Assembly: GCA_019635955.1 (NCBI GenBank)
Contig: JAHBYL010000011.1
Span: 1-64,000 of the forward strand
From: Parvibaculum sp.
Lineage (GTDB): Bacteria; Pseudomonadota; Alphaproteobacteria; Parvibaculales; Parvibaculaceae
Length of the DNA stretch: 64,000 nucleotides
Reading direction: 5' to 3'
Made by a program: the position numbers and the translations under genes
Part shown: positions 1-64,000 of the stretch, one piece after another
Numbering within the stretch: the first letter of the stretch is position 1
Layout of the letters: each line of letters begins with the position of its first letter
Notes under the pieces: model-generated
Database searches by the model: none
Seen by the model: only the letters and a program-made list of their open reading frames with translations
What the model was told of the DNA's origin: nothing

Positions 1-1429
1 TGCCGATGAAGTTTTCGGGCTTGGCCGAGGCTTCGGCGAGGCCGGTGATCGGCAGGGTGGAGGTGTTCGAACCGTAGATGCCGCCTTCGGCGAGCTGCGG
101 CTCGGACTTCTTCGTCACGTCAGCCTTGATCTCGCGGTTTTCGAAGACCGCCTCGATGACGAGATCGGCGCCCTTGAGGTCGTCGTAATTCGTCGTCGGC
201 TTGATGAGACCGAGGAGCTTGTCGGCCTTTTCCTGCGTGGTCTTGCCGCGCTCAAGCGCCTTCTTCAACAGCTTCTCGGAATAGGCCTTGCCCTTCTCCG
301 CATTCGCCTGATCGGTGTCGAGCAGCACGACTTCCATGCCGGCTTGTGCCGACACATAAGCAATGCCCGCGCCCATCATGCCGGCGCCGAGGATGCCGAG
401 CTTCTTCACCTGGAAGGGCGCGATGCCGGCGGGACGGCGAGCGCCCTTGCCGAGTTCCTGCATCGACAGGAAGAGCGAACGGATCATCGCCTTGGAACGC
501 GGGTCCATCAGCAGCTTGGTGAAGTAGCGCGTCTCGATGCGCAGCCCCGCCTCGATCGGCACCTGCAGTCCTTCATAGATGCAGGACATGATGTATTTCT
601 GCGCCGGGAAGTTGCCATGCGTCGTCTTGTGCAGCGTCGCATTGCCGATGGTGAAGGTGGAGCCGCCCTTCGGATCGTGCGGGCCGCCGCCAGGGATGCG
701 ATAGCCTTCGCGGTCCCAGGGCTGAATGGCGATGGCGTGGACTTCCGGGCCCTTCTTGCCGAGCTTCACCTTCGGCTGGGCGAGACCTTCCTTGAGCCAG
801 GCGCGCGCCGCGGCGACTTCCTGGCCCGGTTCGGCGATCGAGTTGCAGACGCCAGCCTTCACAGCCTTTTCCGGCGAAAGCGATGTGCCCTGCAGGATCA
901 GCGGAAGGGCGGCCTGCGCGCCGATGAGACGCGGCAGACGCTGCGTGCCGCCGCCGCCGGGCAGCAGACCCACCTTCGCTTCTGGCAGGCCGATCTGCGT
1001 TTTCGGGTTGTTGCCGACGACGCGATAGTGGCAGGCGAGCGTGACTTCGAGGCCGCCACCAAGCGCCGTCCCGTTGATCGCGGCAGCTACCGGCTTGCCG
1101 CAGGTTTCGAGGCTGCGGAGCAGCATGTTAAACTTGAGGTTGCCCTCATACATGGCGCGAACGCGATCTTCCTGCGAGCCGCCGCCTTCGCCGCCGCCCG
1201 CCTGGCCGCCCATCATGGAAAGGTCGGCGCCGGCACAGAAGGCATCCTTGCCGGAGGTGAGGATGGCGCCCTTGATCGCGTCATCGCTCATGATCTTCTC
1301 GATGATCGAGGCCATGTCGGCCATCGAGCTTTGCGAGAGCACGTTCATCGTGCGGTTCGGCATGTCCCAGGTGACGAGCGCGATGCCGTCGCCATCGACC
1401 TCGAACTTGAAGTTTTCATAAGTGGTCAT
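1..1429 (-). CDS. FadB/FadJ-type 3-hydroxyacyl-CoA dehydrogenase/enoyl-CoA hydratase (partial)
   Basis: This bifunctional beta-oxidation enzyme hydrates enoyl-CoA and oxidises the resulting 3-hydroxyacyl-CoA with NAD. About 476 codons are present and the C-terminus lies beyond the left edge. The crotonase domain comes first: the GGGLE oxyanion-hole segment lies near residue 120 and a PEAKVGLLPGGGG stretch near 145-160. The dehydrogenase Rossmann motif GAGMMG follows at about residue 347. The ATG at 1429 is 9 bases after the thiolase stop, in the order expected for a fadAB-type pair. It is the last visible gene of a five-gene minus-strand operon led by a MerR regulator. The missing part should hold the rest of the NAD domain and the C-terminal dehydrogenase domain. 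Confidence 0.93.
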   Translation of the reverse strand, partial: MTTYENFKFEVDGDGIALVTWDMPNRTMNVLSQSSMADMASIIEKIMSDDAIKGAILTSGKDAFCAGADLSMMGGQAGGGEGGGSQEDRVRAMYEGNLKFNMLLRSLETCGKPVAAAINGTALGGGLEVTLACHYRVVGNNPKTQIGLPEAKVGLLPGGGGTQRLPRLIGAQAALPLILQGTSLSPEKAVKAGVCNSIAEPGQEVAAARAWLKEGLAQPKVKLGKKGPEVHAIAIQPWDREGYRIPGGGPHDPKGGSTFTIGNATLHKTTHGNFPAQKYIMSCIYEGLQVPIEAGLRIETRYFTKLLMDPRSKAMIRSLFLSMQELGKGARRPAGIAPFQVKKLGILGAGMMGAGIAYVSAQAGMEVVLLDTDQANAEKGKAYSEKLLKKALERGKTTQEKADKLLGLIKPTTNYDDLKGADLVIEAVFENREIKADVTKKSEPQLAEGGIYGSNTSTLPITGLAEASAKPENFIG

Positions 1430-1438
1430 GTCTCTACC

Positions 1439-2644
1439 TCACACGCGTTCGATGATGGTGGCGGTGCCCATGCCCGCGCCGACGCAGAGCGTGACGAGCG
1501 CGGTGTTGAGATCGCGCCGCTCGAGCTCGTCGAGCACGGTGCCGAGGATCATGCCGCCGGTCGCGCCGAGCGGATGGCCCATCGCGATGGCGCCGCCATT
1601 GACGTTCATCTTGTCATGCGAGATGTCGAGCGCCTGCATCATGCGCAGCACGACGGAGGCGAAGGCTTCATTCAACTCATAGAGATCGATATCTTCCGGC
1701 TTCATGCCCGCCTTGGCGAGCGCCTTGCGTGACACATCGGCAGGGCCCGTCAGCATGATGCAGGGCTCGGAGCCGATGGAGGCCATGGCGCGGATGCGCG
1801 CACGGGGCTTCAGGCCCATCGCCTTGCCGGTTTCGAGATTGCCGAGCAGCACGGCGGACGCGCCGTCCACGATGCCCGAGGAATTGCCGGCATGGTGGAA
1901 GTGGTTGATCTCTTCGACTTCCGGGTAACGATCGAGCGCGACGCCATCGAAAGCGAATTCGCCGAGCGAGGCGAAGGAAGGCTGCAGCGCGGCGAGCGAC
2001 TGCATGGTCGCGTCGGGGCGCATATGCTCGTCATGGTCGAGAATGGTCAGGCCGTTGATGTCCTTCACCGGAATGACCGACTTCGCGAAATAGCCCTTGT
2101 CCCAGGCATTCTTCGCGCGCTTCTGGCTTTCGACGGCATAGGCGTCGACATCCGTACGGCTGAAACCGTATTTGGAGCAGATGAGATCGGCGCCAATGCC
2201 TTGCGGCGTGAAGTAGGACTTGAAGGCGATGTTCGGATCGGAGGACCAGGAGCCTCCGCTCGCGCCCATGCCGACGCGCGACATGGACTCGACGCCGCCG
2301 CCGATCGTCATGTCGGCTTCGCCGGACATGACCTTGGCGGCCGCCATGTTGGTCGCCTCGAGGCCGGAGGCGCAGAAGCGGTTGATCTGCACGCCGGCAG
2401 TCGTCTGCGCATAATCGGCGTTCAGCACCGCGATGCGGGCGATGTCGCCGCCCTGCTCGCCGACCGGATCGACGCAGCCGAGCACCACGTCATCGACCTT
2501 CGAGGTGTCGAGGCCGTTGCGGTCGCGGATCGCCTTCAGCGTCTGGGTGGAAAGTTCGAGCGCGGTTACTTCGTGCAGCGCGCCGTCCTTCTTGCCCTTG
2601 CCGCGCGGCGTGCGCACGGTGTCGTAGATGAAACAATCTGTCAT
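1439..2644 (-). CDS. Acetyl-CoA C-acyltransferase (thiolase)
   Basis: A 401-residue type II thiolase, the usual family length. It cleaves 3-ketoacyl-CoA with CoA, the last step of beta-oxidation. The acyl-accepting cysteine is C91 in NRFCASG. The GHPLGATG histidine motif lies near residue 355 and the second catalytic cysteine is in CVGAGMG near 387. It is transcribed just before the hydratase/dehydrogenase (9-base gap) and after two acyl-CoA dehydrogenases, so together these genes supply a full beta-oxidation turn. The ATG at 2644 has a GGGAGACGAAC-type ribosome site just upstream. Chain-length preference cannot be read from sequence; biosynthetic acetoacetyl-CoA thiolase is less likely given the neighbours. 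Confidence 0.95.
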
Positions 2645-2692
2645 GTTCGTCTCCCTGGGGGACTGGTTCTTGTTTCGCCGGTGCGGGCAGGC

Positions 2693-3844
<1,152 letters not shown>

Positions 3845-3869
3845 TCTGCGCTCTCCCTGAGACGTGTCT

Positions 3870-5663
3870 TTAGAACTCGTTTGCCGCCATCGACATGAGG
3901 GGATCGGCGCCGTGACGGATGCGCGCAAGATGCGTCGCCGTCTCGGGCACCACATGCTCCATGTAGTAGCGGCCCGTTTTTATTTTCGTTTCGTACCAGG
4001 CCTTGTCCCCGCCCTGAGCGGTGGCAAGGCGATCATTTGCGGCTTTCGCCATCATCGCCCACATGAAGGCGAGGCCCGTCACACCGAAAAGATGCATATA
4101 GGGCGTCGAGCCCGCACCGGCGTGATCCGGATTTGCGAGTGCGTTTTCCATGAACCACATGGTGCCTGCCTCGAGATCCTTCCGGGCGCGCTTCAGCGGC
4201 TCTATGAAGGGCCTCATCTTCTCGTCGCCCTCATTGGCGGCAGCGAAATCGTCTACCGTCTTGAAGAAGGCAAAGACGCCGCGGCCGCCGTTCTGCGTGA
4301 GCTTGCGGCCCACAAGGTCGAGCGCCTGCACGCCGTTCGCCCCTTCATAGATCATGGCGATGCGCGCATCGCGCACGAACTGCTCCATGCCCCATTCGGC
4401 GATATAGCCATGGCCGCCGAAAATCTGCTGCGCATCGACCGCATTCATGAAGCCGCGATCGGTGAAGTAGCCCTTCAGCACCGGCGTGAGCAACGCCATC
4501 ATGTCGTCGCCGAACTCGCGCGTCTTCTCATCGTCCGAGAGATGCGAAAGGTCGCCATGCAGCGCCGTCCAGACGAGCAATGCGCGTGCGCCTTCGTTGA
4601 ACGACTTGATGTCGAGCAGCATGCGGCGGATGTCAGGATGCACGATCAGCGGATCGGCCGGCTTGTCCTCTGCCTTGGGGCCCGTGAGCGAGCGGCCCTG
4701 CAGGCGTTCCTGCGCATAGGCGACGGCATTCTGATAGGCGGCTTCGGATTGCGACAGGCCCTGCAGGCCGACGCCGAGGCGCGCTTCGTTCATCATGGTG
4801 AACATGGCGCGGAGGCCCTTGTGCTCCTCGCCGACGAGCCAGCCGATCGCCTCGTCATAGTTCAGCACGCATGTCGCGTTGCCGTGGATGCCCATCTTCT
4901 CTTCGAGCGCGCCGCAGGAAACGCCGTTGCGCGCGCCGAGCGAGCCGTCCTCATTGACGAAGAATTTCGGCACGAGGAAGAGCGAGATGCCTTTCACGCC
5001 CTGCGGGCCGCCCTCGATGCGGGCGAGCACGAGATGGAGGATATTCTCGGCGAGATCGTGTTCGCCGGCCGAGATGAATATCTTCTGCCCGCTGATCTTG
5101 TAGGAACCGTCGCCCACCGGCACGGCCTTGCTGCGCAAGAGGCCGAGGTCGGTGCCGCAATGGGGCTCTGTCAGGTTCATCGTGCCGGTCCATTCGCCGG
5201 TCACGAGCTTCGGCAGATATTTCTTCTTCTGCTCGTCGGTGCCGTGCTGCGAGAGCGCGGAATAAGCGCCGTGGCTCAACCCCGGATACATGCCGAAGGC
5301 CATGTTCGCGGAGGACACCATCTCGTTGAAGATCACGCCAAGCGCATTGGGCAGGCCCTGGCCACCATACTGCTTCTCGGCGACAAGCGCCGGCCAGCCG
5401 CCATCGACAAGCCGCTTGTAGGCTTCCTTGAAGCCCTTGGGGGTGGTCACCACGCCGTTCTGAAGCGTGCAGCCCTCGCGGTCGCCGACCTGGTTCAGCG
5501 GCTGGAGCACTTCTTCGGTGAGTTTCGCCGCCTCTTCCAGAATGGCGTCGACGAGGTCTGCCGGCGCATCCTCGAAACCCGGCAAATGCGAGTATTGCGA
5601 GAAGTCCAGCAGCTCGTTCAACAGGAAGCGGTATTCGCGCAGCGGCGCCTTGTAGGTCGGCAT
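3870..5663 (-). CDS. Large acyl-CoA dehydrogenase (DmdC/FadE-like, 597 aa)
   Basis: A 597-residue acyl-CoA dehydrogenase of the long form, with an extra C-terminal region after the catalytic domain. It carries the FAD/substrate loop TEPHCGTD near residue 155 and IYEGANG, which holds the probable catalytic glutamate, near residue 430. This architecture is shared by 3-methylmercaptopropionyl-CoA dehydrogenase DmdC and many uncharacterised fatty-acyl-CoA dehydrogenases; DMSP use cannot be claimed from sequence. The start has a strong GGAGGAAA site 5 bases upstream. It is the first enzyme gene after the MerR regulator, separated from it by a perfect 11-bp hairpin. Confidence 0.93.
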
Positions 5664-5686
5664 GGGATTTCCTCCAGCAGGTAAGG

Positions 5687-5713
5687 CGCGCCCCTCTTTC
5701 GCAGAGGGGCGCG
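5687..5713 (-). terminator. Perfect 11-bp hairpin between merR-type gene and acyl-CoA dehydrogenase operon
   Basis: Two arms of 11 bases (5687-5697 and 5703-5713) pair perfectly around a 5-base loop, giving a very stable GC-rich stem. It begins 7 bases after the stop of the MerR-type gene and ends 24 bases before the dehydrogenase start. There is no following T-tract on the minus strand. It may be a partial terminator, attenuator or RNA-processing barrier that sets different levels for regulator and enzymes. Confidence 0.55.
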
Positions 5714-5719
5714 ATTACC

Positions 5720-6232
5720 TCAAACGATAGCCTTTTCGGGCTTTTTCGTCTTTGCCGGTTTTGCGGCAATGGCCGCCCCCGCTTCCTTTACCTGCCGCTC
5801 GATCTGGGCCTCAAGACGGGCACAGCTTTCCTCCAGCGTCTTGATCTGCAGGTCGATTTCGCGGCGCTGCTCATGGAGCTGCGAAATGCGGCGACGGAAT
5901 TTGTCCACGGCGACGCGGTTCTGCGTTTCGCAGCCATCGCTCAGGTCGTAGAGGCCGAGGATTTCCTTGATCTCGGACAGGGCGAGACCGACATTTTTGC
6001 CGCGCACGATCAGCGTCAGCCGGGCCCGGTCACGTGAATGATAGATGCGGGTCTGGCCCTTGCGCTCGGGCTTCAGGAGACCCTTGTCCTCGTAGAAACG
6101 GATTGCGCGAGTGGTGAGGCCGAACTCGTCGGCCAGTTCGGTGATCGAATAAGTGGTACCCGGCACTTCGCATTGCGCTGCGCCGTTGCGCCGGGGGGCG
6201 CCTGCGGCTTCCGTGTGAAGCTGCTGTTCCAT
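5720..6232 (-). CDS. MerR-family transcriptional regulator of the beta-oxidation operon
   Basis: A 170-residue MerR-family regulator. The N-terminal winged helix has the typical YSITELADEFGLTTRAIRFYE pattern (about residues 28-48), followed by a long coiled-coil dimerisation helix and a Lys/Ala/Pro-rich tail. No metal-binding cysteine set is seen: the only cysteines are scattered, so a metal sensor is unlikely. The ATG at 6232 was chosen because AAGGGAGAG lies just upstream. Its place in front of acyl-CoA dehydrogenase and thiolase genes resembles LiuR/PsrA-style control of acyl-CoA catabolism; LiuR is the MerR-type precedent. A cluster of TTGACG/CGTCAA half-sites upstream at 6356-6388 is a likely operator. 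Confidence 0.92.
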   Translation of the reverse strand: MEQQLHTEAAGAPRRNGAAQCEVPGTTYSITELADEFGLTTRAIRFYEDKGLLKPERKGQTRIYHSRDRARLTLIVRGKNVGLALSEIKEILGLYDLSDGCETQNRVAVDKFRRRISQLHEQRREIDLQIKTLEESCARLEAQIERQVKEAGAAIAAKPAKTKKPEKAIV

Positions 6233-6355
6233 GACTCTCTCCCTTAGCGGGCGGTCCATACGCATCCAAGGCGCACGAAAGACCGCCGGATTGGCGTTTC
6301 AATCTCTTATTTTTGGCTGTTTTCAGCCGATTTTTGAAAGTAGACCGGAATCTAT

Positions 6356-6388
6356 TTGACGTTGACGTAAGCGTCAATAGGTCGTCAA
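6356..6388. promoter_or_regulatory. Candidate MerR operator/promoter (nested inverted repeats)
   Basis: Two head-to-tail TTGACG units (6356-6361, 6362-6367) are mirrored by two CGTCAA units (6372-6377, 6383-6388). The inner pair forms a perfect 6-4-6 palindrome. The site lies in the divergent gap between the MerR-type gene and the CAP-domain lipoprotein gene. MerR proteins bind dyads of this kind between -35 and -10 elements, so autoregulation and operon control are inferred. Confidence 0.55.
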
Positions 6389-6453
6389 AAGTTTTTGCCG
6401 GGGGCCTGCCGGCGGTGCTCTAGTGAGGCCACTGAGGAACCCGGGAGGAAAGA

Positions 6454-7011
6454 ATGATGCGTCCTGCGACCACCGTGCTGCTCGTCATTGCCGGCGGATT
6501 GCTTGCCGCCTGTGCGGGCGGGCCGAGCCCCGACAAGCCGCGCGACGTGAATACACGGAGCTTGCCGCAGGCGGCGAGTGCTGCCGCCCAGGCCGAGACG
6601 CCGCTTGCCGCCGAAGTGCTCAAGGCGGTGAATGCCTCGCGGGCCGCGCGCAGCGTGCCGCCGCTTTCGAACGATGCGATGCTGCAGCGGGCGGCGAGCG
6701 TTCACGCGGCGGACATGCAGCTTCGCAATTTCTACGGCCATCACAATCCCGACGGGCAAGGCCCGCGCGAACGGGTGCTTGCCGTCTCGCCCGATTTCAA
6801 AGGCAGCGTGGCCGAAAACATCCAGATGGTGGAGGGCCCGACCTATGCCGCGATGAGCGACGCGCAGCTTGCCCAGACGCTGGTCGACAAATGGGCGACG
6901 AGCCCGCCGCATCGCCGCAGCATGCAGTCTCCGGATCTCACCCGCAGCGGCATCGGCATTGCGCGCAGCGGCCAGAAGATCATTGCGGTGCAGGTGTTTT
7001 CCGGACCCTGA
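6454..7011 (+). CDS. CAP/SCP-domain lipoprotein
   Basis: A 185-residue protein with a lipoprotein signal peptide whose lipobox LAAC places the lipidated cysteine at C20. The rest is one CAP (cysteine-rich secretory/antigen 5/PR-1) domain of the bacterial cysteine-poor type: a HAADMQLRNFYGHHNPDG segment near residue 90, AEN near 118 and a W..SPPHR segment near 150. It should sit in the outer membrane facing the periplasm or outside; the function of bacterial CAP proteins is largely unknown. The GGGAGGAAAG ribosome site is strong; ATG 6457 is an alternative start. It is divergent from the MerR-type gene and shares its operator region. Confidence 0.9.
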   Translation: MMRPATTVLLVIAGGLLAACAGGPSPDKPRDVNTRSLPQAASAAAQAETPLAAEVLKAVNASRAARSVPPLSNDAMLQRAASVHAADMQLRNFYGHHNPDGQGPRERVLAVSPDFKGSVAENIQMVEGPTYAAMSDAQLAQTLVDKWATSPPHRRSMQSPDLTRSGIGIARSGQKIIAVQVFSGP

Positions 7012-7093
7012 GGAACGCGCCCGCGAAGGGGATTGCGGCGGCAGGCCTTGCGGTGACATGCTCGCGCTGTCGAATCTCCGGGGGCGAGCAAAG

Positions 7094-8179
7094 ATGAAAC
7101 GCAGGGAATTTCTCGGCGCGGCGGCAGGCGCGATGGCACTGCCCGCGCTTGTCACTTCAGCGCGCGCCGAGGACCGCATCGAATGGCGCATGGCGACCGC
7201 CTGGCCGAACGGCGCGCCGGGCGTCGGTATCAATGCGCAGCGGCTTGCCGACCGGATCGATGCCATGTCGGGCGGGCGCCTCACCGTGAAACTCTATGGC
7301 GCGGGCGAGCTCGTGCCGCCTTTCGAGGTTTTCGATGCCGTGTCGCAGGGCATGGTCTGCGAGATGGGGCATGGCTCGCCCTATTACTGGCAGGGCAAGA
7401 ATCCGGTCTTCCATTATTTCACCGGGGTGCCCTTCGGCCTGATGGCACCGGAAATGGCCGGCTGGCTGCAGTTCGGCGGCGGGCAGGCGCTTTGGGAGGA
7501 GGCCTATGCGCCGTTCGGGGTGCTGCCGTTCTACGCGGGATCTAGCGGCGTGCAGGCCGGCGGCTGGCTCAACCGGGAAATCAGAACTCTCGACGACCTG
7601 AAGGGCCTCCGGTTCCGGATCGCGGGGCTTGGCGGCGAGGTCATGCGGCGGCTCGGTGTCAGCGTCGTGCTGACGCCGCCCGGCGATATTTTCAGCGCCA
7701 TGCAAAACCGGACCATCGATGCCGCCGAATGGGTGGGCCCTTGGAACGACATGGCATTCGGGCTTAACAAGGTCGCGAAATACTACTATCTGCCTGCCTT
7801 CCACGAGGCGGGGCCGGCCCTCGAACTCCTTGTAAACAAAAAGAAATTCGATTCGCTTCCCGACGATCTCAAGGACATCGTGCGGGGCGCGGCCATGGCG
7901 AGCGCGGCCGAGGCGCTGGCCGATTTCACCTTCCACAATATCGAGGCTTTCGCCCGGCTGACGGCGGAAGGCGGGCCGGAACTGCGTGAATGGCCGGAGC
8001 CCGTGGCAGCGGAGCTTGCCCGTGTTTCAGGCGAGGTGCTGGCGGAGCTTGCCGCCTCGAGCGAGCTTGCGGGCCGGGTCGCGGCTTCGCATGACGACTA
8101 CCTTGCCAAGGCACGGGAATGGTCGCGCTGGAGCGATGCGGCGATGCTCGGCCTGAGGATCAGGCACCCGCTCGACTAA
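7094..8179 (+). CDS. TRAP transporter solute-binding protein (DctP/TakP type), Tat-exported
   Basis: A 361-residue periplasmic binding protein. The first residues MKRREFLG form a twin-arginine signal with a hydrophobic stretch ending in ARA, so export folded through Tat is likely. The IDAAEWVGPWND segment near residue 210 matches the TakP-like branch that binds 2-oxo acids or related carboxylates, where an arginine in the RFRIAGLGG segment normally holds the carboxylate. The start at 7094 excludes an arginine-rich upstream extension and gives an intact signal peptide. No DctQ or DctM membrane subunit lies nearby, so its permease must be elsewhere. It follows the CAP lipoprotein by 82 bases. 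Confidence 0.9.
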   Translation: MKRREFLGAAAGAMALPALVTSARAEDRIEWRMATAWPNGAPGVGINAQRLADRIDAMSGGRLTVKLYGAGELVPPFEVFDAVSQGMVCEMGHGSPYYWQGKNPVFHYFTGVPFGLMAPEMAGWLQFGGGQALWEEAYAPFGVLPFYAGSSGVQAGGWLNREIRTLDDLKGLRFRIAGLGGEVMRRLGVSVVLTPPGDIFSAMQNRTIDAAEWVGPWNDMAFGLNKVAKYYYLPAFHEAGPALELLVNKKKFDSLPDDLKDIVRGAAMASAAEALADFTFHNIEAFARLTAEGGPELREWPEPVAAELARVSGEVLAELAASSELAGRVAASHDDYLAKAREWSRWSDAAMLGLRIRHPLD

Positions 8180-8210
8180 GTCGCACAATCGGCAGCAAAA
8201 ATCGCGCCGG

Positions 8211-8225
8211 TTAACCCCGTATTTA
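8211..8225 (+). promoter_or_regulatory. Near-match to a CtrA box upstream of the PodJ-like gene
   Basis: TTAA, seven bases, then TTTA: seven of eight fixed positions of the CtrA consensus TTAA-N7-TTAA. It lies about 160 bases upstream of a gene of the PodJ-like polarity family. One mismatch in a short motif gives only weak support. Confidence 0.25.
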
Positions 8226-8384
8226 CCGACCTTGCCGTTTTATTGGCGTGCTGAAACAGCACGTCCCGCCGCTACCTTGCGCGCCGGCGGTGACCCAACG
8301 TATCGCAGCAAGATTTTGGGCCAGTCAGCGTTGAGAAATACCAGATAGCGCGGTCTATACTGGCCCGAAGGGTTAACGGGCATA

Positions 8385-11366
8385 GTGATTCGGATGCGAT
8401 CGGGGGTTCCATGGAGCGTCAAGGGCATTGAGCCCGAGGCGCGCGAAGCGGCCAAACAGGCTGCCCGCCGGGCTGGTGTCACGCTTGGCGCGTGGCTGAA
8501 CCAGGTCATCATGGATACCGGCACCGATGAAGTGGGCCGGCAGGAGCCTTCTGCCATGCAGAGCAGATATTCGGAGCCCCAACAGGCAGCCCCTCAAGCC
8601 CCGCAGCCCAAACCGGCGATCGATCTCGGCCCCCTCGGCGAGGCGGTCCGCGAACTGGTGCAGCGCGTCGACAGCAGCGAACGGCGCACGGCGGAAATGA
8701 CGCGCAAGCTCGAAGCCACGGTGGGCCAACTCGCCCATCGCCTCGATCAGTCGGAGCACGAGATGGAGGACAGATATTCGGACGCGCGCGGCCCCGATCC
8801 TCTGGAGCGCAAGCTGCAGATGCTCGGCGAGCGCATGGAACGCACCGAACGCACGCGTGGCGGATTGCGCCCCGAAGACCAGCGCACGATCCAGACGCTC
8901 GAAAAGGCGGTGAGCGCGGTCGTCGATCATCTCGAGACGGCAGAACAACGCACGGACAGTACACTCGCCGAAATTCGCGAGTCGCTTGCCTCGCTGTCGC
9001 ATCGCGTCGAAAGCGCGGAACAGGAAGCGCAGCGCGAGGAAGCGAAGCGCCGCGAACAGGTGCTTGAAAACACGCTGCTGCAGCTCGCCACGCGCCTCGA
9101 AAAGATGGAGCAGGGCGTAACCGGCATCGGGCCGCAGGCTGTGGAAGCCGCGCTTCGCGCCATCGAGGAAAAGTCGCAGGCGGAAAACCAGCGCGCCATC
9201 ATCGACAAGCTGCAGAACAATATCGAGAAGCTCACCGAACGCCTCGAACGCACGGAGAACCGCGCGGACCAGAGCCTCAAGACCTTCGAAAGCTCCGTCA
9301 CCAATATTGCACGCAAGCTCGAAGATCTCGACCGCGCGCATCGCACCGAGGTGCCGGATGCGCTCGCCACCCGCTTCGAGCAGATGGCGCAGCGCCTCGA
9401 ACACAATGAGCGGCTGACCATGGAAGCCGCGCAAACCGTCGAACGCGCAATCGCCGGTATCGGCGAAAATCTCTCGGCGACGGAAGGCCGGGAGCGCGAG
9501 GCGCTGACATCGCTGCAGGCGATGATCGAACGGATGACGAGCCGCCTCAACTCGCTCGAAAAGGAAGCCAAGGCCGCAAAGGCATCGCTTTCACCGCAAC
9601 TCAATGTTGCGGGCATTGCGGCCGGTTTCCCGCCTTCGGGGCCTGGATACGGCCTGCCCGGCTTCGACGCCGCACCCATGATGTCGCCCTCGATCGGGAG
9701 CAATCTCGGCCCGGCCTTCGGCCCCGGCGACTGGGACGCGCCCTATCGGAGCGAGATGCGCTCGACGCGCGGTGAAGCCTATGACACCGGCCGCTACGAA
9801 GCACCGCCCCTTGCCGGCGGGCGGCGCAGCGCGGGCAATTTCGAAGAGGTAGCCCCTCCCCCTTTCGCAGAACGGGCGGATGACATCTACGAAGACGAAG
9901 CCGAGATGCGCGGCGACGTCGACGACGGCATCATTCCGCCCGATCCGGAAGAACCCGTGCAGAACGCGGGCGAACGGGCCGCCAATGATTTTCTGGCTGC
10001 CGCCCGCCGTGCGGCGCAGGCAGCCGCACAAGGTGGTCATGCCCGGCACGAGCCTTATCCTGCCGGAGCGCAGGAGGCAGGCTTCAGCGCCTCGCCCGCG
10101 CGCTACTCCGCGCAGGACGAGGGCGAGAACCGCCGCCGCAAACTCGTTCTCGGCGTTGCCGCGAGCTTCGTGGCGCTCGCCGTGCTTGCAGGGGCCTATG
10201 TGATGCTGCAAGGCGGCCCCGCGCCGGTCGCACCGGTGACGGAGCAGATCGCGCCTGCGGGCGAGCCGCCGGTCGTGCTCGACACGCCGCGCAATGAAAC
10301 AACCGATCCGGAGGCCAGTCCGGAGGATGCCGGCGCCAGCAACGCCATACCAGGCGATGCAAGTGCGCCGGCATCCACCACGCCTGGCGATGCGGCTGCG
10401 GCGCCGAACGAGGCGCTCGTTCCCGCGGCCGCCGCAGCAGCCACCGCAACGCCTGCCGGTATGGCGACACTGACACAGGCGCCGCCGCTCGCTGCGGCGC
10501 CTTCGACGCCTGTCGAAGTCGCACCGGCCCAGGTGACGCTGATGGATGCCGCAAATGGCGGCGACGCGGCGGCGCAATATGAGGTCGGCGACCGGTTCGC
10601 CACCGGCGAGGGCGTGAAGCAGGACATGGCGGAGGCCGCCAAATGGTTCGAGCGCGCTGCCAATCAGGGGCTTGCCGCCGCGCAATACCGCCTTGCCACG
10701 CAATATGAAAAGGGCCGGGGCGTGAAGCAGGACGACCGCCTTGCCCGCGACTGGTACGAAAAGGCCGCCCAGGGCGGCAATGTGAAAGCCATGCATAATC
10801 TCGCCGTGATCCATGCCGAAGGGCGCGGCACGGCACAGGACTTCAAGACCGCCGCCGGCTGGTTCACCCAAGCCGCCGATTACGGGCTTGGCGACAGTCA
10901 GTACAATCTTGCGATCCTGAACGAGCGCGGGCTCGGCATTCCGAAGAACCCGATCGATGCCTACAAGTGGCTCGACATTGCCGCAAAGGGCGGCGACCAG
11001 GGCGCCGCTGCAAAGCGCGACGCGCTGGCGACGGAGCTCGGCGCCGAGGATCTTGCCCGCGCGAAGGTCGCGTCCGGCACATGGCGCGCAAAGACGCCCG
11101 ATCCCGTCGCCAATGGCGATCTTTCGTCGCTGAAGCAATGGGATGTCTCTTCGCTGACGAGCAGCACGGGCCCGGTGACGAGGACCGACATCGCGCGCGC
11201 GCAGGAGTTGCTGATCAGGCTCGGCTATGACGCGGGCTCGCCGGACGGGCTGATGGGTCCGCGGACGCGTGACGCCATTCTCGAATACCAGATGACCGAA
11301 GGGCTTTCGATGACGGGAACGGTCACGCAGGAAACGCTGCGCTCGCTCGAAGCGCGCCTCGGCTGA
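8385..11366 (+). CDS. PodJ-like SEL1-repeat and peptidoglycan-binding protein
   Basis: A 993-residue protein with the architecture of alphaproteobacterial PodJ-type polar organisers. A conserved cytoplasmic N-terminus (VPWSVKG..PEARE.AK..AR..G.TLG.WLN) is followed by a long heptad-rich coiled coil (about 75-400), a Pro/Gly-rich linker and one membrane helix near 583-607. Outside the membrane come an Ala/Pro/Thr-rich spacer, four SEL1 repeats (about 720-868) and a C-terminal peptidoglycan-binding domain (about 932-992). It probably links cytoplasmic factors to the cell wall at a pole or septum. The start may be GTG 8385 or ATG 8394; neither has a strong ribosome site. It stands alone, with 205 bases upstream. 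Confidence 0.9.
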   Translation: MIRMRSGVPWSVKGIEPEAREAAKQAARRAGVTLGAWLNQVIMDTGTDEVGRQEPSAMQSRYSEPQQAAPQAPQPKPAIDLGPLGEAVRELVQRVDSSERRTAEMTRKLEATVGQLAHRLDQSEHEMEDRYSDARGPDPLERKLQMLGERMERTERTRGGLRPEDQRTIQTLEKAVSAVVDHLETAEQRTDSTLAEIRESLASLSHRVESAEQEAQREEAKRREQVLENTLLQLATRLEKMEQGVTGIGPQAVEAALRAIEEKSQAENQRAIIDKLQNNIEKLTERLERTENRADQSLKTFESSVTNIARKLEDLDRAHRTEVPDALATRFEQMAQRLEHNERLTMEAAQTVERAIAGIGENLSATEGREREALTSLQAMIERMTSRLNSLEKEAKAAKASLSPQLNVAGIAAGFPPSGPGYGLPGFDAAPMMSPSIGSNLGPAFGPGDWDAPYRSEMRSTRGEAYDTGRYEAPPLAGGRRSAGNFEEVAPPPFAERADDIYEDEAEMRGDVDDGIIPPDPEEPVQNAGERAANDFLAAARRAAQAAAQGGHARHEPYPAGAQEAGFSASPARYSAQDEGENRRRKLVLGVAASFVALAVLAGAYVMLQGGPAPVAPVTEQIAPAGEPPVVLDTPRNETTDPEASPEDAGASNAIPGDASAPASTTPGDAAAAPNEALVPAAAAAATATPAGMATLTQAPPLAAAPSTPVEVAPAQVTLMDAANGGDAAAQYEVGDRFATGEGVKQDMAEAAKWFERAANQGLAAAQYRLATQYEKGRGVKQDDRLARDWYEKAAQGGNVKAMHNLAVIHAEGRGTAQDFKTAAGWFTQAADYGLGDSQYNLAILNERGLGIPKNPIDAYKWLDIAAKGGDQGAAAKRDALATELGAEDLARAKVASGTWRAKTPDPVANGDLSSLKQWDVSSLTSSTGPVTRTDIARAQELLIRLGYDAGSPDGLMGPRTRDAILEYQMTEGLSMTGTVTQETLRSLEARLG

Positions 11367-11491
11367 CGACGCCAAAGCACCGGTTCCACTGGGAATCGGC
11401 CAAGGGACGTGCTACCCAGAATTCCGACCTTTTCCTCCCACGAGGCGGCTTTTCTGCCTGAAGGTCTCCGGAAACCGGAGCCACGCGCAAC

Positions 11492-12415
11492 ATGCAGATC
11501 TACCTTCCGATCGCCGAGTTGCCGGTCAGCATTCTGACCATTCTTGCCATGGGCGCGGTTGTCGGATTTCTTTCGGGCATGTTCGGTATTGGCGGCGGCT
11601 TCCTGATGACGCCGCTGCTCATCTTTCTCGGCATACCGCCGGCCGTCGCCGTCGGCACGCAGGCGACGCAGATCGTCGCCTCGTCCGTAACCGGCGCGCT
11701 CGCGCATTTCGCGCGCAAGTCGATCGACTTCAAGATGGGGACCGTGCTGCTGGCAGGCGGTCTTCTCGGCTCCGTGACCGGCATCTACATCTTCAAGATG
11801 CTGACGGCGATCGGACAGATCGATCTCGCCATTTCCGTCGTCTATGTCGCCTTCCTCTCGGTCATCGGCGGCATGATGATGGTCGAAAGCGTGAAGGCGA
11901 TCCGCGCGGCGCAGGGCGGCGTGGCGGCGAAGCGGCTTGGCGGCCATCACAGCTGGATTCACGGCCTGCCCTTCAAGATGCGGTTCCGCCGCTCGAAGCT
12001 CTATATCAGCGTGATCCCGCCCATTCTCGTCGGTTATTTCGTGGGCGTGCTGTCGGCGATCATGGGCGTGGGCGGCGGCTTCATTCTCATTCCGGCGATG
12101 ATCTATCTGCTTCGCATGCCGACCAACGTGGTGATCGGCACGTCCTTCTTCCAGATCGTCTTCGTTGCCGCCGCGACGGGCATCCTGCATTCGGTGGAGA
12201 ACCAGGCGGTCGACATCGTGCTCGGCTTCCTGCTCGTGGTCGGCGGCGTGATCGGCGCGCAATATGGCGTGCGCATGGCGGAGAAGCTTCCCGCCGAGCA
12301 ATTGCGCGCGCTGCTCGCGGCAATCCTGCTCTTCATCGGCCTCAGGCTCGGATACGACCTCGTGATCACGCCGGACGATCTCTATACCGTGGTCGAGACG
12401 CGGGGCGCGCGATGA
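11492..12415 (+). CDS. TauE/SafE-family sulfite/sulfonate exporter-like membrane protein
   Basis: A 307-residue polytopic membrane protein of the TauE/SafE (DUF81) family. It has the family's internal duplication: GxxxGFLSGMFGIGGGF near residues 23-40 recurs as GYFVGVLSAIMGVGGGF near 178-195, with about eight predicted helices. Members export sulfite, sulfoacetate or related organosulfur anions. The last codons overlap the start of the TIGR02186 gene (ATGA), and a CcdA-type thiol-redox protein follows. This context suggests handling of a sulfur species or thiol redox at the membrane. A short CTCCGG-AAA-CCGGAG hairpin (11466-11480) sits just before the start codon. Confidence 0.92.
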   Translation: MQIYLPIAELPVSILTILAMGAVVGFLSGMFGIGGGFLMTPLLIFLGIPPAVAVGTQATQIVASSVTGALAHFARKSIDFKMGTVLLAGGLLGSVTGIYIFKMLTAIGQIDLAISVVYVAFLSVIGGMMMVESVKAIRAAQGGVAAKRLGGHHSWIHGLPFKMRFRRSKLYISVIPPILVGYFVGVLSAIMGVGGGFILIPAMIYLLRMPTNVVIGTSFFQIVFVAAATGILHSVENQAVDIVLGFLLVVGGVIGAQYGVRMAEKLPAEQLRALLAAILLFIGLRLGYDLVITPDDLYTVVETRGAR

Positions 12416-13203
12416 GAGAGGTTGCTGCGTTCCTGTCTGTCCTTGCGATGATCGCGCTTGCGGGAGCGGCCCGCGCGGACGTGCTCGTCACGGACCTGTC
12501 CGAACACCAGGTCGCGATCCGCTCCAATTTCACGGGCACGCAGATCCTGCTGTTCGGCGCGGTGGAATCTCGGACGCCCGGCTCGCGGGCCGTCAACCGC
12601 GACATCATCGTCGTGGTGCAGGGGCCGGTGCGGCCCGTGACCGTGCGCAAGAAGGAGCGCGTGGGCGGGCTCTGGATCAACCATGATTCAGTGACCTATC
12701 CGAATGTGCCGGGCTACTACGCCATAGCAAGCACGCGGCCCCTCGAAGTGACCACGGAGCCCGAAACGCTGAGATCGCTCAGGATCGGCGTGGAGAATAT
12801 CAATCCGGGGACGCCTTCCGCCTACACGATCGACGGTCAGACACAGATATTGCAGCCTGAGGCGGAAAGCGCCTTCTGGAAGGCGCTGATCCGCAGCCAG
12901 CGCCGCGAGGGGCTCTATCTCAACCTGCCCGGCGGCGTGACCTTTCTCGGCCAGACGCTCTTTCGCGCCACCGTCGATATTCCGGCGAATGTGCCGGTGG
13001 GACTATATACCGCAAAGGTTTACCTGCTTCAGAACGGCGAAGTGATCGACACGATCTCCTCGCCCCTCTATATCGAGAAGCGGGGCGTCGAGCGGCTGAT
13101 CTATCGCTGGGCGCAGAGCGATCCCCTGCTTTACGGACTGATTGCCGTGTTCATCGCGGCATTTGCCGGATGGCTCGCTTCGGCGGTGATGGGCCGGCGG
13201 TAA
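12412..13203 (+). CDS. TIGR02186-family membrane-anchored protein
   Basis: A 263-residue protein of the alphaproteobacterial family TIGR02186 (Alph_Pro_TM), of unknown function. It has a cleavable signal peptide ending near residue 23 (ARADV), a beta-rich periplasmic region, and one C-terminal membrane helix near 235-258 followed by a short basic end. It starts inside the stop of the TauE/SafE gene (ATGA), implying translational coupling, and ends 12 bases before the CcdA-type gene. The topology suggests a periplasmic partner anchored beside the two transporters. Confidence 0.9.
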   Translation: MREVAAFLSVLAMIALAGAARADVLVTDLSEHQVAIRSNFTGTQILLFGAVESRTPGSRAVNRDIIVVVQGPVRPVTVRKKERVGGLWINHDSVTYPNVPGYYAIASTRPLEVTTEPETLRSLRIGVENINPGTPSAYTIDGQTQILQPEAESAFWKALIRSQRREGLYLNLPGGVTFLGQTLFRATVDIPANVPVGLYTAKVYLLQNGEVIDTISSPLYIEKRGVERLIYRWAQSDPLLYGLIAVFIAAFAGWLASAVMGRR

Positions 13204-13215
13204 CGGATAGTCGTG

Positions 13216-13986
13216 ATGGATGTCGGATATGTCGCGGCCGCGCTGGGCGGCCTTATCAGCTTTCTCTCACCCTGCGTGCTGCCGCTGGTGCCTGCCTATC
13301 TCTGCTTCATCGCTGGCACCTCGCTCGAGGAGCTGACGCGCGAGGACGAGGAAGGAAAGCCGCTCGGCTCCGAAGGGCTGACGCTGCGCGTGGCGCTTGG
13401 CGCTACGGGTTTCGTGCTCGGCTTCACCACCGTGTTCGTCGCGCTCGGCGCAAGCGCCTCCGCGATCAATCCGCTCATCCTGCAGCACAAGGTGATCCTG
13501 ACCCAGATCGCAGGCGCCATCATCATCGTCTTCGGCCTGCATTACATGGGGCTCTTCCGCATTGCGCTGCTCCACCGCGAAGCGCGCTTTCATCTGGCGG
13601 GCAATGGCGAGGGCGAGCGCAGCCATGTCATGCAGTTCGCGAGCCCCTATCTTCTCGGGCTTGCCTTCGCCTTCGGCTGGACGCCCTGCATCGGCCCGAT
13701 CCTTGCGACGATCCTCGCGATCGCCGCGGCGCAGGAGAGCCTCACGGCGGGCGTGTCGCTGCTGACGGTCTATTCGCTCGGGCTCGGCATACCCTTCCTC
13801 GCCGCCGCCTTTGCCATACGCGGGTTCCTGAGCTTTGCGGCGAAGTTCCGCAGACATATGCGCAAGGTCGAGATTGCGGCGGGGCTGCTGCTCGCAGGCA
13901 CCGGCCTCATGATGCTCACCGGCACGTTCGAGCGGCTGGCGATCTTCCTGCTCGAGACCTTCCCCGTCCTCGCGACCTTCGGCTGA
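13216..13986 (+). CDS. CcdA/DsbD-type thiol-disulfide transmembrane protein
   Basis: A 256-residue cytochrome c biogenesis CcdA-family protein with about six membrane helices. The two conserved cysteines lie in FLSPCVLP (C20) and GWTPCIGP (C158), the pair that carries electrons from cytoplasmic thioredoxin to the periplasm. No cytochrome c maturation gene is adjacent. Instead it closes a three-gene unit with TauE/SafE and TIGR02186, so its reductant may serve that system. ATG 13216 is used; an in-frame GTG just before it (13213) is possible. It ends 3 bases from the stop of the convergent pdeM. Confidence 0.9.
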   Translation: MDVGYVAAALGGLISFLSPCVLPLVPAYLCFIAGTSLEELTREDEEGKPLGSEGLTLRVALGATGFVLGFTTVFVALGASASAINPLILQHKVILTQIAGAIIIVFGLHYMGLFRIALLHREARFHLAGNGEGERSHVMQFASPYLLGLAFAFGWTPCIGPILATILAIAAAQESLTAGVSLLTVYSLGLGIPFLAAAFAIRGFLSFAAKFRRHMRKVEIAAGLLLAGTGLMMLTGTFERLAIFLLETFPVLATFG

Positions 13987-13989
13987 TTC

Positions 13990-14703
13990 TCAATCGCTTT
14001 CGAGCCGATGCGCGGCAACGGGGACGACCGTGCGCGCGCCCATCATCCAGGCGTGAAAGTCGAGGCCGGGCAGCAGCGGATCATAGGCCGCATCGAGCAC
14101 ATTGAGCCCGCCTGCATAGGCGCCGAAGGCCGGCATGATCATGCGCGTGCCGTCCGACGCAAAGCAGCGGCGGCGCAGACGCCGCCCCCGCACACGCACC
14201 GCCGCACAGGGATGGAGATGGCCTGAGATCTCGCCGGTGGCGGGCGCCGAGCGCGGCTCGTGACGGAAGGTGAGCGGGCCGAGGTGCAACTCCGCCATCA
14301 CCACGCCGCCGAAACCCTGTGGCGGCTCGGGATCGTGATTGCCCGCGATCCAGACCCAGTCGAGCCCACGCGAAAGACGGGCAATGCGCGCCGCGTCTTC
14401 CGCATCCATCCGCGCTTCCGCCTCGCCGTCATGGAAACTGTCGCCGAGCGCGACCAGCGTTTGGGGCTTGAGCCGCGCCACGAGCGCCTCAAGCCGGGCG
14501 ATGGTCGCCCGCGTGTCGTAAGGCGGCAGCGCGACGCCGTGGGCGGCAAAGGCCGAGCCCTTCTCGAAATGAAGATCGGCAACGACAAGCAGCCGCTCTT
14601 CCGCCAGCCATGCCGCGCCTTCGGGCAGGAGGTCGAAGGCGACGCCGCAGACGGCGAGCGAGGGAGCGGCGGTCGCGCCTATGTCTCTTTTCAGCTTCAG
14701 CAT
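13990..14703 (-). CDS. pdeM: Ligase-associated DNA damage response endonuclease PdeM
   Basis: A 237-residue metallophosphoesterase of the ligase-associated PdeM family. Metal-binding motifs are all present: D43 and H45 in ADLHFEK, GDSFHD at 87-92, GNHD at 121-124 and GHLHP further on. PdeM normally belongs to a four-gene set with an ATP-dependent ligase, an Lhr-type helicase and a beta-CASP exonuclease. Here only the helicase accompanies it, 76 bases upstream on the same strand. ATG 14703 fits the family N-terminus; an upstream ATG at 14754 would run through a repeat-like sequence and is less likely. Confidence 0.92.
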   Translation of the reverse strand: MLKLKRDIGATAAPSLAVCGVAFDLLPEGAAWLAEERLLVVADLHFEKGSAFAAHGVALPPYDTRATIARLEALVARLKPQTLVALGDSFHDGEAEARMDAEDAARIARLSRGLDWVWIAGNHDPEPPQGFGGVVMAELHLGPLTFRHEPRSAPATGEISGHLHPCAAVRVRGRRLRRRCFASDGTRMIMPAFGAYAGGLNVLDAAYDPLLPGLDFHAWMMGARTVVPVAAHRLESD

Positions 14704-14725
14704 CTTGCCGTGCAGAGAATTCCAT

Positions 14726-14752
14726 CGATGCCGGTCTTCGCCGGGATGACGC
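14726..14752. repeat. Degenerate REP-like palindrome
   Basis: On the minus strand this reads GTCATCCCGGCGAAGACCGGCAT, an imperfect version of the perfect palindrome at 19593-19618 (shared GTCA-CCCGGCGAA core). It lies between the helicase gene and pdeM. It is probably a decayed copy of a dispersed intergenic repeat. Confidence 0.45.
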
Positions 14753-14779
14753 ACTGTTTATAGAGCGAGTCGGGCTGGA

Positions 14780-17323
14780 TCAAACGAGCCGCGTCGCCTC
14801 GGCGATGAGGTCGTCCGCCGCTTCGGAGAGTAGCGCTTCGTCGGCCTCGCCGCCAACCGAGACCTTGCCGATGTCGAGCAGGACGGGCACGGCGAGGGGA
14901 GAGACGCGGTCGAGGCGTTTCAGGCGGATGTGGCCCCTGATACGCTTCAGCATTTCCGCCACGCGCGCCACGTCGAGCAGCCCGGTTGCGGCATCATTGA
15001 AGGTGGCGCGCAGCAGGATGTGGTCCGGCTCGTGCTCGCGCAGCACATTGTAGATGAGGTCGGAAGAGAAAGTGACCTGGCGGCCCGTCTTCTCCTGCCC
15101 GGGATAGCGGCGCTCGATCAGGCCCGAGATAATCGCGCAATCGCGGAAGGTGCGTTTGAGCAGGCTCGATTCCGCAAGCCACGCGTCGAGATCGTCGCCC
15201 AACATATCCTCGGCAAAGAGTTCGCCCAGGGGCAGTTCGTGACGCTCATGCATGAGGCCCGGATCGCGCAGGCACCAGATGGCGAGCGCATATTCCGAGG
15301 CGATGAAGCCCATAGGCCGCGCGCCCGCGCGATCGAGGCGGCGGGTGAGCAGCATGCCGAGCGTCTGATGCGCGAGGCGGCCTTCGAAGGGATAGCAGAC
15401 GAGGAAGAAGCGGTCGCCGCGCGGGAAACACTCGACCAGCAGGTCATTCTCGCCCGGCAGCACGGAGCGCCAGGCCTGGATTTCCAGCCATTCGCGCACG
15501 GGCGCGGGGAGCGCCGTCCATTGCTCGCGATGCGCGAACATGCGGCGCACGCGGGCGGCGAGATAGGTCGAGAGTGGAAACTTGCCGCCATAATAGGACG
15601 GGATTTTCGGCTCGGCGCTGGAAGATTGCGTGACGATGGCATCAGTTTCCGACAGGCCTTCGAAGCGGAGCACGTGGCCTGCGAAGAGGAATGTGTCGCC
15701 CGGCGCGAGCTGATCGATGAAATATTCCTCGATCTCGCCGAGATAGCGCCCGCCCATGGCGCCGAGCGGGCGCCTGCCGCCGCGCTTCACCATGCGCACC
15801 TTCAACATGGGCGCCTCGACGATGGTGCCGACATTCATCCTGTATTGCTGGATGACGGCGGGCGAGGCGGCGCGGAGCCGCATGTCGCCTTCCGCTTTCG
15901 CATTGGGGCGGAGCCGCGCGAAGCGGTCATAGGTCTTCAGCGCGTATCCGCCGGTCGAGACGAAATCGACCACCTTGCCGAAATCCTCCCGCGTCAATGC
16001 GCGATAGGGCGCGGCAGAACGGACTTCGGCGTAAAGCGCATCCGGGTCGAAAGGCTCGGCGCAGGCGCAGCCAAGCACATGCTGCGCCAGCACGTCGAGC
16101 GCGCCCTGCCGCGAGACCATGCCGTCCTGCGCGCCTTCGAGCGCGGCGGCGCGGGCAGCTTCGCATTCCAGCACCTCGAAGCGATTGGCGGGCACGAGCA
16201 GCGCGCGCGAGGGCTCATCGAGCCGGTGGTTCGCACGGCCGATGCGCTGCAGGAGGCGGCTCGCGCCTTTCGGCGCGCCCATGTTCACCACGAGATCGAC
16301 CTCGCCCCAGTCGATACCGAGATCGAGCGTCGAGGTGCAGACGACCGCGCGGAGCGTGCCGGCCGCCATGGCGGCTTCCACCTTGCGCCGCGCTTCCGCG
16401 GAGAGCGAGCCGTGATGCAGCGCGATGGGCAGCGCATCCTCGTTGAGCCGCCAGAGCTCCTGAAAGACGAATTCCGCCTGACTGCGCGTGTTGACGAAAA
16501 CGAGGACCGTCTTGTTCGCCCGGATCGCCTCGTAGACGGCGGGGAGCGCATGGCGCGCCGAATGGCCGGACCAGGGAATGCGCACTTCCTCCGAGCCTTC
16601 GTCGGCGGGCGTCAGCACCGCAATCTCCGGCACGGCGCCGGGCGGCGCAACGACGATCTCGCTCAAGACCTCTCCCGTTTCCGGCTGCGGCATGAGATAG
16701 CGGCGCAGCGCATCGGGCTCGGCCACCGTTGCCGAAAGGCCGGTGCGGCGGAGCCCCGGCGCGAGCGTCGCAAGGCGCGCGAGACCGAGCGCCAAAAGAT
16801 CGCCGCGTTTCGAGTTCGCCAATGCATGGAGTTCGTCGAGCACGACGCAGGACAGCGCACCGAAAAACTCCCTCGCATCGGGATAGGAAAGGAGAAGCGC
16901 AAGCTGCTCCGGCGTCGTCATCAGAATATCCGGCGGTTCGCGGCGCTGGCGCTGGCGGCGGTTCTGCGGCGTGTCGCCCGTGCGCGTCTCAATGGAAATG
17001 GCAAGACCCATTTCCGCGACCGGCGTTTCGAGATTGCGCTTCACGTCCACGGCGAGCGCCTTCAGGGGCGAGATGTACAGCGTGTGCAGCCCGCGCGTCC
17101 CGCCAGCATCTCGGCCGGCGAGATCGACAAGGCTCGGCAGGAAGCCCGCCAGCGTCTTACCGGCACCCGTCGGCGCGATGAGGAGCGTGGATTTGCCGGC
17201 CGCCGCGAGATCCGCCAGGGCAAGCTGGTGCGCACGCGGACGCCATCCCCTCGCCTCGAACCAGCGGGTAAAGACAGGCGGCAGAATGCCGGCCTCGGGC
17301 GGACGGGGAAGAGGGGCGGTCAT
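14780..17323 (-). CDS. Ligase-associated DEXH-box helicase (Lhr-type)
   Basis: An 847-residue superfamily 2 helicase matching the ligase-associated DEXH family (TIGR04121). Walker A is PTGAGKT at 51-57, the Walker B box is DELH at 163-166, motif III is in GLSATV near 196, and motif VI is QRIGRANHR near 340-348. A C-terminal Lhr-type winged-helix and beta-barrel region follows. It is predicted to translocate on single-stranded DNA during repair together with PdeM, a ligase and an exonuclease. Ligase and exonuclease are absent from this window. Full length; no sign of decay. Confidence 0.94.
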   Translation of the reverse strand: MTAPLPRPPEAGILPPVFTRWFEARGWRPRAHQLALADLAAAGKSTLLIAPTGAGKTLAGFLPSLVDLAGRDAGGTRGLHTLYISPLKALAVDVKRNLETPVAEMGLAISIETRTGDTPQNRRQRQRREPPDILMTTPEQLALLLSYPDAREFFGALSCVVLDELHALANSKRGDLLALGLARLATLAPGLRRTGLSATVAEPDALRRYLMPQPETGEVLSEIVVAPPGAVPEIAVLTPADEGSEEVRIPWSGHSARHALPAVYEAIRANKTVLVFVNTRSQAEFVFQELWRLNEDALPIALHHGSLSAEARRKVEAAMAAGTLRAVVCTSTLDLGIDWGEVDLVVNMGAPKGASRLLQRIGRANHRLDEPSRALLVPANRFEVLECEAARAAALEGAQDGMVSRQGALDVLAQHVLGCACAEPFDPDALYAEVRSAAPYRALTREDFGKVVDFVSTGGYALKTYDRFARLRPNAKAEGDMRLRAASPAVIQQYRMNVGTIVEAPMLKVRMVKRGGRRPLGAMGGRYLGEIEEYFIDQLAPGDTFLFAGHVLRFEGLSETDAIVTQSSSAEPKIPSYYGGKFPLSTYLAARVRRMFAHREQWTALPAPVREWLEIQAWRSVLPGENDLLVECFPRGDRFFLVCYPFEGRLAHQTLGMLLTRRLDRAGARPMGFIASEYALAIWCLRDPGLMHERHELPLGELFAEDMLGDDLDAWLAESSLLKRTFRDCAIISGLIERRYPGQEKTGRQVTFSSDLIYNVLREHEPDHILLRATFNDAATGLLDVARVAEMLKRIRGHIRLKRLDRVSPLAVPVLLDIGKVSVGGEADEALLSEAADDLIAEATRLV

Positions 17324-17436
17324 GGCGCCAGCCTATCAGCCCGTGCTTGCCCGAAAATAGCCCCTTTCAGCAGGTTCAAATCGTCGGCCCTCCATGGGAC
17401 ACTGCCCGCTCCGGAATTCAGCAAGGACCTGCCTTC

Positions 17437-18273
17437 ATGTTCGATCAATTGCCGCCCTCCCTGCGGGAACATCTGGATCTTCTCTGGCCGCAGCTTGTGG
17501 ACAGCGGCGTCAATATCGTGACGGCCGTCACAATCCTGATCCTCGGTCTCTGGTTTGCCGGACGGTGCCGCGTCTGGACCATGCGCGGGCTCGACAGGTT
17601 CCCTTCGCTGGACGACATGCTGAAGAATTTCTTCGGCTCGCTGGTCCGCTATCTCATCATCATTTTCACCGTTCTTGCGGTACTAGCGAAATTCGGCGTA
17701 CAGACGGCAAGCCTCATCGCGGTGCTCGGTGCGGCAGGTCTCGCCGTCGGCCTCGCGCTTCAGGGCACACTCTCCAATGTGGCGGCGGGCGTGATGCTAC
17801 TGATCTTCCGGCCCTTCCGGGCGGGCCATTATGTGGAAGCGGGCGGCGTCGCCGGCACGGTGAAGGCGCTCACCCTCTTCACGACGGAGCTCGCCACACC
17901 CGACAATGTGCAGATCATCGTGCCGAACAGCGATGTCTGGGGCCGGCCCATCACGAACTACACCTATCACCCGACGAGGCGGCTCGAGCTTACATTCGGG
18001 ATTTCCTATGGCGACGATATCGGCAAGGCGATGGAGATCATCCGTCGGGAAGTCGAAGAGGACGAACGGTGCCTTGAGGAGCCCGCCCCCTTTATCGGCG
18101 TCATGAGCCTCGGCGACAGTTCGGTCAACATCGTCACACGGGTCTGGGTGATGAATGCGAATTTCTGGCCCGTCCGTTTCGACATGACGCGCCGCATCAA
18201 GGAGCGTTTCGACGAAGGCGGAATCACCATCCCCTTCCCGGTGCGGACGATCTATACTGCCAGGGCGGAGTAA
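17437..18273 (+). CDS. Small-conductance mechanosensitive channel (MscS family)
   Basis: A 278-residue MscS-type channel that opens on membrane tension during hypo-osmotic shock. Three membrane helices occupy roughly residues 20-120. The third carries the Gly/Ala-rich pore-lining pattern GAAGLAVGLALQGTLSNVAAG, followed by the FRPFRAGHYV junction into the beta domain. The C-terminal domain ends with TIPFPVRTIY, a standard MscS ending. ATG 17437 was chosen for the AAGGA site 9 bases upstream and because a longer frame adds no recognisable sequence. It is divergent from the helicase gene and followed by a small membrane protein. Confidence 0.94.
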   Translation: MFDQLPPSLREHLDLLWPQLVDSGVNIVTAVTILILGLWFAGRCRVWTMRGLDRFPSLDDMLKNFFGSLVRYLIIIFTVLAVLAKFGVQTASLIAVLGAAGLAVGLALQGTLSNVAAGVMLLIFRPFRAGHYVEAGGVAGTVKALTLFTTELATPDNVQIIVPNSDVWGRPITNYTYHPTRRLELTFGISYGDDIGKAMEIIRREVEEDERCLEEPAPFIGVMSLGDSSVNIVTRVWVMNANFWPVRFDMTRRIKERFDEGGITIPFPVRTIYTARAE

Positions 18274-18326
18274 TCCCGAAGCCGGGGCCATTGCGGGCGG
18301 CGCGCGAACCAGAAGGTGGAAGCCAT

Positions 18327-18596
18327 ATGAATCGTTTTTTCGGCGGGCCCGTCCTGCCCACGCTTTTCAAGCTCGCCATTGCCTCCATCGCCGTGGGCGT
18401 CGTGCTTGCCGTATTCGGCATAAGGCCGATCGACCTCTGGCGCGATTTCATCGACACGATCGCGCGCGTGTGGGAGATGGGCTTCGATGCCATCGGCTGG
18501 TCCGTGCAGTATCTGCTGCTCGGCGCCGTGGTCGTCCTTCCGATCTTCATTGCCGTGCGGCTCTGGAGCGTGCTGATGACGCGCGGTCGCGACTGA
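18327..18596 (+). CDS. Small two-helix membrane protein (DUF6460-like)
   Basis: An 89-residue inner-membrane protein with two hydrophobic helices (about 8-32 and 57-80). The pattern FKL.IAS..VG.VL..FGI.P.DL, then W.MGF.AI, then Y.LLGAVVV.PIF..VRL matches the alphaproteobacterial DUF6460 family, which has no known function. AGAAGGTGGAAG gives a good ribosome site at the chosen ATG. It follows the MscS gene by 53 bases on the same strand and may be co-transcribed with it. Confidence 0.82.
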   Translation: MNRFFGGPVLPTLFKLAIASIAVGVVLAVFGIRPIDLWRDFIDTIARVWEMGFDAIGWSVQYLLLGAVVVLPIFIAVRLWSVLMTRGRD

Positions 18597-18678
18597 GACT
18601 TCCGCTACGTCACGCCGAAAATCGAGACGGCGCGCGAACGAGAAGCTAATCTCCCCGCAAAACACATCCGCGGAGGAC

Positions 18679-19572
18679 ATGATGCATTCGATGTTTCGCA
18701 ACGACCTGCTGAAGGGCAAGCGCATTCTCGTGACCGGCGGCGGCACCGGCCTCGGCAAGGAAATGGCCGAGGACTATCTGCGCCTCGGCGCCGAAGTCTA
18801 TATCTGCGGCCGCCGCAAGAATGTGCTCGACGACACGGCGAAGGAGCTCATGGACCGCCATGGCGGCTCCGTGAAGACGCATAGCGTCGATATTCGTGTG
18901 GCAGCGGCCGTCGACGACATGGTCGCTGAAATCTGGGCCGATGGCGGGCCGCTCACCGGCCTCGTCAACAACGCAGCAGGCAATTTCATCTCGCCCACGA
19001 AAGACCTTTCGACGCGCGGCTTCGACGCCATTGCCGGCATCGTGTTTCACGGCTCCTTCTATGTGACGCATTCAATCGGCACGCGCTGGATCAAGGACAA
19101 GGTGCCGGGCAGCGTCATCTCGATCCTCACCACCTGGGTCTGGAATGGCGGTCCGTTCACCGTGCCGTCCGCCATGTCGAAGGCGGGCGTCAACATCATG
19201 ACGAAGTCGCTTGCCGCCGAATGGGGCCCTTACGGCATCCGCCTCAACGCGATCGCCCCCGGTCCCTTTCCGACCGAAGGCGCATGGGCGCGCCTTTCGC
19301 CCGGCCAGTCGACCGATGGCGACAGCTCGCGCGAGGGCATCCCGATGGGCCGCGTCGGACAGATGTATGAATTGAAGAACCTCGCCACCTTCCTCATGGC
19401 CGATGGCTGCGACTATCTCACCGGCCAATGCATCGCCATCGACGGCGCGGGCTTCTCGGCCAGCGGCGGCAATTTCTCGCGCCTCTCGAAGCTCTCCGAC
19501 GAGGAGTGGGACAAGATGCGCGAGATGATCCGCGGCGCTAACGACAAGGACAAGGCGCAGCGGAGCGTTTGA
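18679..19572 (+). CDS. SDR oxidoreductase, 2,4-dienoyl-CoA reductase-like
   Basis: A 297-residue short-chain dehydrogenase/reductase. The cofactor motif TGGGTGLG lies at 19-26 and NNAAGN at 97-102. At the catalytic YxxxK position it reads S164-AMS-K168, so the tyrosine is replaced by serine. This is the pattern of 2,4-dienoyl-CoA reductases, which use the lysine and a different tyrosine or serine to reduce unsaturated acyl-CoA with NADPH. That role fits the acyl-CoA metabolism elsewhere in the window. GGAGG at 18672-18676 favours ATG 18682 over 18679; both are in frame. The gene ends 20 bases before a palindromic repeat. Confidence 0.88.
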   Translation: MMHSMFRNDLLKGKRILVTGGGTGLGKEMAEDYLRLGAEVYICGRRKNVLDDTAKELMDRHGGSVKTHSVDIRVAAAVDDMVAEIWADGGPLTGLVNNAAGNFISPTKDLSTRGFDAIAGIVFHGSFYVTHSIGTRWIKDKVPGSVISILTTWVWNGGPFTVPSAMSKAGVNIMTKSLAAEWGPYGIRLNAIAPGPFPTEGAWARLSPGQSTDGDSSREGIPMGRVGQMYELKNLATFLMADGCDYLTGQCIAIDGAGFSASGGNFSRLSKLSDEEWDKMREMIRGANDKDKAQRSV

Positions 19573-19592
19573 CGAGCGCCACACAGAACGAT

Positions 19593-19618
19593 GTCACCCC
19601 GGCGAAAGCCGGGGTGAC
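19593..19618. repeat. Perfect REP-like palindrome between convergent genes
   Basis: Two 11-base arms (19593-19603 and 19608-19618) pair perfectly around a GAAA loop. It lies between two convergent stop codons, where it could stop or stabilise transcripts from both sides. No T-tract follows on either strand. The arm sequence is typical of dispersed CCGGCGAAAGCCGG-type repeats in alphaproteobacterial intergenic DNA; a related, decayed copy lies at 14726-14752. Confidence 0.7.
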
Positions 19619-19632
19619 CTCTCCGGGCAGGG

Positions 19633-20607
19633 TTATATTTCGATCACGACCTTGCCGACCACCTTGCGCTCCTGAAGCATGCGCATAGCCTCCACCGCGC
19701 GCTCGAGCGGGAAGCGGGCGCAGATGTAGGGATTGATCTTGCCTTCGGCGGCGAGCCGGTCCACCGCCTCGATATTCGCCTTGCCCGCTTCCGGATCGCG
19801 GCGGCCATATTCGCCGGCGCGGACGCCGACCACCGAGAAGCCCTTGATGAGCGGCATGTTGACGGAGACGGTCGGGATGCGGCCGCTCGTGAAGCCGATG
19901 ATGAGCAGCCGTCCGTTCCAGGCAATGCAACGCACGCTTTCATCGAAGACATCGCCGCCCACCGGATCGTAGATCACATCCGCGCCGCGCCCGCCGGTCA
20001 GTTCCTTCACCTTTTCGCGGAAGCCGTCATTCACATTGATGACGTGATCGGCGCCGCGCTGCTTCACGACTTTCAGTTTCTCGTCGGAGGCGGAAGTGGC
20101 GATCACCGTGGCGCCGAGGAGCTTTCCCATCTCGACCGCGGCGAGGCCGACGCCGCCCGTCGACCCGTGCACGAGCAATGTCTCGCCCTTCTGCAGATGG
20201 CCGCGGCAGACAAGCGCCACATAGGCCGTGAGGTAAGCAGCCGGATAGGCAGCGGCCTTCGCGAAATCCATTTTGCCGGGGATGGGGCGGCAGGCTGCTT
20301 CGGACACGTTCACCGCTTCAGCGAAACCGCCGATGCGCAGGCCCGCCACCACGCGGTCGCCCACCTTCAGCTTCGTCACGCCTTCGCCAATCGCGGCTAC
20401 GACGCCCGCACCCTCCATGCCGGGCGAGAAGGGAAGCTCGGGCTTGAACTGATACTTCCCCTGCACCATCAGAATATCCGGGAAGTTCACCGAACAGGCC
20501 TTGAGATCGAGCCTCACCTCGCCCTTGCCCGGTGGCGGAAGCTCCACCTCTTCCATCCGCAGGACGGAAATATCGTCAGATAACTCATGCACCCGCATGG
20601 CCCGCAT
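19633..20607 (-). CDS. Zinc-independent NADPH:quinone oxidoreductase-family MDR protein
   Basis: A 324-residue medium-chain dehydrogenase/reductase of the quinone oxidoreductase class. It has an N-terminal GroES-like fold with the segment ACSVNFPDILMVQGKY near 37-52 and a Rossmann domain with GSTGGVGLAAVEMGK near 147-161. The zinc-ligand cysteines of alcohol dehydrogenases are absent. It likely reduces quinones or enones with NADPH; the exact substrate is unknown. ATG 20607 has AAGGGAG six bases upstream and is preferred over the internal ATG nine bases later. Divergent from an alpha/beta hydrolase gene. Confidence 0.92.
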   Translation of the reverse strand: MRAMRVHELSDDISVLRMEEVELPPPGKGEVRLDLKACSVNFPDILMVQGKYQFKPELPFSPGMEGAGVVAAIGEGVTKLKVGDRVVAGLRIGGFAEAVNVSEAACRPIPGKMDFAKAAAYPAAYLTAYVALVCRGHLQKGETLLVHGSTGGVGLAAVEMGKLLGATVIATSASDEKLKVVKQRGADHVINVNDGFREKVKELTGGRGADVIYDPVGGDVFDESVRCIAWNGRLLIIGFTSGRIPTVSVNMPLIKGFSVVGVRAGEYGRRDPEAGKANIEAVDRLAAEGKINPYICARFPLERAVEAMRMLQERKVVGKVVIEI

Positions 20608-20724
20608 GCTTCACTCCCTTGAGAATTTATGGCGAATTCCTATCTCGCGAGCATAGGACCATGGCCCAAACTTCGCCATGGTGCCGCCGGACAATCCGGC
20701 CCCGGGGGAAAGAGAGGGACCAGA

Positions 20725-21606
20725 ATGACGTCAGGAATGGAAGATGCGCGCTTCGGCGTCGCGCATCTCGACAGGATCGTTTTGCACTATGCCGAGATGG
20801 GGCCCGAAGACGGACCCCTGCTCATTCTCCTCCACGGCTTTCCCGACAATTGCTTCGGCTGGGGACACCAGATGCCGGCGCTTGCCGCAGCGGGCTTCCG
20901 GGTGATCGCGCCGGACCAGCGCGGCTATGGCGTGAGCGGAAAGCCCCGAGGCGTGAAGGCCTATGATCTCGACGAGCTCGCCGAAGACGTGATCGCGCTG
21001 GGCCGGCATTTCGGCGAAGCGCGGCTTCGCGTCATCGGCCATGACTGGGGCGCGAGCGTTGCATGGTGGCTGTGCTCGACGCGGCCTGAGTCCATGGAGA
21101 AAGCGGCGATGATTAACGCGCCGCATCCCGCGATCTGGAAGCAGGCCATGTATGCAGACGAGGAGCAGCGGAAGAAGAGCCGCTACGTCAAGATGTTCCG
21201 CCTGCGCTGGCTGCCGGAATGGATGATGCGGCGGAAGAATTATTCGGCGCTTGTGGAAGCACTCGAATCCTCGGCGCGGCCCGGTGCCTTCGAAGCCGGC
21301 GAATGGGAGCGGTATCGCAAGGCCTGGAGCGAGCCCAAGGCTCTGACCTCCATGATCCACTGGTACCGCGCATTGCTGAGAAAGGACCTTTCAAAGCCCG
21401 TGGCGCGCATCGACGTGCCGGTGCTCCTCGTCTGGGGCGAGAAGGACGCATTCGCCGATCCGTCTCTTGCCCGGCGCAGCATCGAACTTTGCGAGCGGGG
21501 CGGTACGCTCTTCTTCGCGGAGGGCACGCATTGGGTGCTCCGCGAGGAGGCAGCGAGCATCAACCCCATGCTCATCACTTTTTTCCGTTCCGATCAGGAC
21601 GCATAG
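20725..21606 (+). CDS. Alpha/beta hydrolase, epoxide hydrolase-like
   Basis: A 293-residue alpha/beta hydrolase. The oxyanion loop is HGFPDN at 38-43 and the nucleophile is D107 in GHDWGA, which points to an epoxide hydrolase or haloalkane dehalogenase rather than a serine esterase. WGEKD near 235 and H269 in THWVLRE complete the triad. The overall sequence resembles soluble epoxide hydrolases (HGFPDNxxxW..Q.PALAAAGFRVIAPDQRGYG). The start ATG at 20725 follows AGAGGGA. Its 3' end overlaps the convergent GDT1 gene by 13 bases. Confidence 0.9.
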   Translation: MTSGMEDARFGVAHLDRIVLHYAEMGPEDGPLLILLHGFPDNCFGWGHQMPALAAAGFRVIAPDQRGYGVSGKPRGVKAYDLDELAEDVIALGRHFGEARLRVIGHDWGASVAWWLCSTRPESMEKAAMINAPHPAIWKQAMYADEEQRKKSRYVKMFRLRWLPEWMMRRKNYSALVEALESSARPGAFEAGEWERYRKAWSEPKALTSMIHWYRALLRKDLSKPVARIDVPVLLVWGEKDAFADPSLARRSIELCERGGTLFFAEGTHWVLREEAASINPMLITFFRSDQDA

Positions 21607-22172
21607 GCAAGCGCCGCCACACCCCCAGCAATGCCGAGGCCGATGAAAACCAGGGCCGCCGCAAGGCGCATGGCCTTTGCCGGTATGCGCCTTGCCAGCG
21701 CCTCGCCGAACAGCACGACGGGGACATTCGCCACCATCATGCCGAGCGTGGTGCCGAGCGCGACGGTCGCCAGCGCCTCGTAGCGGGCGCCAAGGGCCAC
21801 TGTCGCAATCTGCGTCTTGTCGCCCATCTCGACGAAGAAGAAGGCGATCGTGGTGGCGACGAATGGGCCAAAGCGCGATGCCGCCTTCGTTTCCTCTTCC
21901 GAGGGCGGCTCGTCGGGAATGAGCGCCCAGAGCCCCATCAGGATGAAGGAGACGGCCAGCACCCAGGCGAGAATTTCCGGCGTGAGCCAGGCCGCCACCA
22001 GCGTGCCGGCGAAGGCAGCAAGCGCGTGGTTTGCGATGGTTGCGGCGAAAATGCCGGCGATGACGGAAAGCGGCGCTCGGAAGCGCACGGCAAGAATGAG
22101 CGCGAGCAGTTGCGTCTTGTCGCCGATTTCGGCGATGGCGACGGCACCGAGCGATACGAGGAAAGCTTCCAA
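21594..22172 (-). CDS. TMEM165/GDT1 (UPF0016) cation transporter with TTG start
   Basis: A 192-residue membrane protein with six helices and the two family signature motifs EIGDKTQ (near 14-20) and EMGDKTQ (near 123-129). GDT1/TMEM165 proteins move Mn2+ or Ca2+ in exchange for H+; bacterial MneA exports Mn2+. TTG 22172 is taken as start because CGGAG lies 6-7 bases upstream and the protein then begins right at the first conserved helix; a longer frame would run through the leader hairpin. The 5' leader carries a yybP-ykoY Mn2+ riboswitch, which strongly supports a manganese efflux role. Confidence 0.92.
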   Translation of the reverse strand: MEAFLVSLGAVAIAEIGDKTQLLALILAVRFRAPLSVIAGIFAATIANHALAAFAGTLVAAWLTPEILAWVLAVSFILMGLWALIPDEPPSEEETKAASRFGPFVATTIAFFFVEMGDKTQIATVALGARYEALATVALGTTLGMMVANVPVVLFGEALARRIPAKAMRLAAALVFIGLGIAGGVAALAYAS

Positions 22173-22179
22173 GAGAGTT

Positions 22180-22225
22180 CTCCGCTGCCGGGCACGACAC
22201 CAATGACCCATCGCGCCTGCCCGGC
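22180..22225 (-). promoter_or_regulatory. Expression-platform hairpin abutting the GDT1 ribosome site
   Basis: Arms at 22187-22194 and 22218-22225 pair perfectly over 8 bases (GCCGGGCA with TGCCCGGC). GCTGCC/GGCAGC segments on either side extend the stem with a small bulge. The GGAG ribosome site (22180-22183) lies directly at the foot of this stem. When formed it should hinder initiation, which fits a riboswitch-controlled translational switch. Confidence 0.6.
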
Positions 22226-22237
22226 AAAGGCAGCGCG

Positions 22238-22362
22238 TTGAGCCAAAGGTCTCGCCAGATCAGCGGGCTGATTGCGGGCGCCATGAAGCCGGAGCTCCAA
22301 GTCTGTTGACGCCCGCCCCTCTCTGCCATGCGGCGGAGGGCGGCTACTCCCCTAAGGACGGC
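22238..22362 (-). promoter_or_regulatory. yybP-ykoY (Mn2+) riboswitch aptamer
   Basis: Read on the minus strand, three conserved blocks appear in the right order and spacing: GGGGAGTAGCC near the 5' side (22342-22354), GTCAACAGACTTGG in the middle (near 22297-22310), and GGCGAGACCTTTGGC at the 3' side (22242-22256). These are the Mn2+-pocket and junction elements of the yybP-ykoY family. The aptamer ends about 70 bases before the TTG start of the GDT1-type Mn transporter, a classic target. Mn2+ binding should favour expression. The 5' boundary is approximate. Confidence 0.9.
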
Positions 22363-22425
22363 GTGGAAATAACATGCGCCTCGGCGCCGGACAAGATGCC
22401 GGCGCGTGAGAACGACTCGCAGCGA

Positions 22426-23451
22426 TCAGCGCAAGGTGGCGCCCACGTCACGCGCAATCTTCTCGCAGGCGGCTTTTGCGGCTGGAATGGCACCCGTCAT
22501 CGCGGTGAAAGCGTGAGGCAGGCTGTCCTCGCAAGTGTATGAAACGGATACACCCGCGGCCTTCAATCGTTGCGCATATTCGGCGCCCTGATCGCGCAGC
22601 GGATCGAAGCCCGCCGTGACGACGATGGCCGGCGCGAGGCCGGAGAGATCCGCTTCGCGCATGGGTGAGACGCGCGGGTCCGCATAATCGGCGGGACCGT
22701 TCAGATAATGGCCTGCAAACCAGTCCATGATTTCGGCGGTCAGCGGATAGACCTCGCCGCAGCTTTCCATCGAGCCGCCTTTCGCGGCCCAGTCCGTCAC
22801 CGGATAGATGAGAAGTTGCAAGGCAGGCGGCTGAAAGCCCTTGCGCCTTGCCTCCTGCGCAACGACGGCGGAGAGATTGCCGCCCGCACTGTCGCCGCCG
22901 ACGCCGATACGGCCTGCGATCATGCCGAGCTCGCCGGCATTCTCCACCGCCCAGCGATAGGCCGCCACGGCGTCATCCGCCGGCGCGGGGAACTTGTGCT
23001 CCGGAGCGAGACGATAGGCGACGTTCAGCACGGCGCAATTCGCGATTTCCGAGATCATGCTGCAGAAGACATGGCAGGTATCGAGATCGCCAATGACGCA
23101 GCCGCCGAAATGAAAGAAGACAAGGCCGGGAAGCGCCTCCGTACTTCCGCGCGGGCGGTAGAGCCGTGCCTCCAGCGGGCCGCCGGGCCCCGGCACCTGC
23201 AGTTCCTTCACCTCGATAGAAGCGCGCGGCGCATCATCGAGGAGCTTCAGTCCTTCCGAAGTGGCGCTGCGCGCCGTCACGGGATCGAGCGTGGTGATCG
23301 ACGGCTGGCGCGCGCCCTGCACGGCGAGAAGCTGTGCGCGGGCGTCGAGAATGCGGCCGTCGATCGCGAGCGGCCTGCCGCCCGACATCTTCACGAGAAT
23401 GCCGTCCGGAAGCCTCAGCAGGCTCCGGACGATGAATTTCTGAAAGCTCAT
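22426..23451 (-). CDS. Alpha/beta hydrolase of the hormone-sensitive lipase family
   Basis: A 341-residue HSL (family IV) esterase/lipase. The nucleophile is S188 in GDSAGG, with FDPLRDQG and a HAF histidine near the C-terminus completing the triad. The usual HGGG oxyanion motif is altered to HFGG at 114-117, while VIGDLDT follows as normal. It starts within the stop of the TetR-type gene (ATGA overlap), so the two are co-translated and the regulator probably controls this esterase. Substrate unknown; short or medium acyl esters are usual for the family. Confidence 0.92.
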   Translation of the reverse strand: MSFQKFIVRSLLRLPDGILVKMSGGRPLAIDGRILDARAQLLAVQGARQPSITTLDPVTARSATSEGLKLLDDAPRASIEVKELQVPGPGGPLEARLYRPRGSTEALPGLVFFHFGGCVIGDLDTCHVFCSMISEIANCAVLNVAYRLAPEHKFPAPADDAVAAYRWAVENAGELGMIAGRIGVGGDSAGGNLSAVVAQEARRKGFQPPALQLLIYPVTDWAAKGGSMESCGEVYPLTAEIMDWFAGHYLNGPADYADPRVSPMREADLSGLAPAIVVTAGFDPLRDQGAEYAQRLKAAGVSVSYTCEDSLPHAFTAMTGAIPAAKAACEKIARDVGATLR

Positions 23452-24104
23452 TTCTGATCCCGCTTTCCCTTATGCGGCAATGCGCGGACGCCGCCGAGAA
23501 CGAGCGCTGTGGCGAAAGCGGATGCCTCTTCCGCATCGATCTCCGGCCGGAGCAGCATCCTGTCGCCCATTTCCATCGCAATGCCGACAACGGAGGCCAT
23601 CAGATATTCGGCATCGACGTCCGGCAGGGTGCCATTGCGGATGTCTTCCTCGAGATATTCCCGGATTTCCTCGAAGCCCGCGATCAGTTCCGGCGTGTCC
23701 ATGCGAACGCGGATCGTGTTCGGGTTGCGCCGCATGAGCTGGAAAGAGTCGCGGTCGGTGGCGAGGTAGTCGAAATAGGTGCGATAGGCGTTGCGGATGA
23801 AATCCTCGAAGGTGCGCGAACGGATGCGCTCGGCGCGCAGACGTGGGCGGATGCGGCGCATACCTTCATCCATCAGCGCCTCGAAGACTTCTTCCTTGCT
23901 GCGGAAGTAATTGTAGAACGTGCCTGAGGCGAGGCCCGTCTTGCGGATGATGTCGCGCACGGAGGTTGCGCCATAGCCGAGATCGGCGAAGACGCTGCGC
24001 GCGGCGCTCAATATCGCTTCACGATTGTTCAGCTTGGTAAGTTCGCGCTTGCCGGGCTTCTTCTTCTCTTCCGCCACAGGCGTGTCGTCTATATCGGTGC
24101 TCAT
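23448..24104 (-). CDS. TetR-family transcriptional regulator
   Basis: A 218-residue TetR-type repressor. After a charged, Lys-rich N-terminal tail the DNA-binding domain spans about residues 22-70, with the recognition region VRDIIRKTGLASGTFYNYFRSKEEVF. The C-terminal part is a ligand-binding helical bundle. ATG 24104 follows a run of five G residues; an earlier GTG would add seven residues. The gene is translationally coupled to the HSL-type esterase. A perfect 15-bp palindrome 130 bases upstream (24234-24248) is a good operator candidate. Confidence 0.93.
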   Translation of the reverse strand: MSTDIDDTPVAEEKKKPGKRELTKLNNREAILSAARSVFADLGYGATSVRDIIRKTGLASGTFYNYFRSKEEVFEALMDEGMRRIRPRLRAERIRSRTFEDFIRNAYRTYFDYLATDRDSFQLMRRNPNTIRVRMDTPELIAGFEEIREYLEEDIRNGTLPDVDAEYLMASVVGIAMEMGDRMLLRPEIDAEEASAFATALVLGGVRALPHKGKRDQK

Positions 24105-24233
24105 GCGCGCCCCCCGGCCTTGCACGAGATCATTGCTCTCATCATCATCCCTCCAGAGCGCCTGGAGCGAGGCTTCCCCTCCCCGTTCTCGGCGCTGCCG
24201 ACTCGTTCGCCGGTTTTGGCCACTGTACTCCCA

Positions 24234-24248
24234 TGACGATAATCGTCA
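24234..24248. promoter_or_regulatory. Candidate TetR operator (7-1-7 palindrome)
   Basis: TGACGAT and ATCGTCA form a perfect inverted repeat around a single A. It lies upstream of the TetR-type gene in a gap with no other gene. Odd-length dyads of this size are typical of TetR-family operators. Confidence 0.5.
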
Positions 24249-24249
24249 A

Positions 24250-24281
24250 CTTTCCGGGGAGGCGGGCGCCGCCCCGGAAAG
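24250..24281 (-). terminator. Strong hairpin downstream of the flavin monooxygenase gene
   Basis: Arms at 24250-24259 and 24272-24281 pair perfectly over 10 bases, and an inner GGCG/CGCC pair extends the stem. It lies 41 bases after the monooxygenase stop and directly beside the TetR operator candidate. It is GC-rich but lacks a clear T-tract on the minus strand, so termination efficiency is uncertain. Confidence 0.5.
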
Positions 24282-24321
24282 ACCTTGTTTTTCATATGGT
24301 TAGATCAGGGCGGTCAACGTC

Positions 24322-25749
24322 CTATTCCGCCGCCTGCGCCGCCCGGCCGGCCGCGCGCGGCGGCACAGGCAGCGGGTTTCCGGCCGCCCTTGCGCGCTTC
24401 TCGCCCTGTTTCCATTCGCGCTTCAGGTCGTGGCAGTAGATGTTGAAATCCACCTGCATCTTGTGGCGCGGGCTGTCGTAGAAATGGCCGATGAAGCGCT
24501 TTTCATCCGCGATGACGATCCGCTCCATCTCGTCTTTCGACGGCAGCTCATAATCGCCCGCGAGGTAGGCCGCGAGCCAGCGCGCCTGCTGCTCGGCGAA
24601 ATTCGTGAGCGTCGGCAGGGGCTGCGCCAGCGCCATGAAGAAGAGATTGGGAATGCCGGGCTTCATCACGCGCTTGAACAGCGGGATGTGGTTGTCCTTC
24701 ACCTCGACAACAGATTTGTCGAGGAAGGGGAAGGAGACATTGTAGCCCGTTGCATAGATCACGACGTCGACATCCTCGGTGGAGCCGTCGGTGAAGCGGA
24801 TCTTCTTTCCTTCAAAGCGCTCGATATTCGGCTTCGGCTTGATATCGCCGCAGCCGACGCGAGTGAGAAATTCTCCCGATACGGAGGGATGGGCTTCCAG
24901 CGGCTTGTGGTCCGGCTTCGGCAGGCCGTAATCCTCCATGTTGCCGACGGCGCGCTTCAGCGCGCGGGCGGCAAGCCAGCGCTGCAGGCGCAGCGGCACC
25001 CAATGCGGGAGCGATGCCTTGTCGGCAACGTGGCCACCGATATATTTCGGGAAGATATAGACGCCGCGCCGCGCCGACACCCAGAGCCGCTTCGCAATCG
25101 GCTTCTGCGACAGTTCGGACGCAATATCCATGGCGCTATTGCCCATGCCGACCACAACGATGTTCTTGCCGCGCATATCCACCGGCTCGAAGGGCGTCAG
25201 ATAGGAATGGGCATGCATCTGCACGCCGTCAAACTCGCCGGGGAAGGCGGGGGTCGGCCAGCGCGGGTCCCAGTGATGACCGTTGCAGACGAAGAGCGCG
25301 TCATAGACCCGCGTTTCCGACGACGGCCCGCCCACGCCGGAACGGTCTATCGTCACGCGCCAGAGACCGTCGGCTGTGCGCTCGCAATGCGTCACCGCGG
25401 TGTTGAACTCGATCTTCTCGCGCAGGCCGAAGTGGTCCACATAGTCGTTGAAGTATTGCAGCACCTGCGAGTGATGCGGGAAGTCCGGAAAGTCGTCCGG
25501 GATCGGGAAATCCTCGAACTGCATGCGGTACTTCGATGTGTCGATATGAAGCGACTCGTAGCAGGCCGACATGCCGTTCTTGTTCTTATAGGCCCAGTTG
25601 CCGCCGATCGTGTCCGACATCTCGAATATGTCGAAGGGAATATCTCGATCCTTGAGCGCCTTGGCGGTGGAAAAGCCGCTGCAGCCGGCGCCGACGATGC
25701 AGACCTTGGGCATGGCAGCGGGGGACGCCGCTCCCGATTGTGCGGACAT
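24322..25749 (-). CDS. Flavin-containing monooxygenase
   Basis: A 475-residue FAD- and NADPH-dependent monooxygenase. The FAD motif GAGCSG is at 20-25, the FMO signature FPGEFDGVQMHAHSY near 170-184, the NADPH motif GMGNSA near 202-207 and ATGY near 330. Proteins of this group oxidise nitrogen, sulfur or ketone carbons in soft nucleophiles; the substrate is not evident. It ends with an Ala/Arg/Pro-rich tail. The start has GGAG eight bases upstream. Divergent from the thioesterase pair. Confidence 0.92.
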   Translation of the reverse strand: MSAQSGAASPAAMPKVCIVGAGCSGFSTAKALKDRDIPFDIFEMSDTIGGNWAYKNKNGMSACYESLHIDTSKYRMQFEDFPIPDDFPDFPHHSQVLQYFNDYVDHFGLREKIEFNTAVTHCERTADGLWRVTIDRSGVGGPSSETRVYDALFVCNGHHWDPRWPTPAFPGEFDGVQMHAHSYLTPFEPVDMRGKNIVVVGMGNSAMDIASELSQKPIAKRLWVSARRGVYIFPKYIGGHVADKASLPHWVPLRLQRWLAARALKRAVGNMEDYGLPKPDHKPLEAHPSVSGEFLTRVGCGDIKPKPNIERFEGKKIRFTDGSTEDVDVVIYATGYNVSFPFLDKSVVEVKDNHIPLFKRVMKPGIPNLFFMALAQPLPTLTNFAEQQARWLAAYLAGDYELPSKDEMERIVIADEKRFIGHFYDSPRHKMQVDFNIYCHDLKREWKQGEKRARAAGNPLPVPPRAAGRAAQAAE

Positions 25750-25900
25750 GGCAGAACTCCGGTCATGTGAATATCGATGAGTGCAGGCTACAGGAAGTCA
25801 GGGGCGCGGGTCCAGAATCCGCCTGCCGCCGCCCGCAGAGGAAGACGGACGCTGCGGCAGGAGGCCACCTCGCGGCCGGGCCGACGCTCTCAAATCGCGG

Positions 25901-25931
25901 TTGACTTGGATGCGCGCCGGGGCGCTATTAG
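25901..25931 (+). promoter_or_regulatory. Candidate sigma-70 promoter for the thioesterase-MATE operon
   Basis: TTGACT at 25901-25906 is followed after 18 bases by CTATTA (TATTAG if shifted by one). It lies 24 bases before the first thioesterase start, leaving a short leader with a GAGGAGG ribosome site. Spacing and hexamers are acceptable but not perfect. Confidence 0.45.
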
Positions 25932-25954
25932 ATGTGCAAGCGAGGAGGCCCTGA

Positions 25955-26476
25955 ATGGTGTCGGACGTCATCACCGAAGAACATATCGCCTTGATGAAGG
26001 ATGTGCTCATCCAGCATGTTCCGCATGCCCGCGCGCTCGGCATGAATGTGGTGAACGCCAAGCGTGGCGAAGCCTGGCTGTCCGTTCCCTACCGCGAAGA
26101 GCTGATCGGCAATCCGCAGACCGGCGTCATTCATGGCGGCGTCATCACATCGCTTCTCGACAATGCCTGCGGCATTGCCGTGCAGCTTGCGCTTCCCGAG
26201 CGCATGTCGATCGCAACGCTCGATCTGCGGCTCGACTACATGAAGCCCGCGACGCCGAAGCTCGACCTCATGGCGCATACGCATTGCTACAAAGTGACGA
26301 CCAACATCGCCTTTGTGCGCGGTACCGCCTATCACACCGATGAAGACGATCCGATCGCCACTTGCGTCGGCACCTTCATGCTGGCGGCGAACCGCGCGAC
26401 GCCCATGCCGATCTCTCCGGAAGCCGCCGAGGAAGCGGCGAAATTTCTGCAGATGAACAAGGAAGACAAGGCATGA
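25955..26476 (+). CDS. PaaI-family hot-dog acyl-CoA thioesterase (first of pair)
   Basis: A 173-residue hot-dog fold thioesterase of the PaaI/YdiI type, which hydrolyses acyl- or aryl-CoA in the cytoplasm. The segment NPQTGVIHGGVITSLLDNACG near 50-70 carries the HGG nucleophile-positioning motif with an acidic residue in the following helix. GAGGAGG gives a strong ribosome site. Its stop overlaps the next start (ATGA), so it is coupled to a second thioesterase, then to a MATE exporter. Substrate unknown. Confidence 0.9.
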   Translation: MVSDVITEEHIALMKDVLIQHVPHARALGMNVVNAKRGEAWLSVPYREELIGNPQTGVIHGGVITSLLDNACGIAVQLALPERMSIATLDLRLDYMKPATPKLDLMAHTHCYKVTTNIAFVRGTAYHTDEDDPIATCVGTFMLAANRATPMPISPEAAEEAAKFLQMNKEDKA

Positions 26477-26907
26477 GCGAGAAGGCGGCACGCGACATCA
26501 ATTCGCTCATGCAGGCGATCCCTTATGCGCGCTTTCTCGGCATTACCGTTGACCAGCGCGGCAACGAGATCACGACCGTCATGCATTTCTCCGAAAGGCT
26601 GATCGGCAACCCCGTTCTGCCCGCCCTGCATGGAGGCACCATCGGCGCCTTTCTGGAAACGACGGCCATCGCGCAGCTTGCCTTCGAGATCGGCGGCGAC
26701 GCCCTGCCGAAGCCCATCGGCCTCACCATCGACTATCTTCGCTCCGGCCGCCCCGTCGACACTTATGGCCGCGCGGTGATTGCCAAGCAGGGCCGCCGCG
26801 TCGCAACCGTTCATGCCGAGGCCTGGCAGGACGACCGCTCGCGGCCCATCGCAGCGGCACATGGCCATTTCCTGCTGAAGGCCGCGGAAGAAACCGCCGG
26901 ATCATGA
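26473..26907 (+). CDS. PaaI-family hot-dog acyl-CoA thioesterase (second of pair)
   Basis: A 144-residue PaaI-type thioesterase related to its upstream neighbour: IGNPVLPALHGGTIGAFLETTA near 44-65 corresponds to the HGG motif and acidic helix residue. The two genes probably arose by duplication and may form a heteromer, but the loop before HGG differs. The start is inside the previous stop and the end overlaps the MATE gene by four bases, so three proteins are made from one coupled message. Confidence 0.9.
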   Translation: MSEKAARDINSLMQAIPYARFLGITVDQRGNEITTVMHFSERLIGNPVLPALHGGTIGAFLETTAIAQLAFEIGGDALPKPIGLTIDYLRSGRPVDTYGRAVIAKQGRRVATVHAEAWQDDRSRPIAAAHGHFLLKAAEETAGS

Positions 26908-28229
26908 GCGGAACGGCGTCGGCAAGGCTGCGCGTCACGCATCGCACGGTACTTGCCATTGCCGTTCCCATCGTCATTTCCAATCTGTCGACGCCGCTGC
27001 TCGGCCTCGCGGATACCGCCGTTATGGGACGGATGGGCGATCCGAAATATATCGGCGCCGTGGCGCTCGGTGCGCTCATCTTCACCATGGTCTACTGGAC
27101 TTTCGGCTTTTTGCGCATGGGCACGACGGGGCTCACCGCGCAGGCGGAAGGCGCTGGCGACGGCGAAGAGATTCGCGCATCGCTCGGCCGCGCGCTGCTG
27201 ATTGCAGGCGGCATCGGCGTCGCGCTCATCCTGCTGCAATGGCCGATAGGGCTCATTGCCTTTGCGCTGCTCGACGGGGGCGAGGAAGTCGAGACGCTTG
27301 CGCGGAGCTATTTCGACATCCGCATATGGAGCGCGCCGGCGGCCCTTGCCAATTATGCGATCGCCGGATGGTTCATCGGGCTCGGCCGCGCGAAGACGGC
27401 GCTTGTCCTTCAGGTCTTCCTCAACCTCGTCAATATCGTTTTCAATATATGGCTGGCGCTCGGCCTCGGCTGGGGTGTTGCCGGCATTGCGGCAGGCACG
27501 CTCATCGCCGAAGTCTCGGCAGCGCTGATCGGTCTTGCGCTCGCCGCACAGGCACTGAAGTTCTATCCGGGCGTCTGGACGCGCGAGCGACTCCTCGATG
27601 CGGCACGGATCGCACGCACCCTCGCCGTCAATCGCGACATCATGATCCGCACGGTGGTTCTTCTCCTCTCCTTCGCCTGGTTCACGGCGAAAAGTGCCGA
27701 GGCCGGAACGGTCATCCTCGCGGCAAATTCGATCCTGTTGCAGTTCGTCACGGTGAGCGCCTTCTTTCTCGACGGCTTCGCACTCGCCGCCGAAACGCTG
27801 TCCGGCAGGTCTGCGGGTGCGCGCGACCGCGATGCCTTCGACCGCGCGGCAGCGCTCTCGACGCTCTGGGCGGGAGGTATTTCGGCGCTGTTGACGCTCG
27901 GCATTTTTCTCTTCGGCCCAGCGGTAGTCGACTTCCTCTCGCTCGACGGGGATGTCCGTGAAACAGCGCGCAGCTACCTTTTCTGGGCCGCGCTGCTGCC
28001 GGCCCTCTCCGTCTGGTGCTATCAGCTCGACGGCATCTTCATCGGCGCGACACGAAGCGCCGAGATGCGCAACGCCGCCCTCGCCTCGAGCCTTCTCTTT
28101 CTCGCGCTCTGGTGGCTTTTCCTGCCTTACGGCAACCACGGCCTCTGGGCGGCACTTACGGGGTTCAACCTGATGCGGGCCGTGTCGCTCGGGTTTTACT
28201 ATCCCCGCATGCGGCGGGGGATCGCCTGA
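26904..28229 (+). CDS. MATE-family (DinF-type) efflux transporter
   Basis: A 441-residue multidrug and toxin extrusion protein with about twelve membrane helices in two homologous halves. The N-terminal pattern AIPVPIV.SN.STPLLGL.DTAVMGRMG is typical of the DinF branch, with the QAEGAGD loop after helix 2. It exports drugs or metabolites with Na+ or H+ entry. ATGA overlap with the preceding thioesterase suggests that it could export the free acid they release; this is an inference from coupling only. Confidence 0.93.
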   Translation: MSGTASARLRVTHRTVLAIAVPIVISNLSTPLLGLADTAVMGRMGDPKYIGAVALGALIFTMVYWTFGFLRMGTTGLTAQAEGAGDGEEIRASLGRALLIAGGIGVALILLQWPIGLIAFALLDGGEEVETLARSYFDIRIWSAPAALANYAIAGWFIGLGRAKTALVLQVFLNLVNIVFNIWLALGLGWGVAGIAAGTLIAEVSAALIGLALAAQALKFYPGVWTRERLLDAARIARTLAVNRDIMIRTVVLLLSFAWFTAKSAEAGTVILAANSILLQFVTVSAFFLDGFALAAETLSGRSAGARDRDAFDRAAALSTLWAGGISALLTLGIFLFGPAVVDFLSLDGDVRETARSYLFWAALLPALSVWCYQLDGIFIGATRSAEMRNAALASSLLFLALWWLFLPYGNHGLWAALTGFNLMRAVSLGFYYPRMRRGIA

Positions 28230-28315
28230 GCAGCATTGCGCCTGCACGTTTATTCAACGAAAGCGCATCCGCTCCCGCCTAGGCTTCCTCGGGAAACAAC
28301 CCCGGAGGAACTGCC

Positions 28316-28768
28316 ATGAGCGCGACAATGCCACTCAAACACTCTGCCCTCTCCGTCGAACAGCTGTTCGACCGGTACCACATCGGCTGGGAAACACGCG
28401 ACCCGGACCACATTGCCGCAACCCATTCCGAGGACACGATCTTCTGGCTTCATGACGGCTCGGCGCCCGTGACGGGCCGGGAGGCGCTCCGGCAGCACTG
28501 CATTGCAATGTTCAAAAGCTACAATTTCACGCTCGAGATGGGCCGCAGGCTTTTCGGCGCCGACCATTGGGTGTTCGAGTGGACCATGGTTCTGCCCCTT
28601 GTCGACAAGGACGGCGCGGTCTTCACGGCGCGCGTCGAAATGCTCGACGTGGTGACCGTCAACAGCGCAGGCGAGGTGACGCGAAAGGATGTCTTCATGA
28701 ATGGCGATCAGGCGCAGGCCGCCTTCGCGCGGGCCGGCGTCGCCATCGAAGGTGGCATCAGGACGTGA
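28316..28768 (+). CDS. SnoaL-like (NTF2 fold) protein
   Basis: A 150-residue protein with the SnoaL/NTF2-like fold pattern: an N-terminal helix with RYHIGWETRDPDHIAATHSEDTIFWLHDG, then a TGREALRQHC helix and alternating beta strands. Such proteins are small cytoplasmic isomerases, hydratases or binding proteins; the substrate is not predictable. The start has GGAGGAAC seven bases upstream. It stands between the MATE gene (87 bases upstream) and an AraC regulator. Confidence 0.82.
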   Translation: MSATMPLKHSALSVEQLFDRYHIGWETRDPDHIAATHSEDTIFWLHDGSAPVTGREALRQHCIAMFKSYNFTLEMGRRLFGADHWVFEWTMVLPLVDKDGAVFTARVEMLDVVTVNSAGEVTRKDVFMNGDQAQAAFARAGVAIEGGIRT

Positions 28769-28845
28769 CCGGCGTCGCCGTTTACCCCCTGCTGCATCTC
28801 GATTAGGGTGAAGGAAGGGCTTATCCGCGATGCCGGAGGCGAACG

Positions 28846-29547
28846 ATGACCCGCAGCTCGCTCAGTTTTCCCGACACCGTACTCCCTATCGATACGGCCC
28901 GGCTTGCCACGCATGGAAACCCCGTAACTTGTGTACTTGCCGGGCGCCGCGGCCCCCTCACGCTGGTGCGCGGCAGAGAGAGGGTGACGGGGGAGATATT
29001 GCTGGTGCGGCCGGGCATCGAACATGGTGTCGTCTGTTCTCCCGGCGGCGCGCGCGTCCTTTATCTCAACGGACTGAGCTTTCCAGCCGACGAGACGCTT
29101 GCCTGGCGGTTTGATGGGAAGCTCGCCTTGCTCGCGATGGACGCAATGAATAGCCATCCGGACGCTGCACGGGAACTACGCGCGCAACTTGGCGGCGGCA
29201 AAGGATATCCTGCCGAGATAGCGACCATTGCACATGCCGCCATGTGGGACCCGATGGAACGGCTTACCCAGATCGATCTCGCGCAGCGGCTGAAGATGGA
29301 GCGCACGAAGGCACTTCGCTATTTCAAGGCTGCAACGGGCCTGACCTTTCGCGACTTCAAGCGATGGTCAGGCCTGCAATTTGCGGCACGGCAGATGCTG
29401 GAAGGTGCGTCCATCAGGACGGCGGCGCTCGATGCCGGTTTCGCCGACACGGCGCATCTTTCGCGGACGTTCCGCCTGCTCTTCGGTTTGACGCCCAGCG
29501 ACGCGTTGACCGGCCTTCAGGCGAGGCATAACGCTGGAGAGGCATAG
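28846..29547 (+). CDS. AraC-family transcriptional regulator
   Basis: A 233-residue regulator with an N-terminal cupin-like sensing domain (about 1-115) and a C-terminal AraC DNA-binding domain (about 145-225) with two helix-turn-helix units: LTQIDLAQRLKMERTKALRYFK and IRTAALDAGFADTAHLSRTFR. GGAGG six bases before the ATG supports the start. The regulated gene is not clear; the SnoaL-like gene just upstream is on the same strand. The sensor half has no recognisable ligand motif. Confidence 0.9.
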   Translation: MTRSSLSFPDTVLPIDTARLATHGNPVTCVLAGRRGPLTLVRGRERVTGEILLVRPGIEHGVVCSPGGARVLYLNGLSFPADETLAWRFDGKLALLAMDAMNSHPDAARELRAQLGGGKGYPAEIATIAHAAMWDPMERLTQIDLAQRLKMERTKALRYFKAATGLTFRDFKRWSGLQFAARQMLEGASIRTAALDAGFADTAHLSRTFRLLFGLTPSDALTGLQARHNAGEA

Positions 29548-29569
29548 ACCGGCCGGAGGATAGGCCTCG

Positions 29570-29920
29570 TTACAGAATTTCCAGCACGCTTTCCGGAGGG
29601 CGGCCGATTCGCGCCTTCGCCCCCAAGACGACAATGGGCCGTTCGATCAGGATCGGATTTTCCTCCATCGCGCGGATGAGTTTTTCATCCGTCAACTTTT
29701 CATTGTCGAGGCCAAGCTCCTTGTAGACAGTCTCGCCCTTTCGCATGAGATCGCGGGGCTTCATCTTCAGCTTCTTGAGGATGGCCTGAATTTCCACGGC
29801 ACTTGGCGGCGCCTTCAGATAGTCGACGATCAGCGGATCAAGCCCGCGCTCTTCGAGAAGTGCCAGCGTCTCGCGCGATTTCGAGCAGCGCGGATTGTGG
29901 TAGATGGTGGGGCGTGCCAT
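29570..29920 (-). CDS. arsC: ArsC-family glutaredoxin-dependent arsenate reductase
   Basis: A 116-residue arsenate reductase of the thioredoxin-fold, glutaredoxin-linked class. The catalytic cysteine is C12 in HNPRCSKSR; the C-terminal arginine cluster lies in LGAKARIGRPPE. It reduces arsenate to arsenite for export. No arsenite pump or ArsR is nearby, so a general role (as in ArsC/YffB-like proteins) is possible, although the RIGRPPE motif favours true ArsC. GGGAGAG upstream of the ATG. It follows pyrD by 24 bases on the same strand. Confidence 0.92.
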   Translation of the reverse strand: MARPTIYHNPRCSKSRETLALLEERGLDPLIVDYLKAPPSAVEIQAILKKLKMKPRDLMRKGETVYKELGLDNEKLTDEKLIRAMEENPILIERPIVVLGAKARIGRPPESVLEIL

Positions 29921-29944
29921 GCCTTCTCTCCCTGGTGTCGCGGG

Positions 29945-31003
29945 CTAGAGCTTCACATCCGCGCCGATGGCATCTTTCAGATGCGCGAAACCATCGGCTG
30001 CAAGCCGCGCGGCCAGATCGGCCTTGATGCGTGCGACGAGCGCCGGGCCTTCATAGGTGAGCGCGGAATAAAGCTGCAGCAGCGAGGCGCCAGCGCGAAT
30101 TTTTGCGTAAGCATCATCGCCGGACGAAATACCGCCAACGCCGACGAGCGGTATGCGGCCCTGCGTCAGCCGATACATTTCCGCCAGCACCCCGGTCGAC
30201 ATCGCAAAGAGCGGCGCGCCGGAAAGGCCGCCCGTCTCGTTCGCATTCACGCCAGAAACGAGACCTTCGCGCGCGATGGTCGTGTTGGAAATGATGATGC
30301 CGTCGAGGCCGAGGCGAAGCGCGACCTCGGCGATGTCGGCAAGTTCTTCCCTGCCAAGGTCCGGCGCGATTTTCAGCAATACCGGCGTTGCTCGCGCGCG
30401 GTCCATCCGGCGCGCGGCGAGCACTCGCGAGATCAGGGTTTCGAGCTCCGCCTTGTTCTGCAGTGCGCGCAGGCCCGGCGTGTTGGGCGAGGAAATGTTC
30501 ACCGTGAAATAGGCGGCGAGCCCGTCGAAGGTGCGAATGCCCGCTTCGTAGTCGGCAATACGATCGGCGGCATCCTTGTTCGCGCCGATATTCACGCCGA
30601 CGATGCCGGGCCTCCCGCGCCGCGCGACGAGCCGCTTCTTCAGCGCCTCATGGCCGTCATTGTTGAAGCCGAGCCGGTTGATGACCGCGCGGTGGAGCGG
30701 CAGGCGGAAGATGCGCGGACGCGGATTTCCGGCCTGCGGGCGCGGCGTCACCGTTCCGACTTCGGCGAAACCCATGCCCATCGCCAGCATTGCATCCGGC
30801 ACTTCACCGTTCTTGTCGAAGCCGGCGGCAATGCCGAGCGGGTTCTCGAAATGGAGCCCGAAGAGATCCATGGAAAGCGAAACGGGATCCGCCTGCCGTT
30901 GCCGGGGCGCGAGGCCCAAGCGCAGCGCGCGGATGGTGAGCCGATGCGCCGTCTCGGGGTCCATCAGACTCATGAAGGGGCGAGCGAGGGGAAAGAGATC
31001 CAT
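29945..31003 (-). CDS. pyrD: Dihydroorotate dehydrogenase (quinone), class 2
   Basis: A 352-residue class 2 dihydroorotate dehydrogenase, the FMN enzyme that passes electrons from dihydroorotate to membrane quinone in pyrimidine synthesis. AAGFDKNGE near residue 64, the catalytic-serine segment NISSPNTPGLR near 177-187, and GVGGISSG near 300 are present. The short N-terminal helical region provides membrane attachment. ATG 31003 lies 4 bases after the stop of the DUF952 gene and has GAGG upstream, so the two are coupled. Confidence 0.96.
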   Translation of the reverse strand: MDLFPLARPFMSLMDPETAHRLTIRALRLGLAPRQRQADPVSLSMDLFGLHFENPLGIAAGFDKNGEVPDAMLAMGMGFAEVGTVTPRPQAGNPRPRIFRLPLHRAVINRLGFNNDGHEALKKRLVARRGRPGIVGVNIGANKDAADRIADYEAGIRTFDGLAAYFTVNISSPNTPGLRALQNKAELETLISRVLAARRMDRARATPVLLKIAPDLGREELADIAEVALRLGLDGIIISNTTIAREGLVSGVNANETGGLSGAPLFAMSTGVLAEMYRLTQGRIPLVGVGGISSGDDAYAKIRAGASLLQLYSALTYEGPALVARIKADLAARLAADGFAHLKDAIGADVKL

Positions 31004-31007
31004 GTCC

Positions 31008-31373
31008 TCAGCCTTCCTCCATCGCGTGAGGCGGGAAAACATGCATGCCTTCCTCATCGAGCGGCAGCGGGTCGACCGCGCGCACGGCTTCGATGCGCAA
31101 CACGTCATAGAGGTGCGGAAAAAGGGCGCCGCCGCGCGAGGGCTCCCATTTCAGCGCCTCGCCGAGCGCCGCTGTCTCGACGGCGACGAGGAGCAGGCTC
31201 TTACGGCCTGCGAAGTGGCGGGCGGCCGTTTCCGGGGCCTGAGCAGCGGTCGAGAAATGGATGAAACCGTCGTCGATATCGACAGCCGAGCCGATGAAAT
31301 GGCCCTCTGCCTCGGCGGCGATCCATTCATGTTCGCTGACGATCTTGTAGATAAGGCGGGGACTTGAAGACAC
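31008..31373 (-). CDS. DUF952 domain protein
   Basis: A 121-residue DUF952 protein. The segment YKIVSEHEW near 9-17, then DGFIHFST near 35-42 and a FPHLYDVL stretch near 85 are hallmarks of the family, which is found widely upstream of pyrD in alphaproteobacteria. Its role is unknown; the fold resembles ADP-ribosyl-transferase-like proteins by published family notes, which I cannot test here. The 4-base gap to pyrD implies one transcript. Confidence 0.9.
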   Translation of the reverse strand: MSSSPRLIYKIVSEHEWIAAEAEGHFIGSAVDIDDGFIHFSTAAQAPETAARHFAGRKSLLLVAVETAALGEALKWEPSRGGALFPHLYDVLRIEAVRAVDPLPLDEEGMHVFPPHAMEEG

Positions 31374-31488
31374 GGGGCAGATCTCCGGATGCGGGCCGCA
31401 CTCTAGCGGGGCCGGACCGGAGCGACAAGACTATGGATAGGAACTTAATCCTGTGCCATTCTGGAGTCCGGAAGGCCAGAGGAGTTCC

Positions 31489-32121
31489 ATGCCCCGCCCG
31501 CTCTCGCATAACCGTATCTGGGCCGCGATCGACGCGCTTGCCGCACGGCATGGCTTGTCCGCATCGGGCCTTGCCAAGGCGGCCGGGCTCGATCCCACGA
31601 CCTTCAACAAGTCGAAGCGGCAAACCGCCGAAGGGCGTCCGCGATGGCCGAACACCGAAAGCCTGTCCCGCATTCTCGAAGCGACCGCCACCGACCCGGA
31701 GGATTTTCTCTCGGGCGGAAAGGGAACCGCGCGTGGAAATCGCGTGCCGCTGATCGGCCTCGCGCAAGCGGGCCGCGGCGGCTATTTCGACGATGCGGGT
31801 TTTCCCGTCGGCGGCGGCTGGGAGGAAACGGCCTTTCCCGAGATCAAGGACGAGCATGCCTATGCGCTGGAAGTGACCGGCGACAGCATGGAGCCCTTCT
31901 ATCGCGAGGGCGATGTCATCGTCGTCTCGCCGGCGGCGGAAGTGCGCCGCGGTGACCGTGTGGTGGTGAAGACGGTTGCCGGCGAGGTGATGGCAAAGGT
32001 GCTCATGCGGCGGACACGCGAGCGCATCGAGCTTCACTCCTTCAACCCGGCGCATGATCCGCGGGTGCTGAAGCCGCAAGACATTCTCTGGATGGCGCGG
32101 ATCATCTGGGCGAGCCAGTAA
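31489..32121 (+). CDS. HTH regulator with S24 (LexA-like) peptidase domain
   Basis: A 210-residue repressor-like protein. Residues 8-75 form an XRE-type helix-turn-helix; a LexA-like domain follows. The serine/lysine dyad is intact (S133 in GDSMEP and K161 in VVVKTV), and an Ala-Gly pair in LAQAGRGGYF (94-95) sits where self-cleavage would occur. It may therefore be an autocleaving, stress-released repressor, although many chromosomal homologues are not cleaved. The start has AGAGGAG five bases upstream. Divergent from DUF952-pyrD. Confidence 0.9.
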   Translation: MPRPLSHNRIWAAIDALAARHGLSASGLAKAAGLDPTTFNKSKRQTAEGRPRWPNTESLSRILEATATDPEDFLSGGKGTARGNRVPLIGLAQAGRGGYFDDAGFPVGGGWEETAFPEIKDEHAYALEVTGDSMEPFYREGDVIVVSPAAEVRRGDRVVVKTVAGEVMAKVLMRRTRERIELHSFNPAHDPRVLKPQDILWMARIIWASQ

Positions 32122-32128
32122 ACCCGCC

Positions 32129-33787
32129 CTACTCCTTCGAGAGATCTTCGCCCGCCAATACGCGGCGGATCAGCTCGCGCGTATTGCCAATGCCGTAAAG
32201 CGCGGCGAAGGAACCGAAGCGGGGCCCGCGTTCCTGACCGAGCAGCACCTGATAAATCATCTGGAAGAAGGCGACGGAGACGCCCGGCCCGCCCTCGGGG
32301 CTCTTCTTCGTATGATCCTGATACCGCTCAATGCCGCGCGCGACGTCGAGAACCGCGTTCTGGATCGCCTCGCCATCCGCATCGGCAGGCAGGGCGCCGA
32401 GCCTGTCGGACAAGGCCTGTAGCGCCGGCGCCTCCACCTGGTCCGGTGCACGGAACACCTTGGTCGGCTTCACGAAATCGTCGAAGTAACGGATCGCATA
32501 GGCGGTCAGCCTGTCGAGTTCCGGATGACTCTCGGGTGTGACGCCCGGCACGTGGCGCGAGATGAAACCCCAGAGCACAGCCTTGTCATGGGCATGCGAG
32601 GCACTGACGAGATTGAGCAGGAGCGCAAAGGATACCGGCAGCTCGATCGCAGGCGGATTGCCGCCATGGATATGCCAGACCGGATTGCCAAGCCGCTCCT
32701 TCCAGTCCTGACGCGGATAGGCCGCGAGGTGCTGGTAATATTCGTCGACCGCGCGCGGGATGACGTCGAAATAGAGCTTCTTTGCCTGGCGCGGGCGCTG
32801 GAACATATAGAGCGCGAGGCTTTCGGTCGGTGCATAGGTCAGCCATTCGTCGATGGTGAGGCCGTTGCCCTTCGACTTCGAAATCTTCTCGCCTTTTTCG
32901 TCGAGGAAAAGTTCGTAGACGAAATGTTCCGGCGGCTGACCGCCCAGCGCTTCGCAAATGCGGTCATAGACGCCCATATTGGGTCCGTGATCCTTGCCGA
33001 ACATTTCGAAATCGACGCCAAGCGCCGCCCAGCGCGCACCGAAGTCCGGCTTCCATTGCAGCTTCACATTGCCGCCGGTGACCGGGAGCGTCGTCTCTTC
33101 GCCATCCTCGTCATCGAAGGTGATGGTCGCATCGGCGGCATTCACCTTCTTCATCGGCACATAGAGGACGCGGCCGGTCTTTGGCGAGATCGGCAGGAAG
33201 GGCGAATAGGTCGCGCGCCGCTCGGGCCCAAGCGTCGGCAGCATGATCGCCATGATGGCATCGTAGCGTTCGGCGACGAGCTTCAGGGTCGCGTCGAACC
33301 GGCCCGACTTGTAGTAATCCGTCGCGCTTGCGAATTCGTATTCAAAGTTGAACGTGTCGAGAAACCGCCGGAGCATCGCGTTGTTATGATGGCCGAAGCT
33401 CTCATAGTCCCCGCCGAAGGGGTTCGGCACCGAGGTCAGGGGCTTGTGCAGATAGGGCTCAAGAAAGGCCCGGTCCGGCACGTTGTCCGGAATCTTCCGC
33501 ATGCCATCCATGTCGTCCGAGAAGCAAAGAAGCCGTGTCTTGACGCCGGGCATCAGAAGTTCGAAGGCGCGGCGCACCATGGTCGTCCGCGCCACTTCGC
33601 CGAACGTGCCGATATGGGGCAGGCCCGAAGGCCCGTAGCCGGTCTCGAAGAGCACGGTCGGATTTGCCTCGCCGCGCTTCTCGATCCGCTCCACGATTTT
33701 CCGCGCTTCCTCGAAGGGCCAGGCCTTGCTGACCCGGGCGGCTTCAAGAAGTTCGGACGGGGCTATGGCGGCGGCGTCGGCGGACAT
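32129..33787 (-). CDS. lysS: Lysyl-tRNA synthetase, class I
   Basis: A 552-residue class I lysyl-tRNA synthetase, unrelated to the usual class II enzyme. The Rossmann signatures are HIGT at 58-61 and KISKSKG near 302-308. It charges tRNA-Lys. Class I LysRS is typical of archaea, spirochaetes and alphaproteobacteria, so it supports the taxonomic placement. The ribosome site before ATG 33787 is weak (GGGTAG). It ends 7 bases from the convergent S24 regulator. Also known as lysK. Confidence 0.95.
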
Positions 33788-33930
33788 CTAATCTACCCGA
33801 ATGTAAGGATTTAAGGCTTTGTCAAGCGCGCGGACCCTATGCTTTGGCCTCCCCCCAGTCAATGCGGCTCCGGCGCCGCAGGCGGGGCTGCGGATACATG
33901 GGCCCCTATCCGCCTCGCCCGGCGAAGGCC

Positions 33931-35859
33931 ATGAAATGCCTTCACATGGCACCACGCCCGGAGCATGACACTGTGACAGAGCCGAGCACGGCAGACACCC
34001 CCGCAGCCACGGCATCCGCCGGGGACAATGCCATTCCCGATCTCGGCTCCATGCGCCGCCAATGGCCCATCGAAACGAGAATCGATGCCGAACATGTGAG
34101 GCTGCTCTTTTCGCTCGGCGAAGCAAGCCGCTGGACTGTCTTCGGCGCAATCCTCATTGTCGGCCTCGCCTTCTATGAGACCGCTCCGGTCTGGTCGATC
34201 CCGGCCGTCGCGGCGATCCAGATCATCGCGCAAATTGCCTTCGACCGCGTGCGCGCCGGTTTCCGCGCCGACCCCGACGCCGTTCCCAATGCGATGAAGT
34301 GGGCGCACCGCTATGCGCTGGTCACGCTCATCAGCGGCGCGACCTGGGGCGTCGGCACGGTTCTCTGGGTGCCGGGATCTTCCTTCGCGCACGAAATTTT
34401 CTACATGCTGGTGCTGATGGCGCTGGTGATGGGCACTGCCGTTTCGCGCGCCAACTATCCGCCCGCCATCGTCTATTACACCGTCGCTTCCTGCCTTCCG
34501 CTTACCGTCATTCTCTTGCTGCGGGCGGAACCGCTGTCCATCGCGATCGTATTGCTCGCCGGAATGTTCTTCGCGACTATCGCCGGCTGGACGCGGCGCA
34601 TCAACCAGGGCTACCGCGAGGCGTTCCGCCTGCGCTTCGAAAATGCCGACCTGCTGGAACGCATGAACCGCGCCCATGCCGCCAGCGAGCAGCGACGCAG
34701 CGACGCCGAGGCATCGGAAGCGCGCGCGAAGGCTGCCATGCAGGCGAAGCAGGAATTCCTCGACATTATCAGCCATGAAGTTCGCGCGCCGCTCGACGGC
34801 CTGCGCAACATGGCGATGTATCTGGCGGATGAAGCGGTCAACGATACGCAGCTGAAGATTGCGGCTTCCGTCGAAGAAACGAGCCAGCTCCTTCGCCGCC
34901 TCATCGACGACATGATCGACTTTTCGGAAATCGAAGCGCACTCCCTCGAACTCAAGCCGCGCAGTTTCGATCCGGCCGAGCTTGCGGCCAGCATCGTGCG
35001 GTTGACGCGGCATCAGGCGGTGGCGCGCGGGCTCTCGCTCGAGCTCGACAAGAGCATCGACCTGCCTCCCAGCATGATCGCCGATCCGGACCGCGTGAAG
35101 CAGGTGCTTTCGAACCTTGTCGGCAACGCTGTGAAGTTTACCTATCACGGCGGTGTAGTCGTGCGCATATCGACGCTGAAGACACCGGAGGGCGAAACCG
35201 TCTTCCGGTTTTCGGTAACGGATACCGGCCCCGGCCTCACGGCGGATGCCCGCAAGCGGATTTTCGATGCCTTCACGCAAGGCGCCGATGCGCGCGACTT
35301 CCGCTTCTCCGGCAAGGCGGCAGGTGCCGGCCTCGGCCTGCCTATTTCCGAACGGCTGGTGCGGATGATGGGCGGCCATCTCGGCGTCGACAGCACACCG
35401 GGCCAGGGAAGCAGCTTCTGGTTCCTTTTGCCCGCCGAACCGGGCGGGGCCGCCGCCTATTTCGCGGAGATGCGGGAAGAGGCAATACCCGAGCGCCATG
35501 AGGAGCCCGAGCGACTGATCGATCTCGACCATCTCTACGAACTCGAGCAGCGGATCGGCGGGCAGAACATCACCGATCATCTTGTGGCGGGGCTCGAGCG
35601 CGTACTCACCATCCACCGCGAAATCGAAAAAGCCCGCACGCTTCGGGACGGCGAGGCGCTGGCCGCCCATGCCCGCGAGCTGCGGCTGGCGGCAGGCGAC
35701 ATCGGCCTGACCGCGGTGGCGCTTGTCGCCAGCGATATCGACGCGGCGCTGGGTCAGGGCGAGGCCGACGCCGCCATGCACAGCGTGCCGCGGCTGCAGA
35801 AAAAGATCACGGCCACCTGGCGAGCGCTCGCCAAGGCCTATCCGAGCCTCGCAGCCTGA
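33931..35859 (+). CDS. Membrane sensor histidine kinase with degenerate Hpt domain
   Basis: A protein of about 642 residues. Five or six membrane helices (about 50-200) form the input; a linker then leads to the HisKA domain with phospho-acceptor H282 in IISHEVRAPL, and a HATPase domain with N, G1 (DTGPGL) and G2 (GAGLGL) boxes. The C-terminal region (about 530-640) aligns with an Hpt fold, but the phospho-histidine position is R582, in AHARELRLAAGDIG. No receiver domain is present. The start is uncertain: ATG 33931 is used, and in-frame starts lie on both sides. Partner regulator unknown. Confidence 0.87.
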   Translation: MKCLHMAPRPEHDTVTEPSTADTPAATASAGDNAIPDLGSMRRQWPIETRIDAEHVRLLFSLGEASRWTVFGAILIVGLAFYETAPVWSIPAVAAIQIIAQIAFDRVRAGFRADPDAVPNAMKWAHRYALVTLISGATWGVGTVLWVPGSSFAHEIFYMLVLMALVMGTAVSRANYPPAIVYYTVASCLPLTVILLLRAEPLSIAIVLLAGMFFATIAGWTRRINQGYREAFRLRFENADLLERMNRAHAASEQRRSDAEASEARAKAAMQAKQEFLDIISHEVRAPLDGLRNMAMYLADEAVNDTQLKIAASVEETSQLLRRLIDDMIDFSEIEAHSLELKPRSFDPAELAASIVRLTRHQAVARGLSLELDKSIDLPPSMIADPDRVKQVLSNLVGNAVKFTYHGGVVVRISTLKTPEGETVFRFSVTDTGPGLTADARKRIFDAFTQGADARDFRFSGKAAGAGLGLPISERLVRMMGGHLGVDSTPGQGSSFWFLLPAEPGGAAAYFAEMREEAIPERHEEPERLIDLDHLYELEQRIGGQNITDHLVAGLERVLTIHREIEKARTLRDGEALAAHARELRLAAGDIGLTAVALVASDIDAALGQGEADAAMHSVPRLQKKITATWRALAKAYPSLAA

Positions 35860-35912
35860 CAATTCCTTTCGGGCAATAGGCTTCGAGCCCGGCATCGCTA
35901 TACTGCGCGGCC

Positions 35913-38822
35913 ATGGCCGAATCTCCTTCTCACGAATCGCGGGGCTTGCCGCCCGGTCCGATGCTGCCGGATGCGGTGGCGCTCGTGCCGGCGCGTGGAC
36001 CCGGCGGCGGCGCGGTGACGGTTTCGACGGAAGGCGAAATCGAGGAGCTTGCACCCGATGAGGCGCTGAAGCTGATCGAGCGCGAGCCCGTGATGCTTGT
36101 CCATGCGGGCTTTACCGCGCGCCGCGTCGCCCGGGGCAAGCCCTTCCGGGAACCGGGCCCGCATGTCTTCGATCTCCTGGAACTCTTCGCTTTCGTACGG
36201 CCGGCGCAGCCCTGTCTGCCCACCGCGGAGGGCCTTGCCCGGGCGCTCGGGCTCGACGCGGGCGATGCGCCCGAGGACCAGGCGATGATGTTGCGCGCGG
36301 CGGCGGCGGCTCTGCTCGGCGAACTTCAGGACCGCCGCTTCCCGGACCGGCCGTCCGCCGCCCGCACCGCATGGCGCATGGCCGAAGGCGGCTGGGCCTG
36401 GGGGCCGGGCGTCGTGTCGGCGCTTCGCGATGCCGCCCATGGCGGAGCGATGCGCGATGCGAAGCTCCCCGCCTCGCGCGGCTTCGACATCTGGAACGAA
36501 CTGCCCGAATGGGAGGAGCGGGCACCGCGCCCGCCCGCAGGCTCGCTCCCCGTGAGCGAGGCGGAGGCGCAGGCGCGGCTTGCCGATCTTGCCGGCGACG
36601 GCGCCGAGGCACGACCGGGCCAGGTCGCTTTCGCGGGCGTTGCAAGCGCCGCTTTCGCGCCGCGCGAGCGGGCGGGCGAGCCCCATGTCGTGCTTGCCGA
36701 AGCAGGCACCGGCATCGGCAAGACCATCGGTTATGTCGCACCGGCGAGCCTCTGGGCCGAGCGCAACAAGGGCACGGTCTGGATTTCCACCTATACGAAA
36801 AACCTGCAGCGCCAGCTCGATCAGGAACTCACGCGGCTTTACCCCGACCCCGAGGAGAAGGCGGAGAAGGCGGTGATCCGCAAGGGGCGGGAAAATTATC
36901 TCTGCCTGCTCAACTTCGCCGAACTGGCGGACCGCGCGGCGCTCGGCGGCAATGCCGTTGCCATCGGCCTTGTCGCGCGCTGGGCGAAGGCAAGCCGCGA
37001 CGGTGACATGGTGGGCGGCGATTTCCCGGCCTGGCTCGCGGCACGGCTGGGCGGCACGACCGGCCGGACTGGACTTACCGACAGGCGCGGCGAATGCGTC
37101 TATACGGCCTGTCCGCATTACAAGAAATGTTTCATCGAAAAGGCGATCCGCAAGGCGCGCCGGGCAGACATCGTGGTTGCGAACCATGCGCTGGTAATGC
37201 GGCAAGCCGCGCTCGACCAGGCGATGGGGACGCTCTCGAAAGCGGCACAGCAGAACGACGACGCCTCGGGCGGTGCAGAAGACGAGGTGCCAAGCGGACG
37301 CGAAGCGCGGACGCGCTTCGTCTTCGACGAAGGCCATCATATTTTCGATGCGGCGGACAGCGCCTTCTCGACTTCGCTGTCGGCCCTCGAAACGGCGGAA
37401 CTGCGGCGCTGGATTCGTGGCGCGGAGGGACAGCGCGGGCGGCGCGGACGCGGCCTCGAGGAGCGCGTGGGCGATCTCGTGGCGGACGACAAGCTCGCCG
37501 AAGAAGCACTGACGGCCGCCTTGTCGGCCGCATCCGCGCTCCCTGCGCCCGGCTGGACAACGCGCCTCAATGACGGCCAGCCGCGCGGACCCGCGGAACG
37601 GTTTCTCGCGCTGCTGCGCCAGCAGGTCCACGCGCGTGCAGAAGAAGCGGGAAGCGCCTTCTCGCTCGAAGCGGAGGTGGAACCGCCGGTTCAGGGCCTT
37701 GCCGATGCAGCCCATGCTCTCGACGACGCCTTGTCACGCCTCGTTCATGCGCTGCGCGTGATCGCCGACCGGCTGCGGGCAAGGCTCGATGAGGAAGCGG
37801 AAGACCTCGACACATCCACGCGCATCCGCATGGATGCTGCCGCGCGCGGGATTGAACGCCGCGCCGGTGTGCTGATCCCGTCCTGGCAATCCATGCTGAA
37901 AAGCCTTGGCGGCAACGTGCCCGACATATTCGTGGACTGGTTCTCGATCGAACGGCTTTTCGGGCGCGAGATCGATGTCGGCATGCATCGCCACTGGCGC
38001 GATCCGACCATTCCCTTTGCGGGTGCGGTTCTCGAGCCTGCACATGGCGTGCTCATCACTTCGGCGACGCTACGCGACCAACTACCGGAAGACGAGGACG
38101 AAGGCGGATGGGAGAGCGCCGAGATCAGGACCGGCGCCTCGCATCTGGCGCTTCCTGCCAAGCGCGCCTTCATGGCGTCGCCATTTGACTATGAGGCGCA
38201 GGCGCGCATTTTCGTCGTACGCGACGTGGGCCGCGACATGGGCGCCGTCGCCTCGGCCTATCGCGAATTGTTTCGGGCCGCGGACGGCGGCGCGCTCGGC
38301 CTCTTTACAGCCATCCACCGTCTTCGCGCCGTGCATGAGCGGATCGTCGGGCCACTCGAGGAATCCGGCCTCGCCCTTTATGCCCAGCATGTCGATGCGC
38401 TCGATACCGGCACGCTGGTCGATATTTTCCGTGCCGAACGTCATGCCTGCCTTCTCGGGACGGATGCCGTGCGCGATGGCGTCGACGTCCCCGGAGATTC
38501 CCTGCGCATGATCGTGTTCGACCGCGTTCCCTGGCCGCGCCCGGATATTCTGCACAAGGCGCGTCGCGAACAATTCGGCAAGGCGCGCTATGACGACATG
38601 CTGACGCGGTTGCGGCTGAAACAGGCCTTCGGACGGCTGATCCGGCGCGCGAGCGACCGCGGCGTCTTCGTCATGCTCGACCCCCGGCTGCCGACCCGTC
38701 TTGCGACCGCGTTTCCACCCGGCGTTACGGTCCACCGGGTGGGGCTTGCCGAGGCCATCGCGGAATCCCGCCATTTTCTCGGCGGAGAGGCGGCGCTTGC
38801 CGCGCCCGGCACCACCCCCTAA
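35913..38822 (+). CDS. Rad3/XPD-type (DinG-like) DNA helicase with FeS cluster
   Basis: A 969-residue superfamily 2 helicase. The first 240 residues are a separate region without a recognised domain. Walker A is AGTGIGKT near 261-268. Four cysteines (C331, C395, C400, C406) fit the iron-sulfur domain of DinG/XPD helicases, and the Walker B box is DEGHH near 470, replacing DEAH. The C-terminal motif VI region is QAFGRLIRR near 908. It should unwind DNA 5' to 3', perhaps at R-loops or damage. The gene is followed 39 bases later by a TerB-family gene. Confidence 0.92.
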   Translation: MAESPSHESRGLPPGPMLPDAVALVPARGPGGGAVTVSTEGEIEELAPDEALKLIEREPVMLVHAGFTARRVARGKPFREPGPHVFDLLELFAFVRPAQPCLPTAEGLARALGLDAGDAPEDQAMMLRAAAAALLGELQDRRFPDRPSAARTAWRMAEGGWAWGPGVVSALRDAAHGGAMRDAKLPASRGFDIWNELPEWEERAPRPPAGSLPVSEAEAQARLADLAGDGAEARPGQVAFAGVASAAFAPRERAGEPHVVLAEAGTGIGKTIGYVAPASLWAERNKGTVWISTYTKNLQRQLDQELTRLYPDPEEKAEKAVIRKGRENYLCLLNFAELADRAALGGNAVAIGLVARWAKASRDGDMVGGDFPAWLAARLGGTTGRTGLTDRRGECVYTACPHYKKCFIEKAIRKARRADIVVANHALVMRQAALDQAMGTLSKAAQQNDDASGGAEDEVPSGREARTRFVFDEGHHIFDAADSAFSTSLSALETAELRRWIRGAEGQRGRRGRGLEERVGDLVADDKLAEEALTAALSAASALPAPGWTTRLNDGQPRGPAERFLALLRQQVHARAEEAGSAFSLEAEVEPPVQGLADAAHALDDALSRLVHALRVIADRLRARLDEEAEDLDTSTRIRMDAAARGIERRAGVLIPSWQSMLKSLGGNVPDIFVDWFSIERLFGREIDVGMHRHWRDPTIPFAGAVLEPAHGVLITSATLRDQLPEDEDEGGWESAEIRTGASHLALPAKRAFMASPFDYEAQARIFVVRDVGRDMGAVASAYRELFRAADGGALGLFTAIHRLRAVHERIVGPLEESGLALYAQHVDALDTGTLVDIFRAERHACLLGTDAVRDGVDVPGDSLRMIVFDRVPWPRPDILHKARREQFGKARYDDMLTRLRLKQAFGRLIRRASDRGVFVMLDPRLPTRLATAFPPGVTVHRVGLAEAIAESRHFLGGEAALAAPGTTP

Positions 38823-38861
38823 AGTCGCCGCGATCCACGCGCAGAAAGGCCCAACGCAGTC

Positions 38862-39272
38862 ATGTCGACGATTTCCCCCGAAAACGCTCTTGTCTATATC
38901 ATGGTCACGATGAGTGCTGTCGACCGCGCCATGAGCGACACGGAATTGCGCGACATCGGCACGATCGTCCAGACGCTGCCGGCCTTTCGGGACTTCAATC
39001 CCGAGCGGCTCATTCCCGTTGCGAAGGAATGCGCGTCGATCCTCCAGGAAGATGGCGGCCTCGATGCAGTATTCGGGCTGGTGAGAGACGCCTTGCCGCC
39101 GCATCTGCGGGAAACGGGCTATGCCCTTGCGGTGGAAATTGCCGCTGCCGATCTTTCGGTCGGCGCGGAGGAAATGCGCCTCCTGCAACTTCTCCGGGAC
39201 GTTCTCGACATCGACAAGCTCGTTGCCGCCGCCATCGAGCGCGGCGCACGCGCAAGGCACATGACGCTCTGA
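38862..39272 (+). CDS. TerB-family (tellurite resistance-like) protein
   Basis: A 136-residue all-helical TerB-like protein. The pattern ALVYIMVTMSAVDRAMSDTEL near 9-29, with an acidic turn, and IAAADLSVGAEEMRLL near 92-107 match the duplicated acidic loops of the family, which can bind metal. No other ter gene is near. It directly follows the DinG-like helicase and may share its transcript. Its function outside tellurite operons is unknown. Confidence 0.88.
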   Translation: MSTISPENALVYIMVTMSAVDRAMSDTELRDIGTIVQTLPAFRDFNPERLIPVAKECASILQEDGGLDAVFGLVRDALPPHLRETGYALAVEIAAADLSVGAEEMRLLQLLRDVLDIDKLVAAAIERGARARHMTL

Positions 39273-39275
39273 AGG

Positions 39276-39995
39276 TCAGTCGCAGCTTCCTGTGCCCGTC
39301 TCCGCAAGCTTGCCGTCGATCCGGTCATAGAAGGTCCGAACGCAACCGGCCTCGCTGTAGCGATCCGTCTCGCGGTGGATGATGACCGGGCTGCCACCTT
39401 CCCACATATGAATATCGGTACTGCCTTCCGCGGCGCTGCTCCGCCAGCGGCTGGTGATCTCCTGCGTGTCGGGATCGAACTCGGGCGACGCGATCTCGTC
39501 CAGGGCCTCATTCGCCACAAATCGCTCCTCGCGCGGCGACCAGAGCCAGTTGCGGTAGAGCGCGTTCGGCCCAGCGCTTGTCTGGGCCAGCAGGCGAAAG
39601 TCGAGCTGGCCGTCGAAATTGAGATCGATCGCTTCGAATCCGTTCTGCCCGATGCCGGAGTAGACGCGCGACCCTACGCCGGTGATTTCCTGGAAGGGCT
39701 CCGGCGAATTTTGTTGGCGGATCGCGATCCGGTCGACCACCCGCTCATCAAGGGCCTCGTCCATCTCCCAGAAGAGATCGAAATAGAACGGGACCATCGT
39801 CTGGCCGATGCGCGCCTCACAGGTGATGGGGCCGGTACCGCCCGCGCCAGGCGCAAGGCAGGAAAAGCCCGGCAGGAAGGTTTCATCGCCATCGACCGGC
39901 GCCGGCGCGACCTCGCCCAGCGCAGGAAGGGGCAGCGCAGGAAGGGGCAGCGCAAGACCCGCAGCCAAAGATACTCTCTGCATCCAGTTCAGCAT
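39276..39995 (-). CDS. Secreted hypothetical protein with a DxNxDG-type motif
   Basis: A protein of about 239 residues that I do not assign to a family with certainty. It has a signal peptide of about 25 residues; the mature part is beta-rich. DLNFDGQLDFRLL near 120 resembles calcium-binding loops of FG-GAP or XAC2610-like secreted proteins. Cysteine pairs near the start and end (FSCLAPG, ITCEAR, GCVRTF, GSCD) suggest disulfides. ATG 39995 was chosen because the signal peptide then begins with a short charged end. Its leader contains a duplicated 15-bp unit. Convergent with TerB. Confidence 0.75.
   Translation of the reverse strand: MLNWMQRVSLAAGLALPLPALPLPALGEVAPAPVDGDETFLPGFSCLAPGAGGTGPITCEARIGQTMVPFYFDLFWEMDEALDERVVDRIAIRQQNSPEPFQEITGVGSRVYSGIGQNGFEAIDLNFDGQLDFRLLAQTSAGPNALYRNWLWSPREERFVANEALDEIASPEFDPDTQEITSRWRSSAAEGSTDIHMWEGGSPVIIHRETDRYSEAGCVRTFYDRIDGKLAETGTGSCD
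39918..39947. repeat. Tandem 15-bp duplication inside the signal-peptide coding region
   Basis: The unit CAGCGCAGGAAGGGG occurs twice in a row (39918-39932, 39933-39947) and begins a third time. It is in frame and encodes a repeated PLPAL in the hydrophobic core of the signal peptide. Slippage during replication is the likely origin and could vary signal-peptide length between strains. Confidence 0.85.
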
Positions 39996-40130
39996 GGCGA
40001 GCCCCAGTTCCAAGCCCAAATCGCGCGTTTCATATTAGCGCGAAGCCAGGTTCGGGGAGGCTTTTTCTTCGCCTGAAAGCCGCTCTATAGTCAGGGTTCA
40101 ACGACCGGAGGCGCGCTGGGCGCGCAGCAG

Positions 40131-40973
40131 ATGCCCGACTTCATTTCCATCCACGAGCCGGAAATCCGACTTGCCGCCTTTGCAGGGATACTGGTCCTGA
40201 TGGCGGCGCTCGAGGCCGTTCTTCCTCGCCGCACGAGCGGCGTCACGCGGCGGCGGCGCTGGCTGACCAATCTGTCGCTCGCGGCGATCGGCACCCTGGT
40301 GCTGCGCCTTGCCGTGCCTCTGCTTGCGACCGGCGTCGCGCTCGAAGCAGAGCGCCGCGGCTTCGGGCTCTTTCACCAGCTTGAAGTGCCCTATGCCCTC
40401 GCTTTCCTGCTGTCCTTCCTCGCGCTCGATCTCCTTGTCTACGGGCAGCATGTCCTGTTCCACAAGGTGGGTTTCCTCTGGCGGCTGCACCGCGTCCACC
40501 ATGCGGACACGCATGTCGATGTCACGACCGGCATCCGTTTCCATCCCGTCGAAATCCTGATCAGCATGGGGATAAAAATGGCGGCGGTGGCGCTTCTCGG
40601 CGCGCCCGCCGCTGCTGTCATTCTCTTCGAAGTGGTGCTGAACGCGGCGGCGATGTTCAATCATTCCAACCTGCGTATCGGCGAAAGAACGGATCGCGTC
40701 TTGCGTCTTTTCGTCGTGACGCCGGACATGCACCGGGTGCATCATTCGGTGTATTGCGACGAGCACGACATGAATTACGGATTCAGTCTTTCCCTTTGGG
40801 ACCGGCTTTTCGGCACCTGGCGCGCGGAACCGCGCGACGGGCACATTGCCATGAGGCTCGGCCTCGCGGATTATCCGGCACCCCTGCCGGAAGGACTCGG
40901 CTGGAGCCTCGTCAATCCCTTCTCGGGAAGCGCACTTCCCGATCAATCGAAGCGCCAGGAGCGCATGACATGA
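40131..40973 (+). CDS. Sterol desaturase/fatty acid hydroxylase-family membrane enzyme
   Basis: A 280-residue di-iron membrane enzyme. The histidine clusters are intact: H107 and H111 (QHVLFH), H120, H123 and H124 (HRVHH), and a second HRVHH near 203-207, with an extra histidine in FNHSN. About four membrane helices flank them. Family members hydroxylate or desaturate lipids with O2 and an electron donor; the lipid is unknown. The last codons overlap the SixA-type phosphatase start (ATGA), so they are translated together. Confidence 0.9.
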   Translation: MPDFISIHEPEIRLAAFAGILVLMAALEAVLPRRTSGVTRRRRWLTNLSLAAIGTLVLRLAVPLLATGVALEAERRGFGLFHQLEVPYALAFLLSFLALDLLVYGQHVLFHKVGFLWRLHRVHHADTHVDVTTGIRFHPVEILISMGIKMAAVALLGAPAAAVILFEVVLNAAAMFNHSNLRIGERTDRVLRLFVVTPDMHRVHHSVYCDEHDMNYGFSLSLWDRLFGTWRAEPRDGHIAMRLGLADYPAPLPEGLGWSLVNPFSGSALPDQSKRQERMT

Positions 40974-41509
40974 AACGGCTATGCCTGCTGCGCCACGCGA
41001 AATCGGATTGGGGCGATCCCTCGAAAGACGATTTCGACCGGCCGCTCAATGCCCGCGGCGAAAAGGCGGCGGCCTTCATGGCCGACTGGATTTCGCATTC
41101 GCCCTATCGGCCCGACGTCATTCTCTGTTCGAGTGCCGAACGGGCGCTTGCGACCTGCGCACCGCTGTGCAACGCGCTGGGCGACGGTGTGCCGGTGATC
41201 TATCGCGATGAGCTCTACCATGCGATGCCGGACGAGATGCTGGAGGAAATCCACAACGCGCCGGACGAGGCGGATACGCTGCTCGTCGTCGCGCATAATC
41301 CGGGGCTTGTGCTTCTTGCCATGGCGCTTGCGGACGATCCGGATGATGAGACCGCACTGCGCATTGCCTATGGCGTGCCGACCGGCGGCTTCATCGTTTT
41401 CGATTTCGACGTCGCGCGCTGGGACGATATCCGCGACGGCAAGGGCCGACCTGTCTTTTTCGGGCGGCCGCGCGATCTGATGGCGGAAACGGCAGCAGAG
41501 AAAAGCTGA
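40970..41509 (+). CDS. SixA-type histidine phosphatase
   Basis: A 179-residue histidine phosphatase-superfamily protein. The RHG-type catalytic motif is R8-H9 in LLRHAKSDW, and the second histidine is H109 in VVAHNPG. The short form with LRHAKSDW matches the SixA branch, which removes phosphate from histidine-containing phosphotransfer proteins; such a target exists in this genome (CheA Hpt), but no link is shown. Start overlaps the desaturase stop. It ends 4 bases from the convergent solute-binding gene. Confidence 0.92.
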   Translation: MKRLCLLRHAKSDWGDPSKDDFDRPLNARGEKAAAFMADWISHSPYRPDVILCSSAERALATCAPLCNALGDGVPVIYRDELYHAMPDEMLEEIHNAPDEADTLLVVAHNPGLVLLAMALADDPDDETALRIAYGVPTGGFIVFDFDVARWDDIRDGKGRPVFFGRPRDLMAETAAEKS

Positions 41510-41513
41510 GTCT

Positions 41514-42488
41514 TCAGAAAATGCTTGTGGAGAAATAACGTGCGCTGATCCGCGCATAGGTGCCGTCGCTCACCAGCGACGCAAGCGCGACGTTTAAACG
41601 GTCGCGTAGTTCTTCCTCGCCCTCGCGAAGGGCTATTCCCGCACCATCGCCGAAATAAGCGGGATCGCCATAGTCCGGCCCCACAAGCCGGCAGCAGGCA
41701 CCTTCCTTTCCCGAAACCCAGCGCAGCAGCGTATTGCGGTCGGCGAAAACAAGATCGACCTCACCCGTTGCAAGTGCCTTTTCGGCTTCGACCGGACTGG
41801 GAAAGGAAACGAGTTCGGCAGCGGGAAAGCGCTTAACCGCAAAGGCCTGATGAGCCGATCCGGCCTGAACGCCGATCCGGCGTCCGGCAAGTGCGGCCGG
41901 TGTAGCCGCGGGCTGCATGTCGCTCCGCCTCGCGGCGAAGCGGCCCGGCGTCGAATAATAGCCGCGCGTGAAAATGATGCCTTCGCCCGCCGCGCTGCCG
42001 CGGCCGGCCACGGGAATCAGCATGGAGGCGATGACCGCGTCGCCCTCGCCGCGCCTCAAGGCGGGCACGAGAGCGGGCCAGGGAAGCGCAACGATCTGGC
42101 ATTCGGCGCCGAGCCTGTCGCACAGCGCCATGGCGAGGTCCACATCGAAACCCCTAAGAGCGCCGTCCTCGTCGCGGTAGTTGAAGGGCGGGTATTCGCC
42201 TTCCGTCAGAATGACGAGCGGCGCGGGGGCCGTAGCCACGGGTGCCCGAACATCCGGTTCGGACCGCCGCTCGGGGTTTGCAAGGGGAAGGCCGAGCGCC
42301 GCCATTTCCTCGGCGGTGAGCACGGGAGCGACCGCCGGTTCAGGCTCCTGCACGGGCTCGGATAGTGCTTCCGCCACCAGGCGCGGCGGGGCCTTGTGGC
42401 CGGGCAAGGGCGCGCCCTCGTAGAGCTGGACCAGCGCTCCGGCCAGCCAGACGATAGCGACCATATTGAGATAGAGAAGAAAACGCAT
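41514..42488 (-). CDS. Membrane-anchored family 3 solute-binding domain protein
   Basis: A 324-residue protein. A hydrophobic helix (2-21) is followed by a proline-rich linker (about 30-85) and a family 3 periplasmic binding domain (about 88-320) with EYPPFNYRDEDG.LRGFDVDLA and DAVIASMLIP. No cleavage site is clear, so it is probably anchored and faces the periplasm. Amino acids are typical ligands. No ABC permease is adjacent. ATG 42488 was preferred over 42539, whose upstream has no ribosome site. Divergent from the MshEN-glycosyltransferase gene. Confidence 0.85.
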   Translation of the reverse strand: MRFLLYLNMVAIVWLAGALVQLYEGAPLPGHKAPPRLVAEALSEPVQEPEPAVAPVLTAEEMAALGLPLANPERRSEPDVRAPVATAPAPLVILTEGEYPPFNYRDEDGALRGFDVDLAMALCDRLGAECQIVALPWPALVPALRRGEGDAVIASMLIPVAGRGSAAGEGIIFTRGYYSTPGRFAARRSDMQPAATPAALAGRRIGVQAGSAHQAFAVKRFPAAELVSFPSPVEAEKALATGEVDLVFADRNTLLRWVSGKEGACCRLVGPDYGDPAYFGDGAGIALREGEEELRDRLNVALASLVSDGTYARISARYFSTSIF

Positions 42489-42729
42489 CCCGCCCGCCCA
42501 AATTCCCGCCGCACCTTGGCACGGGAAGACCCGTCTCATTGTGACACAGAACGGGGCTGAGTTTCGTTTCGCAATGGCAACAATCCCGATCCTGAAAAAA
42601 GAAAAGCAAGCTCCGTGCCCCTTCTTTCGGTCTATTAAGGTTAACGCATCTGTTCTGTACCGTTATTGGGAAAAATTCTATCTGGCGTAGCGAATACAAG
42701 TCGAGTCCGGATCTCTCGGGGGGACATCA

Positions 42730-44697
42730 TTGGAAAAGACAGATGCTGCAAGGCGCGGCCGCGTTCGGCCTGCGCGCGATGGAAATTCTGCGCGCCGGGC
42801 GAAGCGCAACATGCGCGGCGGTCCTCGCCGGCTGATTGGAGAGATGGCGCTCGAGGCAGGCCTCCTCCTGCCCGAGATGCTTTCTCAGGCCCTTGAGCGG
42901 CAAAAACAATGGGGCAGCCGGCTCGGCGAAGTGCTGGTCAGCACGGGCGCCTTGCGGCTCGCCGACCTCGCACGGCTCTACGGCGCGCAGCGCGGCGTTC
43001 CCGTGGTCGATCTGGCCTCCGAGCCACGAGATGAAGCTCTCGCCGCGCCGGACGATCTCGACTTCTATCTGCGGACATCCTGCTTGCCCTGGCGGCGGCG
43101 GGCTGGCGAGACGATCTATGTCGCCGGCGATCCCGATACAGCACGCAGCGTCATTGCCGACCATGATGGCCGCCCCAGACCCGTCTTCATTGCTTCGCGA
43201 CGCGACATCTCCGAAACGCTGAGGCGCGATTTCGGACCGGCGCTGACCGACCGCGCCGTTTTCGACCTGCAGCGCCGGATGCCCGAAAATTCCGCCGCGA
43301 CCCGCCTCACCTCGCCGCAGATGTTCTGGCTTGGAGGTCTCCTTCTCTTCTTGCTGGCGGGGCTGGCGCTCGCGCCGTGGCATGTCTTCGCCACACTCAA
43401 CATTCTTGTCGGCTGCATCTTTCTCGGCGTTGCGGTGCTGCGCTACCTCTCGATCTTTGTCGGCCTACTCTCGCCCCAGACGGAGGAGGAACGCGCCTTT
43501 GCCAATTACGGCGTACCACCGGACAATGAACTGCCCGTCTATACGGTGATGGTGCCGCTCTTTCGCGAGGTCCGGGTGCTTCCGCTGCTCGCGCGGGCGC
43601 TCGGCGATCTCGACTATCCGGCGTCCAAGCTCGATATCAAATTGATCTTCGAGGAGGATGACCGTGAAACGCTGGAAGCGGCAAAGGCACTCGGCCTGCC
43701 GGACCATTTCGAATTCATCGTGGTCCCTGCGAGCCTGCCGCAGACGAAGCCCAAGGCCTGCAACTTTGCCCTGCCCTTCGCGCGCGGCGACTATCTCGTC
43801 ATCTACGATGCGGAAGACTGCCCGGAGCCGAAGCAACTCAAGAAGGCGGTAGCGGCTTTCGCTCTTGGCGACGAGAAGCTTGCCTGCGTTCAGGCGCATC
43901 TCAACTACTACAACTGGAACGAGAACTGGCTGACACGGCAATTCGCGATCGAATATGCCGCCTTTTTCGACCTGCTCCTGCCGACCATGGCGCGGCTCGG
44001 CCTGCCCATCCCGCTTGGCGGCACATCCACCCATTTCCGGACCGATGTGCTTCGCAAGGCCGGCGCCTGGGACCCTAACAATGTCACCGAAGATGCCGAT
44101 CTCGGCATTCGCCTTGCGCTGCAGGGCTATCGCTGCGGCATCATCCGCTCGACGACGCAGGAAGAGGCGAACTGCCGGTTGCCGAACTGGATCCGCCAGC
44201 GGTCGCGCTGGATCAAGGGATGGCTCCAGACCTGGCTTGTGCGGATGCGCCATCCGATTCGGCTCTATCGCGAACTCGGGCCCAAGGGCTTTATCGGGTT
44301 CCAGATCGTGATCGGCGGGTTCACCCTGTCGAGCCTGGTCCATCCGGTCTTCTATCTATCGATAGGTCTATCCCTTGCCCTTACCGGCGTTCCCGCGGAT
44401 TTCAACGAGGGAGCCAGTCTCGCCATCTTCAACATGCTGGTGCTCATATCGGGCTACGCGGTGGCCATAACCGCCGGACTTGCCGCGGTTTCGGCCCGGG
44501 GAATGGCCCCGCTTTTCAACCAGGCGCCCATGATGCCGGCCTATTGGCTGCTGATCTCTCTCGCCGCCTACAAGGCGGTGTGGCAATTGCTGACAAGGCC
44601 GTTTCACTGGGAAAAAACCGAACATGGCATCAGCCGCATGCTGCCGGGCTGGCTTTCCCGGGAAACGGAAAATCCCGACGAACGGGCTCCGCACTAA
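42730..44697 (+). CDS. GT2 glycosyltransferase with N-terminal MshEN (c-di-GMP-binding) domain
   Basis: A 655-residue inner-membrane enzyme. Two 24-residue MshEN motifs occur in tandem: 35-58 (G37, G44, L51, L55, Q58) and 64-87 (R64, L65, G66, L69, G73, L80, Q87), separated by five residues as in c-di-GMP-binding MshE. Two helices (about 195-245) lead to a cellulose-synthase-like GT2 domain with EEDDRET, DAEDCPE near 359, TEDADLG near 451 and QRSRW near 489, then C-terminal helices. It probably polymerises a polysaccharide under c-di-GMP control. The TTG start has GGGGGGAC upstream. Sugar unknown. Confidence 0.9.
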   Translation: MEKTDAARRGRVRPARDGNSARRAKRNMRGGPRRLIGEMALEAGLLLPEMLSQALERQKQWGSRLGEVLVSTGALRLADLARLYGAQRGVPVVDLASEPRDEALAAPDDLDFYLRTSCLPWRRRAGETIYVAGDPDTARSVIADHDGRPRPVFIASRRDISETLRRDFGPALTDRAVFDLQRRMPENSAATRLTSPQMFWLGGLLLFLLAGLALAPWHVFATLNILVGCIFLGVAVLRYLSIFVGLLSPQTEEERAFANYGVPPDNELPVYTVMVPLFREVRVLPLLARALGDLDYPASKLDIKLIFEEDDRETLEAAKALGLPDHFEFIVVPASLPQTKPKACNFALPFARGDYLVIYDAEDCPEPKQLKKAVAAFALGDEKLACVQAHLNYYNWNENWLTRQFAIEYAAFFDLLLPTMARLGLPIPLGGTSTHFRTDVLRKAGAWDPNNVTEDADLGIRLALQGYRCGIIRSTTQEEANCRLPNWIRQRSRWIKGWLQTWLVRMRHPIRLYRELGPKGFIGFQIVIGGFTLSSLVHPVFYLSIGLSLALTGVPADFNEGASLAIFNMLVLISGYAVAITAGLAAVSARGMAPLFNQAPMMPAYWLLISLAAYKAVWQLLTRPFHWEKTEHGISRMLPGWLSRETENPDERAPH

Positions 44698-44765
44698 CCA
44701 ATCGCTAAAGAGTTTTGCGCATATTGGAGGAAGTCGCGACAGCACAGCCCAAGAAAGATATCCGC

Positions 44766-45293
44766 ATGGCGCAAGAAGCCGGACAAAGCCGCAAGACCAT
44801 CGGCCCCGAAACCTATGCCCAGCTCGGCGTGCTCATCGTCGAAGACACGGTCTTCATGGCAAACATGCTGCGGAGCATTCTCTCAAGCCTCGGCATCCGG
44901 AACATCGTCAGCGCCCGCTCGGGCGAGGACGCGCTTGCCGCCCTTGTTCGCGGCAAGATCGATCTTGCGATCATGGACGACCTTGAGCCGCCGCTCGACG
45001 GGCTGTCGGTGGTACGCGCGGTCCGCACGGCGGAAGAATCCAATCTCGTCGGCATTCCGGTCATCTACGTGACGACGAAACGCGAGCGCAATGCGATCAT
45101 CGAAGCGCGCGATGCGGGTGTGACGGAAATTCTTTCCAAGCCCTTCTCCGCGCAGCAGCTCATCGAACGGATCGAGACCGTGCTGATGCGGCCCCGCGCC
45201 ATCGTGCGCTCGGCTGCCTTTACGGGCCCGGACCGCCGCCGCCGCGACGGCAAGGCGCCGGTGAAGCGCCGCGAGAGCGACCAGTCGTCCTGA
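44766..45293 (+). CDS. Single-domain CheY-like response regulator with basic tail
   Basis: A 175-residue receiver protein. Acidic pocket E26/D27, phospho-acceptor D71 (next to D72), T103/T104 and K125 are present. No output domain follows, only a Lys/Arg/Ser-rich tail of about 30 residues. It starts 69 bases after the MshEN-glycosyltransferase and may modulate it. The D71-D72-L-E-P-P-L-DG pattern replaces the usual MPxMDG. ATG 44766 is used; a TTG further up is possible because GGAGGAAG lies between them. Cognate kinase unknown. Confidence 0.88.
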   Translation: MAQEAGQSRKTIGPETYAQLGVLIVEDTVFMANMLRSILSSLGIRNIVSARSGEDALAALVRGKIDLAIMDDLEPPLDGLSVVRAVRTAEESNLVGIPVIYVTTKRERNAIIEARDAGVTEILSKPFSAQQLIERIETVLMRPRAIVRSAAFTGPDRRRRDGKAPVKRRESDQSS

Positions 45294-45300
45294 GCCGCCG

Positions 45301-46833
45301 CTAGTTCCCTTTACAGGCGTCGCGATACTCGTCGCGAAGCAGGTTCTTCTGCACCTTGCCCATCGTGTTGCGCGGCAGGCTTTCGATGAAGAAGGCCCGC
45401 TTCGGCACCTTGTAGTTCGCAAGCTTTGCCTTCACGCGCGAAATGAGTTCCGCTTCGTCCAGCGCCTTGCCCGGCCGCAACACCACAACGGCAACGCCCG
45501 CCTCACCAAAATCTAGGTGCGGCACGCCGACTATGGCGGATTCGAGAACTTCCGGCATCTCGTCCACCAGTTCCTCGATCTCTTTCGGGTAGACATTGAA
45601 GCCGCCTGAAATGATGAGATCCTTCGCGCGGCCCACCAGGTGGACATAGCCGTCCGCGTCGATCATGGCGACATCGCCGGTCTTGAACCAGCCGCCTTCC
45701 TCGAACTCTTCAGCCGATTTTTCCGGCATCCGCCAATAGCCCGCGAAGACGTTCGGCCCCCGCACCTGGAGCCCGCCGACTTCACCGGCTGCGAGCTGCT
45801 TTCCCTCATCCGACATGACGCGAACTTCCGTGCCCGGCAGAGGAAAGCCGACCGTGCCCGCGCGGCGTTCGCCGTCATAAGGGTTCGAGGTGTTCATGCC
45901 GGTCTCTGTCATGCCATAACGCTCGAGGATCGCGTGGCCTGTCCGGTCCCGGAACTCATCGAAGGTTTCTGCCAGCAGAGGCGCAGAGCCCGAGGTGAAG
46001 AGTCTCATATGCCTTACCAGCGCCGCATTGAAATCGTCGCCCGCGAGCAGACGCGTGTAGAAGGTCGGCACGCCCATGAAGCTCGTCGCGCGCGGCAGAT
46101 GCTTCAGCACCAGATCGCGGTCGAACTTTCCGAGCCAGATCATCCGCGCGCCGGCAAGCAAGGCACAATGACAGGCAACGAAAAGCCCGTGCGCATGGAA
46201 GATCGGAAGCGCGTGGAGCAGTACGTCATCCTCCGTGAAGCGCCATGAATCGCGCAGCGCAATCCCGTTCGACGCCAGATTACCGTGGCTCAGCATGGCG
46301 CCCTTCGGCTTGCCGGTGGTGCCGGACGTATAAAGGATGGCCGCGAGATCATGCGCCGCGAGCTGTGCCGGCGGCACGATATTGCGGAGCTTCGAGAGCG
46401 CCTCCATAAGGCTGCCGCGCGCATCCGCATCGAGCGTCATCACATGCGGCGTTGCGCGGCGGCGGGCGATTTCGCTTATGCCTTCCTCCATCGACGGGTC
46501 GCAGATGACAAGCGCCGGTTCCGCATTGCCCACGAGATAGTCGACCTCGTCCAGGCGATAGGCGGTGTTCATCGGCAGGAAAACAAAGCCGCCGCGCAGG
46601 CAGGCGAGATAGACAGCCAGCGCTTCCGGCGATTTCTCGACCTGAAGCGCCACGCGATCGCCTTTGACGAGGCCGAGCGATGTGAAAAGCGAAGCGAAAC
46701 GGGCAGCGCCGGTCAGCAGGCGCTCCGCGCTCCATTCGCGGGGACCGTGGGTGCGGTCCGGCGCTTCGAGCACGAGCCGCGTCCGGTCTTCGGGAAGCGA
46801 AGCCTCGATCAGGGTGAAGAGGGAAATGCTCAT
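45301..46833 (-). CDS. matB: Malonyl-CoA synthetase (MatB)
   Basis: A 510-residue acyl-activating enzyme. The P-loop YTSGTTGKPKG lies near 159-169, and the motif RYGMTETGMNTSNPYDGERRAGTVG near 290-314 is characteristic of malonyl-CoA synthetases, with a conserved arginine for the second carboxylate. GRAKDLIISGG and the PRN..GKVQK lysine motif close the C-terminal domain. It joins malonate or methylmalonate to CoA using ATP. Malonyl-CoA decarboxylase (MatA) and MatC are absent here, so it may feed malonyl-CoA to fatty acid synthesis. The start is uncertain (46833 or up to 30 bases upstream). Confidence 0.93.
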   Translation of the reverse strand: MSISLFTLIEASLPEDRTRLVLEAPDRTHGPREWSAERLLTGAARFASLFTSLGLVKGDRVALQVEKSPEALAVYLACLRGGFVFLPMNTAYRLDEVDYLVGNAEPALVICDPSMEEGISEIARRRATPHVMTLDADARGSLMEALSKLRNIVPPAQLAAHDLAAILYTSGTTGKPKGAMLSHGNLASNGIALRDSWRFTEDDVLLHALPIFHAHGLFVACHCALLAGARMIWLGKFDRDLVLKHLPRATSFMGVPTFYTRLLAGDDFNAALVRHMRLFTSGSAPLLAETFDEFRDRTGHAILERYGMTETGMNTSNPYDGERRAGTVGFPLPGTEVRVMSDEGKQLAAGEVGGLQVRGPNVFAGYWRMPEKSAEEFEEGGWFKTGDVAMIDADGYVHLVGRAKDLIISGGFNVYPKEIEELVDEMPEVLESAIVGVPHLDFGEAGVAVVVLRPGKALDEAELISRVKAKLANYKVPKRAFFIESLPRNTMGKVQKNLLRDEYRDACKGN

Positions 46834-46909
46834 GAACGGTCCGGCACTCTGCATGCCGGCCAATCCGGCTGCCGTCGTTTATAGACGATCCGCCGGGCGC
46901 CGCGCCAGC

Positions 46910-48892
46910 CTAGCCGGCCGACTGCAAATGCAGGTAGTGCATGTGGCGTTCATATTGCCCAAGCAGGTCGGCGATCACCTGATCCTTCGTGTAGCCCAAT
47001 ATATCGTAGCGGAGGCTTCCTTCGCGAAGCGACACTTCCGCTCGCCAGGTCTTGTCCGGCCCGGCGCGCTCGCCTTCGAGCGCCGTCACCGAAAAGCTCG
47101 GAACCGCAACGCTGCGCAATGAAATGCCATAGATGAATTCATCCTCCGTGCCATGGGCCACGGTGAGCCGTGCTTCGCGCTCATTGGCTACAACCTCGGC
47201 CGAAAGCCCGCGACTGCAGATTTCTGCTGCAACCTCATTCAAGGCGGGCGCCACCGTGTCGTTCATGAAGGCCAGCGCGCGGGCCCGGGTCGGTTGATGC
47301 AGCAAGACACCAAGCCGCTGCTTCCAGGGCAGCGCGGCCGCCGCGAAAGCCGGCGTCACAGATTGCAGGCTTGTCTGGCGGTGAACCTCGCCGCGCAAGG
47401 CCTTGAAGAGCCCGAAACAGAGCACCAGGAGGATGGCCGCCAGGGGAAGGCCGCCCGCAATCGCCGCCGTCTGCAAGGCGGAGAGCCCACCTGCAACGAG
47501 CAGCACACCGGCGATTGTGCCCGCCATGACAGCCCAGAAAATACGCTGCCAGACCGGCGGATTGCCTTCGCCGCCGGAGGTGATGATATCGATCACGAGA
47601 CTGCCTGAATCCGCAGACGTGATGAAGAACGTGACAATGAGCAGTGTTGCGACGGCCATCGAAATGGTCGCGAAGGGCAGGTGCTCCAGAAACTGGAAGA
47701 GCGCAACTGCGACATCGGCCTCGACCGCATTCACCATCTGCGCAACGCCCGCAAGCTCCATCGCGAGTGCGGTATTGCCGAAAGCGGTGAACCACAGGAA
47801 AGTGAAGCCGGACGGTACAAGCAGGACGCCGATGATGAATTCGCGCACCGTGCGCCCGCGGGAAATGCGCGCAATAAACATGCCGACAAAGGGCGACCAG
47901 GAAATCCACCAGCCCCAATAGAAGAGCGTCCATCCGCCAATCCATTCGTTCGGCTGATAGGCATAGAGCAGGAATGTCTTGCCGACGATATCGCTCAGGT
48001 AGGCGCCGGTATTCTGCATCGCCGCCTGAAGCAGGAAGACCGTCGGCCCGGCGACAATAACGAAGAGCAGCAAGGAGACTGCGAGCGCGAGATTGAGCTC
48101 GGAGAGTCGGCGGATACCTGCGTTGATGCCTGAAGCGACGGAAATCGTCGCGATCAGGGTGATGCCGGCAATGAGCATGACTTGCGTGCTTACGCTTGTC
48201 TCGATGCCGAAGAGGTAATTCAGACCTGCATTCACCTGCATCACGCCGAGGCCGAGCGAGGTGGCGATGCCGGCCATGGTCCCGAACACGGCGAAGATAT
48301 CGACGATATGCCCGGCCCAGCCATGGATGCGTTCTCCAATCAGCGGATAGAGCGCCGAGCGGAGCGCGAGCGGAAGCCCACGCCGGAACGAGAAATAAGC
48401 AAGCGCCAGACCGGTCACCGCGTAGATCGCCCATGCATGCAACCCCCAGTGGAAGAAGGAAAGCTGCATGGCATTTCGCGCCGCATCGATCGTGCCGCCC
48501 TCGCCCACCGGCGGCGACGCGAAATGCAGAACCGGCTCCGCCACGCCGTAGAACATGATGCCGATGCCCATGCCCGCGCTGAAGAGCATGGCGAACCAGG
48601 AGCGCGTGGAAAAATCCGGCTCCGCTTCGTCGGGGCCGAGCTTGATCGCGCCCATGGAGCTCATCGCGATGCCGATGGCGAAGATGAGAAATGTCGCGAC
48701 GCAGGCGACATAGAACCAGCCCATTTCATGCACGATCCAGCTCTGGATCGCGGCAAAGACATTGGCTGCAGCAACCGGATCGCGCACCGCGAAAGCGATC
48801 GCAGCGAAGATCAGCGCGGTGGATCCGAAAAAGACAGGCAGGTTCGCCCGGAAGTAGCGGGAGGTTCCGCGTCCGCTTTCTGCGTCGGACAT
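46910..48892 (-). CDS. BCCT-family betaine/choline/carnitine transporter
   Basis: A 660-residue BCCT transporter with twelve membrane helices (about 15-510). The substrate-pocket helix has GMGIGIMFYGVAEP near 110-123 and a WTLFYWGWWISW stretch near 320-331 that contributes the aromatic cage for quaternary ammonium groups. A 140-residue cytoplasmic tail follows, as in BetT and OpuD-like osmoregulated members. It likely imports choline or glycine betaine with Na+ or H+. No betaine synthesis genes are near. GAGAGCGCC upstream of the ATG. Confidence 0.93.
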   Translation of the reverse strand: MSDAESGRGTSRYFRANLPVFFGSTALIFAAIAFAVRDPVAAANVFAAIQSWIVHEMGWFYVACVATFLIFAIGIAMSSMGAIKLGPDEAEPDFSTRSWFAMLFSAGMGIGIMFYGVAEPVLHFASPPVGEGGTIDAARNAMQLSFFHWGLHAWAIYAVTGLALAYFSFRRGLPLALRSALYPLIGERIHGWAGHIVDIFAVFGTMAGIATSLGLGVMQVNAGLNYLFGIETSVSTQVMLIAGITLIATISVASGINAGIRRLSELNLALAVSLLLFVIVAGPTVFLLQAAMQNTGAYLSDIVGKTFLLYAYQPNEWIGGWTLFYWGWWISWSPFVGMFIARISRGRTVREFIIGVLLVPSGFTFLWFTAFGNTALAMELAGVAQMVNAVEADVAVALFQFLEHLPFATISMAVATLLIVTFFITSADSGSLVIDIITSGGEGNPPVWQRIFWAVMAGTIAGVLLVAGGLSALQTAAIAGGLPLAAILLVLCFGLFKALRGEVHRQTSLQSVTPAFAAAALPWKQRLGVLLHQPTRARALAFMNDTVAPALNEVAAEICSRGLSAEVVANEREARLTVAHGTEDEFIYGISLRSVAVPSFSVTALEGERAGPDKTWRAEVSLREGSLRYDILGYTKDQVIADLLGQYERHMHYLHLQSAG

Positions 48893-49094
48893 GGCGCTCT
48901 CCTTTCGGCGGTATCATTGTAATGAGCGGCAGCGGTGAAAATCGCTGCCGGAGCGGGACGAGTTATGTGATTTCACGCAGAGCATTGCATAGCGGGCGCT
49001 TCAGTCCAACCCATGAGAAAATCCGTTTCGTCTGGCGCGCTCGGGCGTTATCCTCCACATCGTTTCCATTTCTGTGTGCAGGAGCGTGAATTTC

Positions 49095-49706
49095 ATGCGT
49101 CTTATGCGTATCGCCTTCGCCATTCCGTTTCTCGTCTTCGCATTTTCCGCAAATGCGATAACGCTCCGGCTGCCCGAAACCGGCTACAGCGCGACACGCA
49201 TCGTGAATGCGTCGGGCACGGAAATTTCCGGCAAGCTCTACTCTCAGGACGGCAAGGAACGCTGGGAAACGATGACGAACGGTATGCAGAATGTCGCCAT
49301 CCTTCTGCCGCGGGAATCGCGCCTTCTCGTCTATATGCCGCATCTGAACATGGCGATGGAAATGAACCCGGAAAGCGCCGCGGAGCGCGGCCTGAGGCCC
49401 ATGCCGGAGGAAGTGGAAGCGGTTGAAGAAGGGCGCGAGACGATCGATGGCGAAGAGACGACGCGCTACCGCATCCTCCCGGAGGACAAGAATCTCGACG
49501 ATGTTCGCGCCTGGCTTACCGCGGACGGCATTCCGGTCAAGATTACGGGGCGCTCGACGCAGGGCGAGTTCAGCATGCAGCTGACGGATCTGCAGCGCGG
49601 CGAGCAGGATGCCTCGCTGTTCCGCCTGCCGGATGGCGTGACCCCGATGAAGATGCCGATGGGCATGCCCGGCATGGCAGGCGGCATTCCAGGCATGCCC
49701 TTCTGA
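49095..49706 (+). CDS. Periplasmic hypothetical protein with Met-rich C-terminus
   Basis: A protein of about 203 residues with a signal peptide (MRIAFAIPFLVFAFSANA). The mature part is beta-rich and resembles LolA-like or DUF4412 proteins: GKLYSQDGKERWE near 45, a LPRESRLLVYMP segment, then TRYRILPED. The C-terminal tail is rich in Met, Pro and Gly (MKMPMGMPGMAGG). Its function is unknown; Met-rich tails sometimes bind copper, but there is no copper gene nearby. Start ATG 49095 or GTG 49086. It runs convergent to a 30-residue membrane peptide. Confidence 0.8.
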   Translation: MRLMRIAFAIPFLVFAFSANAITLRLPETGYSATRIVNASGTEISGKLYSQDGKERWETMTNGMQNVAILLPRESRLLVYMPHLNMAMEMNPESAAERGLRPMPEEVEAVEEGRETIDGEETTRYRILPEDKNLDDVRAWLTADGIPVKITGRSTQGEFSMQLTDLQRGEQDASLFRLPDGVTPMKMPMGMPGMAGGIPGMPF

Positions 49707-49718
49707 CCGCGCCCTGTT

Positions 49719-49811
49719 TCAGGCGAGCAGCGACAGCGTAACCGCGAGAAACATCGCAACGCCGATCAGGGTGCCGAGCGCGCCGGCAGCAACATGTTTG
49801 ACGAGTGCCAT
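49719..49811 (-). CDS. 30-residue single-helix membrane peptide
   Basis: An open frame of 30 codons with a very strong ribosome site (GGAGGGAG directly before the ATG). The peptide begins MALVKHVAAG and is otherwise one hydrophobic helix, ending in SLLA. A small membrane protein of unknown function is the simplest reading. No homologue is recalled. It lies between the Met-rich protein and the DsbA/kappa-GST-like gene. Confidence 0.55.
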   Translation of the reverse strand: MALVKHVAAGALGTLIGVAMFLAVTLSLLA

Positions 49812-49904
49812 CTCCCTCCCTCCGGTTGTCCGGATGAGGACAGCATGGCCTGCCCCGCGCTTCTCCACATGACCCAGATGGACCATGCGGGCGCAAATCC
49901 TTCT

Positions 49905-51218
49905 TCAGGGGTTTTCCGTGAGAGAGGCGATGATGTCCTGCTCCAGCGCCCAGAAACGGTCCTGGCCCCAATGGGCGGGCCTCCCATCCACCCGGAAGGA
50001 CGGCACGCCCCAGAGCCCCGCCTCGAAAAGCGCCTTGCGGTTTTCCTCCACTGCGGCCTCCCAGCTCGGGTCGGCAAGCGCCATGCGCACCGTTTCCTCC
50101 GAGAGCCCGGCGCGCCTTGCGACATCCATCAGGCCCCTGTCGCTCGCGATATCGATCCCGTCAGCAAAGACCGCCTTGCAGCCGAGTTCGGCAAATTCCT
50201 CGCCTTTGCCGAGCGGGATCGCGTGGTGCAGCACGGCGAGCGCGCGCGCGGCCCCCGCGCCTACCGAATCCACCACCTTGCCGAAGGGAAGCCCCGCGCG
50301 CTCCGCCTCGCGCTTGGTATCGCGCACGATATAGAGCCTTTTCGTCAGCGGCACCGGCAGGCCGCGCATGACCATGGGCAGCACGAAGCGCAGCCGCAAT
50401 TCCGCGTTGTAATGGCGCGCAAGCTTTCGCATGCGCGGCACGGAGATCCATGAATAGGGGCTGCGGAAGGAAAACCAGTATTCGATCACGGGGCGGCGGC
50501 TCGAGGCGGGCACCGGCCCCAGCGTGAGGTCGCGCCAGGGCGCAAGCATGGGCTTGCCAGGCGTTCTGTCCAGCCCGGCCTGCGTCAGCCTTTCCTCGAG
50601 ATAGTTGAGCCGGTCAACGCTCCAGTACCACTCGCCCTCGAAGTGAAACATGCCGCTCAGATAGTGGCCGAGCTTCTTGCGCATCGCCGCCCCTTTCGCG
50701 AGCGTTGCTGTCGTCTCCTTTTCGCTGGCCACGCCTTGCTGTTCCTGCAACCGGCCAAGCGCCGCGCCATCGCCCGCCCATAGCGCACGGCCCGCGGCGA
50801 CAGCAAGCGCCGCAAAGCCTTCCGTGCCGGCCGCCTTTGCCAGCAGCGCCGATGCGCGGCGGACAAGCTGCGGATCGGGCGCCGGCGCGCCTTCCGGAAA
50901 TTCGAGACCATATTCGCGGGCGACGCGCGCAGCATCGCGGCGGCCATAGGCGGCGAGGAGTTCATATTCAGGTGCTGCAGCCTTGTCAGGCGCGGGCACC
51001 AGCCAGGTGACGATCTTCACCTTGTACCGCGCCGAAAGGGCGCTGAGCATCTGCACGGAAAGATGGCTGTAGGGATCTTCCACCTGATGGAAATAATGCA
51101 CGGCCGGGGTGCGACCTGCGAGCCTTCGGCGAGCCGCATGAAGCCCGCGCCGGAAATTGCGCAGGCCCCGGCTCGTGAGCAGTGAGGACACCTGCCTGCC
51201 GATCGCCGCCTTCAACAT
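49905..51218 (-). CDS. Tandem DsbA/kappa-GST-like protein (HCCA isomerase family)
   Basis: A 437-residue protein with two thioredoxin-like DsbA/kappa-GST domains. The first begins HYFHQVEDPYSHLS near 42-55, the second EYWFSFRSPYSWIS near 256-269; the latter matches 2-hydroxychromene-2-carboxylate isomerase, with a serine and PYS loop in place of CxxC. Neither half has the CxxC active site, so disulfide chemistry is unlikely; glutathione-dependent isomerisation or conjugation is more likely. The N-terminus is basic and not a clear signal peptide. It lies upstream of nothing co-directed except the small peptide. Confidence 0.87.
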   Translation of the reverse strand: MLKAAIGRQVSSLLTSRGLRNFRRGLHAARRRLAGRTPAVHYFHQVEDPYSHLSVQMLSALSARYKVKIVTWLVPAPDKAAAPEYELLAAYGRRDAARVAREYGLEFPEGAPAPDPQLVRRASALLAKAAGTEGFAALAVAAGRALWAGDGAALGRLQEQQGVASEKETTATLAKGAAMRKKLGHYLSGMFHFEGEWYWSVDRLNYLEERLTQAGLDRTPGKPMLAPWRDLTLGPVPASSRRPVIEYWFSFRSPYSWISVPRMRKLARHYNAELRLRFVLPMVMRGLPVPLTKRLYIVRDTKREAERAGLPFGKVVDSVGAGAARALAVLHHAIPLGKGEEFAELGCKAVFADGIDIASDRGLMDVARRAGLSEETVRMALADPSWEAAVEENRKALFEAGLWGVPSFRVDGRPAHWGQDRFWALEQDIIASLTENP

Positions 51219-51315
51219 GAATTCTCTCCCTCGCCGTCAGCGCATTTATAATGGCACAATAGGTGTCAATACAAGAATGGCAAGGTCTTCGCGGAGACGG
51301 AGAAGGGTTTCCGGC

Positions 51316-52134
51316 CTATTTGGCCAGTCCGAAAAGGCCCCTTTCGCCGCTCAATACCCGGAAAGCATCGGAAATGCCGACCACCGTTTCGGCGCCGCCG
51401 AGGCAGAGATAGCCCCAGGGCCGCAGCACTTTCGCAAGGCCCGAGAAAACGCGCCGCCGCGTGTTCTCGTCGAAATAGATGAGCACGTTCCGGCAAAAAA
51501 TGATGTCGAAAGGGCCCATGCCGTTCGCATGAGGATCGTCGAGCAGGTTGTAGCGGCGAAACTCGATCATCTGGCGCAAGGTGTCCTTTGCGCGCCAGCC
51601 ATCGTTCTCCGGCGTGAAGTACTTGCGAAGCAGAGGATCGGGCAGGCCGCGGGAAACTTCGAACATTGAATATCGCCCGGTCTCGGCGCGCGCGAGCATG
51701 GCGTCCGAGATATCTGTCGCCACAATCTCGATCTGCCATCCTGCGGTGAGCGGTCCCATTTCAGCCAGGGTCATCGCCAGCGAATAAGGTTCCTGCCCAC
51801 TCGAACAGGCGGCGCTCCAGATGCGGATACGGCGCGATGTTTTCGCCGCATTCATGACTTCGGGGAGCAGGCTTGCCTTCAGGCGCTCGAAGGGCCAGCC
51901 ATCGCGAAAGAAAAGCGTCTCGTTCGTCGTCATCGCGTCGACGATCTGGTTCAGCACCGCTTCGTCCCGCGTTCGCCGGATTTCCTCGATGAGCTGGCCG
52001 ACACTGCCGATGCCGCGCCGGCGGGCGATCGGCGACAGGCGGCTCTCGATCAGGTAGCCCTTTTCAGGCGTCACAACGAGGCCGGAGCGTTCATAGAGAA
52101 TCTGCTTCAGATAGTCGAACTCAGGACCGTTCAT
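51316..52134 (-). CDS. cheR: Chemotaxis protein methyltransferase CheR
   Basis: A 272-residue CheR with an N-terminal helical domain and a SAM-binding domain (IWSAACSSGQEPYS near 103-116; VATDIS near 137; FCRNVLIYFD near 213-222). It methylates glutamates of chemoreceptors such as the globin-coupled MCP of this operon. ATG 52134 overlaps the end of cheB by 14 bases. It is the last gene of the eight-gene chemotaxis operon. Confidence 0.95.
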   Translation of the reverse strand: MNGPEFDYLKQILYERSGLVVTPEKGYLIESRLSPIARRRGIGSVGQLIEEIRRTRDEAVLNQIVDAMTTNETLFFRDGWPFERLKASLLPEVMNAAKTSRRIRIWSAACSSGQEPYSLAMTLAEMGPLTAGWQIEIVATDISDAMLARAETGRYSMFEVSRGLPDPLLRKYFTPENDGWRAKDTLRQMIEFRRYNLLDDPHANGMGPFDIIFCRNVLIYFDENTRRRVFSGLAKVLRPWGYLCLGGAETVVGISDAFRVLSGERGLFGLAK

Positions 52135-53254
52135 TTCCCTCACCCCCTGCAATACGCATGATGGCCGGGCCGATCTGTCCAAGCGGCAGAATCTCCCGGC
52201 TCAATCCGGCCTGCGCAACGGCACCCGGCATTCCCCAAACCACGCTCGTCTCCCGATCCTGCGCCAGCACACGCCCTCCCGCATGCACCACCGCCTCGCA
52301 CCCCTTGAGCCCGTCACACCCCATTCCAGTCAGAATGATCGTGAGGAGCCTGTCGCCAAAAATGCGCGCAAGACTCCGGAGCATCGGGTCGACCGCAGGC
52401 TTGCAGGAGTTTTCGGGAGGCCCGTCATCCAGCCGGATGATGGTGCCGCCTGCTGCCGCCTGTTCGACAAGGAGGTGCTTGCCGCCGGGCGCGATATAGA
52501 TGCGCCCCGGCTCGATACGTTCGCCGTCCTGTGCCTCCGAGGCCGTGCGGCCCGAATAGCGCGTCATATGCTGCGCAAGCAGCGCGGTGAAAGTCGCGGG
52601 CATATGCTGAGTGATAAGGATCGGCTGGAGCAGCGAGGGGTCCAGATTCTTCAACACCTCGGCAAGCGCCTGCGGGCCGCCTGTGGACGAGCCGATGGCG
52701 ATTATCTCAGGCCGGGGAAGGAGTTCCTTGCGGCGTGAAGGAGACGAGGAAGGCGCCGGCTTCGCCGTACTGCGTGCCGCTCTTGCGGGGCGCGGCGCAG
52801 GCCTCGCCTGAGGCGCCGCGCTGCCATGCTGGCGAACCTTGCGCACCAGCTCTTCGTAGAAGGCATCGGCGCCGCCCAGCCCGGCCTTTGGCTTCTCGAC
52901 ATAGTCGGCCGCCCCCATCGCCATCGTCTTCAGCGATATATCGGCATCCTTCTGGCTCGCCGCCGAGACCATGATGACCTTGAGGTCGGGACGGAGCTCC
53001 AGCATGCGCGGCAGGGCGGAGAGTCCGTCCAGTTCGGGCATCTCGATGTCAAGAACAACGACATCGATCTCATGATTGCCCAGCGCCTTGAGCGCCATCA
53101 GCCCGTTCGGCACGGAGGCGACAACGCGAATGCCGGTTTCCTCGCTCAGCGTCCGGGTAACGATGCCACGCGCAATGGCGGAATCATCTACCACCATGAC
53201 ACGGCATACGTCATTTCCTTCGTCTTGCTTGCGCTTCCCGGCTTCGCTTTTCAT
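52121..53254 (-). CDS. cheB: Chemotaxis response regulator protein-glutamate methylesterase CheB
   Basis: A 377-residue CheB. The receiver domain (16-135) has phospho-acceptor D69 and K121. An Ala/Pro/Ser linker (146-178) leads to the methylesterase with S190 in GSSTGGP, H217 in TQHMP and the catalytic aspartate in TGMGCDG near 312. It removes methyl or amide groups from receptors when phosphorylated by CheA. ATG 53254 starts 20 bases after the cheZ stop; upstream in-frame starts would overlap cheZ. Confidence 0.95.
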   Translation of the reverse strand: MKSEAGKRKQDEGNDVCRVMVVDDSAIARGIVTRTLSEETGIRVVASVPNGLMALKALGNHEIDVVVLDIEMPELDGLSALPRMLELRPDLKVIMVSAASQKDADISLKTMAMGAADYVEKPKAGLGGADAFYEELVRKVRQHGSAAPQARPAPRPARAARSTAKPAPSSSPSRRKELLPRPEIIAIGSSTGGPQALAEVLKNLDPSLLQPILITQHMPATFTALLAQHMTRYSGRTASEAQDGERIEPGRIYIAPGGKHLLVEQAAAGGTIIRLDDGPPENSCKPAVDPMLRSLARIFGDRLLTIILTGMGCDGLKGCEAVVHAGGRVLAQDRETSVVWGMPGAVAQAGLSREILPLGQIGPAIMRIAGGEGNERS

Positions 53255-53273
53255 TCGGTGCCGTATCTTCCCG

Positions 53274-53774
53274 TTACTTGCTTCCACCGGCGAGCAACCT
53301 GTCGGCTGCGTCCTGTTCCATTCCGTTGCCTGGCAGAGCCGGTCCATTGAGCAGCCCGGCCGGAGCAGCCGACGAAGGCGCGGATGGCCTTCCCGCTGCG
53401 AGACAGTCAAGGCTTCGTCCCACCTCACCGAGCGTTTCCGTCACAAACGTCAGGCGCTGTCCCGTAATGTCCTGAAAACAGCATGCCTCCATGATCTCGT
53501 CGCAACAGGCGCTTGTCTGCTGCCGGGCGGCATCCACGTCCGAGAAGTCGATCTCTGCGATCTTCTCGACCGCGTTCATGATCCGGTCGACCGCCAGCTC
53601 CATCTCGCCGATCGCGGTCTTCTGTTCGTCATGCGCGCGGTTCAGCCTGTCGGTACGGAACGACGGATCGAGCAGCGGATCGAGAATCTTCCGTCCACGC
53701 AGGACCGAACGGCAGAGATCGATGCACTCATTGGTCAGGCGCTCGACGAGGTCGAGTTTTCCCGTCTCTGCCAT
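53274..53774 (-). CDS. cheZ: CheZ-like CheY-P phosphatase
   Basis: A 166-residue helical protein with the CheZ active-site sequence CFQDITGQRL; D102 and Q106 have the four-residue spacing of the catalytic D/Q pair in enteric CheZ. A Gly/Ala/Pro linker and a short C-terminal helix (GNGMEQDAADRLLAGG) follow, like the CheY-binding tail. It should speed dephosphorylation of the adjacent CheY. The start shares one base with the cheY stop. It is shorter than enteric CheZ (about 214 residues), as in other alphaproteobacterial versions. Confidence 0.9.
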   Translation of the reverse strand: MAETGKLDLVERLTNECIDLCRSVLRGRKILDPLLDPSFRTDRLNRAHDEQKTAIGEMELAVDRIMNAVEKIAEIDFSDVDAARQQTSACCDEIMEACCFQDITGQRLTFVTETLGEVGRSLDCLAAGRPSAPSSAAPAGLLNGPALPGNGMEQDAADRLLAGGSK

Positions 53775-54160
53775 CAGAAATCTCCAAGTACGGTCTTCAG
53801 CTTTGCCTTGAGCACTTCTGCGCTGAACGGCTTTATGATGTAGTTGTTGACGCCCGCCTGGCGGGCGGCGACGACATTCTCGACCTTGGATTCCGCAGTC
53901 ACCATGACGAAGGGCAGAGACTTCAGGGTTTCGTCCGCGCGCACCTTCTGCAGCAGCTCGTATCCCGTCATCGGCTGCATGTTCCAGTCGGAGATCACGA
54001 GGCCGTAATTCCGGCCCTTGAGCTTCGCCAGTGCGTCGGTTCCATCCATCGCCTCGTCGATGTCGGTGAAGCCGAGCTTCTGCAGCAGGTTGCGGACGAT
54101 ACGCAGCATCGTCTTGTAGTCGTCGACGATCAGGATAGGCATCTTCATATCGACAGCCAT
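53774..54160 (-). CDS. cheY: Chemotaxis response regulator CheY
   Basis: A 128-residue receiver. D13/D14, phospho-acceptor D58, T88 and K110 match CheY numbering within one residue, and the SDWNMQPMTG loop is typical. It carries the CheA signal to the flagellar motor. ATG 54160 has GAGGAG seven bases upstream. It lies between cheW and cheZ in the operon. Confidence 0.95.
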   Translation of the reverse strand: MAVDMKMPILIVDDYKTMLRIVRNLLQKLGFTDIDEAMDGTDALAKLKGRNYGLVISDWNMQPMTGYELLQKVRADETLKSLPFVMVTAESKVENVVAARQAGVNNYIIKPFSAEVLKAKLKTVLGDF

Positions 54161-54185
54161 GTCGATCACTCCTCGGAAATGAGAC

Positions 54186-54668
54186 TCAATGGATCGCTTC
54201 GGTGCCAATAGCGCCGAGCACATTGCCGACGCTGAGCACGAGAAGCAGCTTGTCTTCGAGCCGATAGATGCCATGCGACACATCCCGCCAGCGGGGATCG
54301 AGCGTTGCCGGCACGGGCTCGCGCCGCGCGGACGGCAAGCTCAGCACCTCACCCACTTCATCGACAAGCAGGCTGAAGGGTTCGTCGTCATGCTCCACCA
54401 CCACAGCCATCGCCCGCTCGGCGAAGCCGTCGGCCGGAAGATCGAGGCGGCGTCGCATATTGATCGCAGTCACAATACGACCGCGCAGATTGAGCGAGCC
54501 TGCAATTTCCGCCGGTGCAAGCGGCACCCGGGTGATTGCCTGCGGGCCGAGTACGTCCCGTACATTCAGGACGGGAATGCCGAATGTCTGACCGCCGATC
54601 GTCATCGTCACGTAATCTTCGGCGGGCGCTCCGGAAGTTCTGGCGGCTGCGTGAGCGGATCTGGTCAT
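54186..54668 (-). CDS. cheW: Chemotaxis coupling protein CheW
   Basis: A 160-residue CheW: TMTIGGQTFGIPVLNVRDVLGP near 21-42, SLNLRGRIVTAINMR near 58-72 and LVDEVGEVLSL near 100-110. It couples the receptor to CheA. The start overlaps the cheA stop (ATGA). A basic, Ala-rich 15-residue N-terminal extension precedes the domain. Confidence 0.95.
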   Translation of the reverse strand: MTRSAHAAARTSGAPAEDYVTMTIGGQTFGIPVLNVRDVLGPQAITRVPLAPAEIAGSLNLRGRIVTAINMRRRLDLPADGFAERAMAVVVEHDDEPFSLLVDEVGEVLSLPSARREPVPATLDPRWRDVSHGIYRLEDKLLLVLSVGNVLGAIGTEAIH

Positions 54669-57604
54669 GCTGCGATCTCCTTTGCCGGTGCGGCGACCGA
54701 CGTCCGCGACAGGGCGCCGAGAAGCGCCTTCGGGTCGAGCTTCGTCACATAGTCGGTGAACCCTGCCTCCATGCCGCGCTCGATATCCTGCGGGTTGGCA
54801 TGGGAAGAAAGCGCCACTATCGGCACCTCCTTCATACGGCTATCGGCGCGCAGCTTCCGCACGAGATCAAAGCCGGAAAGGCCGGGCATCTCGATATCGG
54901 AGACGATGATGTCGAACTGCGCGCCTTCCTTGCACATGGTCATGGCGGCTTCGCCATGCTCCGCCACGGTTACCGAGTAACCGGCGATCGTCAGCATCGG
55001 AATGAGCAGATTGCGGAAGAAGGCACTGTCTTCGACAAGCAGCACATTTCTCTCACTCTCGGCGCCATATGGCTTGTCGGTATCCACCTCGAACCAGTCT
55101 GCATCGCAGAGCCGCAGATAGTGGACCGTATCGATGATGTCGGTCGCTGCTCCCGAGACGATCGCGCTACCCAGGATTCCGGGACGGCTGCCGCCGGCGA
55201 GCTGGAGTTCCAGCGTCGTTTCCACAATGTCGATCACGCGATCGACAACGAGGCCCAGCATGCGCGAACCATCGACAAAGACGAGGATCGGGTGCTTGCC
55301 GATGAGTTCGGGCGCGTTACCGCCGAGATCGATCAGCGGCATCAGCCCGCCGCGATACTGCAGCACGGTTCGCGACCCCGCCCTTTCCGCTGTCGCAAGA
55401 TCGGCCTCCTCAAGTCTCGCCACGAGCGAAAGCGGCACGGCCTTCGGCCCACCCGATTTCGCTTCGAAGACGAGCAGCGAGACCGCCTCACCGCCATGCG
55501 CACCGCGCTCACCTCGCCCGGCTTGCGCCGCCGCTTCTGCATGGGGCGCCGCAGAGACCGCGGAGGCGAGGCCGTTCGGGTCGAGGATCATGATTACACG
55601 GCCGTCACCCAGGATCGTCGTGCCGGAGAAGCAGGAAATATGGCGCATGGAGCGCGACACCGGCTTCACCACGATTTCTTCCGTGTCGAAGACCTTGTCC
55701 ACGATGATCCCGAAGACGAAGGCGCCGACCTGCGAGACGACGACATAAGTACCGTCGGCGCCGTTCTGCGCGCGCGTGCGCTCGGTTTCCTCTTCGGGAA
55801 GTCCAAGAATCTCACGCAGCGAGACGAGCGGCAGCAGCCTGTCGCGCAAGCGGTAAACGGGCCGCCCGTTGATATTCTCCAGGCCCTTGGGCGAGTTGCG
55901 GCTGATGCGAACGAGCTCCACCACGCTGTTCTGCGGCAGCGCGAAGCGCTCGCCCGAACATTCGACGATCAGGGCCGAGACGATGGCGAGCGTCAGCGGA
56001 ATCTTGATGATGAAGCGCGAGCCCGCGCCTTCGGTCGACTGAAACTCGATGATACCGCCGATCTTCTCGATATTGTTCCGCACGACGTCCATGCCGACAC
56101 CGCGCCCGGAAACGCTTGTCACGGCGGCGGCGGTCGAGAAGCCGGGCCGGAAGATGAACTGCTGGATCTGCTGTTCGCTCATCCCGTCGAGCTGCGCCTC
56201 GGTCGCCAGCCCGTTGGCAACCACCTTCTCGCGGATCTTTGCGGTCGGCAGACCGCGTCCGTCATCCGAGACAACGACGACGATGTGGCCGCCTTCATGC
56301 CGTGCCGAAAGCTCGATGGTGCCATGCTCGGGCTTGCCACGTGCGAGCCTGTCGGCTGCGGCCTCAATGCCGTGATCGGCGGAATTGCGGACCATGTGGG
56401 TCAAGGGGTCGCGGATCGAATCCAGGATTTGCCGGTCCAGTTCCGTGTCCGCGCCGGTCATTGCCAGTTCGATCTTCTTGCCGAGTTCCTGCGACAAGTC
56501 GCGGACGAGACGCGGCAGCTTGCCCCAGGCATTGCCGATGGGCTGCATGCGCGTCATCATCACGCTTTCCTGCAGTTCGGTGGTCACCTGGTTGAGCCGC
56601 TGCAGCGGCGTGGCGAAGGGGTTGTCGCCTTGGCCGCGCATGATCTGCAGCAGCTGGTTGCGCGTCAGCACCAGCTCGCTCACCAGCGTCATCAGGTCTT
56701 CGAGCACATCGATATTGACGCGGAGCGTCTGGGCGGGCTGCGCCGCATCAGGCTTCTCCGTTGCTGGCGCCGGCGGCGCGGGCCTTGCCGCCTCGACAGC
56801 GATGCCGCCATGCGCATCATCCGTGCCGTTCGCCGCCGCCTCCCCGGATTTTTCCGGGCGGCGGAGAAGGCCGGTCAGCGACGCAATGTCGTCCTCCGCC
56901 ACGCCGAGCGACCGGAACGCTTCCGCGAGTTCGCCGGCAAGCAGCGAGACGTCACCGTCATTCCAGCCATTGTCGGTGAGGCAGGTCATTACGTCGGCGA
57001 TATCTATGCCGGGCACCTGCTGCAACGAGACTTCAAATCCCTTGGCGAGCGCGAATTGCAGCTTCAACATGTCGGGCGCGAGCGCCGCGGCCTCCGGCGA
57101 TTTCGACAGAAATCCGTGGCAGGCCAGCTCGCACGCCGTGTCGATCCCGGAGGCACTTCCGGCGCGCTCGTATAGCGTTCCATGTCCGGGCGCCGCGGCT
57201 GTATCCTTTTTCGTTTCCGGCGCGGCGGTGCCTTCCGCCGTACGACGCAGGACGGCGATCACATCGTCGTCGCGACCTTCGGGTTCGCTGCCGCTTGCAC
57301 CCAACGCCGCCACGAGTTCCTTGATGCGGTCGAGCGCTGCAAGTACCTGCGATATCACGTCGCGCGATACGCCAAGCTCCCCAGCGCGCACCCGCCCCAG
57401 CACATCTTCGGCGGCATGGGCTACAGCCTCGAGGCGCGGCAGACCGAGAAAGCCGCACGTCCCCTTGATCGTGTGCATGACGCGAAAGATGCTTCCGAGA
57501 AGCGCCGGATCGCCGGGCCGTTGCTCGAGCTCGACGAGTTCGCTGTCCAGCACGTCAAGCGCTTCGCAGGTCTCGGTGAGAAAGTCTGTAAGCAGATCGT
57601 CCAT
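54665..57604 (-). CDS. cheA: Chemotaxis histidine kinase CheA with second CheW-like domain and C-terminal receiver
   Basis: A 979-residue hybrid CheA. The Hpt domain carries H44 in MHTIKG. A low-complexity region (about 125-300) takes the place of P2. The P3 dimer helices, P4 ATPase (RNSADHGIE, DDGRGL, GRGVGMD) and P5 CheW-like domain (about 540-670) follow. A second CheW-like segment (about 706-835) and a receiver domain (about 848-970, phospho-acceptor D near 901 in SDIEMPG) end the protein. In-frame ATGs at 57622 and 57631 are possible alternative starts; 57631 has AGGA upstream. It phosphorylates CheY and CheB. Confidence 0.94.
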   Translation of the reverse strand: MDDLLTDFLTETCEALDVLDSELVELEQRPGDPALLGSIFRVMHTIKGTCGFLGLPRLEAVAHAAEDVLGRVRAGELGVSRDVISQVLAALDRIKELVAALGASGSEPEGRDDDVIAVLRRTAEGTAAPETKKDTAAAPGHGTLYERAGSASGIDTACELACHGFLSKSPEAAALAPDMLKLQFALAKGFEVSLQQVPGIDIADVMTCLTDNGWNDGDVSLLAGELAEAFRSLGVAEDDIASLTGLLRRPEKSGEAAANGTDDAHGGIAVEAARPAPPAPATEKPDAAQPAQTLRVNIDVLEDLMTLVSELVLTRNQLLQIMRGQGDNPFATPLQRLNQVTTELQESVMMTRMQPIGNAWGKLPRLVRDLSQELGKKIELAMTGADTELDRQILDSIRDPLTHMVRNSADHGIEAAADRLARGKPEHGTIELSARHEGGHIVVVVSDDGRGLPTAKIREKVVANGLATEAQLDGMSEQQIQQFIFRPGFSTAAAVTSVSGRGVGMDVVRNNIEKIGGIIEFQSTEGAGSRFIIKIPLTLAIVSALIVECSGERFALPQNSVVELVRISRNSPKGLENINGRPVYRLRDRLLPLVSLREILGLPEEETERTRAQNGADGTYVVVSQVGAFVFGIIVDKVFDTEEIVVKPVSRSMRHISCFSGTTILGDGRVIMILDPNGLASAVSAAPHAEAAAQAGRGERGAHGGEAVSLLVFEAKSGGPKAVPLSLVARLEEADLATAERAGSRTVLQYRGGLMPLIDLGGNAPELIGKHPILVFVDGSRMLGLVVDRVIDIVETTLELQLAGGSRPGILGSAIVSGAATDIIDTVHYLRLCDADWFEVDTDKPYGAESERNVLLVEDSAFFRNLLIPMLTIAGYSVTVAEHGEAAMTMCKEGAQFDIIVSDIEMPGLSGFDLVRKLRADSRMKEVPIVALSSHANPQDIERGMEAGFTDYVTKLDPKALLGALSRTSVAAPAKEIAA

Positions 57605-57645
57605 TTGCGTGCCCCGTGACATCTTGTGCATTTATCCTGTTGCCG

Positions 57646-57659
57646 CTGAATTAATTCAG
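57646..57659. promoter_or_regulatory. Perfect 14-bp AT-rich palindrome upstream of cheA
   Basis: CTGAATTAATTCAG is a perfect palindrome in the 114-base gap between the PAS kinase stop and cheA, about 42 bases before the cheA start. It is AT-rich compared with surrounding DNA. It may be an operator for a dimeric regulator or part of an internal promoter. Confidence 0.4.
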
Positions 57660-57718
57660 GATGAATGCCGAAATTATTGTCGTTATTGGTTGGGAAAGAT
57701 TTTCGATCATTCCCTGCG

Positions 57719-60382
57719 CTAGCGATGCGCCGCTGTTTTCTGCACCGCCAGTCGAACGTCTTCTGTGCGCGCGGGCGGAAAGCGGATTTCGACGCGCGTG
57801 CCTTTACCCACTTCGCTTTCGATGCGCAGGCTGCCGCCATGCAGTTCCGCGAATTGCCTGGTGAGCGCGAGGCCAAGGCCGACGCCGTCGTAGCTTCGCG
57901 TGAGGTGGCTTTCGGCCTGCATGAAAGGTTCAACCACGCGCGCAAGGTTCTCGGCCGCTATCCCGATTCCTGTGTCCTGCACCGATAGCCGTATCGCCCC
58001 TTCGTCGTCGCAGATCGCATCAAGCGTGACGCTGCCGCCTCTCGGCGTGAATTTGATTGCGTTGGAGAGAAGGTTCAGCAGAGCCTGCGTCACAATCCGC
58101 CTGTCGCCGCGGAGAGCGGGAAGGCCGAGCGGAATATCCTGGCCGATCGCAAGCCCTGCGGCATCTGCACGCCCCTTCACAGTCTTGATGCAGGAGGCGC
58201 ACAGCTCGGCAATCGAGATCTCGCTCTCGTCAAGCTCCGCCGCGCCCGCCTCAATGCGGCTCAGGTCGAGAATGTCGTTGACGATGGCGAGGAGATGGTT
58301 GCCGCTGTCGTTGATGTCCTTCGCATAGGACTTGTATTGCTCTTCCGTCATGGGGCCGAGAAGATCGCCCGCCATCAGTTCGGAAAAGCCGATAATGGCA
58401 TTAAGCGGCGTCCGCAATTCGTGGCTCATATTGGCGAGGAATTGCGACTTCGCCCGGTTCGCGCATTCAGCCCGGTTGCGGGCGGCGCGAAGCTCCTCCG
58501 TGGCGCGATTGATCGCCGTCGTGTCGGTGACGGTGCCGCGCATACGGACCGGCTTGCCGCCCGCGTCGCATTCGATTTCCGCCCGCTCGAGAACGAATTT
58601 TACTGTGCCGTCAGCAAGCACGATCCGGTGTTCGACCTTGTATCCGCCGCCTCTTTCAAGGGCGTCGGCAACCATCGTTTCCACGACTTGCCTGTCATCA
58701 GGATGCACATAGGCGAGGAACGCCGGATATGTCATCTCGACCGATTGCGGCTCGAGACCAAACAGACGGTAGGCTTCGTCCGACCATTTGAGCGTGTTCG
58801 GTTCGATCTCCCAGATCCAGCCGCCGAGATGCGCAATCCGCTCCGCTTCGGCTAGGTTGTAGGCGCTTTCATGCAGCGCCATGATTGCCAGATGCCGGTC
58901 GGTCACGTCGTAACAGCCGATCATGGTCACGCCGTCGCCGCCCATCGTCATCGCCACGGTGGAAACCATGCACCAGATCTGGCGGCCCTTCGCCGTCGTC
59001 ATGGGCGCCTCGAAGCCTCTGGCGCGTCCATCCACCGCGCTTGCCGCGCTGAGAGCGGCGTCGAGTCCGCCGGGCAAGAAATCGGCGAAATTGCTTCCGT
59101 TCAGCGCTTCGGCCTCTATTTCGACAAGCGACGCGAAGGCACTGTTGCAGAAGAGGAGTTCGCCCGTCGACTGCCGCGCGATGGCGAGTCCGTAAGGCAT
59201 CGCCTCAACGATCATCCGCATCTGGCGTTCGCGGGCGCGCAGCGCCTCTTCCGCCTGCCGCAGCGAGGTAAGATCGCGAACGACCGCAGTGAAGACGGTC
59301 TCGCCTTCGATGACCATTCTGGAGATCGAGGCTTCCGCGGGAAATTCGCTGCCGTCCTTGCGGCGGCCTTTCACTTCCGGCCGGCCGCCCATGAGCTGCG
59401 TCGGGGCCTTGCCGCGTGCGAAGCGTCCCACCTGGGCCCGGTGCCGAGCTTGAATGCTTTCGGGCAACAGGATCGATAGATCCCTTCCGATCACCTCGCT
59501 GGCGCTGTAACCGAAGATCGCTTCCGCCTGGCGATTGAACAGCCGGATGCGGTGGTCGCTCCCCATGGAGACGATGGCATCGCCCGCCGCCGCCAGCAGT
59601 TCGTCGAGCTGGCGCCTTGCACTGGTCATCTCCTCGGCGCTGATGCGGCATTTGAGCGCCATGGCCAACCGTTCCGATATGCCTTCAAGCACGGCAAGCG
59701 TCAGGCGATCGCGCGGCTTTTCCCTGTCGAAGGCAAAGCAGAGCACAGCCACAATCTCGTCATGTGCCTTGAGGGGGATGGCCGCAGCACCGCTGCGGGA
59801 ACATATCTCGCTCGCATGGAAAGCTTCTTCGGCAAAGACCGCCGCGTCCTTCTGCCTTGCTGCTGCCGGGCGCGCATGCCGCCGCGCGAGCATGCCGTCC
59901 TTCGGCAGCCAGACCGAGCCGCTCTGCCAGCCTGCATAGAGGAGGATTATCCGCAGCACTGCATCGAGCGATTCCTGCAAGGACGTGCCTCGCATCACCC
60001 GGTCGATGACGGCCTGTGCGAAGCGGAGCTGGCGCTCCTCCTGCACCTGCCTGGTGACATCGGCGGCAATAAGCGTGGTGCTGGATCCCGGCGTCCAGAT
60101 CCGGGTGAGAATGAACTCGCTCCCGTCGGGCCGGCGGCAACGCCGCCTCAGCTCGAAGTTGTGCTCATCCTGTCTCTCCCGGCGCTGCGCTGCGGCGACA
60201 ACTTTGCCGCCGCCCGCTATGCACTTCTCGATGCCGGAAAGCGTCGGCGCGTCGCCCGCCGGCCAGCCGAGCATCCGGAGCAGCTCGCCCGCGCTCGCAT
60301 TCTGCGAAACGAGCTGTCCATTGGCGGGATCGAACACGAAAACGGCGGGCGAGCGATCCACTTCAGGCGTGAGATGAACCAC
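57719..60382 (-). CDS. Soluble GAF/PAS sensor histidine kinase
   Basis: An 887-residue kinase without membrane helices. An N-terminal PAS-like region is followed by a GAF-like domain (about 120-255), then three PAS domains (about 265-385, 390-505, 520-640), and a HisKA domain with H near 652 in NMSHELRTPL, and a HATPase with DTGIGI and GVGLGL. No receiver is fused. It lies between the globin-coupled receptor and cheA in one operon, which is unusual; it could signal through one of the nearby receivers. GTG start with GGAGGAG six bases upstream. Confidence 0.9.
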   Translation of the reverse strand: MVHLTPEVDRSPAVFVFDPANGQLVSQNASAGELLRMLGWPAGDAPTLSGIEKCIAGGGKVVAAAQRRERQDEHNFELRRRCRRPDGSEFILTRIWTPGSSTTLIAADVTRQVQEERQLRFAQAVIDRVMRGTSLQESLDAVLRIILLYAGWQSGSVWLPKDGMLARRHARPAAARQKDAAVFAEEAFHASEICSRSGAAAIPLKAHDEIVAVLCFAFDREKPRDRLTLAVLEGISERLAMALKCRISAEEMTSARRQLDELLAAAGDAIVSMGSDHRIRLFNRQAEAIFGYSASEVIGRDLSILLPESIQARHRAQVGRFARGKAPTQLMGGRPEVKGRRKDGSEFPAEASISRMVIEGETVFTAVVRDLTSLRQAEEALRARERQMRMIVEAMPYGLAIARQSTGELLFCNSAFASLVEIEAEALNGSNFADFLPGGLDAALSAASAVDGRARGFEAPMTTAKGRQIWCMVSTVAMTMGGDGVTMIGCYDVTDRHLAIMALHESAYNLAEAERIAHLGGWIWEIEPNTLKWSDEAYRLFGLEPQSVEMTYPAFLAYVHPDDRQVVETMVADALERGGGYKVEHRIVLADGTVKFVLERAEIECDAGGKPVRMRGTVTDTTAINRATEELRAARNRAECANRAKSQFLANMSHELRTPLNAIIGFSELMAGDLLGPMTEEQYKSYAKDINDSGNHLLAIVNDILDLSRIEAGAAELDESEISIAELCASCIKTVKGRADAAGLAIGQDIPLGLPALRGDRRIVTQALLNLLSNAIKFTPRGGSVTLDAICDDEGAIRLSVQDTGIGIAAENLARVVEPFMQAESHLTRSYDGVGLGLALTRQFAELHGGSLRIESEVGKGTRVEIRFPPARTEDVRLAVQKTAAHR

Positions 60383-60410
60383 GGGTCTCCTCCTCCCAGA
60401 GACGCGTAGC

Positions 60411-61754
60411 TCAAGCGGCGCGGGCGCGGTTCAGGAACGTGTCGACCTGCTGGCGAAGCGTCTCGGCCTGCCGGGCAAGAAGATCCGACGATCCGGAGAT
60501 CTGCGCCGCCGCCGAACCCGTTTCAGCGGCCGCTTCGGCAACCGTCACGATGTTCGAGGACACGTCCTGCGTGCCGCGGGCCGCTTCCTGCACATTGCGC
60601 GCGATTTCATTCGTCGCCGCATCCTGTTCGTCCACCGCAGCCGCGATAGAGGTTGCGATCTGGTTCATTTCGGTAATCGTCTGCTCGATCGACTTGATCG
60701 CATCGACGGATTCCTGCGTCGCAGCCTGCATTGCCTTGATCTGCTCGGCGATTTCTTCCGTCGCCTTTGCCGTCTGGTTGGCAAGGCTCTTCACCTCGGA
60801 AGCAACGACCGCGAAGCCCTTGCCGGCCTCTCCGGCGCGCGCCGCCTCGATGGTGGCATTGAGCGCAAGCAGGTTCGTCTGCGCGGCGATATCGTTGATG
60901 AGCGTCACCACGTCGCCGATCTTCTGCGCAGCATCCGCGAGACCCTGCACCTTGCCGTCGGTGCGGTGTGCTTCCTGAACTGCCTGACCGGCGATCTTGG
61001 TCGACATCGAGGCCTGGCGCCCGATCTCGGCAATCGAACTCGAGAGCTGCTCGCTCGCCGAGGCGACGGTCTGCACATTGGCGGAGGCTTCTTCCGAAGC
61101 GGCGGCGACTGTGGTCGTCTTGGAGCTCGTCTGCTCTGCCGTCACGCTCATCGACTGCGCGGAAGCCTGAAGTTCGGTTGCAGCGGAAGCGACCGACTTG
61201 ATGATTTCGTTCACCGCGACGTCGAAATCGCTGATTGCGGTTTCGAGCGTCCGCTGGCGCGCGGCACGCTCCTCCACCATCGCGTCCTGATAGGTCGAGA
61301 TGGCAAGGTCCATGTCCAGACAGACAGCCGTGTTTACCGCACAGATGACCTGCGTCAGCCTGGCCGGGCTCCAGCGGTACTTCTTTACCGCGATGTCGAC
61401 GAGGCGATTCATCACGAACTTGTAGCCGCCGATATACCAGCGCGGCTCAAGGCCGATGCGGTTATGGGTCAGGCCGATGGTATTGACGCTCTGCATATAG
61501 GCTTCGTCGAAAGTGCCCGCAAAGAGCCGGGCCCAGTGCGAGCCCTGCGCCTGCTTCAGGCGAGGGGCCTGCGTGCCCACCAGCCTCGCCAGTTCAGGTT
61601 CCGAGCCCAGATGGGCGTAGAAACCGTCCAGGACCGCCGGAAGATGCGGCTCGATCACTTTCCAGAATTCCCGGAGCGCCTCCCCCGTTGTTTCCGATAC
61701 TTCCATGAAACGCAGGCGCGTTTCCCGGTCCGCAACAGCCTTGTTCGTCGTCAT
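60411..61754 (-). CDS. Globin-coupled methyl-accepting chemotaxis protein (HemAT-like)
   Basis: A 447-residue soluble chemoreceptor. Residues about 10-170 form a sensor globin with proximal H97 in the signature [16 protein letters not shown]; the rest is a receptor signalling domain with the hairpin-tip sequence [20 protein letters not shown] near 285-305. No membrane helix is present. It should bind O2 through haem and report to CheA through CheW, as HemAT does in aerotaxis. ATG 61754 has GAGGG six bases upstream. It is the first gene of the operon; an FNR-type gene is divergent. Confidence 0.94.
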
Positions 61755-62090
61755 GATTGCCCTCACCAAATGGGCCGGTCGCACCGGCCGATCCCCGTAA
61801 CGCCCCGGCCGGGAACGACGCATGAGTACTGCGGCGTTATGCCCCGTTCCATTGGACTATTAAGGATGATCTTGATGGTGGACTGAAAATAATTGGTTAA
61901 TATTACTTCGTTCTCTAAAGTTTTATTATAAACTATACTTATATACTGCATTTATAACTCAGATTAAAAATACGATTTTACCTGAAATAGGCATGGAACC
62001 TATTGTTTGAAAAGGGTAATTATCCCATATTGGAACAATGAGTCTTGGCTCAATAGTGCCGCGGGCGTCTGGTGGCGGACAGGTCGAAGT
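61755..62090. other. AT-rich divergent intergenic region
   Basis: A 336-base gap between the globin-MCP and FNR-type genes. Its middle (about 61880-62040) is strikingly AT-rich against the GC-rich surroundings, with several TATAAT- or TATACT-like strings, so promoters for both directions are likely. A perfect GGCCGGT-CGC-ACCGGCC hairpin (61773-61789) lies in the MCP leader, 19 bases before its start. No TTGAT-N4-ATCAA FNR box was found. No gene is supported. Confidence 0.6.
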
Positions 62091-62852
62091 ATGAGTGGAA
62101 GCCCCATCCGTCAGGATGAAAGCCGGAATCCGTCAGTCAGGGGCACCGGTGCGGCGCCAGAAAGTTGTGCTCCCTGTCCATTCCGGCATGTCGGCATCTG
62201 TGCGGCGGTCATGGACGCAAGGTCCGGCAGGCAACGCCGTAAAGCAGAGGGGACCGCCCGCGCGCGGCAGCATATTTTCAGACCGGGTGAGGAGCCGGGG
62301 CGTATCATCGTACTTCGGTCCGGCTGGGCAGCACGCTTCACTCATGTGCCCGACGGCCGCCGGCAGGTTCTCTCAGTTCTCGTGCCGGGCGATATTGCGG
62401 GCGCCGAACTTGTCATTCAGCCGAGCATCCGTGTTCCCGTACAGGCGCTGACCGACGTCTCCTATTGTGCCTTCGACGTCGCCGATTTGAAGGAGATCGG
62501 CGTCGAGGATCCGTCGCTTGTATGGTCCTTCCTCGATATCTGCACCTCCGGACGCAAGGACACCGAAGCGCGGCTCGTCGATCTCGGCAGGCGCAACGCC
62601 GAACAGCGCCTCGCCCGCTTTATCGCGGATTTACATCGCCGTCTCCGGAGGCACGGCATCGCCGACGAAAGCTCGATGCCCTTTCCACTCCGCCAGCAGA
62701 CGATTGCCGACGCGCTTGGCCTCACGCAGGTTCACGTGAGCCGCGTGATGAGCAGCTTTCGCGAAAGCAATGTCCTCAAGGTGATCGGCGGGCGGCTTTT
62801 CATCAAGGATCTGGAGGCGCTGCTCGATATCGCCGAAATCTACCGCCGCTAG
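62091..62852 (+). CDS. Crp/Fnr-family regulator with FnrN-type iron-sulfur cysteines
   Basis: A 253-residue regulator. The N-terminus has C26-x2-C29-x7-C37, and C126 lies in the effector domain: the four-cysteine set that holds an O2-labile [4Fe-4S] cluster in FnrN/AadR-type proteins. The cyclic-nucleotide-fold domain spans about 60-165; the winged helix is near 200-230 with LTQVHVSRVMSSF as the recognition helix. It should activate or repress genes when oxygen is low. ATG 62091 is used; an upstream TTG (62007) would add 28 residues. Divergent from the O2-sensing chemotaxis operon. Confidence 0.92.
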   Translation: MSGSPIRQDESRNPSVRGTGAAPESCAPCPFRHVGICAAVMDARSGRQRRKAEGTARARQHIFRPGEEPGRIIVLRSGWAARFTHVPDGRRQVLSVLVPGDIAGAELVIQPSIRVPVQALTDVSYCAFDVADLKEIGVEDPSLVWSFLDICTSGRKDTEARLVDLGRRNAEQRLARFIADLHRRLRRHGIADESSMPFPLRQQTIADALGLTQVHVSRVMSSFRESNVLKVIGGRLFIKDLEALLDIAEIYRR

Positions 62853-63241
62853 ATGGGAAATTGCCAGGGGCTCGCTCGCAGCGACGCTCTCGGCCGACGA
62901 CCATTGGTATTCGGATCAGGTCCCAAAACGCCGGTTTCGCCGCGGGCTTTAGTGTCAGGCGGTCCAATTTGACGTCCGGAAGTCCCCGCCGCCAGTTTAT
63001 CTGAGGGGCCGGTATTGAATGGGAGCAAGGCGGCCATATTTACTGGGCGCCGATCTCAGCCCTCGGCATGTGCTGCACCTATCCGCCGGAATTCGCTCTC
63101 CCCGGCAGGCAGGCCACGGGGCGCATTTCCACGACAAATCAAACCAATTTATCCTGTGAAATCACAGCTTTATGAACCGGTGTACATGAAGCTTCCGCCG
63201 TTGTAAGCACTTCCACGCCCCCAATCGTCAGGCCGCCGAAC
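62853..63241. other. 389-base intergenic region upstream of cysD
   Basis: No gene, terminator with T-tract or known RNA motif is supported here. Short open frames lack ribosome sites and coding bias. The only clear structure is a palindrome at 63154-63167. The region probably holds the promoter and leader of cysD. Confidence 0.5.
63154..63167 (+). promoter_or_regulatory. Palindrome upstream of cysD
   Basis: CTGTGA and TCACAG form a perfect 6-2-6 palindrome, 74 bases before the cysD start. The half-site resembles TGTGA of CRP/FNR-type sites, but the spacer is two bases instead of six. It may be the operator of a sulfur-assimilation regulator. Confidence 0.4.
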
Positions 63242-64000
63242 ATGACCAGCAAGAACCTAACCCATCTGGAGCGCCTCGAAGCCGAGGCCATCCACATCAT
63301 GCGCGAGGTGGTGGCGGAGTGTCAGAACCCCGTCATGCTCTATTCGGTGGGCAAGGACAGCGCGGTGATGCTGCACCTTGCGCGGAAAGCCTTCTACCCC
63401 TCGCCGCCGCCCTTCCCGCTGCTCCATGTCGACACGACGTGGAAATTCAAGGCGATGTACGAAATGCGCGATCGGATGGCGAAGACATCCGGCATGGAGC
63501 TCCTCGTTCACCGCAACCCGGAAGCCGAAGCGCGCGGCATCAATCCGTTCGATCACGGCCCCCTGCACACGGATATGTGGAAGACCGAGGGCCTGAAGCA
63601 GGCGCTGACCATGTGGAACTTCGACGCTGCCTTCGGCGGCGCACGCCGTGACGAGGAGAAGAGCCGCGCCAAGGAACGCATTCTCTCCTTCCGTACGGCG
63701 AGCCATGGCTGGGACCCGAAGAACCAGCGGCCCGAATTGTGGAACCTCTATAACGCACGCAAGAACAAGGGCGAGTCCATCCGCGTCTTTCCGATTTCAA
63801 ACTGGACCGAGCTCGATATCTGGCAATACATCCATCTGAACGACATCCCGATCGTCCCGCTCTATTTTGCCGACGAGCGGCCCACGGTCGTGCGCGACGG
63901 CATGCTGCTCATGGTGGATGACGAGCGCTTTCCGCTTCAGCCCGGCGAAGTGCCCGTGATGCGCTCGGTCCGCTTCCGCACGCTTGGCTGTTATCCGCTG
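63242..64000 (+). CDS. cysD: Sulfate adenylyltransferase subunit 2 CysD (partial)
   Basis: The first 253 residues of CysD, the catalytic ATP-sulfurylase subunit that makes adenosine phosphosulfate from sulfate; about 50 C-terminal residues lie past the right edge. The N-type ATP pyrophosphatase loop SVGKDS is at 35-40, and the [16 protein letters not shown] and [15 protein letters not shown] segments are diagnostic. cysN, the GTPase partner, should follow outside the window. It begins after 389 bases of non-coding DNA, and is unrelated to the FNR-type gene upstream. Confidence 0.96.

Follow-up and report, generated by a model that had tools for sequence, protein, structure and literature searches.

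The locus raises the question of whether a membrane glycosyltransferase and the receiver protein encoded directly after it answer to the same second messenger, c-di-GMP. The original prediction for this stretch of Parvibaculum DNA (64,000 nucleotides, all of which is referred to here as the window) was that the enzyme is a polysaccharide synthase gated by c-di-GMP and that the receiver adds a second input. Both open reading frames were found as claimed at 42730-45293, a 655-aa synthase followed by a 192-aa protein, and the PF00072 match at residues 39-154 of the latter bears out the next gene as a receiver (Table 1). It was noted that a ribosome-binding-like stretch, GGGGGA, lies just 5' of the TTG start of the synthase gene. 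The receiver gene has an alternative start, the ATG at 44766, and the gap between the two genes is 17 bases to its TTG start or 68 to this ATG. A terminator scan between the synthase and receiver genes returned no candidate, and a promoter consensus scan of 42540..42729 gave weak matches at best.

Table 1. Coordinates of the gene pair, its domains and motifs, and the divergent neighbor within the window
Feature	Position	Strand	Details
Membrane-anchored orphan SBP_bac_3 protein, divergent to the glycosyltransferase	41514..42539	-	PF00497, 98 bits; conserved glycosyltransferase neighbor
Intergenic region between the divergent SBP and glycosyltransferase genes	42540..42729	.	promoters presumed
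MshEN-GT2 membrane glycosyltransferase	42730..44697	+	655 aa, TTG start; Pfam/NCBIfam matches, AlphaFold2
MshEN motif I, LIGEMALEAGLLLPEMLSQALERQ	42832..42903	+	residues 35-58; homologue alignment, Leu at position 1 within the extended consensus (PMC11731258)
MshEN motif II, RLGEVLVSTGALRLADLARLYGAQ	42919..42990	+	residues 64-87; homologue alignment
MshEN C-terminal subdomain (PF05157 match)	42994..43245	+	profile match; fold match to 5htl
GT2 catalytic domain	43522..44229	+	about residues 265-500; profile match, motifs, fold match
DAED (DxD-type) motif	43807..43818	+	residues 360-363; homologue alignment
QxxRW motif (QRSRW)	44197..44211	+	residues 490-494; invariant in 47 homologues
Single-domain receiver with a Cle-type arginine-rich tail	44715..45293	+	192 aa; Pfam PF00072, family alignment
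Receiver domain (PF00072)	44829..45176	+	residues 39-154; D88, T120, K142 and alpha-4 Arg R132 present
Arginine-rich (ARR) tail	45195..45281	+	residues 161-189: R161, F169-T-G-P-D-R-R, R185-R186, D189

The synthase carries a tandem MshEN motif

The published c-di-GMP-binding motif, RLGxx(L/V/I)(L/V/I)xxG(L/V/I)(L/V/I)xxxxLxxxLxxQ, is present twice with a 5-residue linker (PMC5013675), and the two 24-residue motifs of the synthase were found exactly where they had been placed, with a five-residue spacer (residues 59-63). The conserved Gly and Gln positions held up on examination, but the Arg expected in motif I did not, as position 1 is Leu (L35) where MshE has Arg. Motif II keeps its Arg (R64), but Tyr (Y84) replaces the last Leu (position 21). 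In a structural study of PilF GSPII-B, the consensus at position 1 was widened to R/K/L, with a hydrophobic residue there favoring tight binding and Leu raising affinity (PMC11731258). The absence of the motif-I Arg was considered as a fatal flaw and rejected, because Leu at this position binds tightly in that protein. Scored with the extended consensus over 14 key positions (7 per motif), each motif of the synthase retains 7/7, and the other Parvibaculum rows retain 12-14. In motif II, the residue at position 1 differs among members of the genus (R, P, S, or Q), and Ser there abolished c-di-GMP binding in another context (PMC12002112). Across 24 aligned relatives, the Gly and Gln contact positions show no variation (G37, G66, and G73) or almost none (G44, Q58, and Q87).

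The tandem motifs are not a chance resemblance, since two family models match above their cut-offs: NCBIfam NF053729, a MshE-related c-di-GMP motif, at residues 36-84 (40.7 bits, cut-off 38) and Pfam PF05157 MshEN at residues 89-172 (37 bits, cut-off 23.1). Because a full-length fold search returned the glycosyltransferase part only, the MshEN region was modelled alone (pLDDT 91.7), and the model shows a four-helix bundle followed by a C-terminal alpha/beta subdomain. It matched c-di-GMP-bound MshE (5htl) with Z 16.7 and an rmsd of 2.9 over 135 residues, PilF GSPII-B with Z about 15, and XpsE with Z 14.1. XpsE is described as a c-di-GMP non-binder (PMC5013675), so the fold by itself is no proof of binding. 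An assignment of the N-terminus to a PilB/GspE-type ATPase was rejected, as the ATPase domain does not follow, and the synthase is the sole PF05157 protein found in its own genome. Taken together, the family models, the motif conservation, and the fold match to ligand-bound MshE support the reading of a c-di-GMP-gated synthase, and we predict such gating to be likely.

The glycosyltransferase part resembles membrane polysaccharide synthases

The GT2 domain with QxxRW that had been expected to follow MshEN is indeed present. Its signatures (D311, DAED, TED at 453-455, and QRSRW) are retained in 46-47 of 47 homologues, and the DxD-type, TED, and QxxRW motifs together with flanking membrane helices are those expected of a GT2 membrane polysaccharide synthase. 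The full-length AlphaFold2 model (mean pLDDT 88.6, pTM 0.88) gave its best fold match for the glycosyltransferase part to the mannosyltransferase PcManGT (Z 29.2 over 338 residues), and BcsA (Z 24-27) and hyaluronan synthase (Z about 24) were also matched. In sequence and model, this part of the protein fits a polysaccharide synthase. Two specific identities were rejected, NfrB (NCBIfam equivalog NF008411, 32.2 bits against a cut-off of 1170) and cellulose synthase BcsA/CelA (TIGR03030, 41.8 bits against 699.1). It was noted that no export partner or chain-modifying gene adjoins the synthase locus, and a search for BcsB found none in the 87%-complete genome and none adjacent to the synthase.

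The receiver ends in a Cle-type arginine-rich tail

The closest solved relatives of the receiver are PleD and CheY, and its C-terminal extension contains the sequence FTGPDRRRR. In the Cle proteins of Caulobacter, c-di-GMP is bound by an arginine-rich region made of tandem [YF]xGP[DE][RK]R with flanking Arg and Asp (PMC5677366). Conservation in the tails of 30 synthase-adjacent receivers falls on R161, G171, P172, D173, R174-R176, R185, R186, and D189, which reproduces the published ARR frame except for the second GPD. Within FxGPDRR, the G, P, R, and R were found in 38/38 family rows and the strict motif in 37, and the motif is the best conserved stretch of the C-terminal extension (0.92 vs 0.58-0.63 around it). 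The alpha-4 Arg R132 is likewise present in 38/38 rows. The second ARR repeat of the Parvibaculum protein is degenerate, reading KRR without GPD, with R185, R186, and D189 retained; two members of the same family (L028 and L029) carry two full copies, and loss of the second Arg in CleD had about a 5-fold cost (PMC5677366).

The spacing of these residues also agrees with the Cle proteins. The phosphorylation site lies 86 residues from the first key Arg in all three cases (D88-R174 here, 67-153 in CleA, 70-156 in CleD), and its distance to the alpha-4 Arg is 44 here (D88-R132), 44 in CleA, and 43 in CleD, where the Cle distances are computed from the residue numbers in PMC5677366 rather than from a fresh alignment to the Caulobacter sequences. 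Although 36 receiver domains exceed the Pfam cut-off in the genome, the strict ARR pattern occurs at 2 places only. The other is the first receiver of a receiver-Hpt-receiver module (L132:7586-9143, G000:C68).

These observations modify the claim of a second input. The receiver does not appear to be a simple independent input, since its tail corresponds to the Cle-type c-di-GMP motif, and c-di-GMP therefore probably acts on the receiver as well as on the synthase. From the sequence, we consider direct binding of c-di-GMP by the receiver to be a reasonably probable prediction. The residues for phosphorylation are also retained (D88 and K142 in 38/38 family rows, T120 in 34), and it may thus be phosphorylation that actually switches the protein.

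The gene pair is conserved within the family

The receiver gene lies directly 3' of the synthase gene in 30/30 loci of the initial set, which covers Parvibaculum and its family (the genome under study, 24 genus mates, and 5 loci from other genera), and the ARR pattern was found by coordinates 524-1177 bases beyond the glycosyltransferase match in 22/25 family genomes. The pair is thus conserved in related genomes. One of the three exceptions, G030, does have a receiver alongside, with the sequence HMGPERRR; in the other two, which belong to a single genus, the MshEN motif has been lost too. Another genus of the family keeps the MshEN motif and has no adjacent receiver. In the glycosyltransferase tree, the 24 Parvibaculaceae rows group in a single supported clade, and 23 of them have an intact motif (11 or more of the 14 key positions). 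The linkage and motif retention may therefore reflect one history and not repeated events.

Several further loci were noted. In one genus of the family (g2; L138 and L054), the glycosyltransferase has no recognizable MshEN motif and no adjacent receiver, and a single, weaker FliM/FliN match was found in its genome. Two loci, L046 (G008) and L139 (G033), have the synthase gene in two pieces about 4 kb apart, which suggests an insertion. In homologues from Methylocystis, Hyphomicrobium, and other genera, either the Gly/Gln residues of the motif or the whole MshEN domain has disappeared. A Pelagibacteraceae relative has a GGDEF-EAL gene after the glycosyltransferase (L068:9581-11173), though its MshEN motif is lost. 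Receivers with YFGPDRRR occur near motif-less glycosyltransferases in L051-L053, L060, and L070; they were not counted in support of the linkage, as they lie on the opposite strand and have conserved neighbors of their own.

Neighboring genes and genomic surroundings

The divergent SBP_bac_3 gene is a more widely conserved neighbor of the synthase than the receiver. Its homologues were found beside the glycosyltransferase in up to 40 loci, including those of Hyphomicrobium, Rhodomicrobium, and Methylocystis, and it accompanies the synthase across several alphaproteobacterial families. The encoded protein has a hydrophobic segment at its N-terminus, and a Pfam search found no transporter genes directly beside it. 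There is a precedent in NspS-MbaA for a periplasmic binding protein feeding c-di-GMP signaling (PMC9993111), and by analogy we infer that the SBP_bac_3 protein may have such a role at the Parvibaculum locus.

The genome contains seven GGDEF domains and flagellar FliM/FliN. Flagellar genes were found in all Parvibaculum genomes, so the gene profile does not decide whether the pair depends on the motor. About 6 kb from the Cle-like gene lies a chemotaxis operon (51316-57631, minus strand) encoding CheR, CheB, CheY, and a hybrid CheA that bears a receiver at its C-terminus. Beside it are genes for a large PAS histidine kinase resembling DivJ/PdhS (57719-60382, minus strand) and a methyl-accepting protein resembling Aer2 (60411-61823, minus strand). 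Elsewhere in the window, 8385-11366 (plus strand) encodes a protein of 993 aa that combines Sel1 repeats with a peptidoglycan-binding domain at the C-terminus and is presumably similar in architecture to the polarity factor PodJ.

Proposed mechanism and alternative explanations

Given the genes, their domains, the intact motif residues, the predicted fold, and the conserved linkage, we lean towards the reading that the pair is a c-di-GMP-controlled surface-polysaccharide unit in which the messenger acts on both the synthase and the Cle-type receiver. c-di-GMP would bind the N-terminal MshEN bundle and switch on, as we infer, rather than inhibit, the cytosolic GT2 domain, which would then processively add sugars to a chain handled by the membrane helices of the synthase. 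The same ligand would also bind the arginine-rich tail of the receiver and direct it to a target, for which the strongest candidates are the flagellar motor, by analogy with CleA and CleD, and the synthase. One rise in c-di-GMP could then bring about polymer synthesis together with attachment or motor braking. In a bolder version, which we regard as rather unlikely, the receiver would be a dedicated subunit that docks on the synthase when its tail holds c-di-GMP; the enzyme would read c-di-GMP twice via unrelated receptors, and phosphorylation and a periplasmic SBP_bac_3 sensor would be further inputs.

The synthase could instead be the only c-di-GMP effector, with a conventional, phosphorylation-driven receiver that associates with the synthase or with partners of the synthase and whose Arg-rich tail has a different function. 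The near-complete retention of D88, K142, and T120 and the degenerate second repeat are consistent with this, and EpsW in NCBIfam offers a precedent, by name, for a single-domain regulator of a polysaccharide cluster; however, the tail motif tops the conservation of the C-terminal extension and its spacing from the phosphorylation site equals that in CleA and CleD, and we consider this explanation doubtful. It appears improbable that the MshEN domain has lost c-di-GMP binding and now acts as a module for interaction or oligomerization, as it would have to in the relatives without the motif residues. Although those losses in Methylocystis, Hyphomicrobium, and other homologues and the variable position 1 of motif II agree with this, nearly all Parvibaculaceae rows (23/24) keep 11 or more of the 14 key positions, and in PilF GSPII-B the affinity is raised by a Leu at position 1 (PMC11731258).

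The nature of the product can also be questioned. Rather than making a polysaccharide, the enzyme might transfer a single sugar to an acceptor, either lipid or protein, as a membrane glycosyltransferase that is not processive; this is suggested by PcManGT as the best fold match, the lack of adjacent export genes, and the failure to find BcsB in the 87%-complete genome. Against this stand the QxxRW and TED signatures, the C-terminal membrane helices, the matches to BcsA and hyaluronan synthase, and a Gallionella relative that sits within a BcsB-GH113 polysaccharide cluster, and we likewise hold this to be a possible but doubtful alternative to a processive synthase.

Comparison with known systems

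MshEN-glycosyltransferases and Cle proteins are each known separately, and the literature searched described no receiver-synthase unit, no link between Cle proteins and polysaccharides, and no c-di-GMP-controlled polysaccharide of Parvibaculum. A pair conserved side by side in one family would provide a compact test case for the coordination of matrix synthesis and motility by one second messenger, and it would extend Cle-type regulation to genes partnered with a polysaccharide synthase. A natural comparison for the role of the domain without c-di-GMP is offered by those relatives whose MshEN is still attached but has lost the ligand residues.

The N-terminus of the synthase shares its fold and tandem 24-residue motif with the N-terminal domains of MshE and PilF GSPII-B, and with the latter also Leu at position 1 of one motif; the carriers there are pilus or secretion ATPases, whereas in Parvibaculum the domain is carried by a glycosyltransferase. 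BcsA is comparable in its GT2 membrane synthase fold and its control by c-di-GMP, which is predicted here, but the control of BcsA acts via a C-terminal PilZ in place of an N-terminal MshEN. E. coli NfrB joins MshEN and GT2 in one membrane protein, as in Parvibaculum, and c-di-GMP binding to its MshEN is required for glycosyltransferase function (PMC8669469). However, MshEN is C-terminal in NfrB, and the partners of NfrB are NfrA and DgcJ.

The same domain order was found in the XagB/Sfz2/Sfb2 type of Xanthomonas, Zetaproteobacteria, and stalk-forming Betaproteobacteria, where an N-terminal MshEN precedes a C-terminal GT2; Sfz2 has an N-terminal T2SSE_N/MshEN and then GT2 with TED and QxxRW (PMC8250860). 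A Gallionella homologue (L049) is 41% identical to the Parvibaculum synthase over nearly its full length and lies in a cluster with the order BcsB, GT, x, GH113. Enzymes of this type are clustered with hydrolases and a BcsB-like gene, whereas no such cluster surrounds the Parvibaculum synthase, whose neighbors are the Cle-type receiver gene and the divergent SBP gene. The receiver shares with CleA-CleE the C-terminal ARR [YF]xGP[DE][RK]R, the alpha-4 Arg, and the spacing to the phosphorylation site. It differs from them in its degenerate second repeat, its full phosphorylation site, and ligand binding that is predicted, and also in gene context, as Cle genes lie in a che operon or elsewhere and the Parvibaculum receiver gene lies beside a polysaccharide synthase. 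MshEN-GT fusions are thus already known from NfrB and the XagB/Sfz2 type, and the difference here is the pairing with a Cle-type receiver.
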